64,000 bases of DNA from Desulforapulum autotrophicum (GTDB lineage Bacteria; Desulfobacterota; Desulfobacteria; Desulfobacterales; Desulfolunaceae), in assembly GCA_020723285.1 (NCBI GenBank), contig DYJE01000002.1, positions 124,001 to 188,000 of the forward strand, written 5' to 3'. Within the stretch, counting starts at the first letter, position 1, and each line of letters begins with the position of its first letter. The notes under the pieces are model-generated. The model was not told the DNA's origin. It saw only the letters and a list, made by a program, of their open reading frames with translations, and did not search any database. Shown here piece by piece: positions 1 through 64,000 of the stretch. The translations under genes and the position numbers were made by a program.

Positions 1-146
1 GACCTTACGTGACACCCCAGGATATCAAAACCGTAGGGCCCGATGTGCTCAGGCACCGGGTCATTTTGACCTATGAGGCAGAGGCCGAGGATATTACAAC
101 AGATCAGATCATTCATCAGATTTTTGAAACGGTCAGGGTGCCTTAA
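1..146 (+). CDS. MoxR-family AAA+ ATPase, C-terminal end only (5' partial)
   Basis: Frame 3 is open from the window edge to TAA at 144-146 and encodes the last 47 residues. The segment reads as the winged-helix lid end of MoxR ATPases, with the typical pattern L-R-H-R-(V)-I-L-T-Y-E-A-E-A followed by a short tail. MoxR ATPases are chaperone-like and work with VWA proteins. This one precedes a DUF58 protein and the Bat genes, the classical moxR-bat order. The ATPase core and Walker motifs lie outside the window, so the call rests on the tail and the context. Confidence 0.8.
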   Translation, partial: PYVTPQDIKTVGPDVLRHRVILTYEAEAEDITTDQIIHQIFETVRVP

Positions 147-205
147 TATTCAAAAGGACCTGCTGATTATCACTTGGGCCAAGGGATCAATAGAAAGAGA
201 AAATC

Positions 206-1087
206 ATGCTTTCTGCGGAAACGATAAAAAAAATCAAGAAAATTCATATTCAGAGCCGTCGGCAGGTGGACACCATGATGGCGGGACAGTACAAATCCGT
301 GTTTCGAGGCACGGGTATGGAATTTGAGGAGGTTCGTGAATACAGCCCCGGAGATGAGGTCAAAAACATCGACTGGAAAGTTTCGGCAAGGATGGACAAA
401 CCGTATATCAAGCTGTTCAGGGAAGAGCGTGAAGTGGTGGTCATGCTCCTTGTGGATATGAGCGATTCAGGCCTGTTCGGGACAAAAGGCAGGATGAAGA
501 GGGAAACAGCCGCTGAAATTGCGTCCATTCTTGCTTTTAACGCGATAAGAAACAACGACAAAGTAGGGGTGATTTTATTTACGGACAGGGTTGAAAAATA
601 CATTCCCCCGAAAAAGGGTTCAGGCCATATCTGGAGGGTCATCCGTGAGATCTATACGTTCAAACCCGAAAACCCGGGCACCAATCTGAGCGAAGCTGTC
701 CGTTTTTTGGGACATGTAAGTCGCAAACGAACTGTAAGCTTCGTGATATCGGATTTTCTCGATCATGGTTATGAAAAAAATCTTAAAATCGCATCCAAAA
801 AAAACGAAATGATTTCAGTTCTTCTTTCAGATCCTGGAGATTTTCAGTTGCCGCAGAAGGGAATCATTCTTGCGAAAGATTTTGAAACAGGTGAAGTTTA
901 CCATATCGACGGTTCAGACCGGCTGACGAGAAAACGCTTCGAAGAGTCAAAACGCCGAGAATATGCTGAAACACTTCAGAATATGAAAAAATCGGGACTT
1001 GACTGTATTGAACTTGATGCAAAATCTCCTGTCGCAGATGCATTGATCCGATATTTCAAGTTCAGGGAGAAAAAAGCATGCAGGTAA
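206..1087 (+). CDS. DUF58 domain-containing protein of the MoxR-Bat operon
   Basis: 293 residues, soluble, no signal peptide. The DUF58 signature lies at residues 35-86: G-x-G-x-E-F-E-E-V-R-E-Y, then G-D-E-V, N-I-D-W, S-A-R and a F-x-E-E-R-E stretch, leading into a VWA-like strand L-L-V-D-M-S-D-S. The family is known as the cytoplasmic VWA-like partner encoded after moxR; its biochemical role is not settled. It starts 59 bases after the moxR stop and overlaps the next gene by 10 bases, so it is cotranscribed. The ribosome site before ATG 206 is purine-rich but weak. Length and motif order are normal for the family. Confidence 0.88.
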   Translation: MLSAETIKKIKKIHIQSRRQVDTMMAGQYKSVFRGTGMEFEEVREYSPGDEVKNIDWKVSARMDKPYIKLFREEREVVVMLLVDMSDSGLFGTKGRMKRETAAEIASILAFNAIRNNDKVGVILFTDRVEKYIPPKKGSGHIWRVIREIYTFKPENPGTNLSEAVRFLGHVSRKRTVSFVISDFLDHGYEKNLKIASKKNEMISVLLSDPGDFQLPQKGIILAKDFETGEVYHIDGSDRLTRKRFEESKRREYAETLQNMKKSGLDCIELDAKSPVADALIRYFKFREKKACR

Positions 1088-1779
1088 AAGATCTCAGATT
1101 TTTTTTGATTGTGGTCTGCATGATCGGTATTTCAATTTTTTTCACCGTGTGTGCCAATGCTTTTGAATCAGCTCAAACAGACCGTCCATCGGATACGTCA
1201 TCCTCGAATGTTTCCAGCACGCAAACGTTGGACTCAGTTAATGCCATGAATGATATCATCGATATCAAACCTGTGGAAAAAATCGGTTTTGACACAAGGA
1301 TGTTAAGGTATCTGACCTACGCCCTGGCTTCACTGGCCATCGTAATCATTTTGATGTACTGCATGGACAGGATTATCCGGAAGCGAAAAAAAAATCATAG
1401 GAAAAACGAGGTCAAGCTTCCACCTGATAGGGTTGCCATTCAAAACCTCAACGATCTTGAAGCCCAGACGGACCTTGAAGAGAAAGAATACTATTTCAGG
1501 CTCACCGCAATTGTAAGGCATTACATCAAAGGACGTTTTTCAATGGACGCTCCTGAAATGACCACAGAGGAGCTCCTTCCTAAAATCCATTCACTACCTT
1601 TGGACAAAAACCTGGCAGCACAATTAAAAGACCTGTTGAAAACGACGGACCCGATTAAATTCGCCGGAACATCAGCCGGTTCGGAAAAAATTAAAAACGA
1701 CATGACGTTTGCACGGATGTTTATCGAATCCACACGCAAGGTACAGGAAGAAAACACGCCAAAAGGAAATCCGGTTTAA
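1078..1779 (+). CDS. Bat-operon membrane protein, DUF4381-like
   Basis: 233 residues. A hydrophobic N-terminal helix (about 9-28) is followed by a Ser/Thr-rich periplasmic linker, a second membrane helix (about 77-97), a strongly basic stop-transfer segment (K/R-rich, 100-113) and a cytoplasmic alpha-helical domain (about 115-225). Position and architecture match the small two-helix proteins (DUF4381-like) found between the DUF58 and VWA genes in moxR-bat operons, where they are thought to be assembly partners of BatA/BatB. The start overlaps the DUF58 gene and three bases separate its stop from batA. Family assignment is by architecture and context, not by a strong motif. Confidence 0.65.
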   Translation: MQVKDLRFFLIVVCMIGISIFFTVCANAFESAQTDRPSDTSSSNVSSTQTLDSVNAMNDIIDIKPVEKIGFDTRMLRYLTYALASLAIVIILMYCMDRIIRKRKKNHRKNEVKLPPDRVAIQNLNDLEAQTDLEEKEYYFRLTAIVRHYIKGRFSMDAPEMTTEELLPKIHSLPLDKNLAAQLKDLLKTTDPIKFAGTSAGSEKIKNDMTFARMFIESTRKVQEENTPKGNPV

Positions 1780-1782
1780 TCT

Positions 1783-2781
1783 ATGTTCAGATTCGCGTCA
1801 CCATTGTTTTTTTTATGTCTGTTGTTTGTCCCTATTCTTTTGTTTGTCAGAAGAAAAGGACAATTCAGGCCGGTTTTGTTTCAATCAAGAATCGGACAAG
1901 CTGAACGGATAACCGGTTCATTTTTCATACACACCCGTTATGTGGTTCCTTTTTTAAAGTATTCCGCCCTGTGTGTCATGATCATTGCCCTTGCTCGCCC
2001 TCAGTGGGGATCGCAAAAAAAAAACATTGAAACAGAAGGTGTGAATATCATCCTGGCTTTGGATGTTTCAGGAACCATGTCCGCTCTTGATTTCAAAAAA
2101 AACGGAAAAATCATCGACAGGCTTGAAGCCATCAAGGGTGTGGTCCGTGATTTCGTCGCCAAAAGAGAAAACGACAGGATAGGGCTTGTAGTTTTTGGAA
2201 CTTACGCCTTTACGCAGCTTCCCCTGACACGGGATCACAATACCATTTCCTTTGTCATCGACCGGCTCGCCATCGGTTCAGCCGGTGAGAGCACCGCAGT
2301 GGGTGACGCCATCGGTATTTCGTTGAAGCGTCTTTCAGATATTAAAAGCAAATCCAATGTCATTATCCTTTTGACAGACGGACAAAGCAACGCCGGTGAA
2401 CTGACTCCGGATATTGCGGCGGATATTGCCCTCCAGAAAAAGGTTAAAATCTATACCATCGGAGTGGGAAGCAGAGGTCGAGCACCTTACCGGGTCCAGG
2501 ACCCTTTGTTCGGAGAGCGTTTCATATACCAGAATGTAAACATTGACGAAGACACTCTGACTGCTGTTGCAAAAAAAACCGGGGGACAGTATTTCAGAGC
2601 TGAAAATACCCAAGGTCTTGAAAATATTTACGCCACCATAGACAAACTTGAAAAGACGAAAACAGAAGAAACCCTGTATTACGAGTACAGGGAATTTTAC
2701 CCGTATCTTCTGGTTTGCGTAATCTTTTTACTTCTTTTATCCATACTTCTTGAAAACACGAGATACCTGAGGATACCATGA
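1783..2781 (+). CDS. batA: BatA-type VWA-domain membrane protein
   Basis: 332 residues: N-terminal membrane helix (about 5-22), a second helix (about 57-72), a periplasmic VWA domain (about 87-290) and a C-terminal helix (about 305-325). The metal-ion adhesion site reads D94-x-S96-x-T98, so the usual third residue Ser is Thr, a conservative change. Further MIDAS elements are the S-T-A-V-G-D stretch and L-L-T-D-G. BatA is an inner-membrane VWA protein of the aerotolerance operon and is thought to work with MoxR and BatB. The stop overlaps batB by four bases (ATGA), indicating translational coupling. Confidence 0.9.
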   Translation: MFRFASPLFFLCLLFVPILLFVRRKGQFRPVLFQSRIGQAERITGSFFIHTRYVVPFLKYSALCVMIIALARPQWGSQKKNIETEGVNIILALDVSGTMSALDFKKNGKIIDRLEAIKGVVRDFVAKRENDRIGLVVFGTYAFTQLPLTRDHNTISFVIDRLAIGSAGESTAVGDAIGISLKRLSDIKSKSNVIILLTDGQSNAGELTPDIAADIALQKKVKIYTIGVGSRGRAPYRVQDPLFGERFIYQNVNIDEDTLTAVAKKTGGQYFRAENTQGLENIYATIDKLEKTKTEETLYYEYREFYPYLLVCVIFLLLLSILLENTRYLRIP

Positions 2782-3791
2782 CGTTTGCTCGAACCGGTAT
2801 GCTTTTTTTTGTCTGGGCAGTCCCATTGGCTCTGCTTGTCTATATTTATGGAATGAGGAGCAGGCGTCGCATTATATCGAACTACTGTTCCAGAGACAGC
2901 TGGAGCATCGTCATGCCCCATTTTTCAAGTGGAAAGAGAAGGGTCAAATATGGTCTTGTCATTATTTCACTGCTGCTTGTCGCTGTATCCGCAGCCGGAC
3001 CGCAGTACGGGTATAAATGGCAGAAAATTGAAAGAAAAGGCGTTGATCTGTTTATCGCCATAGACTGCTCGAAAAGCATGCTTGCTGACGACATCAAACC
3101 CACTCGCCTTGAACGAGCCCGCAGAGAAGTTACGGATCTTCTTTCCATGCTGGAGGGGGACAGGGTGGGGCTGGTCGCTTTTGCAGGTACAGCCTTCATT
3201 CAGTGCCCGCTCACATTGGATTATCAGGCGTTCCATCTTTTTATGAGTGCCATAGGACCGGATTATATCCCTGTGGGTGGTACGGATATCAACACATCCA
3301 TCCTGGCCGGTTTAAAAGGATTCGATCAGAACGACAACACGGACAAGGCCATCATTCTCATTACAGACGGTGAAGACAACACCAGCGACATTAAGGATGC
3401 GTTAGACGAGGCAAGAAAAAATAACGTCAAGATTTTCTGTATCGGGGTCGGAACCGGTGAAAGCATTCCCGTTCCGGACGGGCAGGGAGGTTTTGTCAAA
3501 AACAGCCAGGGATCCATTGTCATGACGCGTATGGATGAAAAGACATTAAGATTTATTGCCGAGCAGACAGGCGGACGATTTGTCCGGTCAGAAGCTGGTG
3601 ACATGGATCTTGAACAGATCTATCGTCAGGATATTCGTAAAGAAATGGAGCGTAAAACACTGACAAGCAGCAGACAGAAATTATTTGAAGACCGTTTTCA
3701 ATGGTTTCTGTGTCCGGCGTTTTTATTCATGGTTTTATCCATGGGTTTGAGCTCCACTGGCGAAAATCGCGTCAAACAAGGGGAATCATGA
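2778..3791 (+). CDS. batB: BatB-type VWA-domain membrane protein
   Basis: 337 residues with the same plan as BatA: helix 8-25, helix about 57-73, VWA domain about 90-290 and a C-terminal helix about 308-325. The MIDAS motif D96-C-S98-K-S100 is complete, and I-L-I-T-D-G-E-D follows. Two tandem VWA genes that differ in sequence are the norm for Bat operons and the two products are believed to interact. It overlaps batA by four bases upstream and the TPR gene by four bases downstream (ATGA), so the three are coupled. Confidence 0.9.
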   Translation: MTFARTGMLFFVWAVPLALLVYIYGMRSRRRIISNYCSRDSWSIVMPHFSSGKRRVKYGLVIISLLLVAVSAAGPQYGYKWQKIERKGVDLFIAIDCSKSMLADDIKPTRLERARREVTDLLSMLEGDRVGLVAFAGTAFIQCPLTLDYQAFHLFMSAIGPDYIPVGGTDINTSILAGLKGFDQNDNTDKAIILITDGEDNTSDIKDALDEARKNNVKIFCIGVGTGESIPVPDGQGGFVKNSQGSIVMTRMDEKTLRFIAEQTGGRFVRSEAGDMDLEQIYRQDIRKEMERKTLTSSRQKLFEDRFQWFLCPAFLFMVLSMGLSSTGENRVKQGES

Positions 3792-4624
3792 AACGTTTCC
3801 ATAAAATTCTTATATTTGTTTTAACATTGGGCGTTACTATGGTTCCATGTTCTGTATCATGGGCAGAGAATCTGCATTCTCTTGGTAAAAAGGGAGCTGA
3901 AGCCTATAATAAGGGTGAATATAAGAAGGCTCTGGATTATTACACCAAAGCTCAGCTCGATTCACCGGACAAGCCTGAGATAAGCTACAATCTCGGCAAC
4001 ACCCAATACAAGAACGGGGATTTTGACGCTTCTTTGGCTCATTACAACGCTGCGCTTAAAACCGATAATAAATCGCTCAAACAGAAAATCCGTTTCAATA
4101 TGGGAAACGCCTACTTCAGAAAGAACGAATACGATAAATCCATCAAGGAATACGAGGAGGCTCTGAGACTCGATCCATCAGATGACGATGCAAAAAAAAA
4201 CATTGAGTTTGTAAAAAAAATGAAGGATCAAAAAAAACAGGAACAGAAGAACGACAAAAATCCGGACGACAACGATCAGAAGACGAACGGCAAAGATGAT
4301 GACAAACAAAAACAAGGGTCTGAAAAACGGAATAACAAGAACGGTGGAAAGGACGAAAACCCCAATAGCCCCTCTCAAGATCATGACAAAAATAAAAATC
4401 AAAACGACAGGGAAGGTGGCGGCTCCGAAAAAGACAGAAAAGATAGCTCAACGGCCGACCAGGGTTCAGGCCCTATGAACGACAGTCGTGAAAACAAGCA
4501 AGGAAACGCAGTGCCACAAAATGACAGAAATCAAAACGAAGCCATGCTGAACAGGTTGAAGGACAGTCCAGGGAAGGCCCTTATCCCTGATTACAGGACA
4601 AGAAAGGTGGAAAAGGACTGGTAA
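3788..4624 (+). CDS. batC: BatC-type periplasmic TPR protein
   Basis: 278 residues from ATG 3788, chosen because it overlaps the batB stop as ATGA and starts directly with a Sec signal peptide (M-K-R-F-H-K, hydrophobic core, cut near S-W-A/E at about 26). Longer in-frame starts inside batB would bury the signal. Residues 33-145 contain about three TPR units (Y-N-L-G-N, F-N-M-G-N-A-Y-F motifs). Residues 150-255 are an extremely Lys/Asp/Asn/Gln-rich, probably disordered tail. This TPR plus charged tail is the normal BatC form. The stop lies three bases before batD. Confidence 0.85.
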   Translation: MKRFHKILIFVLTLGVTMVPCSVSWAENLHSLGKKGAEAYNKGEYKKALDYYTKAQLDSPDKPEISYNLGNTQYKNGDFDASLAHYNAALKTDNKSLKQKIRFNMGNAYFRKNEYDKSIKEYEEALRLDPSDDDAKKNIEFVKKMKDQKKQEQKNDKNPDDNDQKTNGKDDDKQKQGSEKRNNKNGGKDENPNSPSQDHDKNKNQNDREGGGSEKDRKDSSTADQGSGPMNDSRENKQGNAVPQNDRNQNEAMLNRLKDSPGKALIPDYRTRKVEKDW

Positions 4625-4627
4625 GCC

Positions 4628-6385
4628 ATGGTTAATAAATTCATGATCATAATAATTCTCGTGGTTCTGATCCCTTTTGAGGCCTCGGCTTTGTCTGTGA
4701 AAGCCAGTGTGGATAAAAATCAGTTGACGGAAGATGACAGCCTCCTTGTCCTGACCGTTTCCATAAGTGGCGGCAATGCCGAAATCGATACTTCCGTCAT
4801 CAAGGATTTTCAGGTTGTTTCTCACAGTACAGGTTCAAGTTTTAAATGGATCAATGGTCAGTCGAGTTCGGAATACAACCATATTTTTACCCTGATCCCT
4901 CTCAAGAAAGGGCGCATAGCCATTCCTCCACTTCCGGTAATGGCAAATGGAAAAACGGTTTATACGGATGCTATCTCGATCAATGCCGGTAAAAATTCCA
5001 TGGCTCAGGGCCTGTCTTCACAATCCGATATTTTTGTCAAAGCATCTGTCAGCGATGATTCACCCTATCCGGGCCAGAGCATCATTTATTCCTTTAAATT
5101 CTATTATTCTGTTCAAATCAGCAGTCCTTCACTCAAACTCCCTGAATTTAAAAATTTTAACGCCAAGGAAAACGACAAGGATGTTTCAACTTCAACATTG
5201 ATAGATGGTAGAGAATATCAGGTCATTGAGCGAAAGGTCATTCTTATTCCTGTCAAACCGGGTGTGACAACCCTTTCACCTTCCATCCTCAGTTTTCAGA
5301 TGGCTGTTGCAAACAGAAGGAATTCCCGTGATACTTTTGAGTCGCTTTTCAACGATCCTTTTTTCAATCGGGCATCCCTGGTTAAAAAAACACTGAAAAC
5401 CGAACCTTTGACGATCAAGGTCCTGCCACTTCCACATAATCCTTATCCTGAACCATTTTCAGGACTGATCGGGTCTTTCCGGCTGAAGTCAAACATCCAG
5501 TCGCGTCGAATCAAGGCCGGAGAATCCACGACCCTCTCACTTGACATAGAAGGACAAGGAAACCTGATGGATGCCGCAGAGCCTTCACTCGTCGTGCCAC
5601 CTGGCCTTAAAATGTATAAAGACAGCCCCATCGATCACATTACCCTTGATCATGACGGCTACAGCGGAACACGAACTTTCCGCATGGCATTTGTCGGAGT
5701 CGATGCGGGTACATATACCATTCCGCCTGTTACCGTGAATTATTTCGACAGTGAAAAAGGCCAGTACCGCATAATTTCAACGGAAGGGCATACGGTTACT
5801 GTCGAACCTTTATCTGTTCAAGAAGGTCGAGAGCCATCTCTTTCTCAGGAAGAAAATACGGCCGTCAAACTTCAATCCCGTGAAAAAAGAAACGTGGAAT
5901 TTACAGGTCATGACATTCTGCCATTGAAGGAATCCCTGGACGGAGTGAAGAACCGGCCCAACCCTTCGTTCAGTGTTTTTTGTATGGCCCTTACCATCCC
6001 ATGGCTTGTTCTCGTGTGTGCCAGAATCATGAGGCTGTATCGTAATCGTGACAAAAAACCCTCAGCCTTGATGTCTTACAGGGCTGACAGGGCACTTAAA
6101 GAAGCTTCACAAAAAAACATTGGAAACGATGAATTCCTTGCCCTGATATACCTTGCGTTTGTCAGTGTCATCTTCGCGAAAAACAATCGCACAGGCGAGA
6201 ATCTGACACGTCGTGAACTTAGGGATATCATGGTGGATGCGGCCTGTCATGCAACCGACATCGAAGCCGCTGAAAATCTTCTTGATCAGATCGAGGCTTT
6301 CCGTTTTTCGGGCAGGGCACTTGATGAAACACTGCGCAGAAATCTTCTCGAAGATATAAGAAAAATGGCTAAGAGGATCGAATGA
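4628..6385 (+). CDS. batD: BatD-type membrane-anchored beta-domain protein
   Basis: 585 residues. A signal peptide (about 1-21, ending A-S-A) leads to a long periplasmic beta-rich region that matches BatD: repeated Ig-like units, with P-Y-P-G-Q-S at about 148 and a second oxygen-tolerance unit around 275-390. One membrane helix (about 438-458) precedes a cytoplasmic helical domain with Y-R-A-D-R-A-L-K-E-A. BatD is thought to scaffold the VWA proteins. It lies three bases after batC and overlaps batE by four bases. Confidence 0.87.
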   Translation: MVNKFMIIIILVVLIPFEASALSVKASVDKNQLTEDDSLLVLTVSISGGNAEIDTSVIKDFQVVSHSTGSSFKWINGQSSSEYNHIFTLIPLKKGRIAIPPLPVMANGKTVYTDAISINAGKNSMAQGLSSQSDIFVKASVSDDSPYPGQSIIYSFKFYYSVQISSPSLKLPEFKNFNAKENDKDVSTSTLIDGREYQVIERKVILIPVKPGVTTLSPSILSFQMAVANRRNSRDTFESLFNDPFFNRASLVKKTLKTEPLTIKVLPLPHNPYPEPFSGLIGSFRLKSNIQSRRIKAGESTTLSLDIEGQGNLMDAAEPSLVVPPGLKMYKDSPIDHITLDHDGYSGTRTFRMAFVGVDAGTYTIPPVTVNYFDSEKGQYRIISTEGHTVTVEPLSVQEGREPSLSQEENTAVKLQSREKRNVEFTGHDILPLKESLDGVKNRPNPSFSVFCMALTIPWLVLVCARIMRLYRNRDKKPSALMSYRADRALKEASQKNIGNDEFLALIYLAFVSVIFAKNNRTGENLTRRELRDIMVDAACHATDIEAAENLLDQIEAFRFSGRALDETLRRNLLEDIRKMAKRIE

Positions 6386-7170
6386 ATACATTGAATTCAA
6401 AAATTTTCCTGACTCTGATTTTTTCTGTAACAACACTTTTTTATACATTTTTTCAAGCGACAGTCGTGACCGCATCAGGAATTGAAAAAGACTACATGGA
6501 AGCTGTACGGTTATACAACAGCAGAGATTATGATAAAGCCGTGTCACTTTTTGAACGGATAGCCGATCTTCCTGTGGTAAACGGTGAATTGTATTACAAT
6601 CTTGGGAATGTGTATTATAAAAAAGGCGATATTGGAAAAAGCATACTCTGGTACGAACGCGCTTTAAAACAAATTCCAGGCGACCCCGATCTCCAGTTTA
6701 ACCATCACTATGTGTCAGAGCTTGTTGTGGATAAAATCGAAAGCACCCATGAACCCTTCGTTGATGCTCTGATGTTCTGGAGAAACAGTCTGACATTGAG
6801 AGATTCTGTTTTTATCTCCGTAGCGTTGACTTTGACGTTCTGTTGTCTATCCATTTTGAGATTGTTCAAGTCGCGGCGATGGATGAAGTATGGTGAACGA
6901 ATGATGCTCTTTATGTCACTGATGTTCGTTGCCTCAGCGTTGCATGAGTATTACAGCGCTCATTTTTTAAAACAGGCCATTGTCATTTCAAAGGAAGTGT
7001 CCGTCAGATCCGGGCTCGGAGATGAAAGCACGGAACTGTTCATTCTTCATTCCGGGAGCAAGGTTAACATTGAAGATGCAATGCGCGGTTACGTGAAAAT
7101 TCGCTTCTCAGGGGATAAAGTTGGATGGCTTGAGGCTAAAAACATAGAACAGATCGACATGGTTCACTAA
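6382..7170 (+). CDS. batE: BatE-type TPR and SH3-like membrane protein
   Basis: 262 residues. The N-terminal signal/anchor (about 8-30) is followed by two TPR units (Y-Y-N-L-G-N-V-Y-Y-K-K-G at about 71-82), then two membrane helices (about 133-155 and 172-190) and a C-terminal bacterial SH3-like domain (about 200-258; V-S-V-R-S-G-L-G and G-W-L-E). TPR, two helices and SH3 is the usual BatE order. It is the last gene of the operon: it overlaps batD as ATGA, and a strong inverted repeat starts at its stop codon. Confidence 0.87.
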   Translation: MNTLNSKIFLTLIFSVTTLFYTFFQATVVTASGIEKDYMEAVRLYNSRDYDKAVSLFERIADLPVVNGELYYNLGNVYYKKGDIGKSILWYERALKQIPGDPDLQFNHHYVSELVVDKIESTHEPFVDALMFWRNSLTLRDSVFISVALTLTFCCLSILRLFKSRRWMKYGERMMLFMSLMFVASALHEYYSAHFLKQAIVISKEVSVRSGLGDESTELFILHSGSKVNIEDAMRGYVKIRFSGDKVGWLEAKNIEQIDMVH

Positions 7171-7204
7171 ATCCGGCCTCGGATTTTAAAACCGAAGCCG
7201 GATT
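7170..7204 (+). terminator. Inverted repeat between batE and folD, probable shared transcription stop
   Basis: Arms 7170-7182 and 7192-7204 are 13 bases long with one mismatch and enclose an A/T loop. The repeat sits between the convergent ends of the bat operon and the folD operon. No run of T follows on either strand, so it is not a textbook intrinsic terminator. Confidence 0.55.
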
Positions 7205-7243
7205 AGGCTCGCCTGATTCAATTGAGCGATTTAATCCAATGGA

Positions 7244-8170
7244 TTATCCCTGTTTTTCACAGGCCATGATGGCGTGTTTACAAAGAACAGACGTTGTAAC
7301 GGAACCCACACCTGCGGGAACCGGTGAAATTCTCGCCACAATGGGTTCAACCGCATCGTAATCCACATCCCCGCAGTATTTTCCAGGATTTAACGGATCC
7401 GCATTGATACCCACATCGATAAACGTCTGGCCCGGGGACGCGGCATTGGCTTTGACAAGCCTTGGAAAGCCTGCGGCCGCAACGATAATTTCAGCTTGCT
7501 TGCATGTGTCGGGCGTAGTTTTGTCCGTTGAATGAACGGCAACCTCCATGCCTTTGTCAGTCAACTTCAGCTCATCAACGCACAGTGTGCCCTGAGTGTC
7601 GAGGTAGATGGTCGTGACATCGGCACCAGCTTTGAGGAGAAGATAAGACACAGGTTTCCCGACAACGGGTCCCTGACCGATCACAACACACTTCTTTCCC
7701 TTGACCGGCACATTGTAATGCGCGAGCATATCCATACAGGCCGTGGGTGTACATGGAGGAAAACCGGTTGTTTTTCCGGCGAAAAGTTGCTCGGCGCTGA
7801 TGGAGCTCAGGCAGTCCACATCTTTTTCAACCGGAATAAGGCTCTTTGTTTTCTTTTCGTCAATATGAGCGGGTAGTGGAGCAAACATAAGAATGCCGTG
7901 AATGTCTTTTCTGTTACCCACTTCAGTTACCGCTTTGCTGAGGCTTTCCTGATCGATATCCACCGGATGCTCAAAAACTTCCACATCCATTCCAATGGAG
8001 GCGCATGTTTTTTTTGCACCGCCTTCGTAAAACAAGTCATCAGGACGCGCACCAACACGGATTATACCGAGTTTTGGATTTTTTCCTTTGGCTTTAAGGG
8101 CTTCTACACGTTTGGTCAGGTCGTCTTTCATTGCATCGGCAACAGGTTTTCCGGTCAGTCTTTCGGCCAT
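7244..8170 (-). CDS. folD: FolD-family methylene-THF dehydrogenase with altered cyclohydrolase site
   Basis: 308 residues. FolD normally oxidises 5,10-methylene-THF to 5,10-methenyl-THF and hydrolyses that to 10-formyl-THF. The fold is clear: Y48, P-L-P at 98-100, K-D-V-D at 116-119, P-C-T-P, V-I-G-x-G-P-V-V-G-K-P, and V-P-A-G-V-G-S near the end. An ungapped alignment of residues 39-61 with E. coli FolD from memory puts Ala52 where the catalytic Lys of the Y-x3-K motif belongs, and Phe96 replaces the conserved Gln before P-L-P. Cyclohydrolase activity is therefore probably lost while the dehydrogenase fold is intact. There is also an extra segment of about 20 residues in the nucleotide domain after V-T-T-I-Y. 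It lies 16 bases downstream of fchA, whose product can supply the missing step. An AAGGA site precedes the ATG. Confidence 0.9.
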
Positions 8171-8186
8171 GGTGTTTTGTCCTTTC

Positions 8187-8822
8187 TTATTTGTTGAGTT
8201 TGGATATCACATTGGCAAGGGTTTCATCAGCGATTCGAATACCGTCATCAAGAAGTTGTTTCATCTCATTTTTGACGTTTGCGACGAAATCCTGATCTTT
8301 GATCGTGTTGATGTTGATGATGACATTTAATTGAGCCGAAATAAGCGCTGCTTTTAAAAAGGCCACGCCACAGCCCACATCGGAAATGGCAATAAGGGTT
8401 CCGATTTCTCCCATTCTTTGATGAATCTTGATCCCCTCATAAGATTTCCTCATGATTTCCATGGGAACGCCGCAGGCGTTTTTGCTGCATGCTTCAAGGG
8501 TTTCTTCTTTGAATTTCGCTTGTTCGGGAGTGTCTTTGGGAAGTCCGTAGGCTTTTGAAAGGGGCTCAAATTCTTCAGCGTCCTTGTCTACCAGGATGTT
8601 CAGTTGCTTGATGACGGAATCTCCTTTTGCGATCAAGTCTTTAACTTCCGGCTCGACGTCAACATATTTTTTTTTCCCTACCGTGAGGTTTCCAACCATA
8701 TTCGAAAGAGCCATTCCGATGGCTCCTCCAAGAGCTGCGGCACCTCCTCCGCCGGGAACAGGTGCTTTAGATGCGAGAACATCCACAAAGTCCTCACAGG
8801 TTTTTTTGATCATGGACTCCAT
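8187..8822 (-). CDS. fchA: FchA-type methenyl-THF cyclohydrolase (cyclodeaminase/cyclohydrolase family)
   Basis: 211 residues from the ATG at 8822, chosen because AAAGGAGG lies at ideal distance; a longer start at 8858 would place this ribosome site inside the gene. The N-terminal motif [14 protein letters not shown] and [12 protein letters not shown] at about 21-52 are diagnostic of the FTCD_C/FchA family, which opens the methenyl bridge of 5,10-methenyl-THF or formimino-THF. No formiminotransferase domain or histidine-degradation gene is nearby, so cyclohydrolase rather than cyclodeaminase is the likely activity. It leads the folD operon, fitting a stepwise dehydrogenase plus cyclohydrolase pathway. 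Confidence 0.88.
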
Positions 8823-9109
8823 AAACCTTCCTCCTTTATATCTCTCGTTGCGTGACATATGTTTGGGGCAGCATCAGGGCAAAAGTCACATAAACATACG
8901 TATAACAAAGAGTTAAGGTAAAGGAATACCTATAATTCCCCGATTCCGTAAGAGTTCCGGTTGCAATGATACTGTGGTTAATTGAATGCTAATAAAAAAA
9001 ACATATTGAACGAACTCATCCATATATACAGGCAGGTCGCAATTTGTCAAAATATTTCGTAACGATTGTGAGGTCATTTGTCGTGGTTAAAAGTCAGAAC
9101 GATAAAAAA

Positions 9110-10348
9110 TCACGGAATGGTTTTTTCGATACGATATATCCTGTCCATCAGGGGGGGATGGGAATAGTTGAGCAGAACGTAAAATGGGTGCGGGAAAAGA
9201 TTGCCAAGGTTGTTGACGCTAAGCTTGATCAGAGCTTCTTTGATGGACCGGTTGTCTTGGGTTGTGATGACGGCGAACCGGTCAGCCTCGTACTCGTTCT
9301 TTCGCGAGTACATGTTCATCAGGATATGTGAGAAGAAATCAACGGGCGTGAACAGCATGCTGAAAAAGACCAAGCCGGCGTAAACCGACACATGTTCCAT
9401 GTAAAATGCGTCAAAAAGGCCTTTTCTTGAAAGACATAAGGAAAGAATATAAAACATGAAACCCGACTGTAAGATTGCGATCACAAGATTCTTTTTAATA
9501 TGGTTTAATTTGAAATGACCCATTTCATGAGCAAGAACCCCAACCAGTTCAGGAACTGTATGTTGTTCGATCAATGTGTCGTACAAAACGATACGCTTGC
9601 TTTTGCCAAAACCTGTAAAAAAAGCGTTTGATTTGGACGACCTTTTAGAACCGTCCATTCGAAATACGTGGGTCAAAGGGAACGCGATGGACGCCGCGTA
9701 TTCCATCAATGATTTTTTAAGATCCCCTTCTTCAATAGGTTCAAAGGTGTTGAAAAGAGGCATGATCACCGAAGGGACAAGAAACTGCATGATCAGCATG
9801 AAGATGACCACTGTGATCCAGCAGACTATCCAGGCGTAGGGTCCTGTTCGTTCGAAAAAAAGAAGGATGACGGCAAGTAAAGGACCGCCAATGCCAACGG
9901 CCAAAACAATCCCCTTGACTGTGTCTGTTATGAAAACTTTGACCGAAGTTTTGTTGAAGCCGAATGCTTCTTCGATAACGAATGTGTCATATATACTGAA
10001 GGGAAGAAAAATCAAAGCTTTGCCTGCAACAAGAATCCCAATGAATAGAACACCGGATGACACAGGGCCCAGATTGTAATTTCGAATGATCTGATCCAGA
10101 ACATTGAATCCACCCAAAAACCAGAACACGAGAATCAGTGCGAGTGAAAAAGTGGACGTTAGCCATCCGAAGCGGGTGTTGACACGAAGGTACTCCTGGG
10201 ATTTTCTGTATGAATTCTGATCATGATAGCCTGCCAATGATTCTGGAAGATCTGTTTTCAGTTTTCTGAGATTAAGAACATCCGCCAAGATATTGATGGC
10301 AAATTCGCTTACAAGAGCTATCAGGATGATAACAGCAAAAAGATTCAT
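9110..10348 (-). CDS. M48-family (Ste24/CAAX-prenyl-protease-type) membrane zinc protease
   Basis: 412 residues with about six hydrophobic segments (3-20, 62-82, 98-118, 144-164, 170-192, 285-305 and 318-345). The zinc motif H274-E-M-G-H278 and the downstream N-E-Y-E-A-D motif with the third ligand E354 are intact, as is the Ste24-like N-terminal region. In bacteria, enzymes of this type are inner-membrane quality-control proteases; no CAAX substrate is expected. It lies 11 bases downstream of prc on the same strand, so two envelope proteases are probably cotranscribed. Confidence 0.88.
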   Translation of the reverse strand: MNLFAVIILIALVSEFAINILADVLNLRKLKTDLPESLAGYHDQNSYRKSQEYLRVNTRFGWLTSTFSLALILVFWFLGGFNVLDQIIRNYNLGPVSSGVLFIGILVAGKALIFLPFSIYDTFVIEEAFGFNKTSVKVFITDTVKGIVLAVGIGGPLLAVILLFFERTGPYAWIVCWITVVIFMLIMQFLVPSVIMPLFNTFEPIEEGDLKKSLMEYAASIAFPLTHVFRMDGSKRSSKSNAFFTGFGKSKRIVLYDTLIEQHTVPELVGVLAHEMGHFKLNHIKKNLVIAILQSGFMFYILSLCLSRKGLFDAFYMEHVSVYAGLVFFSMLFTPVDFFSHILMNMYSRKNEYEADRFAVITTQDNRSIKEALIKLSVNNLGNLFPHPFYVLLNYSHPPLMDRIYRIEKTIP

Positions 10349-10359
10349 GAAAACGCCTT

Positions 10360-12483
10360 TCAGTTTTTCAATATTCTGATGTAGTCAGCCATGATTTGAT
10401 GACTTTCATGAAGAACCACGTCGTTTTCATTGTTTTTTTCGTTGAATTCTCCCTGGTCTTCCTTTTCCTGAAATTTTTTGAGTTCTTCATAATTTGCGTA
10501 TGGTTTTTTCCCTTTGGCCATCCTCAAGGTGTTTTCCAGTTTCAAAGCCCATTGTTTGGTTTCTTTTTGTTCGGCGATCCGTTTTTTTTCATTTAAAGAA
10601 ATCAGTTTTTTCTTTTCAAGTTCTTTGAAATGGGCGTTGTATTCCAGTAGATATTTGAAATCCGGAGAATTTTTTACACGTTTTTCATGAAGAGCCTTTA
10701 ATTGGGTGGAGAGTGTGTAGAGATTAATATCCATATACGGTCTGAATCGAACAGGATTGGTTTTATCCCAGGGTAAAGCTTCAGGGAGGGCGCTTTCACC
10801 AATTTCATCCATATTGTACAGTGAGGGGAATGTGATATCGGGTATAATTCCTTTGTGCTGGGTGCTTTCACCCAGAATCCTATAAAATTTAGCAACCGTT
10901 ATTTTCAGCTGGCCTTGATTCAGATCGATCAGAGACTGAACAGTTCCTTTCCCGAATGTCTGGGAACCAAGAATGATACCCCGTTTATGGTCTCGGATGG
11001 CTCCGGCAAAAATCTCCGAAGCTGATGCACTCATTCTGTTTACAAGAACAGCCAAGGGACCTGAATATGCGATTTCGGGATTATCATCGGGATAGGTAGA
11101 GAAACTGTTTTTCGATGATCTGACGATAACCGTTGGCCCGGTTTTTATAAAAAGACCGGTTAAACTGGTTGCTTCGTGAAGAGCACCGCCACCGTTTTCA
11201 CGGAGATCGACAATCACACCGTCCACATTCTCCGCTTTCAGTTCATCAAGAAGCTTTTTAACATCTCGTGTGGTGCTTTTATAATCCGGGGCACCATTTT
11301 GAAATGCATTGAAATCAATGTAGAAAGCCGGAATCGATATGACTCCGATTTTATAATTTCGATCTGTGTTCTTGATGGTGACAACGCTTTTTTTGGCAGC
11401 CTGTTCTTCAAGCTTAACCGTATTTCTCGTTATTTTGATTGTTTTTGTCTGATGATCGTCGGTTGAAGTTGAAGGAATGATTTTAAGGGCTACTACGGTG
11501 CCTTTTGGGCCACGAATCATTTGAACCACATCGTCAAGACGCCATCCGATGACTTCCACAAGGTCCCCTTCGTTCCCCTGGCCCACTGCTATGATTCTAT
11601 CTCCCGCCTTGAGCAGGTTTGACTTGTCTGCAGGTCCTGCCGGTACGATCCTGACGACTTTTGTATATTCGTTTTCAGTCTGGAGAAGGGCACCGATACC
11701 TTCTAAAGATAAACTCATCCGGATGTTGAAATCTTCGGACGCCCGCGGGGAAAAATACTGGGTATGCGGATCATACATCCTCGTGAAAGAGTTCATATAG
11801 ATTCTGAACGCGTCTTCACTTTTCATCTGACTTGCACGTGTGAGCTGATTTTTGTATTTCTTTCTGAGAGCTGTCTTGATATTTTTTTCCGGCTTGTCAG
11901 AAAGTTTGATGTTCAGGATGTCGTTTTTTATGCGTTTTTGCCAGATGCTGTTTAATTCGTTAATATTAACAGGCCACGGCTGATTTTTTCTTTCGATATC
12001 AAAATAATCGTTTTCGTTAAAATTAAAATTCTTGAAACAGCAATCAAGCTGATTGATGGAATATATCAGTCTTTCGATCATACGCTGTTGATAACGGTTA
12101 AAGATATCGTAGGCAGACTTAAGATTCCCATTTTTTAAATCGTTATCGAGTTGAGTCCTGTAAACGTCAAACTCTTTGATGTCCGATAAAAGAAGATAGC
12201 TTCGAGATCCGTCAAGGTCTTCAAGGTACTTATCAAGAAGATTTCGTGAAAAATCATCGTTGATTTTCATGTCTTTGAAATGCTTGTGTTCAAGATTTTT
12301 AAGGATATTGATGCTTGTTGCCGTGTGAATCTTTTCAGGGCCGAGGGGTTTGTAATATTTCTGGATCGTAAGGGTTTCAGCACTTGAACGAGGGGTATTT
12401 CTATCGTTTCCATCCGCGTATAGGAGGGTGATGGCTAAAAAGAAGGTTAATGCGGCCGAAAAAAAGACCTTTTGGGTTTTCAT
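10360..12483 (-). CDS. prc: Tail-specific protease Prc (S41A, C-terminal processing)
   Basis: 707 residues with a Sec signal peptide (about 1-23). The order is an N-terminal helical lid (about 45-235), a PDZ domain (about 255-340; G-I-G-A-L-L, G-D-R-I-I-A-V-G), the S41 catalytic domain and a C-terminal helical region with Lys/Glu-rich coils. By analogy with E. coli Prc (Ser, Asp +11, Lys +25) the catalytic residues are S487, D498 and K512 in S-A-S-A-S-E-I-F and F-G-K-G-T. Prc is periplasmic and trims C-termini of envelope proteins and peptidoglycan hydrolases. A CCAAGGAG site precedes the ATG. It is the first gene of a two-gene unit with the M48 protease. Confidence 0.92.
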   Translation of the reverse strand: MKTQKVFFSAALTFFLAITLLYADGNDRNTPRSSAETLTIQKYYKPLGPEKIHTATSINILKNLEHKHFKDMKINDDFSRNLLDKYLEDLDGSRSYLLLSDIKEFDVYRTQLDNDLKNGNLKSAYDIFNRYQQRMIERLIYSINQLDCCFKNFNFNENDYFDIERKNQPWPVNINELNSIWQKRIKNDILNIKLSDKPEKNIKTALRKKYKNQLTRASQMKSEDAFRIYMNSFTRMYDPHTQYFSPRASEDFNIRMSLSLEGIGALLQTENEYTKVVRIVPAGPADKSNLLKAGDRIIAVGQGNEGDLVEVIGWRLDDVVQMIRGPKGTVVALKIIPSTSTDDHQTKTIKITRNTVKLEEQAAKKSVVTIKNTDRNYKIGVISIPAFYIDFNAFQNGAPDYKSTTRDVKKLLDELKAENVDGVIVDLRENGGGALHEATSLTGLFIKTGPTVIVRSSKNSFSTYPDDNPEIAYSGPLAVLVNRMSASASEIFAGAIRDHKRGIILGSQTFGKGTVQSLIDLNQGQLKITVAKFYRILGESTQHKGIIPDITFPSLYNMDEIGESALPEALPWDKTNPVRFRPYMDINLYTLSTQLKALHEKRVKNSPDFKYLLEYNAHFKELEKKKLISLNEKKRIAEQKETKQWALKLENTLRMAKGKKPYANYEELKKFQEKEDQGEFNEKNNENDVVLHESHQIMADYIRILKN

Positions 12484-12799
12484 GAATATCTCCTTGGGGG
12501 ACAGGATAATGAATCCAAGCGGAATCAGCTAAAATCAAATTTTTTGTTTATAACATAATTTTAATGCCATGGTGAAAAATATAATGCGGTTTAAATAAAA
12601 ACTTCCTTCAAGACCCTATGGTTTGGGGTTTCCCGGAACCGGTTGGGGTATTACCCCATTAATTTAAAGGAATCATCTTATATACACTCAGAAGGTTTTT
12701 TTTTATGATGTGCACAAATGAACATTGTTTGTTCCAGTGATGCCATAAGAAATTCCATAAACAAATTGATTATCAGATCCGGAAAAAAGAGAGGTGGAT
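12484..12799. other. Intergenic region between prc and the small coiled-coil gene
   Basis: About 316 bases between divergent genes with no credible ORF. It is AT-rich except for a G/C-rich patch around 12610-12660 that contains the palindrome annotated separately. Promoters for both flanking genes must lie here, but I cannot place -35/-10 elements with confidence. Confidence 0.6.
12644..12658. promoter_or_regulatory. Operator-like palindrome
   Basis: Perfect 7-base arms (TGGGGTA / TACCCCA) around a single central T. It lies between the divergent prc and small-protein genes, about 145 bases before the latter. No T run follows, so a protein-binding site is more likely than a terminator. The binding protein is unknown. 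Confidence 0.35.
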
Positions 12800-13009
12800 A
12801 TGCCGACACTAGAGGAAAGAATGGTTGAAAGTATCGAAGACCTTGAAGCAAGGCTTATTGAGCGCGAAGATGCGTTTGAAATTTCACCGAGGATGTCCGA
12901 ATACATCGAAATGATGGAAAAATATCTCTTATCTCTGGAAGAACGTGTTGTGGCCATGGAAAAAAAACTCAGGGAAGATTATTATCCCATACACATCATA
13001 ACAAATTGA
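12800..13009 (+). CDS. Small coiled-coil protein of unknown function
   Basis: 69 residues, acidic and rich in Glu, Met and Leu, almost entirely predicted helix. Heptad-like spacing of Leu/Met/Ile (L-E-E-R-M, L-E-A-R-L, Y-L-L-S-L-E-E-R) suggests a dimeric or trimeric coiled coil up to residue 58, followed by a short tail ending I-H-I-I-T-N. ATG 12800 is preferred: a GAGAGG site lies just upstream, while GTG 12794 would overlap it. A perfect terminator follows 21 bases after the stop. I do not recognise the family; the signals around it argue that it is a real single-gene unit. Confidence 0.7.
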   Translation: MPTLEERMVESIEDLEARLIEREDAFEISPRMSEYIEMMEKYLLSLEERVVAMEKKLREDYYPIHIITN

Positions 13010-13030
13010 ACGCTAAGACGAATGATTGTA

Positions 13031-13064
13031 AAAGGGGGTTAAACCAGACGGTTTAACCCCCTTT
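13031..13064. terminator. Strong bidirectional terminator hairpin
   Basis: Perfect 15-base arms at 13031-13045 and 13050-13064 with an AGAC loop. The arms start with AAA and end with TTT, so the hairpin carries short A/T edges in both directions. It serves the small coiled-coil gene on + and the convergent aminotransferase gene on -. Confidence 0.85.
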
Positions 13065-13092
13065 GCTGTTTTTGAGGAGGAATATTCGATGA

Positions 13093-14391
13093 TCAGGAAT
13101 GGATGTATTCTTCGACGGCATCCACGATCGTTTCCCATGTCCATCGTCTTTTTTCATCATCTGTTTCAAGCAGTGTGATCCTAAAGCCCTTCCGGGTACA
13201 GCAGAATCCGGTCAGCGGAACTACACAGATTCCTTTCGCGGCAAGAAGGTAATAGACAAAACGTTTGTCCACTTCAACGCCTTTGACCTTTTCCTCTATA
13301 TACTGTCGAACAGCCGGGTCTTGGATATCAAGTTTCTGATTCTGGTTAAGAATACCATCTTCAAAAAGAACGGCCATGTAAAAGGCACCTTTGGGTTTTA
13401 TGATCTTTAACGCAGGAGTTTTGGTCAAAATCGTGTAGGCTTCTTCAACCCGGGACTCGAACATTTTCTTTCTGTGAGTCAGGTGATCGATATACCGAGG
13501 ATCTCCAATGACTTTGGGTATGGAGTACTGGGGAAGGCTTGTTGAACAGACCTCGAGCATTTTAGCGCTGACGATGCTTTGAATATACTGTTTGAACATG
13601 GGGTATTTATCCTGATTGAACACTTCAATCCACCCGCATCGAGCGCCGGGCCATGGGTATTCTTTTGAGATACCGCGCAAGGCAACGCCCGGCACATCAC
13701 CGATCACCTCGCTCAAATGTACGGTGGCTGCATCTTCATAAACGATATGGGCGTATATCTCATCACAGATCACAAACAGCTTGTATCTTCTGGCGATATC
13801 GACCATTTTTTCAAGAATGTCTTTGGGATACACAGCCCCGGTGGGATTGTCGGGATTGATGATCAGGATACCGGCAATGGCATCGTTGTATTTCACTTTG
13901 TTTTCAATGTCTGTCAGATCGGGCATCCAGTTGTTCTGGGGATCGAGCTCATAAGTCAGGTGGCTGTATCCCGAATGGGCGGCTTCAGCGGACGAATGCG
14001 TCGAATAGGCTGGAGAAGGACCAATGACACGGGCTTCACGCTTGAGAAATCCGAATATTTTTGCCACGGCATCTCCAAGGCCATTGAAAAAAACAATGTC
14101 ATTCTTGGATATCTGACATCCACCGCGCTTGTTGACCTGGTCTGCAAGAAAAACCTGGGTGGATTCAACGCCCCTCGTTGCAACATAACCATATGTTTTA
14201 TCATCAGATACAAGGTCGGTTATGATGTTTTTGATCCAGTCCGGAACTTTTTCCCCTTTGGTAATGGGATCACCGATATTTTCCCAGGTGATTTCAACAC
14301 CCAGTTGTTTCAGTTCTTCTGCTACGGCTACAATTTCTCTGATTTCATATGATAGTTGCCTTGAGCCAGCGTGGACAATGTCTCTTCTCAT
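13093..14391 (-). CDS. PLP-dependent aminotransferase, fold type I (class I/II)
   Basis: 432 residues. Residues visible for this fold are N-P-D-N-P-T-G at 179-185, D210 in C-D-E-I-Y (binds the pyridine nitrogen), and the PLP lysine K243 in G-I-S-K-E-Y-P-W-P-G, followed by R-C-G-W. The S-K-E-Y-P-W-P-G form differs from the common S-K-x-x-x-x-x-G spacing and belongs to the alanine/aspartate-type subgroup of about 430 residues found in deltaproteobacteria. It catalyses amino-group transfer to 2-oxoglutarate or pyruvate; the donor cannot be read from the sequence. It is a single gene between terminators. Confidence 0.85.
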   Translation of the reverse strand: MRRDIVHAGSRQLSYEIREIVAVAEELKQLGVEITWENIGDPITKGEKVPDWIKNIITDLVSDDKTYGYVATRGVESTQVFLADQVNKRGGCQISKNDIVFFNGLGDAVAKIFGFLKREARVIGPSPAYSTHSSAEAAHSGYSHLTYELDPQNNWMPDLTDIENKVKYNDAIAGILIINPDNPTGAVYPKDILEKMVDIARRYKLFVICDEIYAHIVYEDAATVHLSEVIGDVPGVALRGISKEYPWPGARCGWIEVFNQDKYPMFKQYIQSIVSAKMLEVCSTSLPQYSIPKVIGDPRYIDHLTHRKKMFESRVEEAYTILTKTPALKIIKPKGAFYMAVLFEDGILNQNQKLDIQDPAVRQYIEEKVKGVEVDKRFVYYLLAAKGICVVPLTGFCCTRKGFRITLLETDDEKRRWTWETIVDAVEEYIHS

Positions 14392-14545
14392 GTTGGAATA
14401 ACCTCAAACGGTTTTTTTTAGAATATATAAATGTCACAATTTTCAAAGCTTGTTAATTTATCAGCAAGACGATTAATTGTAAAGAATTGTTTTTCAAAAG
14501 TAATTTGATAATAAAACTTTTCAGGATGTTGCGCACTTAAACAGC

Positions 14546-14579
14546 AAAGGCGCAAGTCACTATCATGACTCGCGCCTTT
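14546..14579 (-). terminator. Terminator hairpin downstream of the EF-G-like gene
   Basis: Arms 14546-14559 and 14566-14579 are 14 bases with one mismatch and a six-base loop; the outer part AAAGGCGC/GCGCCTTT is perfect. It lies 40 bases past the stop of the EF-G-like gene on -, with T-rich sequence shortly after. It may also insulate the aminotransferase promoter. Confidence 0.8.
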
Positions 14580-14618
14580 GTTTAAAAATGGATAAGTCGA
14601 ATCTGTCAGGTCATGTTA

Positions 14619-16694
14619 TTATTTGGCAGCTTCCTGTTCAGCTTTGACTTTTTCAACAATTTTTGATGCGATTTCTCCGGGAACCTCATCGTAATGGGAC
14701 AGCTCCATGGTAAACGTTCCACGCGCACCGGTCATGGAATTCAAATCCGATGCATACATGAGGATTTCGCTCATGGGGACATTGGCGTTGATGATCTGGT
14801 ATTTTCCTTCGCTGTCCATTCCAAGAACCCGTCCACGGCGAGAGTTCAGGTCGCCCATGATATCACCGGTAAAATCATCAGGCGCGATGACCGAAACTTT
14901 CATGATCGGCTCAAGAAGGACAGGGCCCGCAGTCTCAGAAGCTTTTTTGAAAGCCAGAGCACCGGCAATTTTGAACGCCATTTCTGATGAATCCACAGCG
15001 TGGTATGATCCGTCATCCAGGGTGACTTTAAAATCCACGCAGGGGAATCCGGCGAGACAACCTCTCACGGCTGTTTCTACAATGCCCTTTTCAATGGCGG
15101 GGATATAGTTCCTGGGTACAGAGCCGCCGACAATGGCATCAACAAATTCGAATCCGCCGCCGCGCGGCAGGGGTTCCATCTGGATCCAGCAATCACCAAA
15201 CTGCCCGTGACCGCCGGATTGTTTCTTGTGTCTGCCCTGAACACGGACTTTCTTTTTAACTGTTTCACGATATGGAACCTTGGGTGCTTTAAGAGCCATT
15301 TCAACATTGAATTTTCGTTTTACTTTTTCAATGGTGGCTTCAATGTGTATCATGCCTACACCTGAAACAAGAATTTCCTTTGTCTCTGCATTCCGTGAAA
15401 GATAAAGGGCGCTGTCTTCTTCCTGAAGACGTGTCAGAGATGAATATATTTTGTCTTCATCGCCTTGTTTCGTCGCTTCAACTGCAAATGAAATGACCGG
15501 TGCGATGGGCTTTGTTTTTTCGAATTCGATTTTGTTGTTGTCCGCGCACAGTGAATCGCCCGTAAAGGTTTCTTTTAATTTTGCGAAGGCGACGATAGTT
15601 CCGGGACCGGCCTGGTCAATGGTTTTCTGCTCTTTTCCCTGAAGGATAAGAAGCTGTGTGTATCGTTCTTTTGCGCTTTTATTGACATTGTAGAGAGAGC
15701 CGTCCTTCGTCAATGTTCCTGTAACGATCTTGAAAACCGAAAGTCTTCCGGCATACGGATCCACGATGGTTTTAAAAACAAAACCGGCAAGCGGGGCATT
15801 GGCGTCAACCTTGACTTCGATCTCGTTGCCTGAAGAGTCTTTGGCTTTGAAGGGTTTACGTTCAAGAGGCGTAGGCATGCAGTTTACGATGAAATCGCTG
15901 AGAAGATCCACACCGATATTGTGAGTCGCCGAACCCAGAAGAACGGGCATAAACTGCCTGTTTTTAGTTCCTGTCTGGAGCGCCTTGATCAGTTCGCTGT
16001 CCGCTATTTCTCCGCCTTCCAGATAACGTTCAAGAAGTTCGTCATCCGCTTCAGCGATGTTTTCTATCAATTCAGCGCGTTCAGCTTCAACATCATCCGC
16101 CATATCTGCGGGTATATCCGTGGCTGTGGCTTTTCCGTCTTTGTATACAAAGGCTTTGTTGGCGATAAGATCGACAACACCTTTGAAATCTCCTTTTTCA
16201 CCTAGGGGCAGCTGAAGAAGAATGGGTTTGGGTTCCAGCTGATCCACAGCGCTCTGAAACGCTTTTCTGTAATCCGATCGTTCCTGATCCAGTTTGTTGA
16301 TAAAAGCGACACAGGGTTGTTCGTTGTCTTTGGCAAATTGTACGGCCTGCTCAGTACGTACTTCAACACCACTGGCCGATTCGATAACCACGACAGCTCC
16401 GTCAGCGGCAGGCAGGCTTGTTTTTGCATCTGAAAAAAAGTTCTGATCACCCGGCGTGTCAATGAGGCTTATGATATTCTTTTTCCATTTGTACTGGTAA
16501 AAGCTGCTGTTGATGGACGCACTTCTTTTACGTTCCTCTTCATCATAATCCATGATGGTGTTTCCGTCTTCCACACGTCCCATTCTGTTGGTTTCACCGG
16601 AATTGAAAATCATGGCTTCAGCCAGAGACGTTTTACCGGCGCCGCCATGGGCGACCAAGGCGACATTTCTCACTTTTTCAGATTCAAGATTCAT
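14619..16694 (-). CDS. EF-G-like translation GTPase (second EF-G paralogue)
   Basis: 691 residues with all EF-G domains. The G motifs depart from canonical EF-G: G1 is A15-H-G-G-A-G-K-T-S23 (not H-I-D-A-G-K-T-T), G3 is D-T-P-G-D-Q (not D-T-P-G-H-V) and G4 is N-K-L-D-Q. This pattern marks the EF-G-like paralogue group (FusA2/EF-G-II type) that coexists with a canonical EF-G. The switch-II His next to G3, needed for ribosome-stimulated hydrolysis, is Asp here. Domain IV (G-R-H-K-K-Q-S-G-G-H-G-Q-F-G-D) is well conserved. The cellular role of these paralogues is unclear. It is a single-gene unit ending at a terminator and is not in a str operon. Confidence 0.88.
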   Translation of the reverse strand: MNLESEKVRNVALVAHGGAGKTSLAEAMIFNSGETNRMGRVEDGNTIMDYDEEERKRSASINSSFYQYKWKKNIISLIDTPGDQNFFSDAKTSLPAADGAVVVIESASGVEVRTEQAVQFAKDNEQPCVAFINKLDQERSDYRKAFQSAVDQLEPKPILLQLPLGEKGDFKGVVDLIANKAFVYKDGKATATDIPADMADDVEAERAELIENIAEADDELLERYLEGGEIADSELIKALQTGTKNRQFMPVLLGSATHNIGVDLLSDFIVNCMPTPLERKPFKAKDSSGNEIEVKVDANAPLAGFVFKTIVDPYAGRLSVFKIVTGTLTKDGSLYNVNKSAKERYTQLLILQGKEQKTIDQAGPGTIVAFAKLKETFTGDSLCADNNKIEFEKTKPIAPVISFAVEATKQGDEDKIYSSLTRLQEEDSALYLSRNAETKEILVSGVGMIHIEATIEKVKRKFNVEMALKAPKVPYRETVKKKVRVQGRHKKQSGGHGQFGDCWIQMEPLPRGGGFEFVDAIVGGSVPRNYIPAIEKGIVETAVRGCLAGFPCVDFKVTLDDGSYHAVDSSEMAFKIAGALAFKKASETAGPVLLEPIMKVSVIAPDDFTGDIMGDLNSRRGRVLGMDSEGKYQIINANVPMSEILMYASDLNSMTGARGTFTMELSHYDEVPGEIASKIVEKVKAEQEAAK

Positions 16695-16819
16695 TCACAA
16701 ACCTCCTGTTGGTATTGATTATTTGGCGCGTCGTGGTGTTCTAAATCCTAAAAAATATTTAACGTGCAATAACGGGTTGTTAAAACCAATGTAAACACCG
16801 TTTGCATAAAAATTTCTAT

Positions 16820-17593
16820 CTATACCAGATATTCTCCATATATCAAAGAAATTATGAATTCCCTGTTTCCTTTTGGTCCAAGAACAGGTGAGGGGATCAC
16901 GGCCTGGATATTGAGTTCCAGTTCTTTGAAGAACGATGACAAATCCGCAATCACTTCATCGTGCAGCCGAGGGTCTTTGACAACCCCGCCTTTGCCCACA
17001 CGTCCTTTTCCCACCTCGAACTGGGGTTTTATCAGTGCAAGAATTCTTGCTTTGTCAGAGAGGAAGCCAAGGACAGCCGGCACAACCAGTTTAAGGGAGA
17101 TAAACGACGTATCTATTGTCGCAAGATCAATCCGGTCATGAATCATGTCTCTTGAAAGATACCTGATATTGGTTCTTTCAATCGAGACAACACGAGGATC
17201 CTGCCTCAGTTTCCATGCAAGCTGTCCATACCCCACATCAACTGCGTAAACCCTGGACGCACCGAACTGAAGAAGACAGTCCGTGAATCCTCCTGTGGAT
17301 GCTCCGACATCAAGACATACATGATTACAAATATCCATATCAAGATGTTTCAAGGCGTTTTCCAGCTTGAGTGCCCCGCGGCTGACATAGGGGAATTCCG
17401 GAGCTCTTACCATTATATCGGAATCTTCGAACACATTTTCGCCGGGCTTGTCCATCCGTCGGTCATCCACAAAGACATGGCCCGCCATAATGACAGACTG
17501 GGCCCGCTGACGGCTTTCACACAAACCTTTTTCAACCAGAAGGACATCCAGTCTTTTTTTAACGGTTTTTTGTTTTGTTTCCTTTTCAGACAT
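16820..17593 (-). CDS. tlyA: TlyA-family rRNA 2'-O-methyltransferase
   Basis: 257 residues. An N-terminal S4 RNA-binding domain (about 12-70; R-L-D-V-L-L-V-E-K-G-L, V-I-M-A-G-H-V-F-V) is followed by an FtsJ-like Rossmann methyltransferase (about 90-250) with the SAM motif D-V-G-A-S-T-G-G-F-T-D and the catalytic-lysine strand I-K-P-Q-F-E-V-G-K. Family members 2'-O-methylate rRNA (16S/23S in mycobacteria); many are misnamed hemolysins. It overlaps the dxs stop by eight bases and closes the xseA-xseB-ispA-dxs-tlyA operon, a common order. Confidence 0.92.
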   Translation of the reverse strand: MSEKETKQKTVKKRLDVLLVEKGLCESRQRAQSVIMAGHVFVDDRRMDKPGENVFEDSDIMVRAPEFPYVSRGALKLENALKHLDMDICNHVCLDVGASTGGFTDCLLQFGASRVYAVDVGYGQLAWKLRQDPRVVSIERTNIRYLSRDMIHDRIDLATIDTSFISLKLVVPAVLGFLSDKARILALIKPQFEVGKGRVGKGGVVKDPRLHDEVIADLSSFFKELELNIQAVIPSPVLGPKGNREFIISLIYGEYLV

Positions 17594-19466
17594 GGTCAGA
17601 AACCAGACTTTTAGCTCTGTTTACGATGGATTCCGAATCAATTCCACATTTTTTCCTGAGTACAGAAGGTGAGCCATGCTCCACAAACGTGTCATCGATT
17701 CCAAGTCGGACGACAGTGACATCGTGGATGTCGTTATCGGACAAACATTCAAGGACAGCTGATCCAAAACCGCCGTTAATGACGTGGTCTTCCACGGTGA
17801 TGATCCGTTTGATTTTTTTAGCGCACTCAAGAATAAGTTCTTTATCAAGGGGTTTGACAAAACGTGCGTTGACCACCGTTGAATGTATATGGTTGTGGAG
17901 AAGTTCGTCATGGGCTTTGACAGCGTCATTGACTGTTTTGCCAACGGCAAGGATTAAAAGGTCATTGCCTTCAGACAGGATTTCTCCTTTGCCAATGGCA
18001 AGAGGTTCGATGTCTTTGGGCATATCGATTCCGGTCCCTGCGCCTCTGGGATACCGGATCGCGATTGGGCCCGGATGATCCACTGCTGTTTTCATCATTC
18101 TGCGAAGTTCATTTTCATCTTTTGGGGCCATAACGACCATGTTCGGAATGATTCTAAGGTATGCAAAATCAAAAAGGCCGTTGTGAGTATGTCCATCTTC
18201 TCCAACGATTCCACCGCGATCAATGGCAAAAACAACAGGCAGTTTTTCAATACAGACATCGTGAATGATCTGATCGAAAGCCCTTTGTAAAAATGTGGAA
18301 TAGATTGCAACCACGGGCTTTAAACCTTCCGTAGCCATTCCGGCTGCGAATGTGACGCCATGCTGTTCAGCGATACCCACATCAAAAAAACGCCCAGGGT
18401 ATACTCTTGAAAATTCTGCAAGCCCTGTACCTTCAGGCATGGCCGCTGTAATAGCCACAATTTTCGAATTTTGCCCAGCAAGTTCGATCATGGTTTTTCC
18501 GAAAACCTGGGTGTAGGAAGGGACACTGTTACTGGTTTGTATTGCGTCGCCGGTTTCCACTTCAAAGGGCGCAACGCCATGGAACTGCGTGGGGTTCGTT
18601 TCCGCAGGGATGTAACCCTTCCCTTTGGTCGTTGTCACATGGAGAAGAATGGGTTTTGTTATGCCTTTGACGTTTTCCAGGATCGTTATGAGATGATCGA
18701 GATTATGACCGTTGATCGGTCCCATATACTCGTATTCAAACGCTTCAAACAGCATGCCCGGAGTGACGAAGGTTTTAAAGGATTCTTCCGACTTTTTTGC
18801 GAACTTATAGATATCGTCTCCGATCATGGGCAGGGATTTAAAAAACCTTTTGAATTCATCCCGAAGATCGTGAAGATATTTGGCTGAAAATGTTCTGCTA
18901 AGAAAAGAGGAGAGGGAACCCACGTTTTTAGATATGGACATTTCATTGTCGTTGAGAATGACGAGCTGGTTTTTCCAGTCTCCTCCGGCATGATTCAAAC
19001 CTTCGAACGCCAATCCTCCGGTCATGCTCCCGTCTCCGATGATTGAAATGATTTTCCCGTTTTCTCCTTTAAGAGCCCGAGCACATGCGATTCCGTATCC
19101 GGCGGATATGGATGTGCTGCTGTGTCCGGTCGTAAACGCGTCGTAACGGCTTTCACAAATTTTCGGAAACCCTGAAATACCGCCAAGCTGTCTTAACGTT
19201 CCGAATCGGTTTTTTCTGCCCGTTAAAATCTTGTGGGCGTAAGCTTGATGCCCCACATCCCAAATGATTTTATCATGGGGGACGTCATAGACATAATGAA
19301 GGGCAATGGTCAGTTCAACCACACCAAGTCCGGAAGCCAGGTGTCCGCCCGTTTTGGACACGGTATCCACAATTAACGCCCTGATTTCCTCAGCAAGCGC
19401 TGGCAGATCAGAACGTTTCAATTTTTTCAGGTCTTTGGGGGTATCGATATCATCGATCAAACTCAA
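17586..19466 (-). CDS. dxs: 1-Deoxy-D-xylulose-5-phosphate synthase
   Basis: 626 residues, normal length. It condenses pyruvate and glyceraldehyde-3-phosphate using thiamine diphosphate, the first step of the MEP isoprenoid pathway. Visible motifs are H-Q-A-Y-A-H-K (N-terminal ThDP domain), G-D-G-S-M-T-G-G with the later N (Mg-ThDP binding), and the transketolase pyrimidine domain with D-R-G-G-I-V-G-E-D-G-x-T-H-x-G, then a C-terminal domain. It lies 45 bases after ispA and overlaps tlyA, so isoprenoid genes are cotranscribed. Confidence 0.97.
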   Translation of the reverse strand: MSLIDDIDTPKDLKKLKRSDLPALAEEIRALIVDTVSKTGGHLASGLGVVELTIALHYVYDVPHDKIIWDVGHQAYAHKILTGRKNRFGTLRQLGGISGFPKICESRYDAFTTGHSSTSISAGYGIACARALKGENGKIISIIGDGSMTGGLAFEGLNHAGGDWKNQLVILNDNEMSISKNVGSLSSFLSRTFSAKYLHDLRDEFKRFFKSLPMIGDDIYKFAKKSEESFKTFVTPGMLFEAFEYEYMGPINGHNLDHLITILENVKGITKPILLHVTTTKGKGYIPAETNPTQFHGVAPFEVETGDAIQTSNSVPSYTQVFGKTMIELAGQNSKIVAITAAMPEGTGLAEFSRVYPGRFFDVGIAEQHGVTFAAGMATEGLKPVVAIYSTFLQRAFDQIIHDVCIEKLPVVFAIDRGGIVGEDGHTHNGLFDFAYLRIIPNMVVMAPKDENELRRMMKTAVDHPGPIAIRYPRGAGTGIDMPKDIEPLAIGKGEILSEGNDLLILAVGKTVNDAVKAHDELLHNHIHSTVVNARFVKPLDKELILECAKKIKRIITVEDHVINGGFGSAVLECLSDNDIHDVTVVRLGIDDTFVEHGSPSVLRKKCGIDSESIVNRAKSLVSDHV

Positions 19467-19511
19467 TGGTCCAACTCCTTATGGTTATCCATGACCATTT
19501 TTTCATGGATT

Positions 19512-20402
19512 TTAACGTTTCCGTTCAACGATATATGTCGCTATGGCTCTCAACGGGTCAGCACGTTCATCAAAACGGGCCAGCTCGCTTAAGGCGGATT
19601 CAACGCATTCGCGGGCAAACTCGATGGATTGTTCAAGGCCAAGAAGGGAAGGGTAGGTGGCCTTGTTCAGGGACACATCCGTTCCTGTCGCTTTTCCCAT
19701 GAGAGCCGGATCTCCCGTGACATTCAAAATATCATCGGCAACCTGAAAGGCAAGACCGATGTGCGAAGCGTACCGGTCAAGAGCTTCAAACTCTTCATCC
19801 TCGGCACCCGCAAGCAGAGCACCCGTTGTGACAGAGGCTCTGATGATGGCACCGGTTTTTAAATGATGTATGTTTTCAAGTCCAATGCGATCAAGACTTT
19901 TTCCTTCAGATTCCATGTCACGCATCTGGCCTTCAATCATTCCCTGATCCCCGGCGGCCCGGGCGATAATTTCAATGGTTCTGAGTATCAGGCCCGGTTC
20001 TTTTAAAGCGTAGGGGTCGGATGCAAGGACTTGAAATGCCAGGGTGAGCAGGGCATCTCCAGCAAGAATGGCCGTGGCTTCATCAAAGGCAATATGGCAG
20101 GTGGGTTTACCTCGTCGAAGTTCGTCGTTGTCCATGGCGGGCAGGTCATCATGAATCAGAGAATAGGTGTGAATCATTTCAAGAGCGCATGCCGTGGGTA
20201 TGCATAGTTCAATATCACCGCCCAGGGCTTCTGATGCTGCAAAACAAAGAACTGGTCTCAACCTTTTTCCCCCTGAAACGAGGGAATATTTCATGGCTGA
20301 TACAAGACGTCCTGAACCCAGCATAGGACGATCTATCATGGAAGTCAGTTGCTTTTCAAACCATTCACGTCTGGTTTGAAGGTACGTTTTTAAATCAAAC
20401 AT
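19512..20402 (-). CDS. ispA: Polyprenyl synthetase (farnesyl/geranylgeranyl diphosphate synthase)
   Basis: 296 residues. First aspartate-rich motif D-D-L-P-A-M-D-N-D is complete. The second motif reads D-D-I-L-N rather than D-D-x-x-D, a variation I have seen in other members and probably tolerated. G-K-R-L-R-P near residue 45 binds diphosphate. It extends DMAPP with IPP to farnesyl or geranylgeranyl diphosphate for quinones and undecaprenol; chain length cannot be set from the sequence alone. It sits between xseB (30 bases) and dxs (45 bases) in the usual operon order. Confidence 0.93.
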   Translation of the reverse strand: MFDLKTYLQTRREWFEKQLTSMIDRPMLGSGRLVSAMKYSLVSGGKRLRPVLCFAASEALGGDIELCIPTACALEMIHTYSLIHDDLPAMDNDELRRGKPTCHIAFDEATAILAGDALLTLAFQVLASDPYALKEPGLILRTIEIIARAAGDQGMIEGQMRDMESEGKSLDRIGLENIHHLKTGAIIRASVTTGALLAGAEDEEFEALDRYASHIGLAFQVADDILNVTGDPALMGKATGTDVSLNKATYPSLLGLEQSIEFARECVESALSELARFDERADPLRAIATYIVERKR

Positions 20403-20432
20403 ATTTTTTCCACCGGTCCATGGTTAGGGATA

Positions 20433-20663
20433 TCAGCTTTCTCGGGCATTGAACGGGAATTCAGAAACATTGCCCTCTGCATCCTGAACGAGCATATTTA
20501 TTTTCATCTCTGTTTCATCCAGTATTTTTGAACAGACTTTCGAAATTTTTATGCCTTCTTCAAATTTCTTTATGGATTCTTCAAGAGACAAGTCTCCGGA
20601 TTCCAGTTCTGAAACAATTTTCTCAAGCTGATTCATAGACAGCTCAAAATTTTTTTTCGCCAT
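20433..20663 (-). CDS. xseB: Exodeoxyribonuclease VII small subunit
   Basis: 76 residues with the family hallmark F-E-x-x-x-x-x-L-E-x-I-V-x-x-L-E-x-G-x-L-x-L-E-E-S near the N-terminus and F-E-E-G-I-K. Exo VII degrades single-stranded DNA from both ends with several small subunits bound to one XseA. It overlaps the xseA 3' end by 20 bases, typical for this pair. Confidence 0.95.
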   Translation of the reverse strand: MAKKNFELSMNQLEKIVSELESGDLSLEESIKKFEEGIKISKVCSKILDETEMKINMLVQDAEGNVSEFPFNARES

Positions 20664-21876
20664 GTTCCATAATCCTTTTTACGCCAGCGTGCAATCGGCC
20701 ATGTGAAAGTATAATCTCAATTTCTTGACCATTCATAAGATCGTTTGTGTCTGTGATGATTCTTTCATCAGGAAGCGAACGGGTGACGCTGTACCCTCGG
20801 TCAAGAATGGCATATGGGCTTAAAGCCTCTAATTTTTCAAGTCGCCAAGCAAGCATCTCCCTTTTATGAATAATTTTTTTTTGCATGGTTCGAATCAGGC
20901 GTTGAACATTGTCATCAAGCCTCAACCGCCAGTCGATGATTTTTCGTTTGGGGTCTTTGAGTTTGCCACACAAGAGTTGAACCCGGTTCCTGTGATTATC
21001 GATACGAGAAACCATTCTTGAAACCATGGAATCTTTTTTCTGATTAACATGTGAAACAAGCTCGCTCATCAAAGGTGTTACAAGTTCTGCCGCCGCAGAC
21101 GGAGTCGGGGCCCTTAAATCAGAAACAAAATCGCAGATGGTGTAATCTGTTTCATGACCCACAGCTGACACGACCGGGATAGAGGAAGCAACGACTGAAC
21201 GTGCAAGTCGTTCGGAGTTGAACGCGGCAAGGTCTTCAAGTGAACCTCCACCGCGTGCGATGATGACCACGTCGGACAACCCTCGGCGATTCAGCATGTC
21301 CAGTGCCGAACATAAATCGCTTTCAGCCAGATCTCCTTGAACTTTAACTGGAACGACCTCCAGAATAACCGAAGGGAAACGCCTGGAAATGATGGTGATG
21401 ATATCGTGAATCACTGCGCCTGTGGGGGAGGTGACAACACTGATTCGTTCCGGATATTTAGGGATAATTTTTTTATGTCGTGAATCAAACAGACCTTCCC
21501 TTGAAAGCCGCTCTTTGAGCTGTTCAAAGGCAAGTTGAAGTGCGCCGGTACCTTTGGGTTCCATGAATTCGAAAATCAATTGATATGTGCCGCGTGGTTC
21601 GTAAACGGAAAGACGAGCGATTCCATGAATCTGAAGGCCATTTTCAATTCGAAATTTCAAATGATTTGAAACGCCTTTGAAAACAATGGCCGAAACTTGA
21701 GAGCGGTTGTCTTTCAAAGTGAAATATAGATGACCTGAAGAGGGACGGCTGAGGTTGGATATTTCTCCCTGGATTCGGACAAAAGGGTACGTATTTTCCA
21801 GCAACGACTTGATTTCCGCCGTTAAGCTTGAAACCGTGTAAGCTGCAGATAAACTTTGTTTTTCTTCACGGTTCAA
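20644..21876 (-). CDS. xseA: Exodeoxyribonuclease VII large subunit
   Basis: 410 residues. An N-terminal OB-fold (about 12-105; V-R-I-Q-G-E-I-S-N, G-H-L-Y-F-T-L-K-D) precedes the catalytic domain with V-V-T-S-P-T-G-A-V-I-H-D, R-G-G-G-S-L-E-D-L and V-G-H-E-T-D-Y-T-I-C-D-F, then a basic coiled-coil region and the C-terminal R-G-Y-S. It is the first gene of the xseA-xseB-ispA-dxs-tlyA operon. It is slightly shorter than E. coli XseA, in line with many deltaproteobacterial copies. Confidence 0.96.
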   Translation of the reverse strand: MNREEKQSLSAAYTVSSLTAEIKSLLENTYPFVRIQGEISNLSRPSSGHLYFTLKDNRSQVSAIVFKGVSNHLKFRIENGLQIHGIARLSVYEPRGTYQLIFEFMEPKGTGALQLAFEQLKERLSREGLFDSRHKKIIPKYPERISVVTSPTGAVIHDIITIISRRFPSVILEVVPVKVQGDLAESDLCSALDMLNRRGLSDVVIIARGGGSLEDLAAFNSERLARSVVASSIPVVSAVGHETDYTICDFVSDLRAPTPSAAAELVTPLMSELVSHVNQKKDSMVSRMVSRIDNHRNRVQLLCGKLKDPKRKIIDWRLRLDDNVQRLIRTMQKKIIHKREMLAWRLEKLEALSPYAILDRGYSVTRSLPDERIITDTNDLMNGQEIEIILSHGRLHAGVKRIMEHGEKKF

Positions 21877-21988
21877 ATGACATCCGCCTCAGAGCATGAT
21901 TATGTTTAAAATTTTTGTAATCTAGCACAGATGCTGTGATTAAAAAAGATATTTATAATAAGGTCCAGGAGGATTCTGGCCTTCTTCT

Positions 21989-23191
21989 TTACCCGATTCT
22001 GCATAGAAGACCTTTGAGGTACATGCCTTCCGGAAAGTTGAGCGTGATGGCATGGTCATCCGACTGGTGCATGATTTTCAACAATCTGGCTTCACGTTTG
22101 GCATCGATGGCGGCATCAGCTACGATTTTCTGAAAAAGATCAGCAGAAATATGTCCTGAACACGAAAAAGTGAAAAGATAGCCTCCTTCTGTCAGCAGTT
22201 TCATGGCCAGAAGATTGATGTCCTTGTACGCACGTGAAGCCTTTGCAACATGATGCCCTGAGTGAGCAAACTTGGGGGGGTCCAATATAATAAGATCGAA
22301 CGTTTTGTTTCCATCCCGAAAGGTTCTTAGAGTCTGAAAAACGTCCGAACAGACTGTGGTGTAAAGGGAAGGGGAGAACCCATTGATTTCAGCATTTTTA
22401 TTCAATAGAGACAAGGCGTTATCTGAAACGTCGATATTGGTCACATGGGAAGCGCCTCCCATCAAAGCCCAGGTGTTGAATCCGCCGGTGTATGAAAAAC
22501 AGTTCAGTACGGTTTTGCCATGGGAATAACAACTGAGAAGGTGGCGGTTCTCTCTCTGGTCAATATAAAAACCTGTTTTATGGCCTGTTTTGATGTCCAC
22601 AAGAAAACGGACTCCATTTTCTTTGACAAGAACATGATCCGGGGGGCATTGACCCCAGAGAACACCCGATATTTTTTCAAGGCCTTCCTTTTCACGCGAC
22701 TCTGTGTCCGAACGTTCGTAAATTCCTGTTATTCCAGTTTCATTTTTCAAAATTGATACGATGGTGTCTTTCCATGATTCCACACCGGATGATAGAAACT
22801 GACAGACAAGATATCCGTCATAACGGTCAACGATAAGGCCCGGAAGACCGTCGTTTTCAGCATTGATAAGCCTTATGGCGTTGGTAGAATCATCATCGAT
22901 TGATGACCGTTTAGAAGAAGCTCGCCGAATTTGTTTTTCAAAAAAAGAATGGTCAATAATCTCATACGGATTGAAATCCCAGATTCGTATCCTGATCTGT
23001 GATTGGGGTGAAAAGGCACCGACACAAAGGTCCGCACCTTTGGATGACTGGATAAGGACCGTGTCACCGAAACCAGGATTCCCCTTGATTTTATCGATGG
23101 CCCCCGAAAACAGCCAGGGATGTTTTCGAAGTATTGATTTTTCCGCAGCAGATTTAACGATGACGCGAGCAATGGCTTGTGATTCTTTCAT
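21989..23191 (-). CDS. rlmI: RlmI-type 23S rRNA (cytosine-C5) methyltransferase
   Basis: 400 residues. The N-terminal PUA domain (about 8-85; R-K-H-P-W-L-F-S-G-A-I-D) is followed by the bridging domain (E-N-D-G-L-P-G-L-I-V-D-R-Y) and a Rossmann methyltransferase with K-T-G-F-Y-x-D-Q-R, V-L-N-C-F-S-Y-T-G-G-F, the S-x-x-A-L strand, and the catalytic pair region D-P-P-K-F and F-S-C-S-G-H. RlmI modifies C1962 of E. coli 23S rRNA; the exact target here is inferred from the family. Confidence 0.9.
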   Translation of the reverse strand: MKESQAIARVIVKSAAEKSILRKHPWLFSGAIDKIKGNPGFGDTVLIQSSKGADLCVGAFSPQSQIRIRIWDFNPYEIIDHSFFEKQIRRASSKRSSIDDDSTNAIRLINAENDGLPGLIVDRYDGYLVCQFLSSGVESWKDTIVSILKNETGITGIYERSDTESREKEGLEKISGVLWGQCPPDHVLVKENGVRFLVDIKTGHKTGFYIDQRENRHLLSCYSHGKTVLNCFSYTGGFNTWALMGGASHVTNIDVSDNALSLLNKNAEINGFSPSLYTTVCSDVFQTLRTFRDGNKTFDLIILDPPKFAHSGHHVAKASRAYKDINLLAMKLLTEGGYLFTFSCSGHISADLFQKIVADAAIDAKREARLLKIMHQSDDHAITLNFPEGMYLKGLLCRIG

Positions 23192-23375
23192 GGCAGTGTT
23201 CCAATGAATAGGTGAACGTACAAAAGACGGGATTTATATAAATGAAATGATTAACCTATACAAGCAGGAACTTAGCATTGAATCATTCAGTTATTTATGT
23301 CTGATAATGTATATTATGTAAACTTTAATCAACGATGGACGCTTTCCATTTCCACTTTAGTCCTCCCCCAGGTCA

Positions 23376-23651
23376 TCAACGATTCTTTTCGAGAAATTCA
23401 CGCAATGCGGGTACAATATACATATCATCATGTGGGAACTCCGAAATCGCATGTGCAAGAGTCTCGGCTTTTTCCTTTGTTTTTAAATGTTTGTCCATTA
23501 TAAAATGCCACGATCCTTCGATCCGGCACAATCCGCTCCGGACATTCAGTCCTGGAATCCTGATATTTTTTTCATGAAGCGTTATACCCAGCTTCTCTGA
23601 CAGTTCTTTGAGTAGTTTATAAAGTTCGTCGTATTTCATTGGTGATAACAA
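23376..23651 (-). CDS. Conserved-looking small protein of unknown function
   Basis: 91 residues; an alternative start five codons in (23639, M-K-Y-D-E-L) is equally possible, and neither has a clear ribosome site. The sequence is soluble and mixed alpha/beta: helix 6-25, then strands around I-R-I-P-G-L-N-V-R-S-G-L-C-R and W-H-F-I-M-D, then a Lys/Glu-rich helix and a C-terminal helix L-R-E-F-L-E-K-N. The central G-L-C-R-x-x-G-x-W-x-F-I-x-D resembles a small conserved deltaproteobacterial family without known function. It stands alone between rlmI and the divergent BI-1 gene. Confidence 0.65.
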   Translation of the reverse strand: MLSPMKYDELYKLLKELSEKLGITLHEKNIRIPGLNVRSGLCRIEGSWHFIMDKHLKTKEKAETLAHAISEFPHDDMYIVPALREFLEKNR

Positions 23652-23783
23652 CGGTGTTGCGCTTGAATTTTCAATTTCATGTGTTAATATTCTTTCAAAG
23701 CTTGTATATTCGCATTAAAAAAAAATCATGGTAGTCAGATATCATACTGATGAATAGAAATTAATGAAAAATCCGGAGGAATC

Positions 23784-24488
23784 ATGAGAAACATGTCATC
23801 GATGGAACAAACCCGAGCAAAGGAGTATGTCAATTCATTTGTCGTCAATGTGTACCACTGGATGACCATAGGTCTCGCCATCACAGGCCTTGTCGCCTAT
23901 GCTGTCATGACCAACGAGGTTTTTCAGCAGATCATTTTTGGAAGCAGGTTTGTTTTTTTCGGTTTGATCATCGCTGAGCTGGGCTTTGTGTTTTATCTGA
24001 GCGCTCGCATCGCAAAAATATCAGCAGGAGCTGCGACCACCCTCTTTCTTGTTTATGCCGCATTGAACGGTACTACGCTGTCGGCTGTCCTGATGTTGTA
24101 CACCGGAGCATCCATTGTATCAACGTTTGCAGTTTGCGCGGCGACATTTGGTGTCTGCAGCGTCTACGGGATGGTAACCCGCAGAGATTTAACATCTATC
24201 GGTAATTTTATGATGATGGGTCTTGTGGGGATTATCATTGCTTCAGTGGTCAATATCTTTTTGAAAAATTCCGGAATGGAAATGATCATCAGCTACATCG
24301 GGGTTTTGGTATTTGTGGGTTTAACAGCTTATGACGCTCAAAAAATCAAATACATGGCCTTGTCACAGCCAGCCGACCTTGACAGCGGCACGCTTCGTAA
24401 AGGAGCAATCCTTGGTGCCCTCTCCCTCTATCTGGATTTCATCAATATGTTTTTGTTTTTGTTGAGAATTCTTGGTGACAGGGATTAA
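23784..24488 (+). CDS. Bax inhibitor-1 / YccA-family membrane protein
   Basis: 234 residues with seven hydrophobic helices (about 24-45, 52-72, 80-100, 107-127, 138-158, 165-185 and 206-226). The family signature is present: V-Y-x-W-M-x-x-G at the start and the late di-aspartyl region with T-A-Y-D-A-Q-K-I-K. Members are inner-membrane proteins related to a pH-sensitive calcium leak (BsYetJ) and to FtsH-interacting YccA. A CGGAGG site lies just before ATG 23784. It is a single-gene unit ended by a strong terminator. Confidence 0.93.
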   Translation: MRNMSSMEQTRAKEYVNSFVVNVYHWMTIGLAITGLVAYAVMTNEVFQQIIFGSRFVFFGLIIAELGFVFYLSARIAKISAGAATTLFLVYAALNGTTLSAVLMLYTGASIVSTFAVCAATFGVCSVYGMVTRRDLTSIGNFMMMGLVGIIIASVVNIFLKNSGMEMIISYIGVLVFVGLTAYDAQKIKYMALSQPADLDSGTLRKGAILGALSLYLDFINMFLFLLRILGDRD

Positions 24489-24531
24489 ATGGCGGTTTTT
24501 GATCAGCTTCAATTATAAAAATACGACGGTT

Positions 24532-24567
24532 AAAGGTGAAAAACGTGATGTTTTTCACCTTTTTTTG
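24532..24567 (+). terminator. Intrinsic terminator after the BI-1 gene
   Basis: Perfect 13-base arms at 24532-24544 and 24550-24562 with a GTGAT loop, followed by a T run to about 24566. This is a textbook rho-independent terminator on +, 43 bases after the stop. Confidence 0.93.
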
Positions 24568-24577
24568 TTTCCAGGTA

Positions 24578-25930
24578 TCATGATGCGCCAATGGATGCCC
24601 TTACCGCAACTGATATTTCTTCACAAAAAGCTTCCGTTTCTTCAGCTGTTGGGGCTTCGACCATAACACGGCACATGTTCTGGGTTCCGGAATAACGAAC
24701 CAGAACCCTTCCCTTCCCTTTCAGGCGTTCTTCCACTCGTTCAATGGAACTATGAATTTCAAAAACAGAGTTTATTTCCGGTTTTTCCCGTACTTCAATA
24801 TTGATAAGCTTTTGCGGATAAACAGTCATGATGCGTGACAGCTGATGAAGAGGTTTACCTGTTAATCGGATTACATTCAGAATTTTCAAAGCGCTGATCA
24901 GACCATCACCGGTAGTGTGATGATTCAGAAAAATCATGTGGCCCGAATCTTCCCCGCCAACGACTGCGCCGGTTCGGAGCATTTCAATCATGACGTTCCG
25001 GTCACCGACTTGCGCCATTCGGTGTTTTATTCCATGCTCGGCCAGGCATGAACCAAGCCCCATGTTGCTCATCACAGTTGTCACAACTTCATGGTTTGCA
25101 AGTTGGCTGGTGTCTTTTTCATGTTTGGCGATCACGGCAATCAGCTGGTCACCTGAAATGACCGTTCCATTCTGATCCACGGCGATCAGTCTGTCAGCGT
25201 CTCCATCAAGGGCAAGGCCAAGGTCGGAACGGGTTTCCACAACTTTTTCGATCAGAGATTCAAGATGTTCTGAACCACAACCGGCATTGATGTTCACGCC
25301 ATCCGGTTTGTTGGACAACAAGTTCACATCAAGATCAAGAGCGGTGAAAAGACGAGGTGCAATGGTGCTTGCTGCACCATTGGAACAGTCAACCACCGCT
25401 TTCAATCCTTTGAAGCTGATACCCGGCAGCAGGTTTTTTAAAAAATCCGCATATCGATCAAGTCCGTCAGGCAATTCAGTGATTCGCCCTGTTAACGAAT
25501 TCTTATCGGATAATTCCGGGTTTGTCTCGCTGAGAATCGCGTGTTCGAGTTGGCTTTCCTCTTCAATACCAAGTTTGAACCCTTTCCCGTTAAACACCTT
25601 GATTCCATTGTCATGGTAAGGATTGTGGGATGCTGATATGACGACTCCGGCAACAATGTTTTCCATGGTTCTGCACAGGTATGCGACACCGGGTGTCGGA
25701 ATGACACCTGCCAGTAAAACATCGACTCCCATGGATGCAAGGCCTGATGCCAAAGCATGCTCAAAGACGTCCCCGGACAATCGTGTATCTTTTCCTATGA
25801 TTACTTTGCCCCCGCCTTTTTCATTAAAATAATGAGCCAAGGCCCGGCCAGTTCTCAAAGCGATATCCGCCGTCATGGGGAATGAATTGGCAAATCCCCT
25901 GATACCATCAGTTCCAAACAATTTTCCCAT
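24578..25930 (-). CDS. glmM: Phosphoglucosamine mutase
   Basis: 450 residues. It converts glucosamine-6-phosphate to glucosamine-1-phosphate for UDP-GlcNAc. Visible motifs are F-G-T-D-G-I-R-G at the N-terminus, the phosphoserine loop with S101 in I-S-A-S-H-N-P, the metal loop D-G-D-A-D-R, the sugar loop G-G-E-D-S-G-H and the C-terminal phosphate-binding R-Y-S-G-T-Q-N. It lies 46 bases after a beta-helix nucleotidyltransferase-like gene, which places two sugar-nucleotide functions together. Confidence 0.96.
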   Translation of the reverse strand: MGKLFGTDGIRGFANSFPMTADIALRTGRALAHYFNEKGGGKVIIGKDTRLSGDVFEHALASGLASMGVDVLLAGVIPTPGVAYLCRTMENIVAGVVISASHNPYHDNGIKVFNGKGFKLGIEEESQLEHAILSETNPELSDKNSLTGRITELPDGLDRYADFLKNLLPGISFKGLKAVVDCSNGAASTIAPRLFTALDLDVNLLSNKPDGVNINAGCGSEHLESLIEKVVETRSDLGLALDGDADRLIAVDQNGTVISGDQLIAVIAKHEKDTSQLANHEVVTTVMSNMGLGSCLAEHGIKHRMAQVGDRNVMIEMLRTGAVVGGEDSGHMIFLNHHTTGDGLISALKILNVIRLTGKPLHQLSRIMTVYPQKLINIEVREKPEINSVFEIHSSIERVEERLKGKGRVLVRYSGTQNMCRVMVEAPTAEETEAFCEEISVAVRASIGAS

Positions 25931-25976
25931 TATTTATCCTTTAATTTAATATATATAAATTAATTTATTAATGTTT

Positions 25977-27197
25977 TTAATTAAGTTTTATGCCGGATAT
26001 CAATTGAGCGCTTTGCGTGTAAAAATCAGAGGTCAACGCTGAAAGCCACGCCGTTCCGACCACGGAGGTTTCGGGTTCAAGATTCTTGATTATTGAAATG
26101 TATTCTTTGGAATCTGATTGTTTCAAGACATCGTCAATACGATTCAAAAACGAGCGTCGGATGTGTTCTGTCGAAGCGGGTGAAGAATCCATGAAAAAAA
26201 GACACAGAGACTCAATCTGGTCCCATTTTTCAGTGGGGTTTGCGCCTCCAAATGCCGAATTTCCTGCCCTTGAAGCCTTTTCAAGGAATTCTTTAAGACG
26301 CTTCAATCGTTCCCGAATATTCAGCAGAAGTGTTTTTTTCAATCCATCCACAATTTCAGCAGGAAAGGAATCCGGAACAAACCGAATTCTAACATGGGAG
26401 TACCAGTTCATGAGTGCGACAAGATTGGCAATATAAAGGAGGTTGTGTCCGGTCACACGAGGTATGTTTTGAAAAACGCCCGGAGTATGTTTGATGTTTC
26501 CAGGCCTTGGAGCGCCACCGAAAATCAGGCGACCCTGATCAAGCTCATCTTTTCTTTGTATGGTTCCGGCCGCTATGACGTTACCATAATTGATTCTGCA
26601 GGGACCCACCATGCCTCCCTGACCTCCAAGAAAAATGGGCTTGCTGTTGATCATGACACCAGCTGGAACATCGCCTAAGAGCGATGCGGTGGCTTTATCC
26701 TGATTGGGTGTATAGTTGAAATGGATGTAAGAACTTCCCACTTCGCTGTGATCTTGACGGCTTGTGCCTCCTGCCATAAAACAATCACAAAAATTGATCA
26801 GGCTTCCAAGAGTGACAAAAGGAAACAGAATGGTCTGTTTCAAGCCCACCGTGTGCGCCACACTGGATTCCTCTTCGAGAATGGAGCCTTCACGAATATG
26901 GGCTCCGTATCCCACCACCACTTTGTTTAAAAAAACCGAGGATTTGACATAACCACCCTGGATTTTGACTTCAGGTGCCAGATAACAGTCCTCGATGGTC
27001 ACAGGGCCTTCCTTGCCAATGATGCAATGGTCGCTGATGAAAGTCCGGGAACCGTATATCCTGCATCCTCCGTAAATGGTTGTCCCTTTGCATGATATTC
27101 TGTCAAGTTGAACTTCATCTCCGATTTCTACGCTGTATGGATCAGGAATATTTACTCCTTTATCCCGCAGGTATACCAATTTAGCTTCCGGTATCAT
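25977..27197 (-). CDS. Left-handed beta-helix, GlmU-like sugar-nucleotide protein without nucleotidyltransferase domain
   Basis: 406 residues. Residues about 30-240 show hexapeptide-type repeats (I-Y-G-G-C-R-I-Y-G, I-S-D-H-C-I-I-G, V-G-Y-G-A-H-I) and then the G-T-S-x-x-D-H-S-E-V-G-S-S-Y-I-H-F-N-Y-T-P block and G-G-Q-G-G-M-V-G-P, as in proteins annotated as UDP-GlcNAc pyrophosphorylase-like. The C-terminal third is helical. No N-terminal pyrophosphorylase Rossmann domain is present, so acyltransferase or sugar-nucleotide binding is more likely than nucleotidyl transfer. It is upstream of and probably cotranscribed with glmM, and divergent from pgi. Confidence 0.7.
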   Translation of the reverse strand: MIPEAKLVYLRDKGVNIPDPYSVEIGDEVQLDRISCKGTTIYGGCRIYGSRTFISDHCIIGKEGPVTIEDCYLAPEVKIQGGYVKSSVFLNKVVVGYGAHIREGSILEEESSVAHTVGLKQTILFPFVTLGSLINFCDCFMAGGTSRQDHSEVGSSYIHFNYTPNQDKATASLLGDVPAGVMINSKPIFLGGQGGMVGPCRINYGNVIAAGTIQRKDELDQGRLIFGGAPRPGNIKHTPGVFQNIPRVTGHNLLYIANLVALMNWYSHVRIRFVPDSFPAEIVDGLKKTLLLNIRERLKRLKEFLEKASRAGNSAFGGANPTEKWDQIESLCLFFMDSSPASTEHIRRSFLNRIDDVLKQSDSKEYISIIKNLEPETSVVGTAWLSALTSDFYTQSAQLISGIKLN

Positions 27198-27394
27198 AAC
27201 AGTCTCGACATGGTTTTATGGAAAAAATATAACGAATATGACCTGATATCCTGTTTTTTAGCACTCATAATTTTCACTTGCACGAAAAAAAAATGCAACA
27301 TAATATATTTTTCGTTTTTGTATTGCGTACATACACTTGTTAAGTCTTTTTATATATCATCTGTTAATGTTTCATTAAGATCGAGAAATAAACT

Positions 27395-29023
27395 ATGTCC
27401 GTCGACAAACATGGAATCAGTCGTTCACCTGTGTGGAAAAAACTCAAAGAACACGCAGAATATATCAAACGTCCTGAGAACCACTTGAAATATCTTATCG
27501 CCAAAAAGGATCGTTTAAAAAATTTTTCACTGAAATCCGTCGATTTCTTCTACGATTTTTCTCGCCAGCGTGTGGACGACAAAGCCATGGATCTCTTGTT
27601 CGAACTCGCTGAGACAGCCGAAGTCCAAAAGAAATATCAAGCCATGATACGTGGTGAAAAAATAAACGTCACTGAAAAAAGAGCGGCTCTTCATACGGCG
27701 TCACGCAACCTGTCCGATAAACCTGTTTATGTTGATGGCATGGATGTCATGCCTGAGATTGAACATGAACGGCAAAAAATCAAGTTTTTTGCCGAACAGG
27801 TCCATTCTGGAGATATTCTGGGCTCATCAGGGAAAAAATTCAGGCATATCGTTGTCATTGGTATCGGCGGATCTTACCTCGGCACGGAATTCGTTTCCAA
27901 CGCGTTGTTCGCCTTTGCGAAGAAAAACATCGAAATACATTTCCTGACCAATGTGGACCCCCATAATTTTGAAACTGTGAAAACACAGATCGATCCTGAA
28001 ACCACCCTGTGGATCATCATATCGAAAAGCTTCACGACCGTCGAAACATACGCCAACATGGTTCATGCAGAAGAGTATGTAAAATCCTGCGGTCTTGATC
28101 CATCCAAACATTTTGTCACAGTGACGAGCAAGGGAAGCCCGGGAGATGATCCTGATAATCCCCTTCTTGCCACGTTTCATATGTTTGATTTCATAGGCGG
28201 AAGGTTCAGCGTGACATCGGCCGTGGGCGGTGTTCCCTTGAGTCTGTATCTTGGCTACGACCATTTTGAACGATTCCTTGAAGGTGCGGGAGAAATGGAC
28301 ATTCATACAAAATATGCTCCGATACAGGAAAATATTCCCCTCGTATCGGCTCTGATCGGAATCTGGAACAACAACTTTCTGGGTTATCAGGCCCAGGGAA
28401 TCATTCCCTATGCCTCCCCTCTTTCCAAACTTGCTCCTCACATTCAGCAGCTGAATATGGAAAGCAATGGCAAATCCGTGACCATCAACAATTACGAACT
28501 GGACGAATCATCGGGTGTCATTGTCTTTGGTGAACCAGGCACAAACGCCCAGCATTCGTTTTTCCAGCTTGCTCATCAGGGCCATCCGTTTCCGATTGAT
28601 TTTATTGGAGTCATCTCACCACAATACCCCCAGGGATCATGCCGTCCCAATGGAGTGACAAACCATCAGGAACTCTGGGCCAACATGATTTCTCAGGCGA
28701 CGGCTCTTGCAGTGGGTAAGGATTCCGATGAAAAAGTCCGGTTTTTTCAGGGGAACAGACCTTCCTCAACCCTTTTGCTGAATGATCTTTCACCCACCAA
28801 CATTGGACGACTTCTTTCATATTACGAAGCACAAACCGTTTACAAAGCCTTTGTCTGGGATATCAATCCCTTTGACCAGTTCGGGGTTGAGCTGGGCAAA
28901 ACCATCGCCAACGATCTCAGGAAAGAGATCGCTCGTAAAAACTGCTCGAACGAACACAGCTTCGAATGCATAGATCCCATCACCCGGTTTTACCTGGATA
29001 CGATGTTCAAAGGCAAACTCTGA
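27395..29023 (+). CDS. pgi: Glucose-6-phosphate isomerase
   Basis: 542 residues. It interconverts glucose-6-phosphate and fructose-6-phosphate. Motifs are G-I-G-G-S-Y-L-G-T-E-F, S-K-S-F-T-T-V-E-T (phosphate loop), the catalytic Glu in Q-L-N-M-E-S-N-G-K, the His in N-A-Q-H-S-F-F-Q, and the C-terminal catalytic Lys in Q-F-G-V-E-L-G-K. Length is of the long bacterial type. The start has only a weak AGA-rich site; the upstream region shared with the beta-helix gene is very AT-rich. Confidence 0.95.
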   Translation: MSVDKHGISRSPVWKKLKEHAEYIKRPENHLKYLIAKKDRLKNFSLKSVDFFYDFSRQRVDDKAMDLLFELAETAEVQKKYQAMIRGEKINVTEKRAALHTASRNLSDKPVYVDGMDVMPEIEHERQKIKFFAEQVHSGDILGSSGKKFRHIVVIGIGGSYLGTEFVSNALFAFAKKNIEIHFLTNVDPHNFETVKTQIDPETTLWIIISKSFTTVETYANMVHAEEYVKSCGLDPSKHFVTVTSKGSPGDDPDNPLLATFHMFDFIGGRFSVTSAVGGVPLSLYLGYDHFERFLEGAGEMDIHTKYAPIQENIPLVSALIGIWNNNFLGYQAQGIIPYASPLSKLAPHIQQLNMESNGKSVTINNYELDESSGVIVFGEPGTNAQHSFFQLAHQGHPFPIDFIGVISPQYPQGSCRPNGVTNHQELWANMISQATALAVGKDSDEKVRFFQGNRPSSTLLLNDLSPTNIGRLLSYYEAQTVYKAFVWDINPFDQFGVELGKTIANDLRKEIARKNCSNEHSFECIDPITRFYLDTMFKGKL

Positions 29024-29067
29024 TCGTTTGATTCTGGGTGACATTTACACATTAAGAGGAGAAAAGA

Positions 29068-32000
29068 ATGGGTGATTTTTCCGTTCCTTTGATTAAACCA
29101 CGTGAACCCGCCGCTTACTACAAAAAACTTTTCGACCTTGCTCCTCTGGGTTATGTGACGATAAACAATAAGGGTTTGATTCTTGATGCCAATCTTGAAG
29201 CAGCCCGGATGTTTGAAAAGACAAAGAACGATTTGTTCAAACAACCGGTAAACCGATTTATTTTCAAGGACGATCTGGAATCCTATCAGGCCCATCAGAA
29301 TCGATTTTTTCAAGATAACACCGCTTTCAACATGGAACTGCGTATCATCAAAGATAATGGTGCCATGTTCTGGACAAGGATATCTACGGCCATTGGAAGC
29401 GATGGATCCGGCGAACGTATTTGTCTCATGTCATTGTCTGACATCTCCGATATTAAAAATGACATTCGGTCTCTGAACGATGCGGTGGATAGATACAGGG
29501 TTTTGATGGATCTCGCTGTAGACGGTATTCTTCTTGGCAATCATGAAGGCTACATCACTGAAGCCAACGCATGCATGTGCAACCTGATCGGCTTACCGCG
29601 TGAAAAGTTTGTCGGAAAACACATCCGAGAGTTGAGTTTTACACCGGAGAGCATGGCAAAAGCTCCATTTCGATTCGATTTGCTTCTGGCGGGTGAAACG
29701 GTGGTCAGTGAAAGGGTTATATCACGGCCCGATGGTGCTGAAATAACAGTGGAAGTCCGAACAAAAATGATGCCTGACGGCACCTATCAATCCATTTACC
29801 ACGACATTTCCCATCGAAAAAAAACAGAAGAAGCCCTGAAAGAAAATGAATTATTTTTACTCCAGTCTCAACGCGCAGCCCACATCGGCAGTTATGCAAC
29901 AGACCTTAAAACAAGGGTATGGAAAGCTTCTTCAGAAACCCACAACATATTTGGTATTGATGATAATTATCCCCACACACTTGATGCATGGGCGGATCTG
30001 ATACACCCCGAATCACGTGACGATCTGGTACGGTATCACCATGAAGTCGAATCGGAAAGAAAGAGATTCGATTTCGAATACAGAATTATCAAGCATAATA
30101 CAGGTGAGGTCCGATGGGTACATGGCTTGGGTGAGCTGGAATACGATCATCTGTCGAATCCCATCCGCATGACCGGAACGATTCAGGATATCACGGAACG
30201 AAAGAAGGCTGAAGATTCTCTCCGAGAAAACGAGGAAACATACCGGACAATATTTGAAAATACCGGGACATCAATGCTTCTTATCGAAAACGATATGACC
30301 ATCAGTAAGGCCAACAATCAGTTTATCAGAAATACTGGCATGTCCCAGAATGATATTGGCATAAAAAAATGGACAGATCTTGCCCACCCTGATGATCGTG
30401 AATTGATGTCAAAGCAGCACACACTGCGAAGAACGTCACCCGGTTCGGGTTTATCTGCTTATGAAGTGCGGTACGTGACGCTTCAAGGTGAACTGCACTA
30501 TGCTTTGCTGAATATTCAGCTTATTCCGGGGACACAACGGAGTGTCGCCTCCTTGATCGATATTACCCGGAGAAGAGAGGCTGAAAAAAAATTAAAAGCC
30601 AGTGAAGAAAAATTCAGAAACCTTGCGGAGTCCAGTCCCCTTGCCATCATGCTTCATCAAGGAGATAACTGGATTTATGCCAATCATTCAGCAACCGTCA
30701 TTTCAGGTTATACGGAAGAAGAGCTTTACAATTTGCATTTTTGGGATTTCGTACACCCTGATTATAAAGATCTGATCATTCAAACCGGTCGCAACAGGCA
30801 GGTGGGTAAAGATGTCCCAAAGGCATACGAGTTTAAAATCATAACGAAAAACGGTGAAGAAAAATGGGTGAGCCTTACCGGAAGCAGGATACAGTATGAA
30901 GACAAACCCACAGCCTTGATCGCCGTCATCGATATCAGTGAACGAAAACGTTCGGAAGAAGAGAAAAGTGTACTCGAAAAACAACTTCAACAAGCCCAGA
31001 AAATGGAATCCATCGGAAGACTTGCTGGCGGTGTCGCCCATGATTTCAATAATATGTTAGGAGTTATCATCGGTCACACCGATCTTGCCCTGATGCAATC
31101 GGATCCCACACACCGTCTTCACTCCAACCTGACCGAAATAAGAAAAGCCGCTGAACGCTCAGCTGATTTAACAAGACAACTTCTCGCTTTTGCGCGTAAA
31201 CAGACCATTTCACCCAAAATTCTTGATCTGAACGAAACGGTTTCAGGCATGCTGAATATGCTTTGTCGACTCATTGGCGAAGATATTCATCTTTTGTGGG
31301 AACCTTCGCCTGCACTCTGGGAAGTCAAAATGGACCCATCCCAGATCGATCAGATTCTCGTTAACTTATGCATCAATGGAAGAGACGCGATTGATGGTGT
31401 GGGGAAAATGACCATCGAAACAGGCAACAGCGTTCTGGATGAAAGCTATGGGACTACCCATGCCGGTTTTACTCCCGGTGAATACGTCCGGATTTCAGTA
31501 AGCGACAATGGCTGCGGAATGGACAGAGAAACGTTGAGCCAGATATTCGAGCCATTTTTTACAACGAAAGGAGTCAATAAAGGTACCGGGTTGGGATTGG
31601 CCACTGTTTATGGGGCTGTCAAGCAGAACAACGGATACATCAATGCCTACAGTGAACCCGGTCATGGTTCGACGTTCACAATTTACCTGCCCAGGCATAA
31701 AGGAAAATTCGAACATGTCAGGAAAAAAGGTGTGGTTGAAACAGTTCCCGTGGGCCATGAAACCATTCTGCTGGTAGAGGATGAACCTGCCATCCTTGAA
31801 GTGACCACCATGATTCTTGAAATTCAGGGATACAAGGTTCTAACTGCCGGAACTCCGGGAGAGGCCATTGATCTTGCAAAGACGTACTCCGGCATGATCC
31901 ATTTGCTTCTCACCGATGTTGTCATGCCGGAAATGAATGGCAGAGAATTGGCGAAAAACCTTTTGTCCATGTATCCTGACTTGAAACGGTTGTTCATGTC

Positions 32001-32130
32001 AGGATATACCGCTAATGTGATCGCCCATCATGGTGTTCTGGACGAAGGTGTTCACTTCATCCAGAAGCCGTTCTCCTCAAAAGAACTTTCTGAAAAAATC
32101 AGGGAGGCGTTGTTCGATGATCCAGCCTGA
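29068..32130 (+). CDS. Soluble multi-PAS hybrid sensor histidine kinase with receiver domain
   Basis: 1020 residues and no membrane segment, so it is cytoplasmic. About five PAS/PAC units (roughly 15-125, 140-250, 260-375, 388-500 and 510-630) are followed by a HisKA-type domain with the phospho-accepting His in V-A-H-D-F-N-N, an ATPase domain (N box N-L-C-I-N-G-R-D-A-I, D-N-G-C-G-M, F-E-P-F-F-T-T-K, G-T-G-L-G-L) and a C-terminal receiver (L-L-V-E-D-E, phospho-Asp in L-L-T-D-V-V-M-P, K in I-Q-K-P-F). The H-D-F-N-N group is typical of deltaproteobacterial soluble kinases. An AGAGGAGA site precedes the ATG. No dedicated output regulator is adjacent, so the ligand and target are unknown. Confidence 0.92.
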   Translation: MGDFSVPLIKPREPAAYYKKLFDLAPLGYVTINNKGLILDANLEAARMFEKTKNDLFKQPVNRFIFKDDLESYQAHQNRFFQDNTAFNMELRIIKDNGAMFWTRISTAIGSDGSGERICLMSLSDISDIKNDIRSLNDAVDRYRVLMDLAVDGILLGNHEGYITEANACMCNLIGLPREKFVGKHIRELSFTPESMAKAPFRFDLLLAGETVVSERVISRPDGAEITVEVRTKMMPDGTYQSIYHDISHRKKTEEALKENELFLLQSQRAAHIGSYATDLKTRVWKASSETHNIFGIDDNYPHTLDAWADLIHPESRDDLVRYHHEVESERKRFDFEYRIIKHNTGEVRWVHGLGELEYDHLSNPIRMTGTIQDITERKKAEDSLRENEETYRTIFENTGTSMLLIENDMTISKANNQFIRNTGMSQNDIGIKKWTDLAHPDDRELMSKQHTLRRTSPGSGLSAYEVRYVTLQGELHYALLNIQLIPGTQRSVASLIDITRRREAEKKLKASEEKFRNLAESSPLAIMLHQGDNWIYANHSATVISGYTEEELYNLHFWDFVHPDYKDLIIQTGRNRQVGKDVPKAYEFKIITKNGEEKWVSLTGSRIQYEDKPTALIAVIDISERKRSEEEKSVLEKQLQQAQKMESIGRLAGGVAHDFNNMLGVIIGHTDLALMQSDPTHRLHSNLTEIRKAAERSADLTRQLLAFARKQTISPKILDLNETVSGMLNMLCRLIGEDIHLLWEPSPALWEVKMDPSQIDQILVNLCINGRDAIDGVGKMTIETGNSVLDESYGTTHAGFTPGEYVRISVSDNGCGMDRETLSQIFEPFFTTKGVNKGTGLGLATVYGAVKQNNGYINAYSEPGHGSTFTIYLPRHKGKFEHVRKKGVVETVPVGHETILLVEDEPAILEVTTMILEIQGYKVLTAGTPGEAIDLAKTYSGMIHLLLTDVVMPEMNGRELAKNLLSMYPDLKRLFMSGYTANVIAHHGVLDEGVHFIQKPFSSKELSEKIREALFDDPA

Positions 32131-32153
32131 TATTTTTGATGACGCTGGCCGGA

Positions 32154-33572
32154 TTAAAGCTTGAACGTCACCCATGGATCTGAGTAAAGCCCATAAAGGC
32201 TGTATATTTCAAGATTTGTCAGGTCGAACAGACTGACTGAAGACTCTACCGGCTGATTGATATCATCTCCATAATAACCGTAATTTGGCGGATGAAGAAA
32301 ATCGATGAGCATGCACCCGGTTGCAGTGTCAATTTTACCGTAAGCCAAAAGGCAAAGGTCAACCAGTGTATCGTAACGCCATGTGGAATCGGGTATGGCA
32401 TCTGAAACCGATGCGTACATGGCAGGAATCAAAAAGTGATTGGTGGTGACAATCATGTCTTTTTTCGTTTCGACCTGATCAGGAGTTCCGAACCATGAAG
32501 CCCAAGCCGGTTGTTTGTAATCCATGGCCCGGACTTTTTTCATGTTTGCCGTCACTTCCACTGTCGCAGCACCCTTTTCCTGACCTATTCCGTCCGCAAT
32601 GGGAAACAACCATGATACACCCAATTCTTTTTTCGTCAGAAAACCGATGCCCTGACTGAGTTCACTGGCGTACTGTAGCACATAACGGTTGATCATAAGT
32701 CCACCCATGCCGATTTCAGAAACATTGCAATTCATGGCAGGAACCATGTCGATACCGATTCCAATGCCCTTGTCGTTCATCCCGGCGGCCGTCCCAACAA
32801 AGGATGGAGCCATGACGCTTACGAAACGATTGCCCTTTTCAGGGACATATTCAATGAGCAGGCCGTACTTGTAATAGACTCCATTGGCAAACATAAAATC
32901 CCTTCCCATGAGTGTCCTGCCGTCTGTGGTTGCATTTCCGGCTGCCACAAAAGCATTACAGGCGTGCGGGACTGTCATATAGGAGCTGGCCACGGGAAGA
33001 AAAGGCGCGATAACAGGATAACCAAGAGCCAATATGGCATCGAAAGCCATATTGTTCATCATGACGTTTTTAAAAGTCACCGGATAGCCCGCATCATTCG
33101 CACCGTCGACAATCCCGTTCATTTCCTCAATGAATTCCTGCGGGATGTCTTTGTCTCTCATAGATTTTTCTACAACACCGTATAAAAGATTAACCAGAAA
33201 ATTAACCCCTTTTTCGCCTCCAACATATTTCAGGAATTCTTCAAGGGTCATATCAAGGTTTGCCATGTGAATGATCAGGCCTCCCCAAAATTCGTATGAT
33301 GCCATGTGATAAACACCTTCCCCGCAAAGAAAACCATGCTGATATCCCATTTCATAAGGATTCCCTTCCAGGTGCAGTCTTTTTTTCCCATCCATGTTTT
33401 TCGTCAAATACCCTTTGCCGTCGGGTGAAAAAGTAATATCTGTAAAGGTGTTCAGATTTGAGTATGTGTAATCATGAATCAGGGGCTCCACCCATTCATA
33501 CTCATCGCAAGCGGTCAAAAACAGTGTACAGCATACCATTGAAAACAATAAAGCAGTGCGCAAGAAACCCAT
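32154..33572 (-). CDS. Lipoprotein C45-type (acyltransferase / phospholipase B-like) Ntn hydrolase
   Basis: 472 residues from the ATG at 33572, which has AAGGAG at good distance; the ATG six codons upstream overlaps that site. A lipoprotein signal ends L-T-A-C, so the protein is exported and lipid-anchored. The Ntn-hydrolase core begins with the probable nucleophile Cys in V-P-H-A-C-N-A-F, followed by T-D-G-R-T-L-M-G-R-D-F, as in peptidase family C45 (penicillin acyltransferase/acid ceramidase relatives). Such proteins are made as precursors and cleave themselves before this Cys. The substrate, an amide or ester of a lipid or amino acid, is not known. It is divergent from an AraC regulator across 305 bases. 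Confidence 0.8.
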   Translation of the reverse strand: MGFLRTALLFSMVCCTLFLTACDEYEWVEPLIHDYTYSNLNTFTDITFSPDGKGYLTKNMDGKKRLHLEGNPYEMGYQHGFLCGEGVYHMASYEFWGGLIIHMANLDMTLEEFLKYVGGEKGVNFLVNLLYGVVEKSMRDKDIPQEFIEEMNGIVDGANDAGYPVTFKNVMMNNMAFDAILALGYPVIAPFLPVASSYMTVPHACNAFVAAGNATTDGRTLMGRDFMFANGVYYKYGLLIEYVPEKGNRFVSVMAPSFVGTAAGMNDKGIGIGIDMVPAMNCNVSEIGMGGLMINRYVLQYASELSQGIGFLTKKELGVSWLFPIADGIGQEKGAATVEVTANMKKVRAMDYKQPAWASWFGTPDQVETKKDMIVTTNHFLIPAMYASVSDAIPDSTWRYDTLVDLCLLAYGKIDTATGCMLIDFLHPPNYGYYGDDINQPVESSVSLFDLTNLEIYSLYGLYSDPWVTFKL

Positions 33573-33877
33573 GGTTCGTCTCCTTTTCATCTTGTTTATT
33601 GTTTAAGCGTTATTGACCGGGAAAACCGTCAGGGTCAGTCTGGCGTAGCATTGACATCCGGCCATGAATTGATCAATCGTTAAAAACTTAACGTATCGAA
33701 CCTGGAATAAAAAGGATGCAACCGGCCAAAAAAGGATCGATCTTGCCAGGATTGAAAAAATCGGACTTATCATGGTCTGTATTGACAACATCCCTGAATT
33801 ATTTTAGTTTTGATCATTATTTTACATCTGCATATCATTACCACGACGACCCAGAACAACAGGAGAGTGTGATTTCA
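33573..33877. other. Divergent intergenic region between the C45 hydrolase and the AraC regulator
   Basis: About 305 bases. It contains the two adjoining palindromes annotated separately and no credible gene. An open frame continues upstream of the AraC start, but that extension (from 33716) is not protein-like and has no ribosome site. Confidence 0.55.
33668..33693. promoter_or_regulatory. Pair of adjoining palindromes, candidate AraC operator
   Basis: ATTGATCAAT (33668-33677) is a perfect 10-base palindrome. It is followed directly by an inverted repeat CGTTAA-AAAC-TTAACG (33678-33693). They lie between the divergent C45 hydrolase and AraC genes. A link to that regulator is inference; AraC proteins usually bind direct rather than inverted repeats. 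Confidence 0.4.
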
Positions 33878-34894
33878 ATGGATGACACATTGATCCCGGC
33901 AGACAGCGCACGCTGGCTTGTCAACCAACTGATTCAATCCGGTATATGCCATGACGGCCTTCTTTCCGGAACAGGCCTCGATATGGCCTGGCTCAAGCAG
34001 CAGGATGCAAGAATATCCATGTCGAAATATGTTCGTATTGTTGAAAACGCACTTTCATTAACCCGTGAACCTGCCCTTGGACTTACCGTTGGAAAGAGCC
34101 AGATGCTTTTTGAATACGGTGTCTGGGGATATGCGATCATGAGCTGTTCTACGGCTGGGGAAGCCATGAATGTCGCCTTCAAATACTGGGAACTTAACGG
34201 GGCACTTGTCGATGTGAACATTGAAATGGGTGAGGACCGTATTTTCTGGTCCATCTCTCCATCTTTTAGTCTTAAAGATGAAAAAATTATTCGTTTTGCC
34301 ATTGAAGAATTTATATCCACAACAGTGGTGGCCTGCTCGTTCCTGTTCGACAAACCCATGAGCGCCCTACGTCTCGATGTTGCCTATTCCAGACCTGATT
34401 ACGGTGAACGCTACAGTCAGATGGTTCAATGTCCTGTTTACTTTGATTCAAAAAAAACTGTTCTGACTCTTGACAGGAAGATGATGACCTACCCTACGGT
34501 CACTGGTCACGCCGCCATGAAAAATCACTGTGAAAATCTATGCCGGGAATTATCCTTGAAGCTGTCAAAAGCGGATCAGCTGATCAGTACAGTACGCCAG
34601 GTTGTCATCCAGTCCATGGGACGATTCCCCAAAGCTGAAGATGTGGCTCAGGTTCTATCAATGAGCCCTCGAACATTTTATCGTCGCCTCCAGGAACGAG
34701 AAACCACCTATCAGACCATATTGGATGAAGTCAGGGCGGAATTGGCTGTCAGATACCTGAAAGACACCCATTTAAGTGTGGATCAGGTATCCGATCTCAT
34801 TGGTTTTACGGAAACGACGACCTTCAGAAGAACGTTTAAGAAATGGACGGGATACAGTCCATCAGAATTCAGAAAAGAAATAATGGCATTATAG
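33878..34894 (+). CDS. AraC-family transcriptional regulator with Arabinose_bd-type sensor domain
   Basis: 338 residues from ATG 33878, chosen because an AGGAG lies upstream and the length then fits the OruR/ArgR-like AraC subgroup (about 340 residues). Residues about 15-215 match the N-terminal Arabinose_bd domain (L-G-L-T-V-G, F-E-Y-G-V-W-G-Y-A). The last 100 residues are the double helix-turn-helix (V-A-Q-V-L-S-M-S-P-R-T-F-Y-R-R-L and I-G-F-T-E-T-T-T-F-R-R-T-F-K-K-W-T-G). It is divergent from the C45 hydrolase and is the obvious candidate to control it; the ligand is unknown. Confidence 0.88.
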   Translation: MDDTLIPADSARWLVNQLIQSGICHDGLLSGTGLDMAWLKQQDARISMSKYVRIVENALSLTREPALGLTVGKSQMLFEYGVWGYAIMSCSTAGEAMNVAFKYWELNGALVDVNIEMGEDRIFWSISPSFSLKDEKIIRFAIEEFISTTVVACSFLFDKPMSALRLDVAYSRPDYGERYSQMVQCPVYFDSKKTVLTLDRKMMTYPTVTGHAAMKNHCENLCRELSLKLSKADQLISTVRQVVIQSMGRFPKAEDVAQVLSMSPRTFYRRLQERETTYQTILDEVRAELAVRYLKDTHLSVDQVSDLIGFTETTTFRRTFKKWTGYSPSEFRKEIMAL

Positions 34895-34921
34895 AAACAC
34901 GGATGCTTTTATCGGTTCAGT

Positions 34922-36124
34922 TCAATCAAATGCCGTTTCAATAAAACATTTGCTTGAAAAAAATCCTTCTTTTTTTTCTTCCTGACGGAGCGGTATGTTC
35001 GGTGAGGTTTGAATACTTTCAGAAACGTCATTCCTGGGATAGATGAGTTCATGAGAACCCAGCAGTAATGATTCACCCGGTTTTTTTTCGTTATAGCCGA
35101 TAATCAGGTTGCCCGAACCGTTTTCTTCACCCTGCGTTGTCCCGGTGCCGTTTACGATCTGAAGATTTGCCCCGCTTATGACAATGGTATTTCTGTTTCG
35201 TGACACGCCTTCAAAAAGAGTGGTCAGGGCATTGATTCTGGTGTCCAGTTGTTTCGTAAGGTCCAGCTGTTTGTTCATGTTTTCTTCCATAAGTTTCAGC
35301 CTGTTTTCAAGAAGGGCCAACTGGTCAAACTTTTTTTTGTTTTCTGACTCTTTCTGGCTCTGTTCATTAATTTTTGATTCAAAAGCCTGAATGTCATGTG
35401 ACAGAGACTTCAAAGCATCACCTTGAGTCGTTAACTCTGAACGCATTTTTTCGATTTTTTCGGTGCTCGATTCAAGAGCCTTTTCAACATCCTTTTTTCT
35501 GGCGATTGAAGCGTCGATGTATTCGGCTTTGAGGCGACCTGAACTAATCTGGTCAGCACTGATCTTACCTTCTCTGACAATCACTTTTTCTTTTACAACA
35601 CGCTGATTTTGAGAAGACTTGTCGGATTCTGCATCGGGAAGACAGTCATCGACACCGGCACGCCTGAAATACCCGCAGAAATCTTTTACCGATCCGGCCC
35701 TGTAATCATCCATATCGCTTTTACCAATCCATTTGACATATCGTGATGTATAACGACTTAGTCCATCTTTTCCGTTTCCTTCGAAAAGAAGACCATAAAT
35801 AGCCGGATTCGTGGAAAAGCGAGAACTTTCGATGGGCCTGAAAAACACTTCGAAACTGATCATGATATATTTTGAATTGAGCGTGTAAATATCAAGAGGT
35901 TTCTCTAATTTCACATCTCTTTTCTTTTTTTCAAGCTCCTGAGAACGAACTTCTTCCTTGGCTTTGTCGATCAGTGAAAAATTGGATTGCTGTTTTTCTT
36001 TTCCGCCGGGAAGCAGCTGGATATAGGATGTGTATCCTTTAACGGGTTCGCAAAGTCCTGTTTCATTTTTTATGGGAATAAAAATCACAGACAAAAAGAT
36101 CGTTAAAACCACCCAATGTTTCAT
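34922..36124 (-). CDS. Exported coiled-coil protein with short beta stem and C-terminal CFI motif
   Basis: 400 residues from ATG 36124, which has a GGAGG six bases upstream and opens a signal peptide; a start 14 codons earlier lacks these. After the signal (about 1-26) there is an unclassified domain (about 27-150), a motif I-S-A-D-Q-I-S-S-G, a long coiled coil (about 180-305), and then a stem with A-N-L-Q-I-V-N-G-T-G and G-S-G-N-L-I-I-G-Y-N-E, which resembles trimeric surface proteins. The end reads K-C-F-I-E-T-A-F-D. I infer a secreted, possibly trimeric surface fibre. It lies 22 bases after the HEAT-repeat lipoprotein gene, so the two form an operon. Confidence 0.7.
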   Translation of the reverse strand: MKHWVVLTIFLSVIFIPIKNETGLCEPVKGYTSYIQLLPGGKEKQQSNFSLIDKAKEEVRSQELEKKKRDVKLEKPLDIYTLNSKYIMISFEVFFRPIESSRFSTNPAIYGLLFEGNGKDGLSRYTSRYVKWIGKSDMDDYRAGSVKDFCGYFRRAGVDDCLPDAESDKSSQNQRVVKEKVIVREGKISADQISSGRLKAEYIDASIARKKDVEKALESSTEKIEKMRSELTTQGDALKSLSHDIQAFESKINEQSQKESENKKKFDQLALLENRLKLMEENMNKQLDLTKQLDTRINALTTLFEGVSRNRNTIVISGANLQIVNGTGTTQGEENGSGNLIIGYNEKKPGESLLLGSHELIYPRNDVSESIQTSPNIPLRQEEKKEGFFSSKCFIETAFD

Positions 36125-36146
36125 GCAGTGCCTCCGGAACACGAGT

Positions 36147-38648
36147 TTATTCTTTGTAAATATCACTGTTTAGAAGATTCTTCATTAACTCAAGGAGAGC
36201 CTTGTTTTTCTTTTCCTTTAATTCAAGATGTGTTTCATTTGACGCTGATTTTTCAAGTATGGACATGATGTCGACAAATTTGAAATCAACAGCCACACTC
36301 CCGTCTTCCTGAATAGATTTAACCGTTACACCTGTCGCATTTTTTGGAATCAATTTGAAATCGCCAAGCCTGAAAGCGGTTCCAAAGCCGTTATCCCTGC
36401 AATCCGACGAATTATCGGTTTTTCCTGTGCAAACCATGTAGCCTTTGACACTTTTCTCAAAAGGCTTCCACATAATGATACCTGCCCCCCTGTTCAACCG
36501 CTCGTAAGAAGCCAGGGCAGTGAAAGAACTCATTCGAATTTCCTGTGATGAATCTTTCAAGGATTTGAACAGCAGAATATAGGTCTTGTCCAGGCATTCC
36601 GAAGGATCAAGGTTTGAAAGAGCCTGGGCGGCACTTTCTCTGACCAGAGAAGATTTATCATTTTCGAGTATGTCGACAATATAAGACGTGGCTTCCTTTC
36701 CACCGATACGTCCAAGTGCAAGAATGGCCGAACTCCTGATTTCAAAACGAATATCCGTGAGCTGATCCATGAGTGCAGGAACAGCATCTTTTGCATCTGA
36801 ACCCATAGTTCCCAAAGCGGCCATGGCATCCATCTGTACGTATTTATAATGGACATGAAGATTTTTTCTGTTTTTGACAACATCGATTAACGCAGGTACA
36901 GCTGATTTGGCCTTGACGCCCATTTCAGAAATGGCTCTTGCCGCATTTCTCGCCATGTCGACACCGGGATTCGTCAAATCATTCATCAGCAACCTTATTT
37001 TAATATCATCCGGTGTCAGCGACACTTTTTTAAACAAAGAATCCCAGACAGGCTTCATAGGGATATCTTTATCAGCAGGGATCATCATATTTCGAAGACC
37101 TTCACTTGCCGTGTTTCTGACCTCAAGAACACTGTCATTCAATGAATTGATCATGAATGGAATGGATTTGGCGATGATGCCAGTTATCACGTCAATGCCC
37201 TGCTCCGATAATTTTTTAAACTGGTCGATCTGGATTCTGATCAATTGCTCCACCTCGACTTTTTCTTTGGTGAGGGCGTCTTCAATTTCCTTTGGAGCTT
37301 TTTCAAATGGTGTCAGAGCGGTCGCCAGAGGCTCGATGATCAGGCCAAGATTTTTCAAAGACTTCAAACGCATTTCCTTGTCCACATCTTCAGTCGTGTG
37401 GCACAGCGACGCCACAACTTCTTTCATTCTTTCAGCCTTTTCCACAATTTGTTCGGCTGATTCTATTCGAACAGCGATATCACCCTTTTCGACCGAGCTT
37501 ATGGTTTCAGGAACTGCTGCCAGTTCCTTGTCAATATAGGGTGACATGGCCATAAGAGCAAAACGACGGTTGGACAATTCGAAACTCTCAAGTTGTTTTA
37601 AAAAACGTTCGATATTTTTTGAGTTGATGGCCGCTTCGGCTTCATCATCGTCAGGTTTCGAAGCTGAAACGGGGGCCTCAACGTCCTTGGCCTCAGTGGA
37701 TTCAAATTTTTCAGAAGTTTTAATACCCTCTGATGATTCAAGAGAAGTTGCCGGAACCGATTCGACCGTATCGGCCTTAACTTCTTTCACAGGGTGTGGA
37801 TCAGAAGTTACATTGACATTTTTATTCTCTGCTGGTGTTGGTGTTGGTGTTGGTGCAGGTTCGATATTCTTGTGCGAATCATTATCTACTGGCTGATCCT
37901 CAACGATAACCGAAGGATTATTAATATCCAGCTTTTCTGGTTGATCTTGACCCTTGTCTGTTTCGATTTTTTCTATCGATTCTTCGATAATTTTGGGTTT
38001 TCTTTTGGAGTTGAGTATGAATTTTTCAGCGATCTTACGTACTTTTCTCACAGGATCGCTCAAGGCTGTATTCATGGCCGCTGACGTGTTACCTATCATT
38101 TCCCTGATGACGATCAATATATTTTTTGCCGATTGAGAAATATTCTTATCCGTATCAGGGGAAATTATTTCAAATTTCTCAAGGGGCTCAACGGTAATGA
38201 TGATCTGATCATAGATGACGTACAAGGAAGAAAGGGCCTCATACCTGACACGGGAATCGTAATCACGGCTTGAATTGACAAGAGATTCAATGACGGGTGA
38301 CAGACTCATGGCCAGATCGTCAATTTCAGACAATCCCTTGGTGGTCTTTAAAACATCTCTTTCATCCAGCGATCTGACGTATGCTTCCATGTATCTGTTT
38401 TTAATGGGCGTCAGTTTGCCCAGGGCTTCCGCACCCTTTGCTCTGATTTTGGGATCAAGGTTGTCCAACGCCTGAAACGGTTGTTCCTGTGACTCATCGG
38501 GGTTAATTAATCCGGTGGCACCATTGTTCGTGAAACCTTCGATAGATTTGCAACCTGAGAAATGGAATAAAACTAAGACAAGAAAAAAAACAATGATGTA
38601 AACCCTGAAACAAACAAAATAGTTATTGAACTCTCTGACTTTCACCAT
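36147..38648 (-). CDS. Large HEAT-repeat lipoprotein
   Basis: 833 residues. The signal helix (about 14-32) ends in a lipobox-like F-S-G-C-K-S. HEAT-like repeats follow (about 45-215). A low-complexity Glu/Pro/Thr-rich linker (about 230-335) contains a P-T repeat. A second helical and HEAT array (about 340-715) is clearest at A-V-P-A-L-I-D, A-M-A-A-L-G and A-I-L-A-L-G-R-I-G-G. The last 110 residues hold two close Cys (M-V-C-T-G ... S-D-C-R-D) and a helix. Such arrays bind proteins or scaffold complexes. Anchored to the envelope and cotranscribed with a coiled-coil exported protein, it may hold or export that partner. I know no named family. Confidence 0.72.
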   Translation of the reverse strand: MVKVREFNNYFVCFRVYIIVFFLVLVLFHFSGCKSIEGFTNNGATGLINPDESQEQPFQALDNLDPKIRAKGAEALGKLTPIKNRYMEAYVRSLDERDVLKTTKGLSEIDDLAMSLSPVIESLVNSSRDYDSRVRYEALSSLYVIYDQIIITVEPLEKFEIISPDTDKNISQSAKNILIVIREMIGNTSAAMNTALSDPVRKVRKIAEKFILNSKRKPKIIEESIEKIETDKGQDQPEKLDINNPSVIVEDQPVDNDSHKNIEPAPTPTPTPAENKNVNVTSDPHPVKEVKADTVESVPATSLESSEGIKTSEKFESTEAKDVEAPVSASKPDDDEAEAAINSKNIERFLKQLESFELSNRRFALMAMSPYIDKELAAVPETISSVEKGDIAVRIESAEQIVEKAERMKEVVASLCHTTEDVDKEMRLKSLKNLGLIIEPLATALTPFEKAPKEIEDALTKEKVEVEQLIRIQIDQFKKLSEQGIDVITGIIAKSIPFMINSLNDSVLEVRNTASEGLRNMMIPADKDIPMKPVWDSLFKKVSLTPDDIKIRLLMNDLTNPGVDMARNAARAISEMGVKAKSAVPALIDVVKNRKNLHVHYKYVQMDAMAALGTMGSDAKDAVPALMDQLTDIRFEIRSSAILALGRIGGKEATSYIVDILENDKSSLVRESAAQALSNLDPSECLDKTYILLFKSLKDSSQEIRMSSFTALASYERLNRGAGIIMWKPFEKSVKGYMVCTGKTDNSSDCRDNGFGTAFRLGDFKLIPKNATGVTVKSIQEDGSVAVDFKFVDIMSILEKSASNETHLELKEKKNKALLELMKNLLNSDIYKE
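37834..37851. repeat. Three perfect hexamer repeats in the lipoprotein linker
   Basis: GGTGTT is repeated three times and followed by GGTGCA. On the coding strand it encodes Pro-Thr pairs. Unit changes would alter linker length without shifting the frame. Confidence 0.6.
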
Positions 38649-39141
38649 ACCCCACTGCCGTTACCTGTTGATTTGAACATGACTTTTTTTCAAAGCATAT
38701 CGACCCTGGTATACTCTTATAAATTTCATAATGTTTCCCATGGATCTTGCGGTTTTTCGAAAACATATCAGAGCTGTTTCAACAATGCCATGTTTTTATT
38801 GCAAACTCCGACACTTAAAGAGGTGCAATTTATCCTTGCTCAGAGTGTAAGGTCCGGAATGAATATGAAACAGGAAATATCAGGATTGTTGAATTTTCAA
38901 ATCATGTTCTTTTTTAATAACATTGTTTAAGCGAAGGTTTTGTCTTTGTCAACGGCTTTCTATGACCTTTTGCATTCGATAACCCAATCATTGATTCATT
39001 GTATCGATGTTGCCCTTTCAAGAAGCAAAGGTTTTTTTTATTTGTGACTCTCATGATAAAAATGATATGGATATAAACTTTTTTAATCTCTATTTCATAA
39101 TTTTTAAAAAATATGCAAAACTTACATGACTGAAACATCAA
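38649..39141. other. AT-rich intergenic region, no supported gene
   Basis: About 490 bases between the HEAT lipoprotein promoter side and a membrane-protein gene. The open frames here lack ribosome sites and protein-like composition. The only local structure I see is a weak 5-base hairpin followed by a T run near 39015-39040, not enough to call a terminator. Confidence 0.5.
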
Positions 39142-39915
39142 ATGATACATTTTGCTAAAGAAAACAAAGCCCTTTTGTTCATGATCGCATTTTTTCTTTT
39201 TGTCCTTGAACTTCAGATTTTTATCAGCGCTGTCATGAAATCCGGGGATCATTCAAAAATCCAAGTTCTTAACACACAGAATGAAGTGATCTACGAAAGC
39301 GACGAAAACAAGCTCTATCAGTTTGACCGTTACTATTTTGAAAAAACGTTCGGCCCTCTTGACACCTACAAAAAACGTAGACTTGACATCAATCGCCCAT
39401 TCCCATTCAGGGGATGGATTATATCTGCGATCGGTATTCCTGTAGGATTCATGCTCGTTCTGGGTTTTATCGTCAAGGCATGGGCTGTTTTTTTTAAAGG
39501 AGAAAAACCGACCTACGATCATTCAGATGGAGACTTCGTACACCCCCCCGAAAAAAAAGAACCCGTCGGACGAATCGAGAATTTGATCCATACGGTCAGC
39601 AAAATGAATATTTTCGTTCTGGGTTTTTTTATCGTTGCAACCCTTTTTTTGTATTGGGTTCTTCCGGACATGATTATGTATATCAGCCGGATGGGATTGG
39701 AGACCATCATTCGCTTTAAATGGTTTTTTATTTCGGTTTTTTTATGCTTTGCCGCACTTTTCGCATGGTTCATCTACCTCAGATACCTTCTTGCTCGAAA
39801 ATCAATTGAGAGCCGAACTGAAATTGAAAAGATGAAACTTCAAATTATTCATAACAGTTCCGGCAATGAATTTTCACAAAAATCGCTTGCCATGAATGGG
39901 GATGATGATAAATGA
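39142..39915 (+). CDS. Membrane protein of unknown function
   Basis: 257 residues. Four hydrophobic segments are visible (about 11-31, 92-115, 152-175 and 190-213). A probable periplasmic domain lies between the first two (about 32-88, charged, with Y-Y-F-E-K-T-F-G-P-L) and the C-terminal tail is Lys/Glu-rich and cytoplasmic. No family motif is recognised. The start lacks a clear ribosome site, and M14 is an alternative. It stands alone in an AT-rich stretch; protein-like composition and hydrophobic pattern support a real gene. Confidence 0.6.
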   Translation: MIHFAKENKALLFMIAFFLFVLELQIFISAVMKSGDHSKIQVLNTQNEVIYESDENKLYQFDRYYFEKTFGPLDTYKKRRLDINRPFPFRGWIISAIGIPVGFMLVLGFIVKAWAVFFKGEKPTYDHSDGDFVHPPEKKEPVGRIENLIHTVSKMNIFVLGFFIVATLFLYWVLPDMIMYISRMGLETIIRFKWFFISVFLCFAALFAWFIYLRYLLARKSIESRTEIEKMKLQIIHNSSGNEFSQKSLAMNGDDDK

Positions 39916-40273
39916 TTAAAAATCAGTTTAATTCCGAAACAATGACATGGTTTAACTATTATCCATAAATCTTTGGATTTGATAAAAAATACTTTTCAAA
40001 GGAATAACCGTCCTGTATAATCATTTAAAATTTCATCCATGACTTTTTTTTAAAGTTTGGCGTCTTGTATACATAGCCTGAAATACACATCTGATAAAGT
40101 AATGAACCCATTACATCGTGTATCATTCCACTGAATAACAGGCCTAAATCGCACTATTTCATAACGATATAAAAAAAAATTGAAAGCATTCGTCACTATG
40201 GCGATTACGAACATCTGAACAGAAATTATAATGACGTCCTGTATTATCTTATCAGTCAGAGGAGTTCATGACG
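39916..40273. other. AT-rich intergenic region before the response regulator
   Basis: About 350 bases with no credible coding frame and no clear hairpin. It probably contains the response-regulator promoter, but no element can be fixed from sequence alone. Confidence 0.5.
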
Positions 40274-40933
40274 ATGAAAGTTCTTATTGCTGACGATCAC
40301 GAAATTGTCAGGGAAGGTCTCACCCGTTTAATCAACAGACAATCAGACATGAGCGTCATTGGCTACGCGGAAAACGGTTTAGACGCATTTTTTAAAACAA
40401 AATCACTTGAACCTGATATTGTCATCATGGACACTGGAATGCCTGTTTTGAGTGGTCTTGATGCTCTTCCACTGATTCATGACGCATCACCACAGACCAA
40501 GATTATTATTTTTTCGTTGAACAAAAACGATGAGTACGTTCACAAATCCTTTACAGCCGGTGCTCTGGGTTACGTTCTAAAGTTGGCACCGAGTCAGGAT
40601 GTCATAGATTCTATCCGTGCGGCTGAACGCGGTGAGAGATTCATAAGCCCGGTAATACATAAACGTGTTTACGAAAAATACATCCACAATATCGCGTGTG
40701 CTGATGAAAAATGCCCTTACGACCTGCTGAGCAATGATGAACAGCAGATTTTCAGAATGCTGGTACAAGGGTGCCGGTATGAAATTATTGCTCGGGAAAC
40801 GTTCCGCACTGAAATCCAGGTCGAACAATGCCATATGGATATTTCAAAAAAAATCGGGATTTCAGACCTTCACGAGATGATTAAATATGCAGAACAAATC
40901 GGGGTTCTTACCCCTGAACCCTGGAATGGCTGA
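40274..40933 (+). CDS. Orphan NarL/FixJ-type response regulator with divergent HTH
   Basis: 219 residues from ATG 40274, nine bases after AGAGGAG; ATG 40268 would be only three bases from it. The receiver domain is intact: acidic pair D7-D8, phospho-acceptor D53 in I-V-I-M-D-T-G-M-P, S81 and K103. The C-terminal domain (about 148-205) keeps the LuxR/NarL spacing (L-S-N-D-E-Q-Q-I-F, L-V-Q-G, I-I-A, K-I-G-I-S-D-L) but many recognition-helix residues differ from consensus. It may bind an unusual site or have lost DNA binding. No kinase is adjacent. Confidence 0.83.
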   Translation: MKVLIADDHEIVREGLTRLINRQSDMSVIGYAENGLDAFFKTKSLEPDIVIMDTGMPVLSGLDALPLIHDASPQTKIIIFSLNKNDEYVHKSFTAGALGYVLKLAPSQDVIDSIRAAERGERFISPVIHKRVYEKYIHNIACADEKCPYDLLSNDEQQIFRMLVQGCRYEIIARETFRTEIQVEQCHMDISKKIGISDLHEMIKYAEQIGVLTPEPWNG

Positions 40934-41041
40934 TACATTTTCATGATCGTTTATTTTTTTCTTTACACTGCACACCCCAACCATTATATGATTGTTAAAA
41001 AATAATTTCGCACTTTCTAAGCATCATGGGTCGTGCCCCCC

Positions 41042-41056
41042 TTCAACAATGTTGAA
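41042..41056. promoter_or_regulatory. Operator-like palindrome upstream of the small secreted protein
   Basis: Perfect 6-base arms TTCAAC / GTTGAA around AAT, ending 33 bases before ATG 41090. It lies where an operator would overlap the promoter or transcript start. The binding protein is unknown; the response regulator just upstream is one candidate. Confidence 0.35.
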
Positions 41057-41089
41057 ATTCATGTGTAATAATGAATAAGGAGATGGAAA

Positions 41090-41428
41090 ATGAAAACAAA
41101 ACAAATCATTTTTTTGTCTTTGATCATGCTCACCATTACAGTTATTTCAGCTTACTCTGGCCCCAAAGAACTCTCTGAAAACCAGATGACCGATGTTACG
41201 GTTGACGACACCATTTCAGATAACGACCCAAAAAAATCAGAGGTCACTGACGATGCGAATAAAAAGGTTCCGCCCTCTTCTAAAGTCATCAACATCATAA
41301 AAAACCCGGTTGACGACCCAGTTGAATTGAACAAAGGGGAAAACATCCGTTTTGAAAATCAGGCGGCGGAACAACGGGTTAACGATCAGATCAGAGACTC
41401 GCTCAAGGGAATACCTCCTGGGAATTAA
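41090..41428 (+). CDS. Small secreted protein of unknown function
   Basis: 112 residues. Signal peptide about 1-22 (M-K-T-K, hydrophobic core, cut near A-Y-S-G). The mature part is hydrophilic, rich in Asp, Lys, Asn and Pro, and probably disordered. Directly after the signal is E-L-S-E-N-Q-M-T-D-V-T, reminiscent of the L-x-D-E-x-L-x-x-V-T/S motif found at the start of some exported proteins of unknown role. A GGAGATGG site precedes the ATG and a perfect terminator follows, so this is a complete one-gene unit. I cannot assign a function. Confidence 0.72.
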   Translation: MKTKQIIFLSLIMLTITVISAYSGPKELSENQMTDVTVDDTISDNDPKKSEVTDDANKKVPPSSKVINIIKNPVDDPVELNKGENIRFENQAAEQRVNDQIRDSLKGIPPGN

Positions 41429-41456
41429 TACAGACAATCCGTTATCGTTCATGATC

Positions 41457-41482
41457 AGCACATCACTTTGATGTGCTTTTTT
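41457..41482 (+). terminator. Intrinsic terminator after the small secreted protein
   Basis: Perfect 9-base arms (41457-41465 and 41469-41477) with a CTT loop, followed by a T run. It separates this gene from parA. Confidence 0.92.
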
Positions 41483-41552
41483 ATTGACAAAACCTGATGA
41501 AAAAAGACATGGTCATGACGTATCGTTCAAATGACAACAAATCAGTCATAGA

Positions 41553-41574
41553 CATTCTAATAATCATTAGAATG
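41553..41574. promoter_or_regulatory. Perfect palindrome immediately upstream of parA
   Basis: Nine-base arms CATTCTAAT / ATTAGAATG around AATC, ending 16 bases before the parA ATG and just upstream of its GGAGG site. The position would block transcription or translation start if occupied, so an operator (possibly autoregulatory) is the best reading. Confidence 0.5.
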
Positions 41575-41590
41575 AAATTGGAGGCAACCC

Positions 41591-42412
41591 ATGACACGTC
41601 GGGTTATTTTTAACAAAAAGGGGGGCGTGGGCAAAACCACCATCACATGCAATCTGGCCGCCATCAGTGCCGAGAAAGGCAAAAAAACGCTGGTTATCGA
41701 TCTTGATCCTCAAGGAAATGCGAGCAATTATTTACTGCATGGCCGATTTGAAAAAGCTAAAGAAGAAAAAAAAACAATTTACGATTTTTTCAAAGCTTCC
41801 ATTGACGGTGCGAATGCGTTTGGTTTCAATCCTTTTTTCCCAAGAATCGACCGGTCTGAAAAAGACCTTACGCATTATATCCACCAGACGGCTTATGATC
41901 GCTTATGGGTTATACCATCACATCCTGAACTCGCTGACATTGAAAATCAGCTTGTGAACAAACATAAAATTTTTAAACTCAGAGATGCGTTAAATGGCAT
42001 ATCCTCTTTTGATTCAGTGTATATAGACACACCTCCTGCCCTTAATTTTTACAGCCAGTCAGCACTCATCGCCGCATCGAAATGCCTCATCCCCTTTGAT
42101 TGCGACGCTTTTTCCCGTGACGCGATTTACGATGTTGGAAAGCATATCGGAGATATTCAGAACGACCACAATCACGACCTCGCCGTAGAAGGCATCGTGG
42201 TCAATCAATTCATGCCAAGAGCGAAGCATCCTCAGGAAATCGTCGAATCTCTCAAGGCTGAAGGATTACCTATCCTTGATTCCAGACTCAGCTCTTCAGT
42301 GGTGATCCGAGAATCTCACCATACGTCTAAACCGATGATATTCCTTGATCCCAAACACAAGCTGACCAGTGAATTCGTATCCCTTTACCATGAAATTGAA
42401 ACGGTTCTTTGA
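41591..42412 (+). CDS. Orphan ParA/Soj-family ATPase
   Basis: 273 residues. The deviant Walker A K10-G-G-V-G-K-T-T17, the Walker A' strand L-V-I-D-L-D-P-Q-G-N-A-S and the Walker B region V-Y-I-D-T-P-P-A-L mark the ParA family. These ATPases form ATP-dependent dimers on DNA or membrane and position plasmids, chromosomes or protein clusters. There is no N-terminal DNA-binding extension and no parB or other partner next to it; a terminated small-protein gene lies upstream and a tRNA downstream on the opposite strand. It is therefore probably not the chromosomal parABS pair. A TTGGAGG site precedes the ATG. Confidence 0.87.
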   Translation: MTRRVIFNKKGGVGKTTITCNLAAISAEKGKKTLVIDLDPQGNASNYLLHGRFEKAKEEKKTIYDFFKASIDGANAFGFNPFFPRIDRSEKDLTHYIHQTAYDRLWVIPSHPELADIENQLVNKHKIFKLRDALNGISSFDSVYIDTPPALNFYSQSALIAASKCLIPFDCDAFSRDAIYDVGKHIGDIQNDHNHDLAVEGIVVNQFMPRAKHPQEIVESLKAEGLPILDSRLSSSVVIRESHHTSKPMIFLDPKHKLTSEFVSLYHEIETVL

Positions 42413-42439
42413 TTACAAAACAGGATGAAGTTGAAAAAG

Positions 42440-42515
42440 TGGCGCGCCCGACAGGATTCGAACCTGTGATCTTCGGCTCCGGAGGCCGACGCCTTATCCA
42501 CTGGGCCACGGGCGC
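42440..42515 (-). tRNA. tRNA-Arg (anticodon CCG)
   Basis: Cloverleaf on -: acceptor stem GCGCCCG (42509-42515) pairs with CGGGCGC (42444-42450), discriminator G at 42443 and encoded CCA at 42440-42442. The T arm contains GGTTCGAATCC. The anticodon loop CTCCGGA gives anticodon CCG, which reads the Arg codon CGG. It converges on parA, with 27 bases between. Confidence 0.96.
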
Positions 42516-42736
42516 TTTATTATGATGAAGAAAAAATATCCTGAAATCTATGGATCAGTTACTTTGAACGCCGTATTCTTAACCTCTAATTAAAAAGGGA
42601 TCAAGTATTATTTCAAACGGCGACATATTTTCTTGCCATACCCTAAAATGTAACTGAAAAAGATAACGATGACTGAATTATTCAAATTTCCTATTTAAAA
42701 ATAAACGTTCAGCAAAGAAAGACACAGGAGACGGTT

Positions 42737-43816
42737 ATGGATGAAACAAAAATATCAATGATAAAAAAATTAACGCCATTTGTTTCAGCTTTGTTGATAA
42801 CTTTCTTTAATCTTTCTGGCGAGGCATATCCTGGAACATCATTTAAACGGATGAATGAACCCCATGAAAAAGCATTTTCAATCCTGGTTCCATCGGGATG
42901 GAAACTCAATGGCGGTATTTTTCGTGTTGATCCCAATCACGTGGGAGGTCCATTGAATTCCATGGAAGCCAAATGCGATCTTTCAATTAAGAAAGACAAT
43001 GCCGGAAGCGTTGAATTTCGCATACACCCCGATATAACCTACGCTGTTCCGGGTATCGGTGGAGGATTTTTTCCAGCAGGTTCGAATTATCAGGGAGCCC
43101 AGGTTAGGCCGTATGAAAATGCACCTGAATTTGTAAAAGGTCTTTTTAGAAGCATGCGAAAAAATGCTAAAAATCCTAACTTTCTCACGGTCAAACGATT
43201 ACCGGGAGAAATCAGATCCATGAACACAGGAATGGCATACATGAACACCCTTCTGGCTCAACTTGGAATGGCTGAAATGCGATTTGAAGCCGATGCTGCG
43301 GCTGGTGTCGTGGATTATACCGAAGGTTCGACACGTTACAGGGAAGTCATTCTTTCAGGTATTGTCAACATGCGCGGGGCCTACAGTTGGAAAAACACAC
43401 GGACCCTTTCATTCAGAGCCCCATTGGACCGGTTCGATGCATGGAAATCTGCTATGGACATCATGAGAAATTCCATTCAATTCAATACAGCATGGTTTGT
43501 CCGTGAAGCACAAGGTCAACGGGAACGAGCCGATATCGTTCGTAAGACTTATGAAGAAATCCAGCGCATTGATCGTGAGATTGTTAAAAATTCAAACATG
43601 ACCCGGTCAAAGATCATGAATGACAATTATCTTGTTCTGACAGGCCAGGAGGAATACATCAATCCGCACTCAGGGAAAAAGGAGCTTGATACAAGCGCAT
43701 ACAAGTACAGATGGGTCAACCCCGGAGGCGATGTTTTCTATTCAGATCAAGACGGTGAAAACCCCAATCTCATCATGAATCAATCAGGGTATAAGCTGAC
43801 CTCTGTAAAAAAATGA
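42737..43816 (+). CDS. Exported protein of unknown function
   Basis: 359 residues. The N-terminus carries a hydrophobic signal (about 13-31, after several Lys) with cleavage near G-E-A-Y. The mature protein starts with a PsbP/DUF1795-like pattern (E-K-A-F-S-I-L-V-P-S-G-W-K), then a Gly-rich segment (P-G-I-G-G-G-F-F-P-A-G-S) and a second similar module (Y-R-E-V-I-L-S-G-I, R-F-D-A-W-K-S-A-M-D-I-M). The C-terminus contains Y-R-W-V-N-P-G-G-D-V-F-Y-S-D. This looks like a conserved exported family, but I know no activity for it. GGAGA precedes the ATG. Confidence 0.65.
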   Translation: MDETKISMIKKLTPFVSALLITFFNLSGEAYPGTSFKRMNEPHEKAFSILVPSGWKLNGGIFRVDPNHVGGPLNSMEAKCDLSIKKDNAGSVEFRIHPDITYAVPGIGGGFFPAGSNYQGAQVRPYENAPEFVKGLFRSMRKNAKNPNFLTVKRLPGEIRSMNTGMAYMNTLLAQLGMAEMRFEADAAAGVVDYTEGSTRYREVILSGIVNMRGAYSWKNTRTLSFRAPLDRFDAWKSAMDIMRNSIQFNTAWFVREAQGQRERADIVRKTYEEIQRIDREIVKNSNMTRSKIMNDNYLVLTGQEEYINPHSGKKELDTSAYKYRWVNPGGDVFYSDQDGENPNLIMNQSGYKLTSVKK

Positions 43817-44058
43817 AGCCGGGGTTGTTTTAAAAAAAGGTTTTGTGTATGATGGGTCACTTTTGAAGCCTGTTGACATTCAACATAACCGTCGTGAGGT
43901 TGGCGTTCAAAAATCCTGCCCGGCACTGGGCGAAATTGATTGATAAATCAGGTTATATTTTTAACTCGGCACAGGGTTTGCTTATCCATATATACACTAT
44001 ACGGTATAAATGATCCTGAAGGTCCGCATGCAACTTATTAACTCTCTGGAGGTGGATT

Positions 44059-44241
44059 ATGAAAATTACACTTGATAAAAACCTTGTTGAATTTACCCCT
44101 GAAACTGAAGAGGAAAAGAAAGAGTTGGAAAAACTGTGGAATACCGTTGTTGACTGCGTGAAATTCAACAAAAAGCTTGCACCGGTCGGCGAATATATCC
44201 CTGCAAAAAGCACTCTTGCACGTTTCGTCATCGAAGGTTGA
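44059..44241 (+). CDS. Small conserved-looking protein (60 residues)
   Basis: 60 residues, soluble and acidic, with an opening strand M-K-I-T-L-D-K-N, a Glu/Lys-rich helix, then D-C-V-K-F-N-K-K-L-A-P-V-G-E-Y-I-P and F-V-I-E-G. A strong TGGAGGTGG site precedes the ATG, and a good terminator follows 36 bases after the stop, so it is expressed as its own unit just before a nitroreductase gene. The family is not known to me. Confidence 0.75.
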   Translation: MKITLDKNLVEFTPETEEEKKELEKLWNTVVDCVKFNKKLAPVGEYIPAKSTLARFVIEG

Positions 44242-44277
44242 TGACAGCACGGGATAGACGATCAGGTAAAACATAGA

Positions 44278-44330
44278 CGGGGGTTGTTGAATGGCTGAAT
44301 CAATCATGAAACGACCCCCGATTTTTTTTA
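44278..44330 (+). terminator. Intrinsic terminator between the 60-residue gene and the nitroreductase
   Basis: Arms 44278-44287 and 44311-44320 pair over ten bases with one G-U, followed by eight T. The long loop (about 23 bases) could form a second helix or carry a regulatory signal. Confidence 0.8.
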
Positions 44331-44345
44331 TATTGGAGGTTTATC

Positions 44346-44981
44346 ATGGATTTTAATCATGTGATCAATCAACGGCGTGCCGTCAATTTTTTTGATACAA
44401 CCCAAGAGATCCCAGAGGCTTTAATACATCAGGTTATCGATATGGCTTCAAAAACCCCTTCCAGTTTCAACCTTCAGCCCTGGAGTCTCATGGCGCTGAC
44501 ACATATCGAAGACAAACTTCGCCTTCAGCGGCACGCCATGAATCAGCCGAAGGTCAGCGAAGCCCCGGTGACATTTGTCGTTCTGGGTGACCGTAAGGGC
44601 TGGACTGACGAAAACCCTTTTGTGGAACGCGCATTTCAGGAGATGATTAAAACAGGTGCCGCCACGGATGAAAGTCGCAACTGGTTCAGTGGTGCCAGAA
44701 AAAAGCTCTACGGTGGCGACGAGGAAACCCAGCTCGCTTTTGCCTGTAAAAACGCCGGTTTTTTTTCCATGAGCTTGATGCTGGCAGCCAAAAGCCTGGG
44801 TCTTGACACACATCCCATGGATGGTTTCGATCAGGCCGCAGTCAAAAAAGAATTCAGCATTCCGGATCATTACTGGATTCCGGTTCTTATTGCCATGGGG
44901 TACTTCGACCAAACCAAAGTTCTTTCCCCGCCCAAATGGCGAAAATCAGTGGACGATATTCTTGTGCGTTTCGAATCATGA
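44346..44981 (+). CDS. Nitroreductase-family FMN oxidoreductase
   Basis: 211 residues. The N-terminal FMN-binding signature is clear (R-R-A-V-N-F-F at 9-15 and T-P-S-S-F-N-L-Q-P-W at about 37-46), with the later G-L-D-T-H-P-M-D-G-F and a C-terminal helix. Members use NAD(P)H to reduce nitro compounds, quinones or enones as dimers. Substrate cannot be told from sequence. TTGGAGG precedes the ATG, right after a terminator, so it has its own promoter or depends on read-through. Confidence 0.9.
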   Translation: MDFNHVINQRRAVNFFDTTQEIPEALIHQVIDMASKTPSSFNLQPWSLMALTHIEDKLRLQRHAMNQPKVSEAPVTFVVLGDRKGWTDENPFVERAFQEMIKTGAATDESRNWFSGARKKLYGGDEETQLAFACKNAGFFSMSLMLAAKSLGLDTHPMDGFDQAAVKKEFSIPDHYWIPVLIAMGYFDQTKVLSPPKWRKSVDDILVRFES

Positions 44982-45021
44982 CATTAACAGGGATAAGGGT
45001 ATCAACCTGTAGAACCCTATT

Positions 45022-45807
45022 TTATTCTTTGTTTGAACCAATCAATGAATCACAGGCTTTCCAGTCCAGTTCCGGTCGTATACCGAATCGAGTCAGAGAG
45101 AAATCATATTTTACCGGATCATCCGGGCAAAGGATTTTAAAAGCCCGGGTGATCTCTTCGGCTGTTTTCATGTCAGCCTGTTTTCGTACCGTCAAACCCA
45201 GTTTTCTTGAGATTTTGTGCATGTGTGTATCTAGGGGCACCACAAGTTTTCCAGCATTCACCCTGTCCCAGCCCCCCGGATCCACGTTGTCCTTTCTTAC
45301 CATCCATCTTAAAAACAGATTCATGCGCTTCATGGCGCTTCCTTTATCAGGGTTCGCCACAAGATAACCCGGATTATGCCTGTCGACCAGATGATGTACA
45401 AAACGTTTTATAGCCACAACAACTGTCTCGTCATCCTGAGACATTCCTGACACAAAACAGTTTTCCAGTGACTGATAATGTGAAAGAATATCCAGAATCC
45501 CCATGAAAAGTTCAACCAGATCGGGACCACGGACAAATCTGTAAACAAACCCTTTGAAATCTCGGGAAAATTTGTCTTCATTACCCTTTTCAATGTAAAG
45601 ACGCGGAGAATGGCCCATGATCATAAAAACATGTGAAAGCGCTGAAAGGATTTGAGACACACGGCCAAAGGCAAACGCCGAGGCGATAAGAGCGGCTATT
45701 TCACGGTCATGCACAGTTGAATAACGAAGGATATATTCGATTGGATCAGGATGAATATAACGTTTTCGGTTAAATGTATCATAAATGCTTTCAAGGTTTT
45801 CTTTCAT
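45022..45807 (-). CDS. TIGR02757 / DUF2400 family protein
   Basis: 261 residues from ATG 45807. A frame continues 22 codons upstream, but this start fits the family N-terminus (L-E-x-I-Y-x-x-x-N-R-K-R-Y-I-H-P-D-P) and has AGGA about ten bases before. Core motifs are D-R-E-I-A-A-L-I-A-S-A-F-A-F-G-R-V, R-W-M-V-R-K-D-x-V-D-P-G-G-W and L-D-T-H-M-H-K-I. The family is widespread in bacteria but functionally uncharacterised; it has a helical, HhH-glycosylase-like look. It overlaps the DHH gene by 17 bases and is coupled to it. Confidence 0.88.
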   Translation of the reverse strand: MKENLESIYDTFNRKRYIHPDPIEYILRYSTVHDREIAALIASAFAFGRVSQILSALSHVFMIMGHSPRLYIEKGNEDKFSRDFKGFVYRFVRGPDLVELFMGILDILSHYQSLENCFVSGMSQDDETVVVAIKRFVHHLVDRHNPGYLVANPDKGSAMKRMNLFLRWMVRKDNVDPGGWDRVNAGKLVVPLDTHMHKISRKLGLTVRKQADMKTAEEITRAFKILCPDDPVKYDFSLTRFGIRPELDWKACDSLIGSNKE

Positions 45808-46801
45808 TCTTGCTGAATCCTGTTCCGACACCATCGACACGTTCCATAATCCATTTAAGGACTTTCCTGTCATTCTCAGAGTTTATCACGCATTCCACAG
45901 AAGAAAGGGAGAGTTCCGCCCGTGCCATGGTCTTATGGCCACCGGCGGAACCGAATTGGGAAAATGCTTGTTCAGCAAGCTTGCCGGCATTGAATCGAAG
46001 ACCGCTGTTCCTTATGATCACAACAAGCTTTTTACCAAATATCCCTGAAACGAAAGTCCAGTTGACACCTTGAACTTTTAAAAAAAAATCAGCCACAAGG
46101 ACACACACATCCGGAGTGCCCACATGACCAAGGTGAATGAAAACCTTGCCACGCCGAATAACCCTGGAATTGAAAGCCTGCTGGAAATATTTTAAAAAAC
46201 CCGGATGGATTTCAGAATATTCGATTTGCTGTATCAGGGAAAGACTGATATGCCGTGATAAAAAATGAAAAGCTTTGATATCTTCATTGTAAGCCTTTCT
46301 CTGAAAATCGTGAGTATCGGTTTTGATTCCAAGAAAAAGAGCTGTGGCAAGTTTCTGTGAAGGCCTGATCTTTGCCGCCCTAAGGTATTCTGTCAACATG
46401 GTGGATGTTGCGCCGTATTCCGGGCGAATATCCACATATCCGTTATAAACCACAGCAATGGGATGATGATCGATAATCACATCAAAGGGATATTTTTTGT
46501 ATGCTTCGTTGTGACCGGGTTGTGAATCGACCAAAACAAATCGCGAATAATCACCGGTGTGGATTTCGGCGGATTTCAACAGACACCCGCAGAGTTTGTT
46601 TACCATGGCCACATTATCAGGCCTCTTGACCGTGTTGATGCTGCAGATATCCACAGATGCGACCTTGCGCCATAACAACCGTTTGACGCACAGCGCAGCT
46701 CCTATTGCATCAGGATCTGCATTGATGACGACAAGGACACGGTCATCTCCGCGAAACATGGAATAAAATCTTCTCAGTCTTTCGGGCGCATTAATAGACA
46801 T
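45791..46801 (-). CDS. DHH-family phosphoesterase (NrnA-like)
   Basis: 336 residues. DHH motifs are present: N-A-D-P-D-A-I-G-A-A, V-D-S-Q-P-G and the name-giving D-H-H-P, with a DHHA1 domain ending in G-G-H-K-T-M-A-R. These manganese enzymes cleave short oligonucleotides, pAp or cyclic dinucleotides. No CBS, RRM or membrane domain is fused, so nanoRNase or pAp phosphatase is the likely function; pAp removal would suit sulfate metabolism but is inference. GAGGAG precedes the ATG. Confidence 0.88.
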   Translation of the reverse strand: MSINAPERLRRFYSMFRGDDRVLVVINADPDAIGAALCVKRLLWRKVASVDICSINTVKRPDNVAMVNKLCGCLLKSAEIHTGDYSRFVLVDSQPGHNEAYKKYPFDVIIDHHPIAVVYNGYVDIRPEYGATSTMLTEYLRAAKIRPSQKLATALFLGIKTDTHDFQRKAYNEDIKAFHFLSRHISLSLIQQIEYSEIHPGFLKYFQQAFNSRVIRRGKVFIHLGHVGTPDVCVLVADFFLKVQGVNWTFVSGIFGKKLVVIIRNSGLRFNAGKLAEQAFSQFGSAGGHKTMARAELSLSSVECVINSENDRKVLKWIMERVDGVGTGFSKNERKP

Positions 46802-47184
46802 TCCAATCTCCTCTCAGCAAGACGTGTTGGATATATAATCAAAAATTATACCAGAAACAATCGATGGATTAAATTGTTCATCATCTCTCTCACCATAATT
46901 TTCTTTTTATTTTCATACTGCCATGGTAGAGTTTCACCATTGCCTGTAACACTCTCTCACATGATACTGATCGGATATGAAAATTGTCCTGCATCTGATC
47001 AGGGATTATCTTCTCAATATTCTCGTTGATTTCGTTAGACAGATTGTATCCATGATTATTCTGACATGGCATGACCGTTGCTTATATAAGAATAATCATC
47101 CCTAAAAAAACCTTTCTATTCAAATCATCAGTAAGAATTAAGATTTGAGTATAAGCCGCAAGTACCTATTTATAGGAGATTAAA
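46802..47184. other. Long AT-rich leader upstream of cooS
   Basis: About 380 bases between the divergent DHH gene and cooS. A 60-codon open frame on - (46890-47072) has no ribosome site and is not called. A 7-base inverted repeat (47120-47126 / 47142-47148) lies shortly before the cooS ribosome site. No CooA-type palindrome is visible. Confidence 0.5.
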
Positions 47185-49146
47185 ATGGAAAAAAATGACG
47201 AAAGACTTCTTCCCATGGTTTCTGATCTGACCACATGTGAATCAACTCAGCAGATGCTTGAAAAAGCCAGGAAGGATGGAATCACAACAGCATGGGACCG
47301 AGCCGTGGATATGAAACCCTGCCCCATCGGGGTTGAATCCGCTTGCTGCAAAATGTGTCATATGGGACCTTGCCGTCTTAACGCCAAACGACCCTACGAC
47401 AAGGTGGGTGTGTGCGGAGCCACCATTGACACCATCATGGCCCGGAATTTCGCACGAATGGTTGCGTCCGGGACAGCCGCACACAGCGATCACGGCCTTG
47501 CGATTCTTGAACTGTTCAGGGATGTGGCTGCCGGACAAATAAACGATTACACCATCAAAGACCCCATCAAACTTGAAGAACTGTGCAATTCACTTGGAAT
47601 ATCTACAGAAGGTCTGAACGTTCAGGGTATGGCTCAGGCCTTATACGATGAGCTGATCAAAACCTATACCCAGCTCAACGGTGAAATCCCCTTTGTAAGA
47701 CGAGCTCCTGAAAAAACACTGGAACTCTGGAGGAAACACGGTCTTGTACCCAGAAGCGCGCCCAAAGAAGTCATGGAAATGATGAGCCGCACCCATATGG
47801 GCTGCGATCAGCATTACGAAAACATCACGAAACAGATCAGCAGGACGGCCCTGGCTGACGGTTGGGGCGGGTCCATGATTGCCACAGAACTTTCGGATGT
47901 CATGTTCGGAACACCCTCCCCTGTTCTTGCCGATGTAGACATGGGCGTACTCAAGGAAAACATGGTGAACATCATTGTGCACGGACACGAGCCCAATCTT
48001 TTTGAATCCATGCTGGCCACGGTAAATGATCCGTTTTATGTCAACATCGCCAAGGAAAAAGGGGCCGCAGGCATAAACCTGGTTGGTATGTGCTGTTCCG
48101 GAGCTGAGATGATGTCCCGTCATGGCATTCCCCATGCCGGGAATTTCGGAAGCACGGAAGCGGTTCTGGTCACCGGTGCCGTGGATGCCATGGCCGTGGA
48201 TATTCAGTGCATCAAACAGGGACTTGCCGAGGTTGCGAAGTGTTACGACACCCATCTGATCACCACCAACCCGAGATGCATGATCGAAGGGGCTCTCCAC
48301 ATCGAATTTCATGAACACCATCCAAGGGCCTGCACAGATGAAATCGTCACAAAAGCCATTGCGCGTTTTGCAACCCGGACCAAGCCTGTGGTGATCCCAA
48401 AGAAATCAACCAAGGGCGTTCATGGCTTCACCTACGAGTATATCAACTACATGCTGGGTGGAAGCTTTCGCGGAGGTTTCGCGCCTCTCAACGACAACAT
48501 CATCAACGGACGGATACGCGGAGTGGCCGGTGTTGTGGGTTGTGTGAATCCCAGGGTCAAACAGGATTCGGTTCATGTCGCTCTTGTCAAAGAACTGATT
48601 AAAAACGATGTACTGGTCCTTCAGACAGGGTGCTCCCAGATCTCTCTTGCCAAAAACGGCATGCTGACGCCTGAAGCGGCCCATCTGGCAGGACCGGGTT
48701 TGCGGGAAGTCTGTGAAGCGGTGGGCATGCCTCCGATCCTGGGCCTTGGTTCCTGCGTTGACAACACACGCATCCTCATCGCTGCCACGGCTATGGTGAA
48801 ACAAGGAGGGCTTGGGAACACCATCGCCGATCTTCCCGCAGCCGGTGCCGCGCCCGAATGGATGAGTGAAAAAGCCATTGCCATCGGACAGTATTTCGTG
48901 ATGTCGGGTGTTTACACAGTGTTTGGGGTGAGTTTCCCCATCGTTAAAAACACGAAGTTTCACGATCTGCTTTTCAACGGCCTGGAAAAACAGGGATTCG
49001 GAAAGTGGGGTCACAGCACGGATCCCATAGAAATGGCGCATATGATGATCGATCATATCGACAAAAAACGCAAAGCGCTGAATATCGATAAGGCACGAGA
49101 AAGAACCCTGGTGGATATGGCTGACCGGAGACAGATTCAGGAGTAA
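47185..49146 (+). CDS. cooS: Anaerobic nickel carbon-monoxide dehydrogenase catalytic subunit
   Basis: 653 residues, normal for CooS. It interconverts CO and CO2 at a Ni-Fe-S C-cluster. The N-terminus carries the D-cluster Cys C46 and C54 and the B-cluster Cys C55, C58, C63 and C77. C-cluster ligands are visible as G-H-E-P-N, G-M-C-C-S-G, V-G-C-V-N-P, T-G-C-S-Q and L-G-S-C-V-D. AGGAG precedes the ATG. No cooF, cooC, hydrogenase or acetyl-CoA synthase gene is adjacent, so this is a stand-alone CODH; its electron partner must be encoded elsewhere. Confidence 0.96.
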   Translation: MEKNDERLLPMVSDLTTCESTQQMLEKARKDGITTAWDRAVDMKPCPIGVESACCKMCHMGPCRLNAKRPYDKVGVCGATIDTIMARNFARMVASGTAAHSDHGLAILELFRDVAAGQINDYTIKDPIKLEELCNSLGISTEGLNVQGMAQALYDELIKTYTQLNGEIPFVRRAPEKTLELWRKHGLVPRSAPKEVMEMMSRTHMGCDQHYENITKQISRTALADGWGGSMIATELSDVMFGTPSPVLADVDMGVLKENMVNIIVHGHEPNLFESMLATVNDPFYVNIAKEKGAAGINLVGMCCSGAEMMSRHGIPHAGNFGSTEAVLVTGAVDAMAVDIQCIKQGLAEVAKCYDTHLITTNPRCMIEGALHIEFHEHHPRACTDEIVTKAIARFATRTKPVVIPKKSTKGVHGFTYEYINYMLGGSFRGGFAPLNDNIINGRIRGVAGVVGCVNPRVKQDSVHVALVKELIKNDVLVLQTGCSQISLAKNGMLTPEAAHLAGPGLREVCEAVGMPPILGLGSCVDNTRILIAATAMVKQGGLGNTIADLPAAGAAPEWMSEKAIAIGQYFVMSGVYTVFGVSFPIVKNTKFHDLLFNGLEKQGFGKWGHSTDPIEMAHMMIDHIDKKRKALNIDKARERTLVDMADRRQIQE

Positions 49147-49153
49147 GGATGTT

Positions 49154-49175
49154 GGGCGGGATTCATTTCCCGCCC
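49154..49175 (+). terminator. Hairpin downstream of cooS
   Basis: Perfect 8-base G/C-rich arms at 49154-49161 and 49168-49175 with a six-base loop, eight bases after the cooS stop. No T run follows, so termination is probable but not certain. Confidence 0.6.
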
Positions 49176-49243
49176 ATTAAACATGACAACAATCTCAGGT
49201 TCAGGTGACAAAACGATCTGAACTTTTTAATGTGGGGTCTGTG

Positions 49244-49648
49244 ATGGTGATATACGACGGGACATTTGAATGGGACGGTAAAAAAAGAACCGATAAATTC
49301 CCCATAAGCTGGTGGCCGGGTTCATACCGGATCAAAATCATCGATCTTCAGGACAGAGCGCCTGGTGCTGTATTGATGAGGCCTTACCTCTGCATTCTCT
49401 CGGATACGGGTTCGGGCTTCGGCATCAAGAATACTTTTGAACGGTTTGCATTGTCCGTATGCGATAAATTCGGAATCGATGTGGAAAAGGTTCTCTGGGT
49501 CGAAGAAAACGCCATCAATGAAAACATGGGTGCCGCCATGGTGAAAGCCGTGATGAAAATTGGTGGCAAGTCCATATATGAAACAAACTGGAGGCCAGTG
49601 AGGCCCAATGAAATGGAACTTGTGAAAGACTGCCTCACTGCGAACTAA
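49244..49648 (+). CDS. Small soluble protein of unknown function
   Basis: 134 residues from ATG 49244, with a weak GGGG site upstream; a GTG start at 49205 would add 13 residues. Soluble, mixed alpha/beta. Recognisable spots are Y-D-G-T-F-E-W-D-G-K-K, W-W-P-G-S-Y-R-I-K-I, V-L-W-V-E-E-N and a C-terminal W-R-P-V-R-P-N-E. No family is known to me. It follows the cooS hairpin and overlaps the end of the convergent MFS gene by four bases, sharing stop-codon bases. Confidence 0.6.
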   Translation: MVIYDGTFEWDGKKRTDKFPISWWPGSYRIKIIDLQDRAPGAVLMRPYLCILSDTGSGFGIKNTFERFALSVCDKFGIDVEKVLWVEENAINENMGAAMVKAVMKIGGKSIYETNWRPVRPNEMELVKDCLTAN

Positions 49649-51081
49649 CTGTCTATTGATTTGCTTTCTCCTGAAAATGGCCTGATCCTGCCGATTGAAA
49701 ACAGGATACCCGCAACACTGAGGCCTGAAAAAATGACCATGCAGACATGCATGCTTTTCAGAAACAGAAGCCGGGTTTCAAATGTCGCAGCCCTGTCACC
49801 CATGGTATGATTGAAAACCAGCGTGATCAGCGTCATGCAGAGCAGCATTCCCAGAGTTCTCATGGTCGCGGTGAAACCGGACGCGGTTCCATACTGTCTG
49901 GGCTCAACACTGCCCATGATCACGGCCATATTGGGCGATGAAAAAATGCCGAATCCCGACCCCATGATGCCCAGCATGGCCATGAGCACGTAAATGGGTG
50001 TCTGTTCCGTGACCTGTGTGATAAAGCCAAGACCCAAGGCGCAAAACCCCATGCCCACGGTGGCAAGAACCGATGCGGAAACTCGGTCTGACAGCCGGCC
50101 GAAATACGGTGACAGCACCATCTGGCAGACGGGTTGAACCACAAGAATCATTCCTGCGGACTGGGGTGAATACCCTCTGACGCATTGAAGATAAAGACTG
50201 AAAAAAAAGCCGACTCCGAAAGATGCCGCGTAATTGATCAGAGTGGCCAGGTTGCTGAATGCGAACACCCTGTTTCTAAAAATCAGATTCACATCAAGAA
50301 CCGGGCTCTTTTTCCGGGATTCGAACAGAAGGAATCCAAGAAGGCCACCAATTCCTGCAAACATCATGACGATAAAGACATCTCCTTTTTTCTGGTTCAG
50401 CGTTCCAACGATCAAACAGAATAAAGACAGGCAGTATAGAACCGCTCCAGTCAGATCAAAAGAGTCTCCGCGTGATTCAGCCCACTCCCCTTTCAGTTTG
50501 AACAAGGTCAGAAGCAACGCAGACAATTCCACCAGGACACCCAGATAAAAAATCCATCGCCAGCCCAGTTGAACCACCATGAATCCTGAAAGAACGGGGC
50601 CAAGGCTCAATCCCAGATAGACAAAGGCTACGATGATTCCCATGGCCCTACCCCGTTTGGATGGAGGGAAAACAGACGAAAGAATGGCCACGCTTGTTCC
50701 TGTAATCATGGCCCCGCCACTGCCCTGAAAAAAGCGAAAAACAATGAATGTCACCATGTTGGAGGCCATGGAAACCATGAGTGTTCCCAGGGTAAAGACG
50801 CAAATTCCGATGGTGAATATCCGTTTTCGTCCATAGATGTCTCCAAGCCTTCCGGCAGGGAGGAGAAACAGGGAAAATGCAAGAATATACACGGTTTCGA
50901 TCAGGCTCAGATGAACGGCACTGGCCTGAAATTCTTTTCCGATCACCGGAAGAGCAACTCCCACCGCAGACATCATGAAAGGAGTGAGAAACTGTACGGC
51001 ACTGACCACAAAAAGCGTGACCATTTCAGAGTCTGACGAACGCAGGCCGGGCTGGGTATGAACTTTTTTGTCATATTTCAT
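49645..51081 (-). CDS. MFS transporter, 14-helix DHA2 (EmrB/QacA) type
   Basis: 478 residues from ATG 51081, seven bases after the upstream gene stop; a longer frame would run into that gene. About 14 hydrophobic helices are visible. The A-motif G-R-L-G-D-I-Y-G-R-K-R lies between helices 2 and 3, and the C-motif region G-x-x-L-G-P-V-L-S-G in helix 5 marks a proton-driven exporter. The ribosome site is poor, suggesting coupling to the upstream flavoprotein/polyferredoxin gene. The substrate is unknown. Confidence 0.88.
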   Translation of the reverse strand: MKYDKKVHTQPGLRSSDSEMVTLFVVSAVQFLTPFMMSAVGVALPVIGKEFQASAVHLSLIETVYILAFSLFLLPAGRLGDIYGRKRIFTIGICVFTLGTLMVSMASNMVTFIVFRFFQGSGGAMITGTSVAILSSVFPPSKRGRAMGIIVAFVYLGLSLGPVLSGFMVVQLGWRWIFYLGVLVELSALLLTLFKLKGEWAESRGDSFDLTGAVLYCLSLFCLIVGTLNQKKGDVFIVMMFAGIGGLLGFLLFESRKKSPVLDVNLIFRNRVFAFSNLATLINYAASFGVGFFFSLYLQCVRGYSPQSAGMILVVQPVCQMVLSPYFGRLSDRVSASVLATVGMGFCALGLGFITQVTEQTPIYVLMAMLGIMGSGFGIFSSPNMAVIMGSVEPRQYGTASGFTATMRTLGMLLCMTLITLVFNHTMGDRAATFETRLLFLKSMHVCMVIFSGLSVAGILFSIGRIRPFSGESKSIDS

Positions 51082-51088
51082 GAAACAA

Positions 51089-53122
51089 CTAGTCACGCTT
51101 GAATTGCAGCACATCCATGGGGCAGACACTGATACATATTCCGCAATGGATACAGCTTGAGTTTTTATTGGAAAAAGCCTCGCCATGACGCGCAAAGGCC
51201 ATGACATCCACACCGACCTGGCAGTATAATGAGCATTGAGTGCATTGAATGCATTGATCGTTTGAAACGATAGACAGCTTACCGTACCAGCGGCTCAGAA
51301 TCTCCATGTATTTGGCCAGGGGACACCAGTACCGGCACCAGATCTTTCCTCCGGCTATGGGATAAAGTGCCATGGGAATGACGGCGATCAGCCAGAAATC
51401 CACAATCACCGCATAAGCGCTGTGCCAGAATCCGGATTGTCCGATATGTCCTTTGTAAAACACTAAAATGACGAACGCACTTACAAACGCCCAGAAAAGG
51501 ATGATATCCCCCATGACTTCCCATCGCCTGCTTCGTTCACCCTTGGGCGAAAGGTGACGCCATCGGTCACCCAGGGTTTCTGCAAGCCCTCCGCATCCAC
51601 AGATCCAGGAACAGAAACGTTTGCCATGATACCTGACGGCGATGGGGATCACCACAAAAGTCACCATCGCACCCATGACCGCGATGAAGATTTTCAGATC
51701 TCCGGGACTGACACCCGACAAACCATAGAACGAATCGAATAACAGCGGAAAAGGATTGGACACGGCGTAAACACGCCACCATGTGTCACCCGGAAGATAA
51801 ATGGCAAACAGACATTCAATGATCAAAAATGAAAAAACCTGAAACACGATAAGGCTTGAAAATCTTAGAATCTGGTGCTTGTCAGTCCATCCCCTGCTCC
51901 ATCGTTTCATGGCTATTATTCCGAAATAAACCATAAGAGCAGTGTAAACCGCTGAATACCAAAACGATGGATTTTTGAAAACTCCGCTGAATTGAGACAA
52001 GCCTTCCCCGTAGTAATGAAACGGGTAATAGCCTTTCTTCCATGTGTAGATGATCAGGCAGAGAGAAAGGGTGAACAGCAGAAGTAAGTAACGTGAAACG
52101 GTCCATTCTTTTTCAAAGCGGATACCGATCGTTTTTAAAAATTCCCTGGGGGGTTCGGAGCCGATCATCTCAAACACATGGTGGTTTGGAATACTCGTAT
52201 GTTTTGCGTTGGCGCTATTGTGAAGCACGACCTGGTCCTGGCCTATTTCAACCAGCCGCGTCCCGGTCAACAAGGACAGCGTTCCTTCAGTTTGCTTTTT
52301 TACTAGCGCTTCAACATTTTTTTTCCTGGGAAAAACCAGATGGTCATCCACGGTGGCCAATGTCACCGTATTGTTGTCGCACAGGGCCAGAGCCGCTTCA
52401 GCCGCCACATCTCCACCGCCATAAACCAGGATATTTTCCCCTGAGTATGCGTTAGAATCTTGCAACGTGTGATGAATTTTTTCAGGGTATTCCGTTTCCC
52501 CTGGAACACCTGCCGTTCGGGGATGCCCTGATTTCCCGATGCACAACACAACCAATGTCGCCGTCACATCATTTTTGTCTGTGACCAGCCTGAATCCGTG
52601 ATCAAGGCTTTCTATACGGGTTACCCGTTCGTTATCACGGCATTCCACACCGGATTTTTCAAGGGCGTCATTAAAAACCTCCAATGTCTGTTCAATGCTG
52701 CTTTCACGAAAAGGTATGCTGCCTTTTAGAACAAGGTTTTCAGGCTCTGCGAGCATAAGTTTACCGCGGGTAAACGAACGGAGTGTCTGAAACTTCTTTC
52801 CGGCTTCGAGTATCACCACGCGCCTGTTCAGCTCTTTCAGCCTCACGCCTGTGGCCGCACCGGCGACACCGCAACCCACCACCGCCACATCGTAATCCAC
52901 GGCAGGGCCTGTCTCCATGGTTTTCAGTTTTTCATTCAAAGTTTCCGCAAGGTCAAAACCGTTGTTCAGACTCACTTTGATCAGGGATTTTCCCACCACG
53001 TCTCCGGCGAGAAAAACACCCCTGATATTCCGTGATTCTCCATTCTTATCAACGTCAGGCATGACAGGATAGGATGGAGACGGACGGTCTTCGATAAACC
53101 AGTTTTTATAAATGGGTTTCAT
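51089..53122 (-). CDS. Circularly permuted TrxR-like flavoprotein fused to NosR/NapH-like membrane polyferredoxin
   Basis: 677 residues. N-terminal flavoprotein part: G-V-F-L-A-G-D at 35-41 (the FAD motif normally at the C-terminal end of thioredoxin-reductase-like enzymes), then the FAD GxGxxG at 83-88, E-A-G-K, the NAD(P) site G-G-G-D-V-A at 235-240, and the closing F-E-M-I-G-S-E-P-P at 317-325. Membrane part: about five to six helices (344-360, 388-405, 418-442, 478-496, 540-556, 568-590) with NosR/NapH-type Cys motifs C504-x3-C508-x-C510 and C596-x3-C600-P. C-terminal 2[4Fe-4S] ferredoxin: C624/627/630/634 and C657/660/663/667. It probably moves electrons between NAD(P)H and the quinone pool or an envelope acceptor. 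It is coupled to an MFS gene downstream. Confidence 0.82.
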   Translation of the reverse strand: MKPIYKNWFIEDRPSPSYPVMPDVDKNGESRNIRGVFLAGDVVGKSLIKVSLNNGFDLAETLNEKLKTMETGPAVDYDVAVVGCGVAGAATGVRLKELNRRVVILEAGKKFQTLRSFTRGKLMLAEPENLVLKGSIPFRESSIEQTLEVFNDALEKSGVECRDNERVTRIESLDHGFRLVTDKNDVTATLVVLCIGKSGHPRTAGVPGETEYPEKIHHTLQDSNAYSGENILVYGGGDVAAEAALALCDNNTVTLATVDDHLVFPRKKNVEALVKKQTEGTLSLLTGTRLVEIGQDQVVLHNSANAKHTSIPNHHVFEMIGSEPPREFLKTIGIRFEKEWTVSRYLLLLFTLSLCLIIYTWKKGYYPFHYYGEGLSQFSGVFKNPSFWYSAVYTALMVYFGIIAMKRWSRGWTDKHQILRFSSLIVFQVFSFLIIECLFAIYLPGDTWWRVYAVSNPFPLLFDSFYGLSGVSPGDLKIFIAVMGAMVTFVVIPIAVRYHGKRFCSWICGCGGLAETLGDRWRHLSPKGERSRRWEVMGDIILFWAFVSAFVILVFYKGHIGQSGFWHSAYAVIVDFWLIAVIPMALYPIAGGKIWCRYWCPLAKYMEILSRWYGKLSIVSNDQCIQCTQCSLYCQVGVDVMAFARHGEAFSNKNSSCIHCGICISVCPMDVLQFKRD

Positions 53123-53151
53123 TATTCACACCGATATGGCCGTTAAAGAGG

Positions 53152-54816
53152 CTAAAATACACAGGATGACACAAAACACCCGTTGTTTTCAGAATCCGAA
53201 CCACTGATTGTCCCGGTTTGTGCTCCGTCTTCAATTGAACTTGTCAAATCGATACCACCTGAAATTTCGACCGGAACATGGTCTTCTTCCGAAGAATAAT
53301 TCACCAGTGTGAGAACCACCTCATCGGTTTGGGATGAAGTAAAATTCTCCACATTCACGTAGCCGTCGTTATCGGTGTTCAGATTGACAGGGATTTCCAT
53401 GAAAGTTCCGTCAAGGTTTTTAACAGTGACAGCGGCCTGGATTTTTTTTCCTGAAGGTCCGTTGACTTCGATCAGAAGGCTGGAATCGGCGATTGTTTTT
53501 CCTGGCAGATACTTATAATACGCGGCTGAAAGATGATCCAGGATAGCCGTGGTGTTTAAAATAAGGCTGGCCGTTTCCGGTGTGATATTCAGTGTCTGGC
53601 CTCCGGAGTTTGAAATAAAGATTTCATCGTAAACATCCGCATCCGGATAAAACCCGTCCTGACTGTAGTTTTTCAGGGCAAAATCCGTGAACGTTTCTCG
53701 GAGAGACGACTGGTTAACCGACAGGGCGGACGTAATCGCATCGATACCGTCATCCGTCAGTTCGAGATAATTCCAGACGTGTTTCACCACGTCCTCACCC
53801 CACAACAGGGACATGTAATTCAAGAAAATCCACGAATTATAGATCTGATAGTCTTCATCGTCCAGGGATATGTAGGGCATGGAAAAAAAACCCTCATACC
53901 CGTTCAGGTACTGGATGTTGTCAGGTATGTTCGGGTATACAAGACTTTCCGCCCAGCATGATGTGGCTTCCATGATCCAGATGTCTGCGTAGCTGTTGAT
54001 GCTGAACTGAACGGTATGATGAAACTCATGGGCCACAGTCACCCGCATGGCGTCAAGTGCTGAAATGGACGATGTTTCAAACTCTTGGAAATCATTATCA
54101 AGGACGATGTATGCAGGGCACACCGGATTGTCTGCTAACAGTGTGGTATAACCGTATAACCCGTAGTCACCGCAATTCATCAGGTATACATCTCGTTTTC
54201 CGTCCCCGCCATTGTCGCTGAGCCCTGAGTCGGAAACCGGTGGAGCAAATCCGAGATCATTCACTATGGCGGTGTACGAAGTTTCAAACGCTTTGGCGAC
54301 TTCCTCCACAAACGCCCATTGAGACGTGTGAACATGGCCGCCCGTGTCGGGATTGCTATGGGTCACATACCAGAACGTAAACTTGTTGGCTGTGTTCGGG
54401 TATGCCGAGCCTGACGGGGTAAATTTTAAAACTTCGGACGGGAGATAAAATGGCGTGGAAGCGCTCCAGGGCCAGACATCGTCGTCATTATCCGGTCGCA
54501 TTAAAAAACGGTCTACAACATTTCTGGATTCATCGCTGTAGAACATGTAGTTCTGTATCGCTTCCTTGAGAAGCGGGGTCAGTGACCGGCCATGAATCAA
54601 ACCGGTGCTTAATTTTTTTGACACAGAATCAGCCGATCCTTTTTTAAACAGGGACTCGATCTGCTGAATCACATAGGTTTCACGGGATATCAGGCCTGTT
54701 TTGTAGAGGGTACGAAGTTCCTTTGACGCGATGTTTCCTGTTTCCCCATGACCATAGTTCGATCCATGTAGGAACAACAGGATCAGGAACAAAAAAACAC
54801 GACTCGTTTGTTTCAT
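53152..54816 (-). CDS. Secreted zinc metalloprotease, MXAN_6640-like
   Basis: 554 residues. Sec signal peptide about 1-22. The zinc motif V-A-H-E-F-H-H-T-V-Q with a downstream E-A-T-S-C-W-A-E gives a gluzincin/MXAN_6640-type active site. Upstream of it is the family block G-G-H-V-H-T, D-L-G-F-A-P-P and G-K-R-D-V-Y-L-M. A beta-rich C-terminal domain follows (about 430-530). The protein ends N-N-G-C-F-V-S-S-C-V-F, a Cys-Phe-Val terminus that may act in sorting or lipidation. Such proteases are exported by myxobacteria and other deltaproteobacteria. AAAGG precedes the ATG. It lies 29 bases upstream of the fused flavoprotein gene on -. Confidence 0.78.
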   Translation of the reverse strand: MKQTSRVFLFLILLFLHGSNYGHGETGNIASKELRTLYKTGLISRETYVIQQIESLFKKGSADSVSKKLSTGLIHGRSLTPLLKEAIQNYMFYSDESRNVVDRFLMRPDNDDDVWPWSASTPFYLPSEVLKFTPSGSAYPNTANKFTFWYVTHSNPDTGGHVHTSQWAFVEEVAKAFETSYTAIVNDLGFAPPVSDSGLSDNGGDGKRDVYLMNCGDYGLYGYTTLLADNPVCPAYIVLDNDFQEFETSSISALDAMRVTVAHEFHHTVQFSINSYADIWIMEATSCWAESLVYPNIPDNIQYLNGYEGFFSMPYISLDDEDYQIYNSWIFLNYMSLLWGEDVVKHVWNYLELTDDGIDAITSALSVNQSSLRETFTDFALKNYSQDGFYPDADVYDEIFISNSGGQTLNITPETASLILNTTAILDHLSAAYYKYLPGKTIADSSLLIEVNGPSGKKIQAAVTVKNLDGTFMEIPVNLNTDNDGYVNVENFTSSQTDEVVLTLVNYSSEEDHVPVEISGGIDLTSSIEDGAQTGTISGSDSENNGCFVSSCVF

Positions 54817-54950
54817 ATAAACCTTTTATAATGAGTTCAGAAAAAGCGGCCGAGGATCATCTCAAAAAAGGATGAGTGTTGTTCAAGCTGCTTGTCCTGC
54901 CAGGGGTGACGGGGAAATCCTGAAGGCCTTATTAAACAGTCTTATATCAT

Positions 54951-55805
54951 TTATTCAGTATAGTGACCGGAGCGTCTGAAGAAATCAAGAATTTTCTGCC
55001 TGAATTCTAAATGCTGCGGCATCAAGGCCGAGATGTGATCACCGCCATCAATGGTCACGAGAAGTTTGGGTTCGTTTGCCCGCTCAAACAGTTCGACTCC
55101 GTGATGATACGGAACAATACGGTCTGATGTTCCATGGATGATCATCAGGGGCGTGGGTGAAATGGAGCCGATCATATCCCCGGAATGAAAGGAATCGGTG
55201 GCCATCATGAAAGACAATGGAGTTTTGAACCAGGAGAGCACCGGGATTTCTGCGATTTTATCTCTCACGATCGACCGGTAGGAATAAAAAGAACTGTCGA
55301 TGACCACTGCACGGAGCGCTATATCCCTTCCAAGCGACGCAACGGCAATGGCGTTGGCCCCTCCCAGGCTTTGACCAAGAAAAAAGAGGGATTCTTTATC
55401 CACATCCTTTCGAGACACAACGTAGCGGACCGCTGAAAGGGAATCTTCGTAAACACCCTTTCTGTAGGGGTGCCCTTGGGATTTGCCGTAGCCCCTGTAA
55501 TCGAACATGAACACGTTTAGACCCTGGTATGGGAAAAAGCTGACCATTTTCAGATTTGCCGTGATATTCCCTGCATTTCCATGAAAATGAACCAGAGTTC
55601 CCCAGGCTTTTTCCCTGGCAGGGATAAACCAGCCGTGGAGTTTCGTTCCGTCCATGCTTTCAAAATACACATTTTCGTATGATAGAGCCGCGTCTTCCGG
55701 GGTGAGATACACCTGATCCGTGGGATGATAAAACAGGCTGTTGGCACAACCCGATACTGTGACAAAAACAAGTATCGCTGTTATGAAACGAAAGACGTTT
55801 TTCAT
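54951..55805 (-). CDS. Lipoprotein alpha/beta hydrolase (BEM46/YfhR type)
   Basis: 284 residues. A lipobox V-S-G-C ends the signal near residue 20. Hydrolase motifs are H-F-H-G-N-A-G-N (oxyanion), D-Y-R-G-Y-G-K-S-x-G, nucleophile Ser in G-Q-S-L-G-G, Asp in G-T-S-D-R-I-V-P and His in G-G-D-H. It belongs to the serine hydrolases close to BEM46/YfhR, with unknown lipid or ester substrates. Its start overlaps the histidine phosphatase stop by four bases, making it the last gene of the envelope operon. Confidence 0.9.
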   Translation of the reverse strand: MKNVFRFITAILVFVTVSGCANSLFYHPTDQVYLTPEDAALSYENVYFESMDGTKLHGWFIPAREKAWGTLVHFHGNAGNITANLKMVSFFPYQGLNVFMFDYRGYGKSQGHPYRKGVYEDSLSAVRYVVSRKDVDKESLFFLGQSLGGANAIAVASLGRDIALRAVVIDSSFYSYRSIVRDKIAEIPVLSWFKTPLSFMMATDSFHSGDMIGSISPTPLMIIHGTSDRIVPYHHGVELFERANEPKLLVTIDGGDHISALMPQHLEFRQKILDFFRRSGHYTE

Positions 55806-56485
55806 GGAACCACTACAGGGACAGGGCCTTTTTGATGATTGGCAATAAAAATGCCTCCGTCTTTTTCATAAAGGACCACACCTTCAAGATACTCGATTTT
55901 TCCGTAGGTCTCGTGCGGAAGATTGAGGCCGAATTCCTTGAGGAGATAGACGTTCCAGTCGTGGGAAACCGATACAAGGAGTGTGTTTTTATCCGATTCG
56001 AGAAGGCCGCATGTCAGATACCGGAACATTCTTTCCGACGCCTCTTTGGCGTTCATGAGGATGTCTTCGGAAATTCCACCCTGAATCCAGAGCCTGATGA
56101 ATGATGACACATCCATTTTTTTGACAATGTCCACCACGCGTGCGATATCCCTGACATAAAAAGGTGCCACGGATTTGCTGACCCTGTTGTGTTCCGTCAC
56201 GCCCCCTGCTTTGCTGACAAACCCTTTGTCAATCAGATAGGCTGTTTCAATGCATCGCCCGATATGGCTTGAAAAAAACTTGACGCTCATGTTTTCAGGC
56301 AAGGCCATTCCCAGCTTGAATGCCATGTCCTTTCCCGCATCGGTCAGACACATGAACGGCTCCATGTGAACATCTTCGTGGTAATCTCGTTTGGAATGCC
56401 GGATCATCAGGGACATTCGATGAATCCCCTGCCTGCTCAGATCACGGACAAGCGCCGCTGTCTCCCCCCCGTAGGTTTTTTTCAT
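55802..56485 (-). CDS. Histidine-phosphatase superfamily protein
   Basis: 227 residues. The R-H-S motif near residue 28 (I-R-H-S-K-R-D), R-C-I-E-T-A near the first third and the second catalytic His in V-S-V-S-H-D-W mark the phosphoglycerate-mutase-like (histidine phosphatase) superfamily. R-H-S instead of the usual R-H-G is a common variant. No signal peptide, so it is cytoplasmic. It overlaps msbA and the hydrolase by four bases each, so it is translationally coupled to the lipid A operon; a sugar-phosphate or lipid precursor phosphatase role is inference. Confidence 0.85.
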   Translation of the reverse strand: MKKTYGGETAALVRDLSRQGIHRMSLMIRHSKRDYHEDVHMEPFMCLTDAGKDMAFKLGMALPENMSVKFFSSHIGRCIETAYLIDKGFVSKAGGVTEHNRVSKSVAPFYVRDIARVVDIVKKMDVSSFIRLWIQGGISEDILMNAKEASERMFRYLTCGLLESDKNTLLVSVSHDWNVYLLKEFGLNLPHETYGKIEYLEGVVLYEKDGGIFIANHQKGPVPVVVP

Positions 56486-58257
56486 GATTCCGTTCCTGGT
56501 CGTTCCTCGTCATGGGATGCAAACTGCATGGAATAGAGTTTGTGGTAATCACCTTGCATGTCCAGCAGTTCATCATGAGTGCCTTCTTCCACTATCCTTC
56601 CCCCGGAAAGGACGAGAATTCGATCGGCAAACGTAATGGTGGATAGCCGGTGGGCGATAACGAAGGTGGTCCTGCCCTTCATCAGATTTTCAAGGGCTTT
56701 TTGAACAACTTTCTCAGCTTCGGCGTCAAGGGCTGATGTGGCTTCATCAAGAAGGAGTACGGGTGCGTTTTTCAAAAGAGCCCGTGCAATGCATATCCGT
56801 TGCTTTTCTCCGCCGGAAAGCCTGCTTCCAAGTTCTCCGATGGTGGTTTCGAATCCCTTGGGAAGTTTTTGAATGAAATCGTAGGCGTAAGCGGCTTTGG
56901 CGGCCTCGATGATGTCATCATCGGACGCGTCGTGATTCCCGTAGAATATATTGTTACGGATGGTGTCGTTGAACAGGATGGCGTCCTGTGACACAATGGC
57001 GATCTGTTTTCGAAGAGACGAAAGTGAAATGTGACGGATATCCACGCCGTCGATGAGGATGCGACCGGCGGTCACATCATAAAACCGTGGAATCAGGTTG
57101 ACCAGGGTGGATTTACCGCCTCCGCTCATGCCCACGAGAGCGATCACGTCACCCGGTCTTGCCGTGATATTGATTCCATCGAGAACTGTCGCTTCGCCAT
57201 AGTTGAAACATACATTGTCAAAAAGGATGTCATGGTTGCCTTCTCGGATGATCTCAGGATTGACCGGATCAACAATATCCGATCTCATTTCGATGATGTC
57301 AAACACCCTGTCCACGGCGGCAAGTCCTTCCTGCACGGCGTTGTTCAGCTTGGTGAGTTTCTTGAACGGTTCGTAAAGCAGAAAAACCGCGGTGAGAAAC
57401 GAAAAAAAAGTCCCGGTGGTGGACGTTCCCTTGATCACGCCATGTCCGCCGTACCACACGATAAACGCGATACCGAGCCCGCCGCAGATATCCATCACAG
57501 GGGATGACAAGGCCTGGGCTTTGACTTTTTTCATCTCATAACGGAAAAGGGCGTAAGATTTTTTTAAAAACCTTTGGGTTTCGTAATGTTCTCGTCCGAA
57601 AGCCTTGACGATACGGTTTCCGGCAAAAGTCTCGTGGAGGAAAGAACTCATGTCCGCCACGGATTCCTGGGTGCCTGTGCTGACTTTTCTGATTTTCCGG
57701 CCCAGTTTCACGATGGGAAAAAAGGCGATGGGCACCACAACAAAGGCGATGATGGCCATTTTCCAGTCCCGGTAAAAAACAACCACAGTGAGCCCGATGA
57801 TTGAAAACACATGCTCAATGGAACCGGTGACCACATTGGACACCATGTTCTTGATGACGGCCACATCGTTGGTGATCCGGCTCATCAGAACGCCGGTCCG
57901 CTCTTTCTGGAAAAAGCCCAGGGACAGCTCCTGGATCCTGCTGTATAGATCGTTCCTCAGGCTCATGATGATGCTTTGGCCCACATGGTTCATCAGGTAT
58001 TCTTTTCCAAGAACCGCCACGCCGCGAATGATGGACGTGACAATCACCACAATGGGAATGAGCTTCAGCATCAGGTCGTCACGGGCGATGAATATATCGT
58101 CGAGGATATTCTTGATGAGAAAGGCCAGTAGGGCCGTTGTCCATGAAACGACCATCATGCACGCCATGGCCACGAAAAGCTTGAACCAGTTTTTACGGAT
58201 CAGATCAAGGATGTGTTTGTACCGGTTCTGCTTGAAAAATTCAGATATGATTTTCAT
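56482..58257 (-). CDS. msbA: MsbA-type lipid A export ABC transporter
   Basis: 591 residues: a six-helix transmembrane domain (about 20-310) and a nucleotide-binding domain with Walker A G-M-S-G-G-G-K-S-T, signature L-S-G-G-E-K-Q-R, Walker B V-L-L-L-D-E-A-T-S-A-L-D and H-loop A-H-R-L-S. It flips core-lipid A across the inner membrane. Operon position right after lpxI (four-base overlap) supports the lipid A role over a drug exporter. The start is within the lpxI end. Confidence 0.93.
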   Translation of the reverse strand: MKIISEFFKQNRYKHILDLIRKNWFKLFVAMACMMVVSWTTALLAFLIKNILDDIFIARDDLMLKLIPIVVIVTSIIRGVAVLGKEYLMNHVGQSIIMSLRNDLYSRIQELSLGFFQKERTGVLMSRITNDVAVIKNMVSNVVTGSIEHVFSIIGLTVVVFYRDWKMAIIAFVVVPIAFFPIVKLGRKIRKVSTGTQESVADMSSFLHETFAGNRIVKAFGREHYETQRFLKKSYALFRYEMKKVKAQALSSPVMDICGGLGIAFIVWYGGHGVIKGTSTTGTFFSFLTAVFLLYEPFKKLTKLNNAVQEGLAAVDRVFDIIEMRSDIVDPVNPEIIREGNHDILFDNVCFNYGEATVLDGINITARPGDVIALVGMSGGGKSTLVNLIPRFYDVTAGRILIDGVDIRHISLSSLRKQIAIVSQDAILFNDTIRNNIFYGNHDASDDDIIEAAKAAYAYDFIQKLPKGFETTIGELGSRLSGGEKQRICIARALLKNAPVLLLDEATSALDAEAEKVVQKALENLMKGRTTFVIAHRLSTITFADRILVLSGGRIVEEGTHDELLDMQGDYHKLYSMQFASHDEERPGTES

Positions 58258-59075
58258 TGACGTTCGCCCATGGCCACAATGACCATTTTATGTTTGTCGG
58301 CAAAGTCGACCATGTCTTTTTTGTCGAAAACAACGGTTTTGCCCGCTTCGACAACAAGCACTTTAGCGCCTGATTCGAGCATGGTTTCAAGGGTTTTCAA
58401 CCCCACGGCAGGTACGTCGAAGCGCATGTCCTGGGTGGGCTTGCTGACTTTGATCACCACGGCATGACCTTTGCCCAGCAAGCCGCCACGCCGGATGGTT
58501 GCGTCTGTTCCGTCAATGGCTTCAACGGCAAGAACGGAACCCCCTCCCATGACGATGCACTGACCGATATCGAGTCTGCCTATCTCTTTGGCGAGAATGA
58601 ACCCAGTTTCCATATCCGCCATTTGGGATTTGCCGGGTTTTGTTTTTGTCCAGCAGCCTTGTTCGGCAAGGATCTCAGGAACAAATTCTGTCGATGATCG
58701 GACCATGATGCCTTCCTTTTCAAGAAAATCGGCAAAAATCCTCAGGACGCCGTCATCATGGGTGTGGCGCATGGTTGCAAGCAGCATCACCGCTTTGATG
58801 TCCGGCCGGATATCGGAAAAAATTCTCGTTTTTTTAATTCCACCCACCATCACGGCTGAACAAACGTTGTTCCGTTTGAAAAAACCGATCAGCTTTCCAA
58901 CCTGCCCGAGATGAAGCCAGGCCGTTTCACTGGCAAGGGATTCAATGGAAGCATCCGCTTCATTTCGAATGGCGGCGACATAAACATGAAATCCTTTTTC
59001 CCTGGCCGCGTTAGCGAAAACAAGCGGAAACTGACCGTTCCCCGCGATAAGCCCGATGTTCAGCGATTCAGGCAT
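58254..59075 (-). CDS. lpxI: UDP-2,3-diacylglucosamine pyrophosphatase LpxI (DUF1009)
   Basis: 273 residues. The N-terminus G-L-I-A-G-N-G-Q-F-P and the following pattern, G-G-I-K-K-T-R-I-F, D-D-G-V-L-R and the late E-A-I-D-G-T-D-A match LpxI, which hydrolyses UDP-2,3-diacylglucosamine to lipid X by attacking the alpha-phosphate. It replaces LpxH in many alpha- and deltaproteobacteria. It overlaps lpxA by one base and msbA by four, so it is coupled on both sides. Confidence 0.93.
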   Translation of the reverse strand: MPESLNIGLIAGNGQFPLVFANAAREKGFHVYVAAIRNEADASIESLASETAWLHLGQVGKLIGFFKRNNVCSAVMVGGIKKTRIFSDIRPDIKAVMLLATMRHTHDDGVLRIFADFLEKEGIMVRSSTEFVPEILAEQGCWTKTKPGKSQMADMETGFILAKEIGRLDIGQCIVMGGGSVLAVEAIDGTDATIRRGGLLGKGHAVVIKVSKPTQDMRFDVPAVGLKTLETMLESGAKVLVVEAGKTVVFDKKDMVDFADKHKMVIVAMGERQ

Positions 59076-59866
59076 TAACGGGTCACGCCACGGCTTGAAG
59101 ATTTGATGAAATCGACAAATTCAACAACCTCGGGAAGCTGTTCAACACCGGCTTTCACACGTTCCACGGCTTCGTTTGTGGTCAGGCCGATGCGGAAGAA
59201 AATCCGGTAGACTTTTTTTAACGCAGTCAGGGCTTCCGGTGAAAAATGATGGCGCTCAAGACCCACTTTGTTCAGGCCGTGAAGTTTCGCCCTGTCTCCC
59301 GCAGCGATGACAAAGGGAGGGACGTCTTTGACCACAGCGGACTTGCCGCCGATGTACGAATAATTTCCAACCCTTACAAACTGATGAATGGCCACGAGAC
59401 CGCCAACGGTGACATAGTCGCCAAGGATAATATGCCCGGCAAGCGTTGAACCGTTAGCCAGAATCACACGTTTCCCTGTTTTACAATCATGGGCCACATG
59501 GACATACGCCATCAGGTAGTTTTCTTCACCGACTTCCGTGATACCACCGCCAACGCCTGTGCCGCGGTTGATGGTGGCGAACTCGCGGATCACCGTTCCG
59601 CGGCCGATCTTAAGCACGGTTTTTTCCCCGTGGAATTTAAGATCCTGGGGTGCAGCACCTACGGAAGCGTATTGAAATATGGTGCAGTTTGCACCGATGG
59701 TGACATAGGGGTCAATGACCACATGGGAAGCGATGGTGGTTCCGTCACCGATTTCCGTATCGTTTTTAATGACGGAAAACGCCCCGATGGTTACACCCTC
59801 TCCGATTTTAGCCGACGGATCGACGATGGCCGTCGGATGGATCGTCACACCAGTTGTCATAATCAA
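59075..59866 (-). CDS. lpxA: Acyl-ACP-UDP-GlcNAc O-acyltransferase
   Basis: 263 residues, normal length. A left-handed beta-helix of hexapeptide repeats (P-S-A-K-I-G-E-G-V-T-I-G-A-F) with the catalytic His in V-A-H-D-C-K and a C-terminal helical domain (L-H-G-L-N-K-V-G-L-E-R-H). It adds the 3-OH acyl chain to UDP-GlcNAc, the first lipid A step. It overlaps lpxD by four bases. fabZ, often between lpxD and lpxA, is absent here. Confidence 0.95.
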   Translation of the reverse strand: MIMTTGVTIHPTAIVDPSAKIGEGVTIGAFSVIKNDTEIGDGTTIASHVVIDPYVTIGANCTIFQYASVGAAPQDLKFHGEKTVLKIGRGTVIREFATINRGTGVGGGITEVGEENYLMAYVHVAHDCKTGKRVILANGSTLAGHIILGDYVTVGGLVAIHQFVRVGNYSYIGGKSAVVKDVPPFVIAAGDRAKLHGLNKVGLERHHFSPEALTALKKVYRIFFRIGLTTNEAVERVKAGVEQLPEVVEFVDFIKSSSRGVTR

Positions 59867-60912
59867 TCTCCTTTGTTTTCAAGAGCATCTATCTTGTTTT
59901 CAAGAGCATCTATCATTTTTTCAAGTTTGCTTAACCGTTTTTTCAACTCAGGGAGTTTCGGAATGACCGTCTGGGATTTAAGCCATTGCTTGTGAGAGAT
60001 GGCGGGTATTCCGGACACCACGTCATGGTCGGCGACAGAATGAATGACTCCGGCCTTGGGGCCGATCACCGCATTGTTTCCAATGATCAGGTGTCCGGCT
60101 ACGCCAACCTGCCCTGCCAGGATGGCATGATCACCGATGACGGTGCTGCCGGCAATCCCAACCTGGGCCACAAGCAGGGTGTTTTCACCCACCACCACAT
60201 TGTGGGCGATATGAACCTGGTTGTCTGTTTTTACGCCGTTTTTGATGACCGTTTCTCCAAACGTTCCCCGGTCAATGCTGTTCAGTGCACCGATTTCAAC
60301 GTCATCCCCTATTCTCACAGTTCCGGTGTGGGGTATTTTCGTGTATTTTTCTCCATCAGGCACAAATCCGTAACCGTCACTTCCGATCACCGATCCGGAA
60401 TGAATTATCACCCGGCTGCCGATAACACAACGGTCCCTCACCGTCACATTGGGATAAACCGTGACATCGTCACCCACCGTCACGTTGTCTCCCATAACCA
60501 CATTGGGAAAAAGAACGACGCGGCTGCCAAGGGTCACATTCTTCCCGAGAACAGTACCGGCATGGAGCTGTACGTTTTCACCCAGGGTGACACGCGGCCC
60601 CACGCACGCCGAGGGGTGTATGTATTCCCTGGTTTCAATGACCGGGTTGAAAAGATGGCCAAGCCTGACAAAAGCCATTCGGGGATTTTCAACATAAATG
60701 ACATGGCCGTTCAACTCACCGGCGTCCTTGGGAACGAGCACCGCACCCGCCTCAGTGGTTTCAATTCTGGAATAGTATCGTGAATCCCCTGCGAACGTGA
60801 TGTCTTTAAGGCCGGCCTGTTCGAATGAAGCGATACCTGTGATAATCCTCTGAGGATCGCCTTTAAGCGTCCCGCAAAGCAGTTTCGCGATGTCTTCAAG
60901 GGTCATGTTCAT
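59863..60912 (-). CDS. lpxD: UDP-3-O-acylglucosamine N-acyltransferase
   Basis: 349 residues from ATG 60912, which has AGAGGA nine bases upstream and fits the family start M-T-L-E-D-I-A; a longer frame to 60951 lacks a site. Residues 1-100 are the uridine-binding domain and about 100-320 the hexapeptide beta-helix with V-H-I-A-H-N. The C-terminal helix carries a duplicated seven-residue unit (I-D-A-L-E-N-K) caused by a 21-base tandem repeat, extending the trimeric coiled coil. It acts after LpxA and LpxC. Confidence 0.95.
   Translation of the reverse strand: MNMTLEDIAKLLCGTLKGDPQRIITGIASFEQAGLKDITFAGDSRYYSRIETTEAGAVLVPKDAGELNGHVIYVENPRMAFVRLGHLFNPVIETREYIHPSACVGPRVTLGENVQLHAGTVLGKNVTLGSRVVLFPNVVMGDNVTVGDDVTVYPNVTVRDRCVIGSRVIIHSGSVIGSDGYGFVPDGEKYTKIPHTGTVRIGDDVEIGALNSIDRGTFGETVIKNGVKTDNQVHIAHNVVVGENTLLVAQVGIAGSTVIGDHAILAGQVGVAGHLIIGNNAVIGPKAGVIHSVADHDVVSGIPAISHKQWLKSQTVIPKLPELKKRLSKLEKMIDALENKIDALENKGD
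59873..59914. repeat. Perfect tandem duplication of 21 bases at the lpxD 3' end
   Basis: Two identical 21-base units (59873-59893 and 59894-59914), in frame within lpxD, adding exactly one heptad to its C-terminal coiled coil. Confidence 0.9.
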
Positions 60913-60913
60913 T

Positions 60914-61441
60914 TTATCGTGTCCTCTGAAATTCAGAATCGTATTCTTCAATGACCTGGGATGTGATATCGGATGCTCCGCCGGAATACATCACCTGACC
61001 TTTGTCGAAGACCACCGACAATCCGTTTCTCTTCGCCACCTGGTCGATCACACGGAACACTTCGGATTTCACACTGGACGACTGACTGGAATTGATTTCG
61101 CGCATCTGACGGCTGAATTTTGACTCGGCGTCTTTCATAGCCTGTGTTTTCGACGCGAGCTCGGTTTTCTTTTTATCACGGATATCCTTTTCAAGGACAG
61201 GGTCAAGTTCCTCAATGCTTTTTTTAAGAGCCGTAATTTCAGATTTCCGGGCCCCCATATCCGACGCCCGTTCATCCTGCTTCAGTTTCAGACGCCGTGT
61301 GGCGTCCTTTCCGGCCACACATTCCCTGATGACCTTCTGAACATCCACCACGCCGATCCTCAAACCCTCGGCATAGATATTTCCGGCGGTAAAACACCAT
61401 GTGATCGCCAAAAATAAGATTAACCAGGAGATACGTTTCAT
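60914..61441 (-). CDS. skp: OmpH/Skp periplasmic chaperone
   Basis: 175 residues from ATG 61441, which follows GAGGGGG at good distance and opens a signal peptide (about 1-25); longer frames lead into bamA. The mature protein begins R-I-G-V-V-D-V-Q-K-V, and a long Lys/Glu-rich helical hairpin follows, then a C-terminal strand G-L-S-V-V-F-D-K-G, as in Skp. It holds unfolded outer-membrane proteins for BamA. Its stop is one base before the lpxD start. Confidence 0.92.
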   Translation of the reverse strand: MKRISWLILFLAITWCFTAGNIYAEGLRIGVVDVQKVIRECVAGKDATRRLKLKQDERASDMGARKSEITALKKSIEELDPVLEKDIRDKKKTELASKTQAMKDAESKFSRQMREINSSQSSSVKSEVFRVIDQVAKRNGLSVVFDKGQVMYSGGASDITSQVIEEYDSEFQRTR

Positions 61442-61509
61442 CTTCACCCCCTCATACAAACGCTGACAACGTTCCTTGAAATATCGATCATAGTGAGCGC
61501 CATGGATTA

Positions 61510-64000
61510 TCAGAACGTGCCACCCATGGTGAAGTCCCATTTTCCGCTGCTGGGCTCCCCTTCCCTGGGGTCGATGATATAACCCCGCTCAAACCGGATG
61601 GGGCCGATGGGTGAAAACCATCGGATACCGAAACCCCAGGATTTCCGGAGTTCTCCGAAATCCATACGATCACTCTTGCTGTAAACATTACCCATGTCAA
61701 AAAAGACAAGGCCCAGGAAACCTTCTGTGCCAAACAGGGGGCGAAGGATTTCCGCATTGTACTGCATGTATTTTTCACCGCCCACATCGATCACATACGA
61801 AACGGTTTCGGTCGACGTGGTTCCATCCTCATTCGTAACCGTGTATTCCCTTGATTTCGTTTCAGTAAGGCATATATCGTTGTAATCGAATCCGCGAACC
61901 GAATTCATGCCGCCCAGATAAAAGGTTTCATAATCCGGCAGCAGATCATTTCCGTTTTGATCGACATATCCCGCCTCGCCATGAAGAAACCCGATGAACT
62001 TCAAAGGAAATGGGATATACCGGCCAAGGGTCAGCTTGTATTTGGTGAACCCGATATCACCTCCTAAAAAACCGCCGGCGTATTCAACGGACAAAGCGCA
62101 GTCCGATCCTTCCGTGGCCTGGGCGTTGTAAGCCCGATCCCTGGAGTCCAGATGAATGGTTGCGGTCAGGCTTTGTGTGGTATTTTTCCCTTTAAGCTCG
62201 ATGGTGGAATCCGATACATAGGCTTCCTGCATATTGAACAGGTTATTGATTTCATAAGAATATCCAAAGTACAGCCGGGTATAGTCGTACACGGGATAGC
62301 CAAATTTCAACGCGCCGCCAACGGTCTCCTTGTCGTAATAATCGTACTCCCGTTCCCAGTCCATCAGTTCTATCTGGGCTGAAAGGGGTATGTCAAACAG
62401 CCAGGGTTCGGTAAAACTCACCGAATACTTGTTGCTTTCATCGCCGAATTCGCCCTGGACATTCAAGGTCTGGTCACGCCCGAAAAGATTTCGTTTGGCC
62501 ACGGCCACAGTTCCGAAAAGTTTGGATTCACTGCTGTATCCCAGGCCGAAGGTGAATGTTCCGGTGGGTTTCTCTTTGACATCAATGACAAGGTTCATCT
62601 TGTCTTCGGAATCCCCTTTTCGGGTATCCACCTTGACATCTTCAAAATAATCCATTCTGTAAAGGTTTCTCACGCTCCGTTTCAGTTTGGAACCGCTGAA
62701 AAGCTCTTTTTCGTACACCTGAATCTGGCGTCGGATCACTTTGTCACGGGTTACGGTATTTCCTCCGATGATGATCCGGTCGAAATACACAAGGCCGCCT
62801 TTTTTGACTTCAAACACCACGTCGGCGGTTTTCGTTTCATCGTTCCTGTCGATTCGAGGTCTGATATCCACCGATGCGTAACCTTTATCGGAGTACACGT
62901 CGTTCAGCGTCATGACATCTTTCTGAAGGACTTCCTTGTTCAGGTTTTCTTCTCTGGTGAGAGCCAGTTTCGCAATCAGGACCTCTTTCGATTCGATCAG
63001 ATCCCCTGCGATATCGATTTTCCCTTTTTTATATTGAATGCCCTCGTCGATTTTGACGGTGATGAAAATCCATTTGCCTTCATATTTGATATCCGGTTCA
63101 CCGATCTTGACATCGATGAAGCCGTTTTTCTGATAATCGGCTCCAATGGTGGCCACATCCATGTTGAGGTCTGACATGTTCAGCTGCCCGGACGAAGTCA
63201 GCCATGAAAAAAAACCCTTCTCATCGGTTTTCATGAGTTTTTTCAGTTTTTTCGAAGTATAGGCCTTGTTGCCCACAAAGGTGATTTCCTTGATGTGGAC
63301 CTTTTCCCCCTCTTCGATGACAAACTCAAGCTCTGCCTGGTTGTTATCCTGAGGATAGGTTTTATACGTGACTTTGGTGTTGTGGTAATGTTTTTCTTCG
63401 TAAAGGGCCTGGATCTGGCTGATGTTTGTCTTGAGTTTTGCGCTGTTCAGAATCGATCCTTCGGTGATGGTGATTTCCTTCATCACCGTTTCCGTTTCAA
63501 TGGCGCTGTTTCCTTTGATTTTTATCCGCTTGACCGTGGGTTTTTCCTTGACGGTGAATATGATCCGTGTTTTTGAAACGCCCTCTTTTTTCAGAGGTTC
63601 CGCCTCGATTCGAATATCCTCGAAATAACCCATGGAGAAAATTCGTTTGAGATCTTCGGACAGTTTCGATTTCTGATATCGGTCACCGGATTTGGTTTTA
63701 ATGACATTCATGATGGCATCGGATTCGATCCGTTCGTTGCCCCTGATCACAATGTCGGATATGGATTCCAGCTTGAAAACACGGGTCCCCAGCTCTGTGG
63801 CCACCTTGTTCACTGTGGAAAGAAGGTTTTCGATATCATCGCCTTCCGCATAGATAAATTCGGGGCCCTGGCTGTTTTTCATGTCAATGAGCCTGACATC
63901 GAGACTGATCCGCTTTCCTGTCCGTGTCAGACTGCCCCAGATCACATGATCCGCATTCAGTTCAGCACCCAGCGACCTTGCTTTTTCTGTGTCAAAAATC
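61510..64000 (-). CDS. bamA: BamA outer-membrane assembly factor with extra N-terminal domain (5' partial)
   Basis: At least 830 residues; the frame stays open to the window edge, so the true start and signal are missing. The first about 90 visible residues (A-E-L-N-A-D-H-V-I-W-G-S, then R-I-S-L-D-V-R-L-I-D) precede the first POTRA repeat (I-V-I-R-G-N-E-R-I) and resemble FlgO/TolB-like modules. About five POTRA repeats follow (V-K-R-I-K-I-K-G-N, I-K-E-I-T-F-V-G-N, and so on), then a 16-strand barrel with the loop-6 motif V-R-G-F and a C-terminal Phe. BamA inserts beta-barrel proteins. It is the first visible gene of the operon; skp starts 68 bases after its stop. Confidence 0.93.
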   Translation of the reverse strand, partial: IFDTEKARSLGAELNADHVIWGSLTRTGKRISLDVRLIDMKNSQGPEFIYAEGDDIENLLSTVNKVATELGTRVFKLESISDIVIRGNERIESDAIMNVIKTKSGDRYQKSKLSEDLKRIFSMGYFEDIRIEAEPLKKEGVSKTRIIFTVKEKPTVKRIKIKGNSAIETETVMKEITITEGSILNSAKLKTNISQIQALYEEKHYHNTKVTYKTYPQDNNQAELEFVIEEGEKVHIKEITFVGNKAYTSKKLKKLMKTDEKGFFSWLTSSGQLNMSDLNMDVATIGADYQKNGFIDVKIGEPDIKYEGKWIFITVKIDEGIQYKKGKIDIAGDLIESKEVLIAKLALTREENLNKEVLQKDVMTLNDVYSDKGYASVDIRPRIDRNDETKTADVVFEVKKGGLVYFDRIIIGGNTVTRDKVIRRQIQVYEKELFSGSKLKRSVRNLYRMDYFEDVKVDTRKGDSEDKMNLVIDVKEKPTGTFTFGLGYSSESKLFGTVAVAKRNLFGRDQTLNVQGEFGDESNKYSVSFTEPWLFDIPLSAQIELMDWEREYDYYDKETVGGALKFGYPVYDYTRLYFGYSYEINNLFNMQEAYVSDSTIELKGKNTTQSLTATIHLDSRDRAYNAQATEGSDCALSVEYAGGFLGGDIGFTKYKLTLGRYIPFPLKFIGFLHGEAGYVDQNGNDLLPDYETFYLGGMNSVRGFDYNDICLTETKSREYTVTNEDGTTSTETVSYVIDVGGEKYMQYNAEILRPLFGTEGFLGLVFFDMGNVYSKSDRMDFGELRKSWGFGIRWFSPIGPIRFERGYIIDPREGEPSSGKWDFTMGGTF

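Follow-up and report, generated by a model that had tools for sequence, protein, structure and literature searches.

The Gene and Its Genomic Context

The DNA analysed here, called the window, is a stretch of 64,000 nucleotides from Desulforapulum autotrophicum (contig DYJE01000002.1, positions 124,001 to 188,000). At positions 51089..53122, on the minus strand, one open frame (taken from the ORF list and its translation) specifies a protein of 677 amino acids, in which a flavin domain of permuted order is fused to a membrane polyferredoxin. All features given below are encoded on this strand.

The chain begins with the segment assigned to the closing of the FAD domain, a strand and a long helix (residues 20-68; 52919..53065), as delimited by profile hits, the order in homologues and the pLDDT of a structural model; it contains the closing motif GVFLAGD (residues 35-41; 53000..53020), evident in the sequence and in an alignment of 57 rows. 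The FAD/NAD(P) core, similar to that of YpdA and thioredoxin reductase (TrxR), follows at residues 77-339 (52106..52894), where Pfam places Pyr_redox_3 (residues 81-336) and where both Foldseek and VIA lead to YpdA. Sequence and alignment locate two nucleotide-binding motifs in it: the FAD motif GxGxxG, here GCGVAG (residues 83-88; 52859..52876), and the NAD(P) dinucleotide motif GGGDVAAE (residues 235-242, with GGGDVA at 235-240; 52397..52420). Six membrane helices are predicted from the model and from hydropathy between residues 342 and 590 (51353..52099), with bounds at 342-363, 385-408, 415-442, 475-499, 536-555 and 565-590. A CX3CxC motif, CSWICGC (residues 504-510; 51593..51613), placed in the cytosol by the positive-inside reading, precedes the fifth helix; a CX3CP motif, CRYWCP (residues 596-601; 51320..51337; 57-row alignment), follows the sixth, and a 2[4Fe-4S] ferredoxin (residues 621-673; 51104..51262), delimited by Pfam Fer4_21 (residues 619-672) and by Cys conservation, ends the protein.

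The coding sequence is preceded by TGA ATA ATG, that is, by an in-frame stop two codons ahead of the ATG (the stop-to-stop frame is 678 amino acids), and the N-terminal piece is therefore not read-through from the upstream gene. The latter ends 29 bp away and contains DUF6055; its counterpart at locus L008 matches the NCBIfam model of the MXAN_6640-type metalloprotease. Between positions 47185 and 54816, the window carries in order a metalloprotease-like gene, the permuted-flavin gene, an MFS transporter, a small protein of no assigned function and a CO dehydrogenase. L008 keeps this order with one extra small ORF after the flavin gene, the last two genes being matched by eye.

A single gene of this kind was found in the source genome: two weaker hits cover residues 480-676 and 484-671 of the query only, i.e., the NapH/ferredoxin-like part. 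As a separate observation, genome G000 holds four Pyr_redox_2 matches (contigs C12, C33, C79 and C80) in frames of 446 to 1018 amino acids, each with one in-frame TGA, possibly specifying selenocysteine.

A Flavin Domain in Permuted Order

A preliminary description, made from the letters alone, had placed the closing motif of the flavoprotein before its FAD motif, and this is indeed the arrangement found: GVFLAGD and GCGVAG occur in that order in one frame. It had also described the region after FEMIGSEPP as running straight into membrane helices; this stretch is at residues 317-325, the flavin part ends at about residue 339, and the first predicted helix starts at 342. At the level of sequence, the permuted order of the flavin domain is confirmed as real. 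The circular permutation it had proposed is supported by a profile search, a doubled-template test with a canonical control, conservation across phyla and a confident structural model. Together, sequence and model support a TrxR-like fold whose last piece has moved to the front of the chain.

For the profile search, the N-terminal segment alone was used (54 sequences; 59 positions). In the PDB, it matches best the closing regions of glutathione reductases, dihydrolipoamide dehydrogenases, TrxR and GltD, one example being residues 298-343 of 461 (E 1e-5). Among the 60 matches listed of 136, the transporter protein 6h30 is the one unrelated entry; for the best five of the 136, the match was followed residue by residue.

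The doubled-template test compared a family profile of residues 1-345 with canonical relatives written once and twice. Against a single copy of the canonical relative L092, the profile splits and aligns in swapped order (77-339 to template positions 2-265, and 22-63 to 271-311), while doubled L092 is matched in one continuous run, 22-339 to 271-582 (E 6.4e-50). Two further canonical templates, the YpdA-like L094 and the TrxB of the source genome, likewise gave two pieces when written once and one run when doubled. All pieces of the fold are present once in the window protein, continuous over the template junction. Among 136 proteins tested, the window protein included, the junction of doubled L092 was crossed by 115 of the 115 with an N-terminal closing segment and by none of the 21 with a C-terminal one.

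Other genomes have the same permuted order, as the preliminary description had proposed to check: we found 115 permuted ORFs in several phyla. In a set of 140 core-holding ORFs, from which identical strings were removed, 115 are permuted and 23 canonical (22 distinct cores), a ratio that is no measure of prevalence because only the top-scoring loci of each scan were taken; the remaining two are left unassigned because contig ends cut them. The 115 permuted proteins have distinct cores, and the closing-segment profile gives the best hit in each of them, with at least 19.6 bits (median 64.4). This exceeds chance, as the top score among the 140 reversed sequences was 3.3 bits. By this profile, none of the 140 ORFs contains two closing copies, as a duplication intermediate would.

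The motif stands ahead of the core in 55 of 58 homologous ORFs, the exceptions being L022 and L044, cut by a contig end, and L057, which aligned further on only. G40 is kept in 54 of 57 rows (three gaps), and the next residue is D in 36, E in 17 and N in one (three gaps). Within the closing segment, four residues (three Gly, one Pro) are invariant in 54 aligned rows, which were selected for the motif.

The full chain was modelled by AlphaFold2 from 57 sequences with a mean pLDDT of 88 and a pTM of 0.85. Residues 21-70 score 92-98 and form a strand (36-38) and a long helix (48-68), which is the usual look of a TrxR closing element. YpdA comes first in both structural searches (7a7b: Foldseek E 8.4e-18; VIA Z 24.0, rmsd 3.4, 270 aligned). 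Among the VIA matches listed, none starts before residue 72, as is to be expected of order-dependent aligners, and many extend into the ferredoxin, up to residues 626-641. Mutual information over the 115 sequences ranks closing-core pairs 1, 5 and 6 of 48,233 (43-322 being first), a signal that clade structure can mimic. These pairs fall on the FAD and NAD subdomains in ratios of 8:7 (top 15), 18:12 (top 30) and 40:20 (top 60) against a background of 56%; with the bounds we had set, mutual information revealed no clear preference of the closing segment for the FAD subdomain.

Cofactor Motifs of the Flavin Core

Both motifs that the TrxB family needs, GxGxxG at 83-88 and GxGxxA/G at 235-240, are present. 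The YpdA model TIGR04018 aligns with residues 78-341 over its positions 1-266 of 316, at 114.8 bits, below the cut-off of 339.9. In YpdA, according to the accessible part of PMC6591457, the catalytic Cys14 lies in GGGPC14G. The corresponding position, residue 87, is Ala in 40, Ser in 14 and a gap in three of the 57 rows, and the redox-active CxxC of TrxB is absent from residues 1-345. Since both are missing, thiol-disulphide chemistry is unlikely, and we set aside a function as disulphide reductase. Position 258 is Arg in 32 of 57 rows and Val in the window protein, a replacement that, judged from TrxR, may point to NADH rather than NADPH as the substrate.

The Membrane Polyferredoxin Part

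The preliminary description counted six or more Cys motifs, which is too many: there are four, with 13 Cys (CX3CxC, CX3CP and two CxxCxxCxxxC). A membrane module of the NapH/NosR type has two CX3CP motifs; in the window protein, the second is CX3CP and the first is CX3CGC. The two C-terminal [4Fe-4S] motifs of such a module are present, as Fer4_21 and eight conserved Cys show. Every Cys of CX3CxC and CX3CP occurs in 55 of the 57 rows (two gaps), and the eight of the ferredoxin in all ungapped rows (54-55 of 57). TIGR02163 (NapH/MauN) matches residues 462-675 with 60.7 bits, below its cut-off of 213.05. The loop at 500-535 contains eight Lys and Arg residues; if the six helices are right, it is predicted to lie, like every Cys motif, on the side of the flavin domain, in the cytosol.

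The ferredoxin blocks score a pLDDT of 64-77 when the membrane part is modelled alone and 87-92 in the full chain, a rise that fits a flavin-ferredoxin contact in the model, though other causes are possible. Compared with solved structures, the membrane part gave no match to a known fold by Foldseek (best E 0.84) or VIA (best Z 3.5; 515 chains aligned), and we have no evidence of a new membrane fold. The membrane segments of NapH have been proposed, in the accessible part of PMC5928378, to draw electrons from the quinol pool.

Distribution, Domain Layouts and Phylogeny

With the window protein as the query, 51 loci were retrieved from genome contigs; by their record titles, they come from Planctomycetes with anammox bacteria, Acidobacteria, KSB1, Calditrichia, Latescibacterota, Dadabacteria, Omnitrophota, Chlamydiae and a few Proteobacteria. 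At E 1e-40, the protein is found in five of 297 genomes of its own phylum, source genome included. The core profile at E 1e-35, which pools canonical and permuted orders, hits 32 of those 297 genomes, 72 of 246 in the phylum to which the Phycisphaerae locus L013 belongs and 125 of 247 in the phylum of the Acidobacteria locus L028.

The permuted flavin module occurs in several contexts: before a NapH-like polyferredoxin, after either a 2[4Fe-4S] ferredoxin or a multihaem cytochrome c, and flanked by a ferredoxin on one side and a multi-helix domain on the other. A membrane polyferredoxin with CGCGGLAE or CSCGGLAE is found in 64 of the 115 permuted ORFs, another or a variant multi-helix C-terminus in 16, and an N-terminal ferredoxin in 31; two combine a ferredoxin with a multi-helix C-terminus with cytochrome-b-like histidines (by eye), and in two, cut by the locus end, a multihaem cytochrome c stands in front. 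The former pair (L158:529-3018 and L162:586-2898, both on the minus strand) run from N-terminal ferredoxin through permuted flavin domain to multi-helix C-terminal domain, and their His pattern resembles, by eye, the cytochrome b or ferric-reductase type; Pfam names none in L162. The latter, L103 and L105, carry at least nine and at least eight CxxCH motifs, respectively, followed in the same chain by a membrane segment and, after it, the permuted flavin domain; Pfam identifies cytochrome c3/c7 in L105. The long N-terminal extensions in the stop-to-stop frames of L005, L023, L030, L034 and L047 look like non-coding read-through and were rejected as domains.

In genome G299, the permuted form is present at least three times (L125, L131 and L134). 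At L016, L018 and L019, two permuted membrane-type genes lie close together, the second being 27-28% identical to the query. The canonical ORFs comprise 18 short and five long ones, two of the five representing one gene.

In a tree of the cores without the distant outgroup TrxB (117 rows), a single branch splits 98 permuted from 19 canonical sequences (SH-aLRT 92.7), which amounts to one change of order. The TrxB-rooted tree has a long branch, nests the canonical groups within a clade of weak support and gives two changes. The support of 92.7 being below the mark of 95, a single permutation event is favoured by the sequences but not proven.

Gene Neighbourhoods and Cultured Carriers

The operon scan covered 84 same-strand neighbours at 32 of the 45 placeable loci (of 51). 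The commonest Pfam family among the neighbours was DUF3179, with four members, which in our reading represent two split genes (L017 and L039). The sole recurrent neighbour is an uncharacterised family with no Pfam match, present at 12 of 55 loci (L054:4113-4844 and 11 others); by eye, it combines a signal peptide and a CxxC domain with two membrane helices and, at the C-terminus, a zinc ribbon, and its L054 copy reaches no Pfam cut-off. The neighbours name no electron acceptor. CO dehydrogenase was not taken as a partner because, among 18 loci with genes listed, only L008 has it (by eye). ArsS-type radical-SAM genes scoring over the cut-off lie near the membrane-type genes of L009 and L057, with MerT/CopZ-like genes also near L057, and L056 has blastp neighbour clusters in common with both loci.

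Two plasmid records in PLSDB contain permuted members, both annotated as "NAD(P)-binding domain-containing protein". That of Pseudoalteromonas sp. Bsw20308 (WP_007378779) is of the membrane type and lies amid glycosyltransferase and DUF2064 genes. That of Emticicia oligotrophica (WP_015031197) is of the ferredoxin-first type, with ccsA and a hypothetical gene before it and two cytochrome c3 family genes after it. Like the fusion to cytochromes in L103 and L105, this row of genes suggests that the permuted module exchanges electrons with carriers.

Proposed Electron Route and Alternatives

We propose, with a probability of roughly 0.6, that the window protein works as an NAD(P)H dehydrogenase anchored in the membrane, in which a permuted YpdA/TrxR-like flavin domain and a NapH-like membrane domain would pass electrons from NAD(P)H via FAD and [4Fe-4S] clusters to quinone. 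Residues 20-68 would supply, from the N-terminal side, the part that completes the FAD domain, and NAD(P)H would reduce the FAD in the cytosol. The flavin would hand single electrons to the two ferredoxin clusters, and these to one or more clusters that CX3CxC and CX3CP would bind at the surface of the membrane, from where the membrane part would exchange electrons with quinone. Because the closing strand and helix lead the chain, the other end of the domain directly enters the six-helix NapH-like part and the C-terminal ferredoxin. The preliminary description saw a possible advantage of the permutation in that both ends of the flavin domain could stay near each other. Such a single-chain route fits the anatomy read from sequence and model; the cofactors, the direction of the electrons, the quinone partner and the path are what we infer from it.

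An artefact, in which the N-terminal piece would be the surviving tail of a canonical flavoprotein once encoded upstream, and the core a degenerate one without a closing piece of its own, is highly improbable. Permutation by duplication and trimming does pass through such a state of tail plus trimmed core, and the upstream gene ends within 29 bp, but this neighbour is metalloprotease-like and not a flavoprotein, and the closing segment keeps its three Gly and one Pro in the 54 rows chosen for the motif. The idea of an upstream-gene remnant, entertained in the preliminary description, fails on the in-frame stop two codons before the ATG and on the order conserved in 115 proteins with distinct cores, none of which has two closing copies.

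The other two alternatives accept the permuted domain and differ in where the electrons go. CcoG, an iron-sulphur cupric reductase, has no known physiological donor according to the accessible part of PMC7558416, and the polyferredoxin might likewise reduce copper or another metal or metalloid, with NAD(P)H as the donor. We consider this unlikely, although it keeps a place among the candidates because of the ArsS genes near L009 and L057 and the MerT/CopZ-like genes near L057; the recurrent neighbour at 12 of 55 loci, with its CxxC domain and zinc ribbon, also speaks for it. Against it, few loci show the association, no ArsS scores over the cut-off in the window's genome, and the eight scanned neighbours in the window include no metal-resistance genes. 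The flow might also run in reverse, with the membrane domain oxidising quinol and the flavin domain reducing NAD(P)+ or another partner, which we hold to be rather less probable still. Flavin-ferredoxin enzymes can run in both directions, but unless it is coupled, electron transfer from quinol to NAD+ runs uphill, and the scanned neighbours include no pump-like subunit. NapH-type domains are proposed quinol oxidases (PMC5928378, accessible part), which favours reverse flow, but all Cys motifs of the window protein are predicted to be cytosolic.

If the route from NAD(P)H to quinone is true, it would be an undescribed entry of NAD(P)H electrons into the membrane in Planctomycetes, Acidobacteria and others. 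The rotated order itself is clear, is common to 115 proteins, and goes along with fusion to very different electron partners. The occurrence of the module across phyla with varied redox partners suggests an unrecognised link from NAD(P)H to the membrane. On balance, we lean towards a wider reading, in which a YpdA-like reductase was permuted in a single ancient event and became an NAD(P)H module that could be plugged into other proteins. Its new termini would then have been fused with no fewer than four different redox parts, namely 2[4Fe-4S] ferredoxin, multihaem cytochrome c, NapH-like polyferredoxin and a multi-helix domain whose histidines resemble those of cytochrome b. In Planctomycetes, Acidobacteria and other lineages, this would have given rise to an unrecognised class of membrane dehydrogenases linked to NAD(P)H.

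Comparison with Known Proteins

The flavoproteins with two dinucleotide-binding domains are a much-studied fold, and to our knowledge no natural circular permutation is known among its TrxR-like members. A literature search, with most subscription journals outside its coverage, returned no description of one among the matches listed. None of the TrxR-like type appears in the accessible parts of PMC6591457, PMC5928378, PMC7558416, PMC4686048, PMC1683948 and PMC4408115; LucY belongs to the MurB family. The fold and both joined modules are thus known, and judging from the sequences, what appears new is the permuted form and its membrane fusion.

The best match of the core, in sequence and in fold, is YpdA or bacillithiol disulphide reductase Bdr (7a7b, 7a76; TIGR04018), from which the window protein differs by its closing segment ahead of the core, its score below the cut-off, the lack of Cys14 and the membrane fusion. 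The canonical long relatives L092, L188, L190 and L192 have a similar core, and the closing segment of L092 is much like the permuted N-terminal one, but in all four it occupies the usual C-terminal place and no membrane part is seen; Pfam finds cNMP-binding and 4Fe-4S domains in L092, and the other three are alike by eye only. By Foldseek, the same two-dinucleotide-domain fold is shared with the TrxR-like ferredoxin:NADP reductases FNR2 of B. cereus (6gas) and IruO (5twb). Reductases of this type are unpermuted and soluble, with ferredoxin as a separate protein. The membrane part has the CX3CP motif and the two C-terminal [4Fe-4S] motifs in common with NapH, NosR and RdhC, but unlike these, the window protein has CX3CGC as its first motif and carries an NAD(P)H flavin domain in front.
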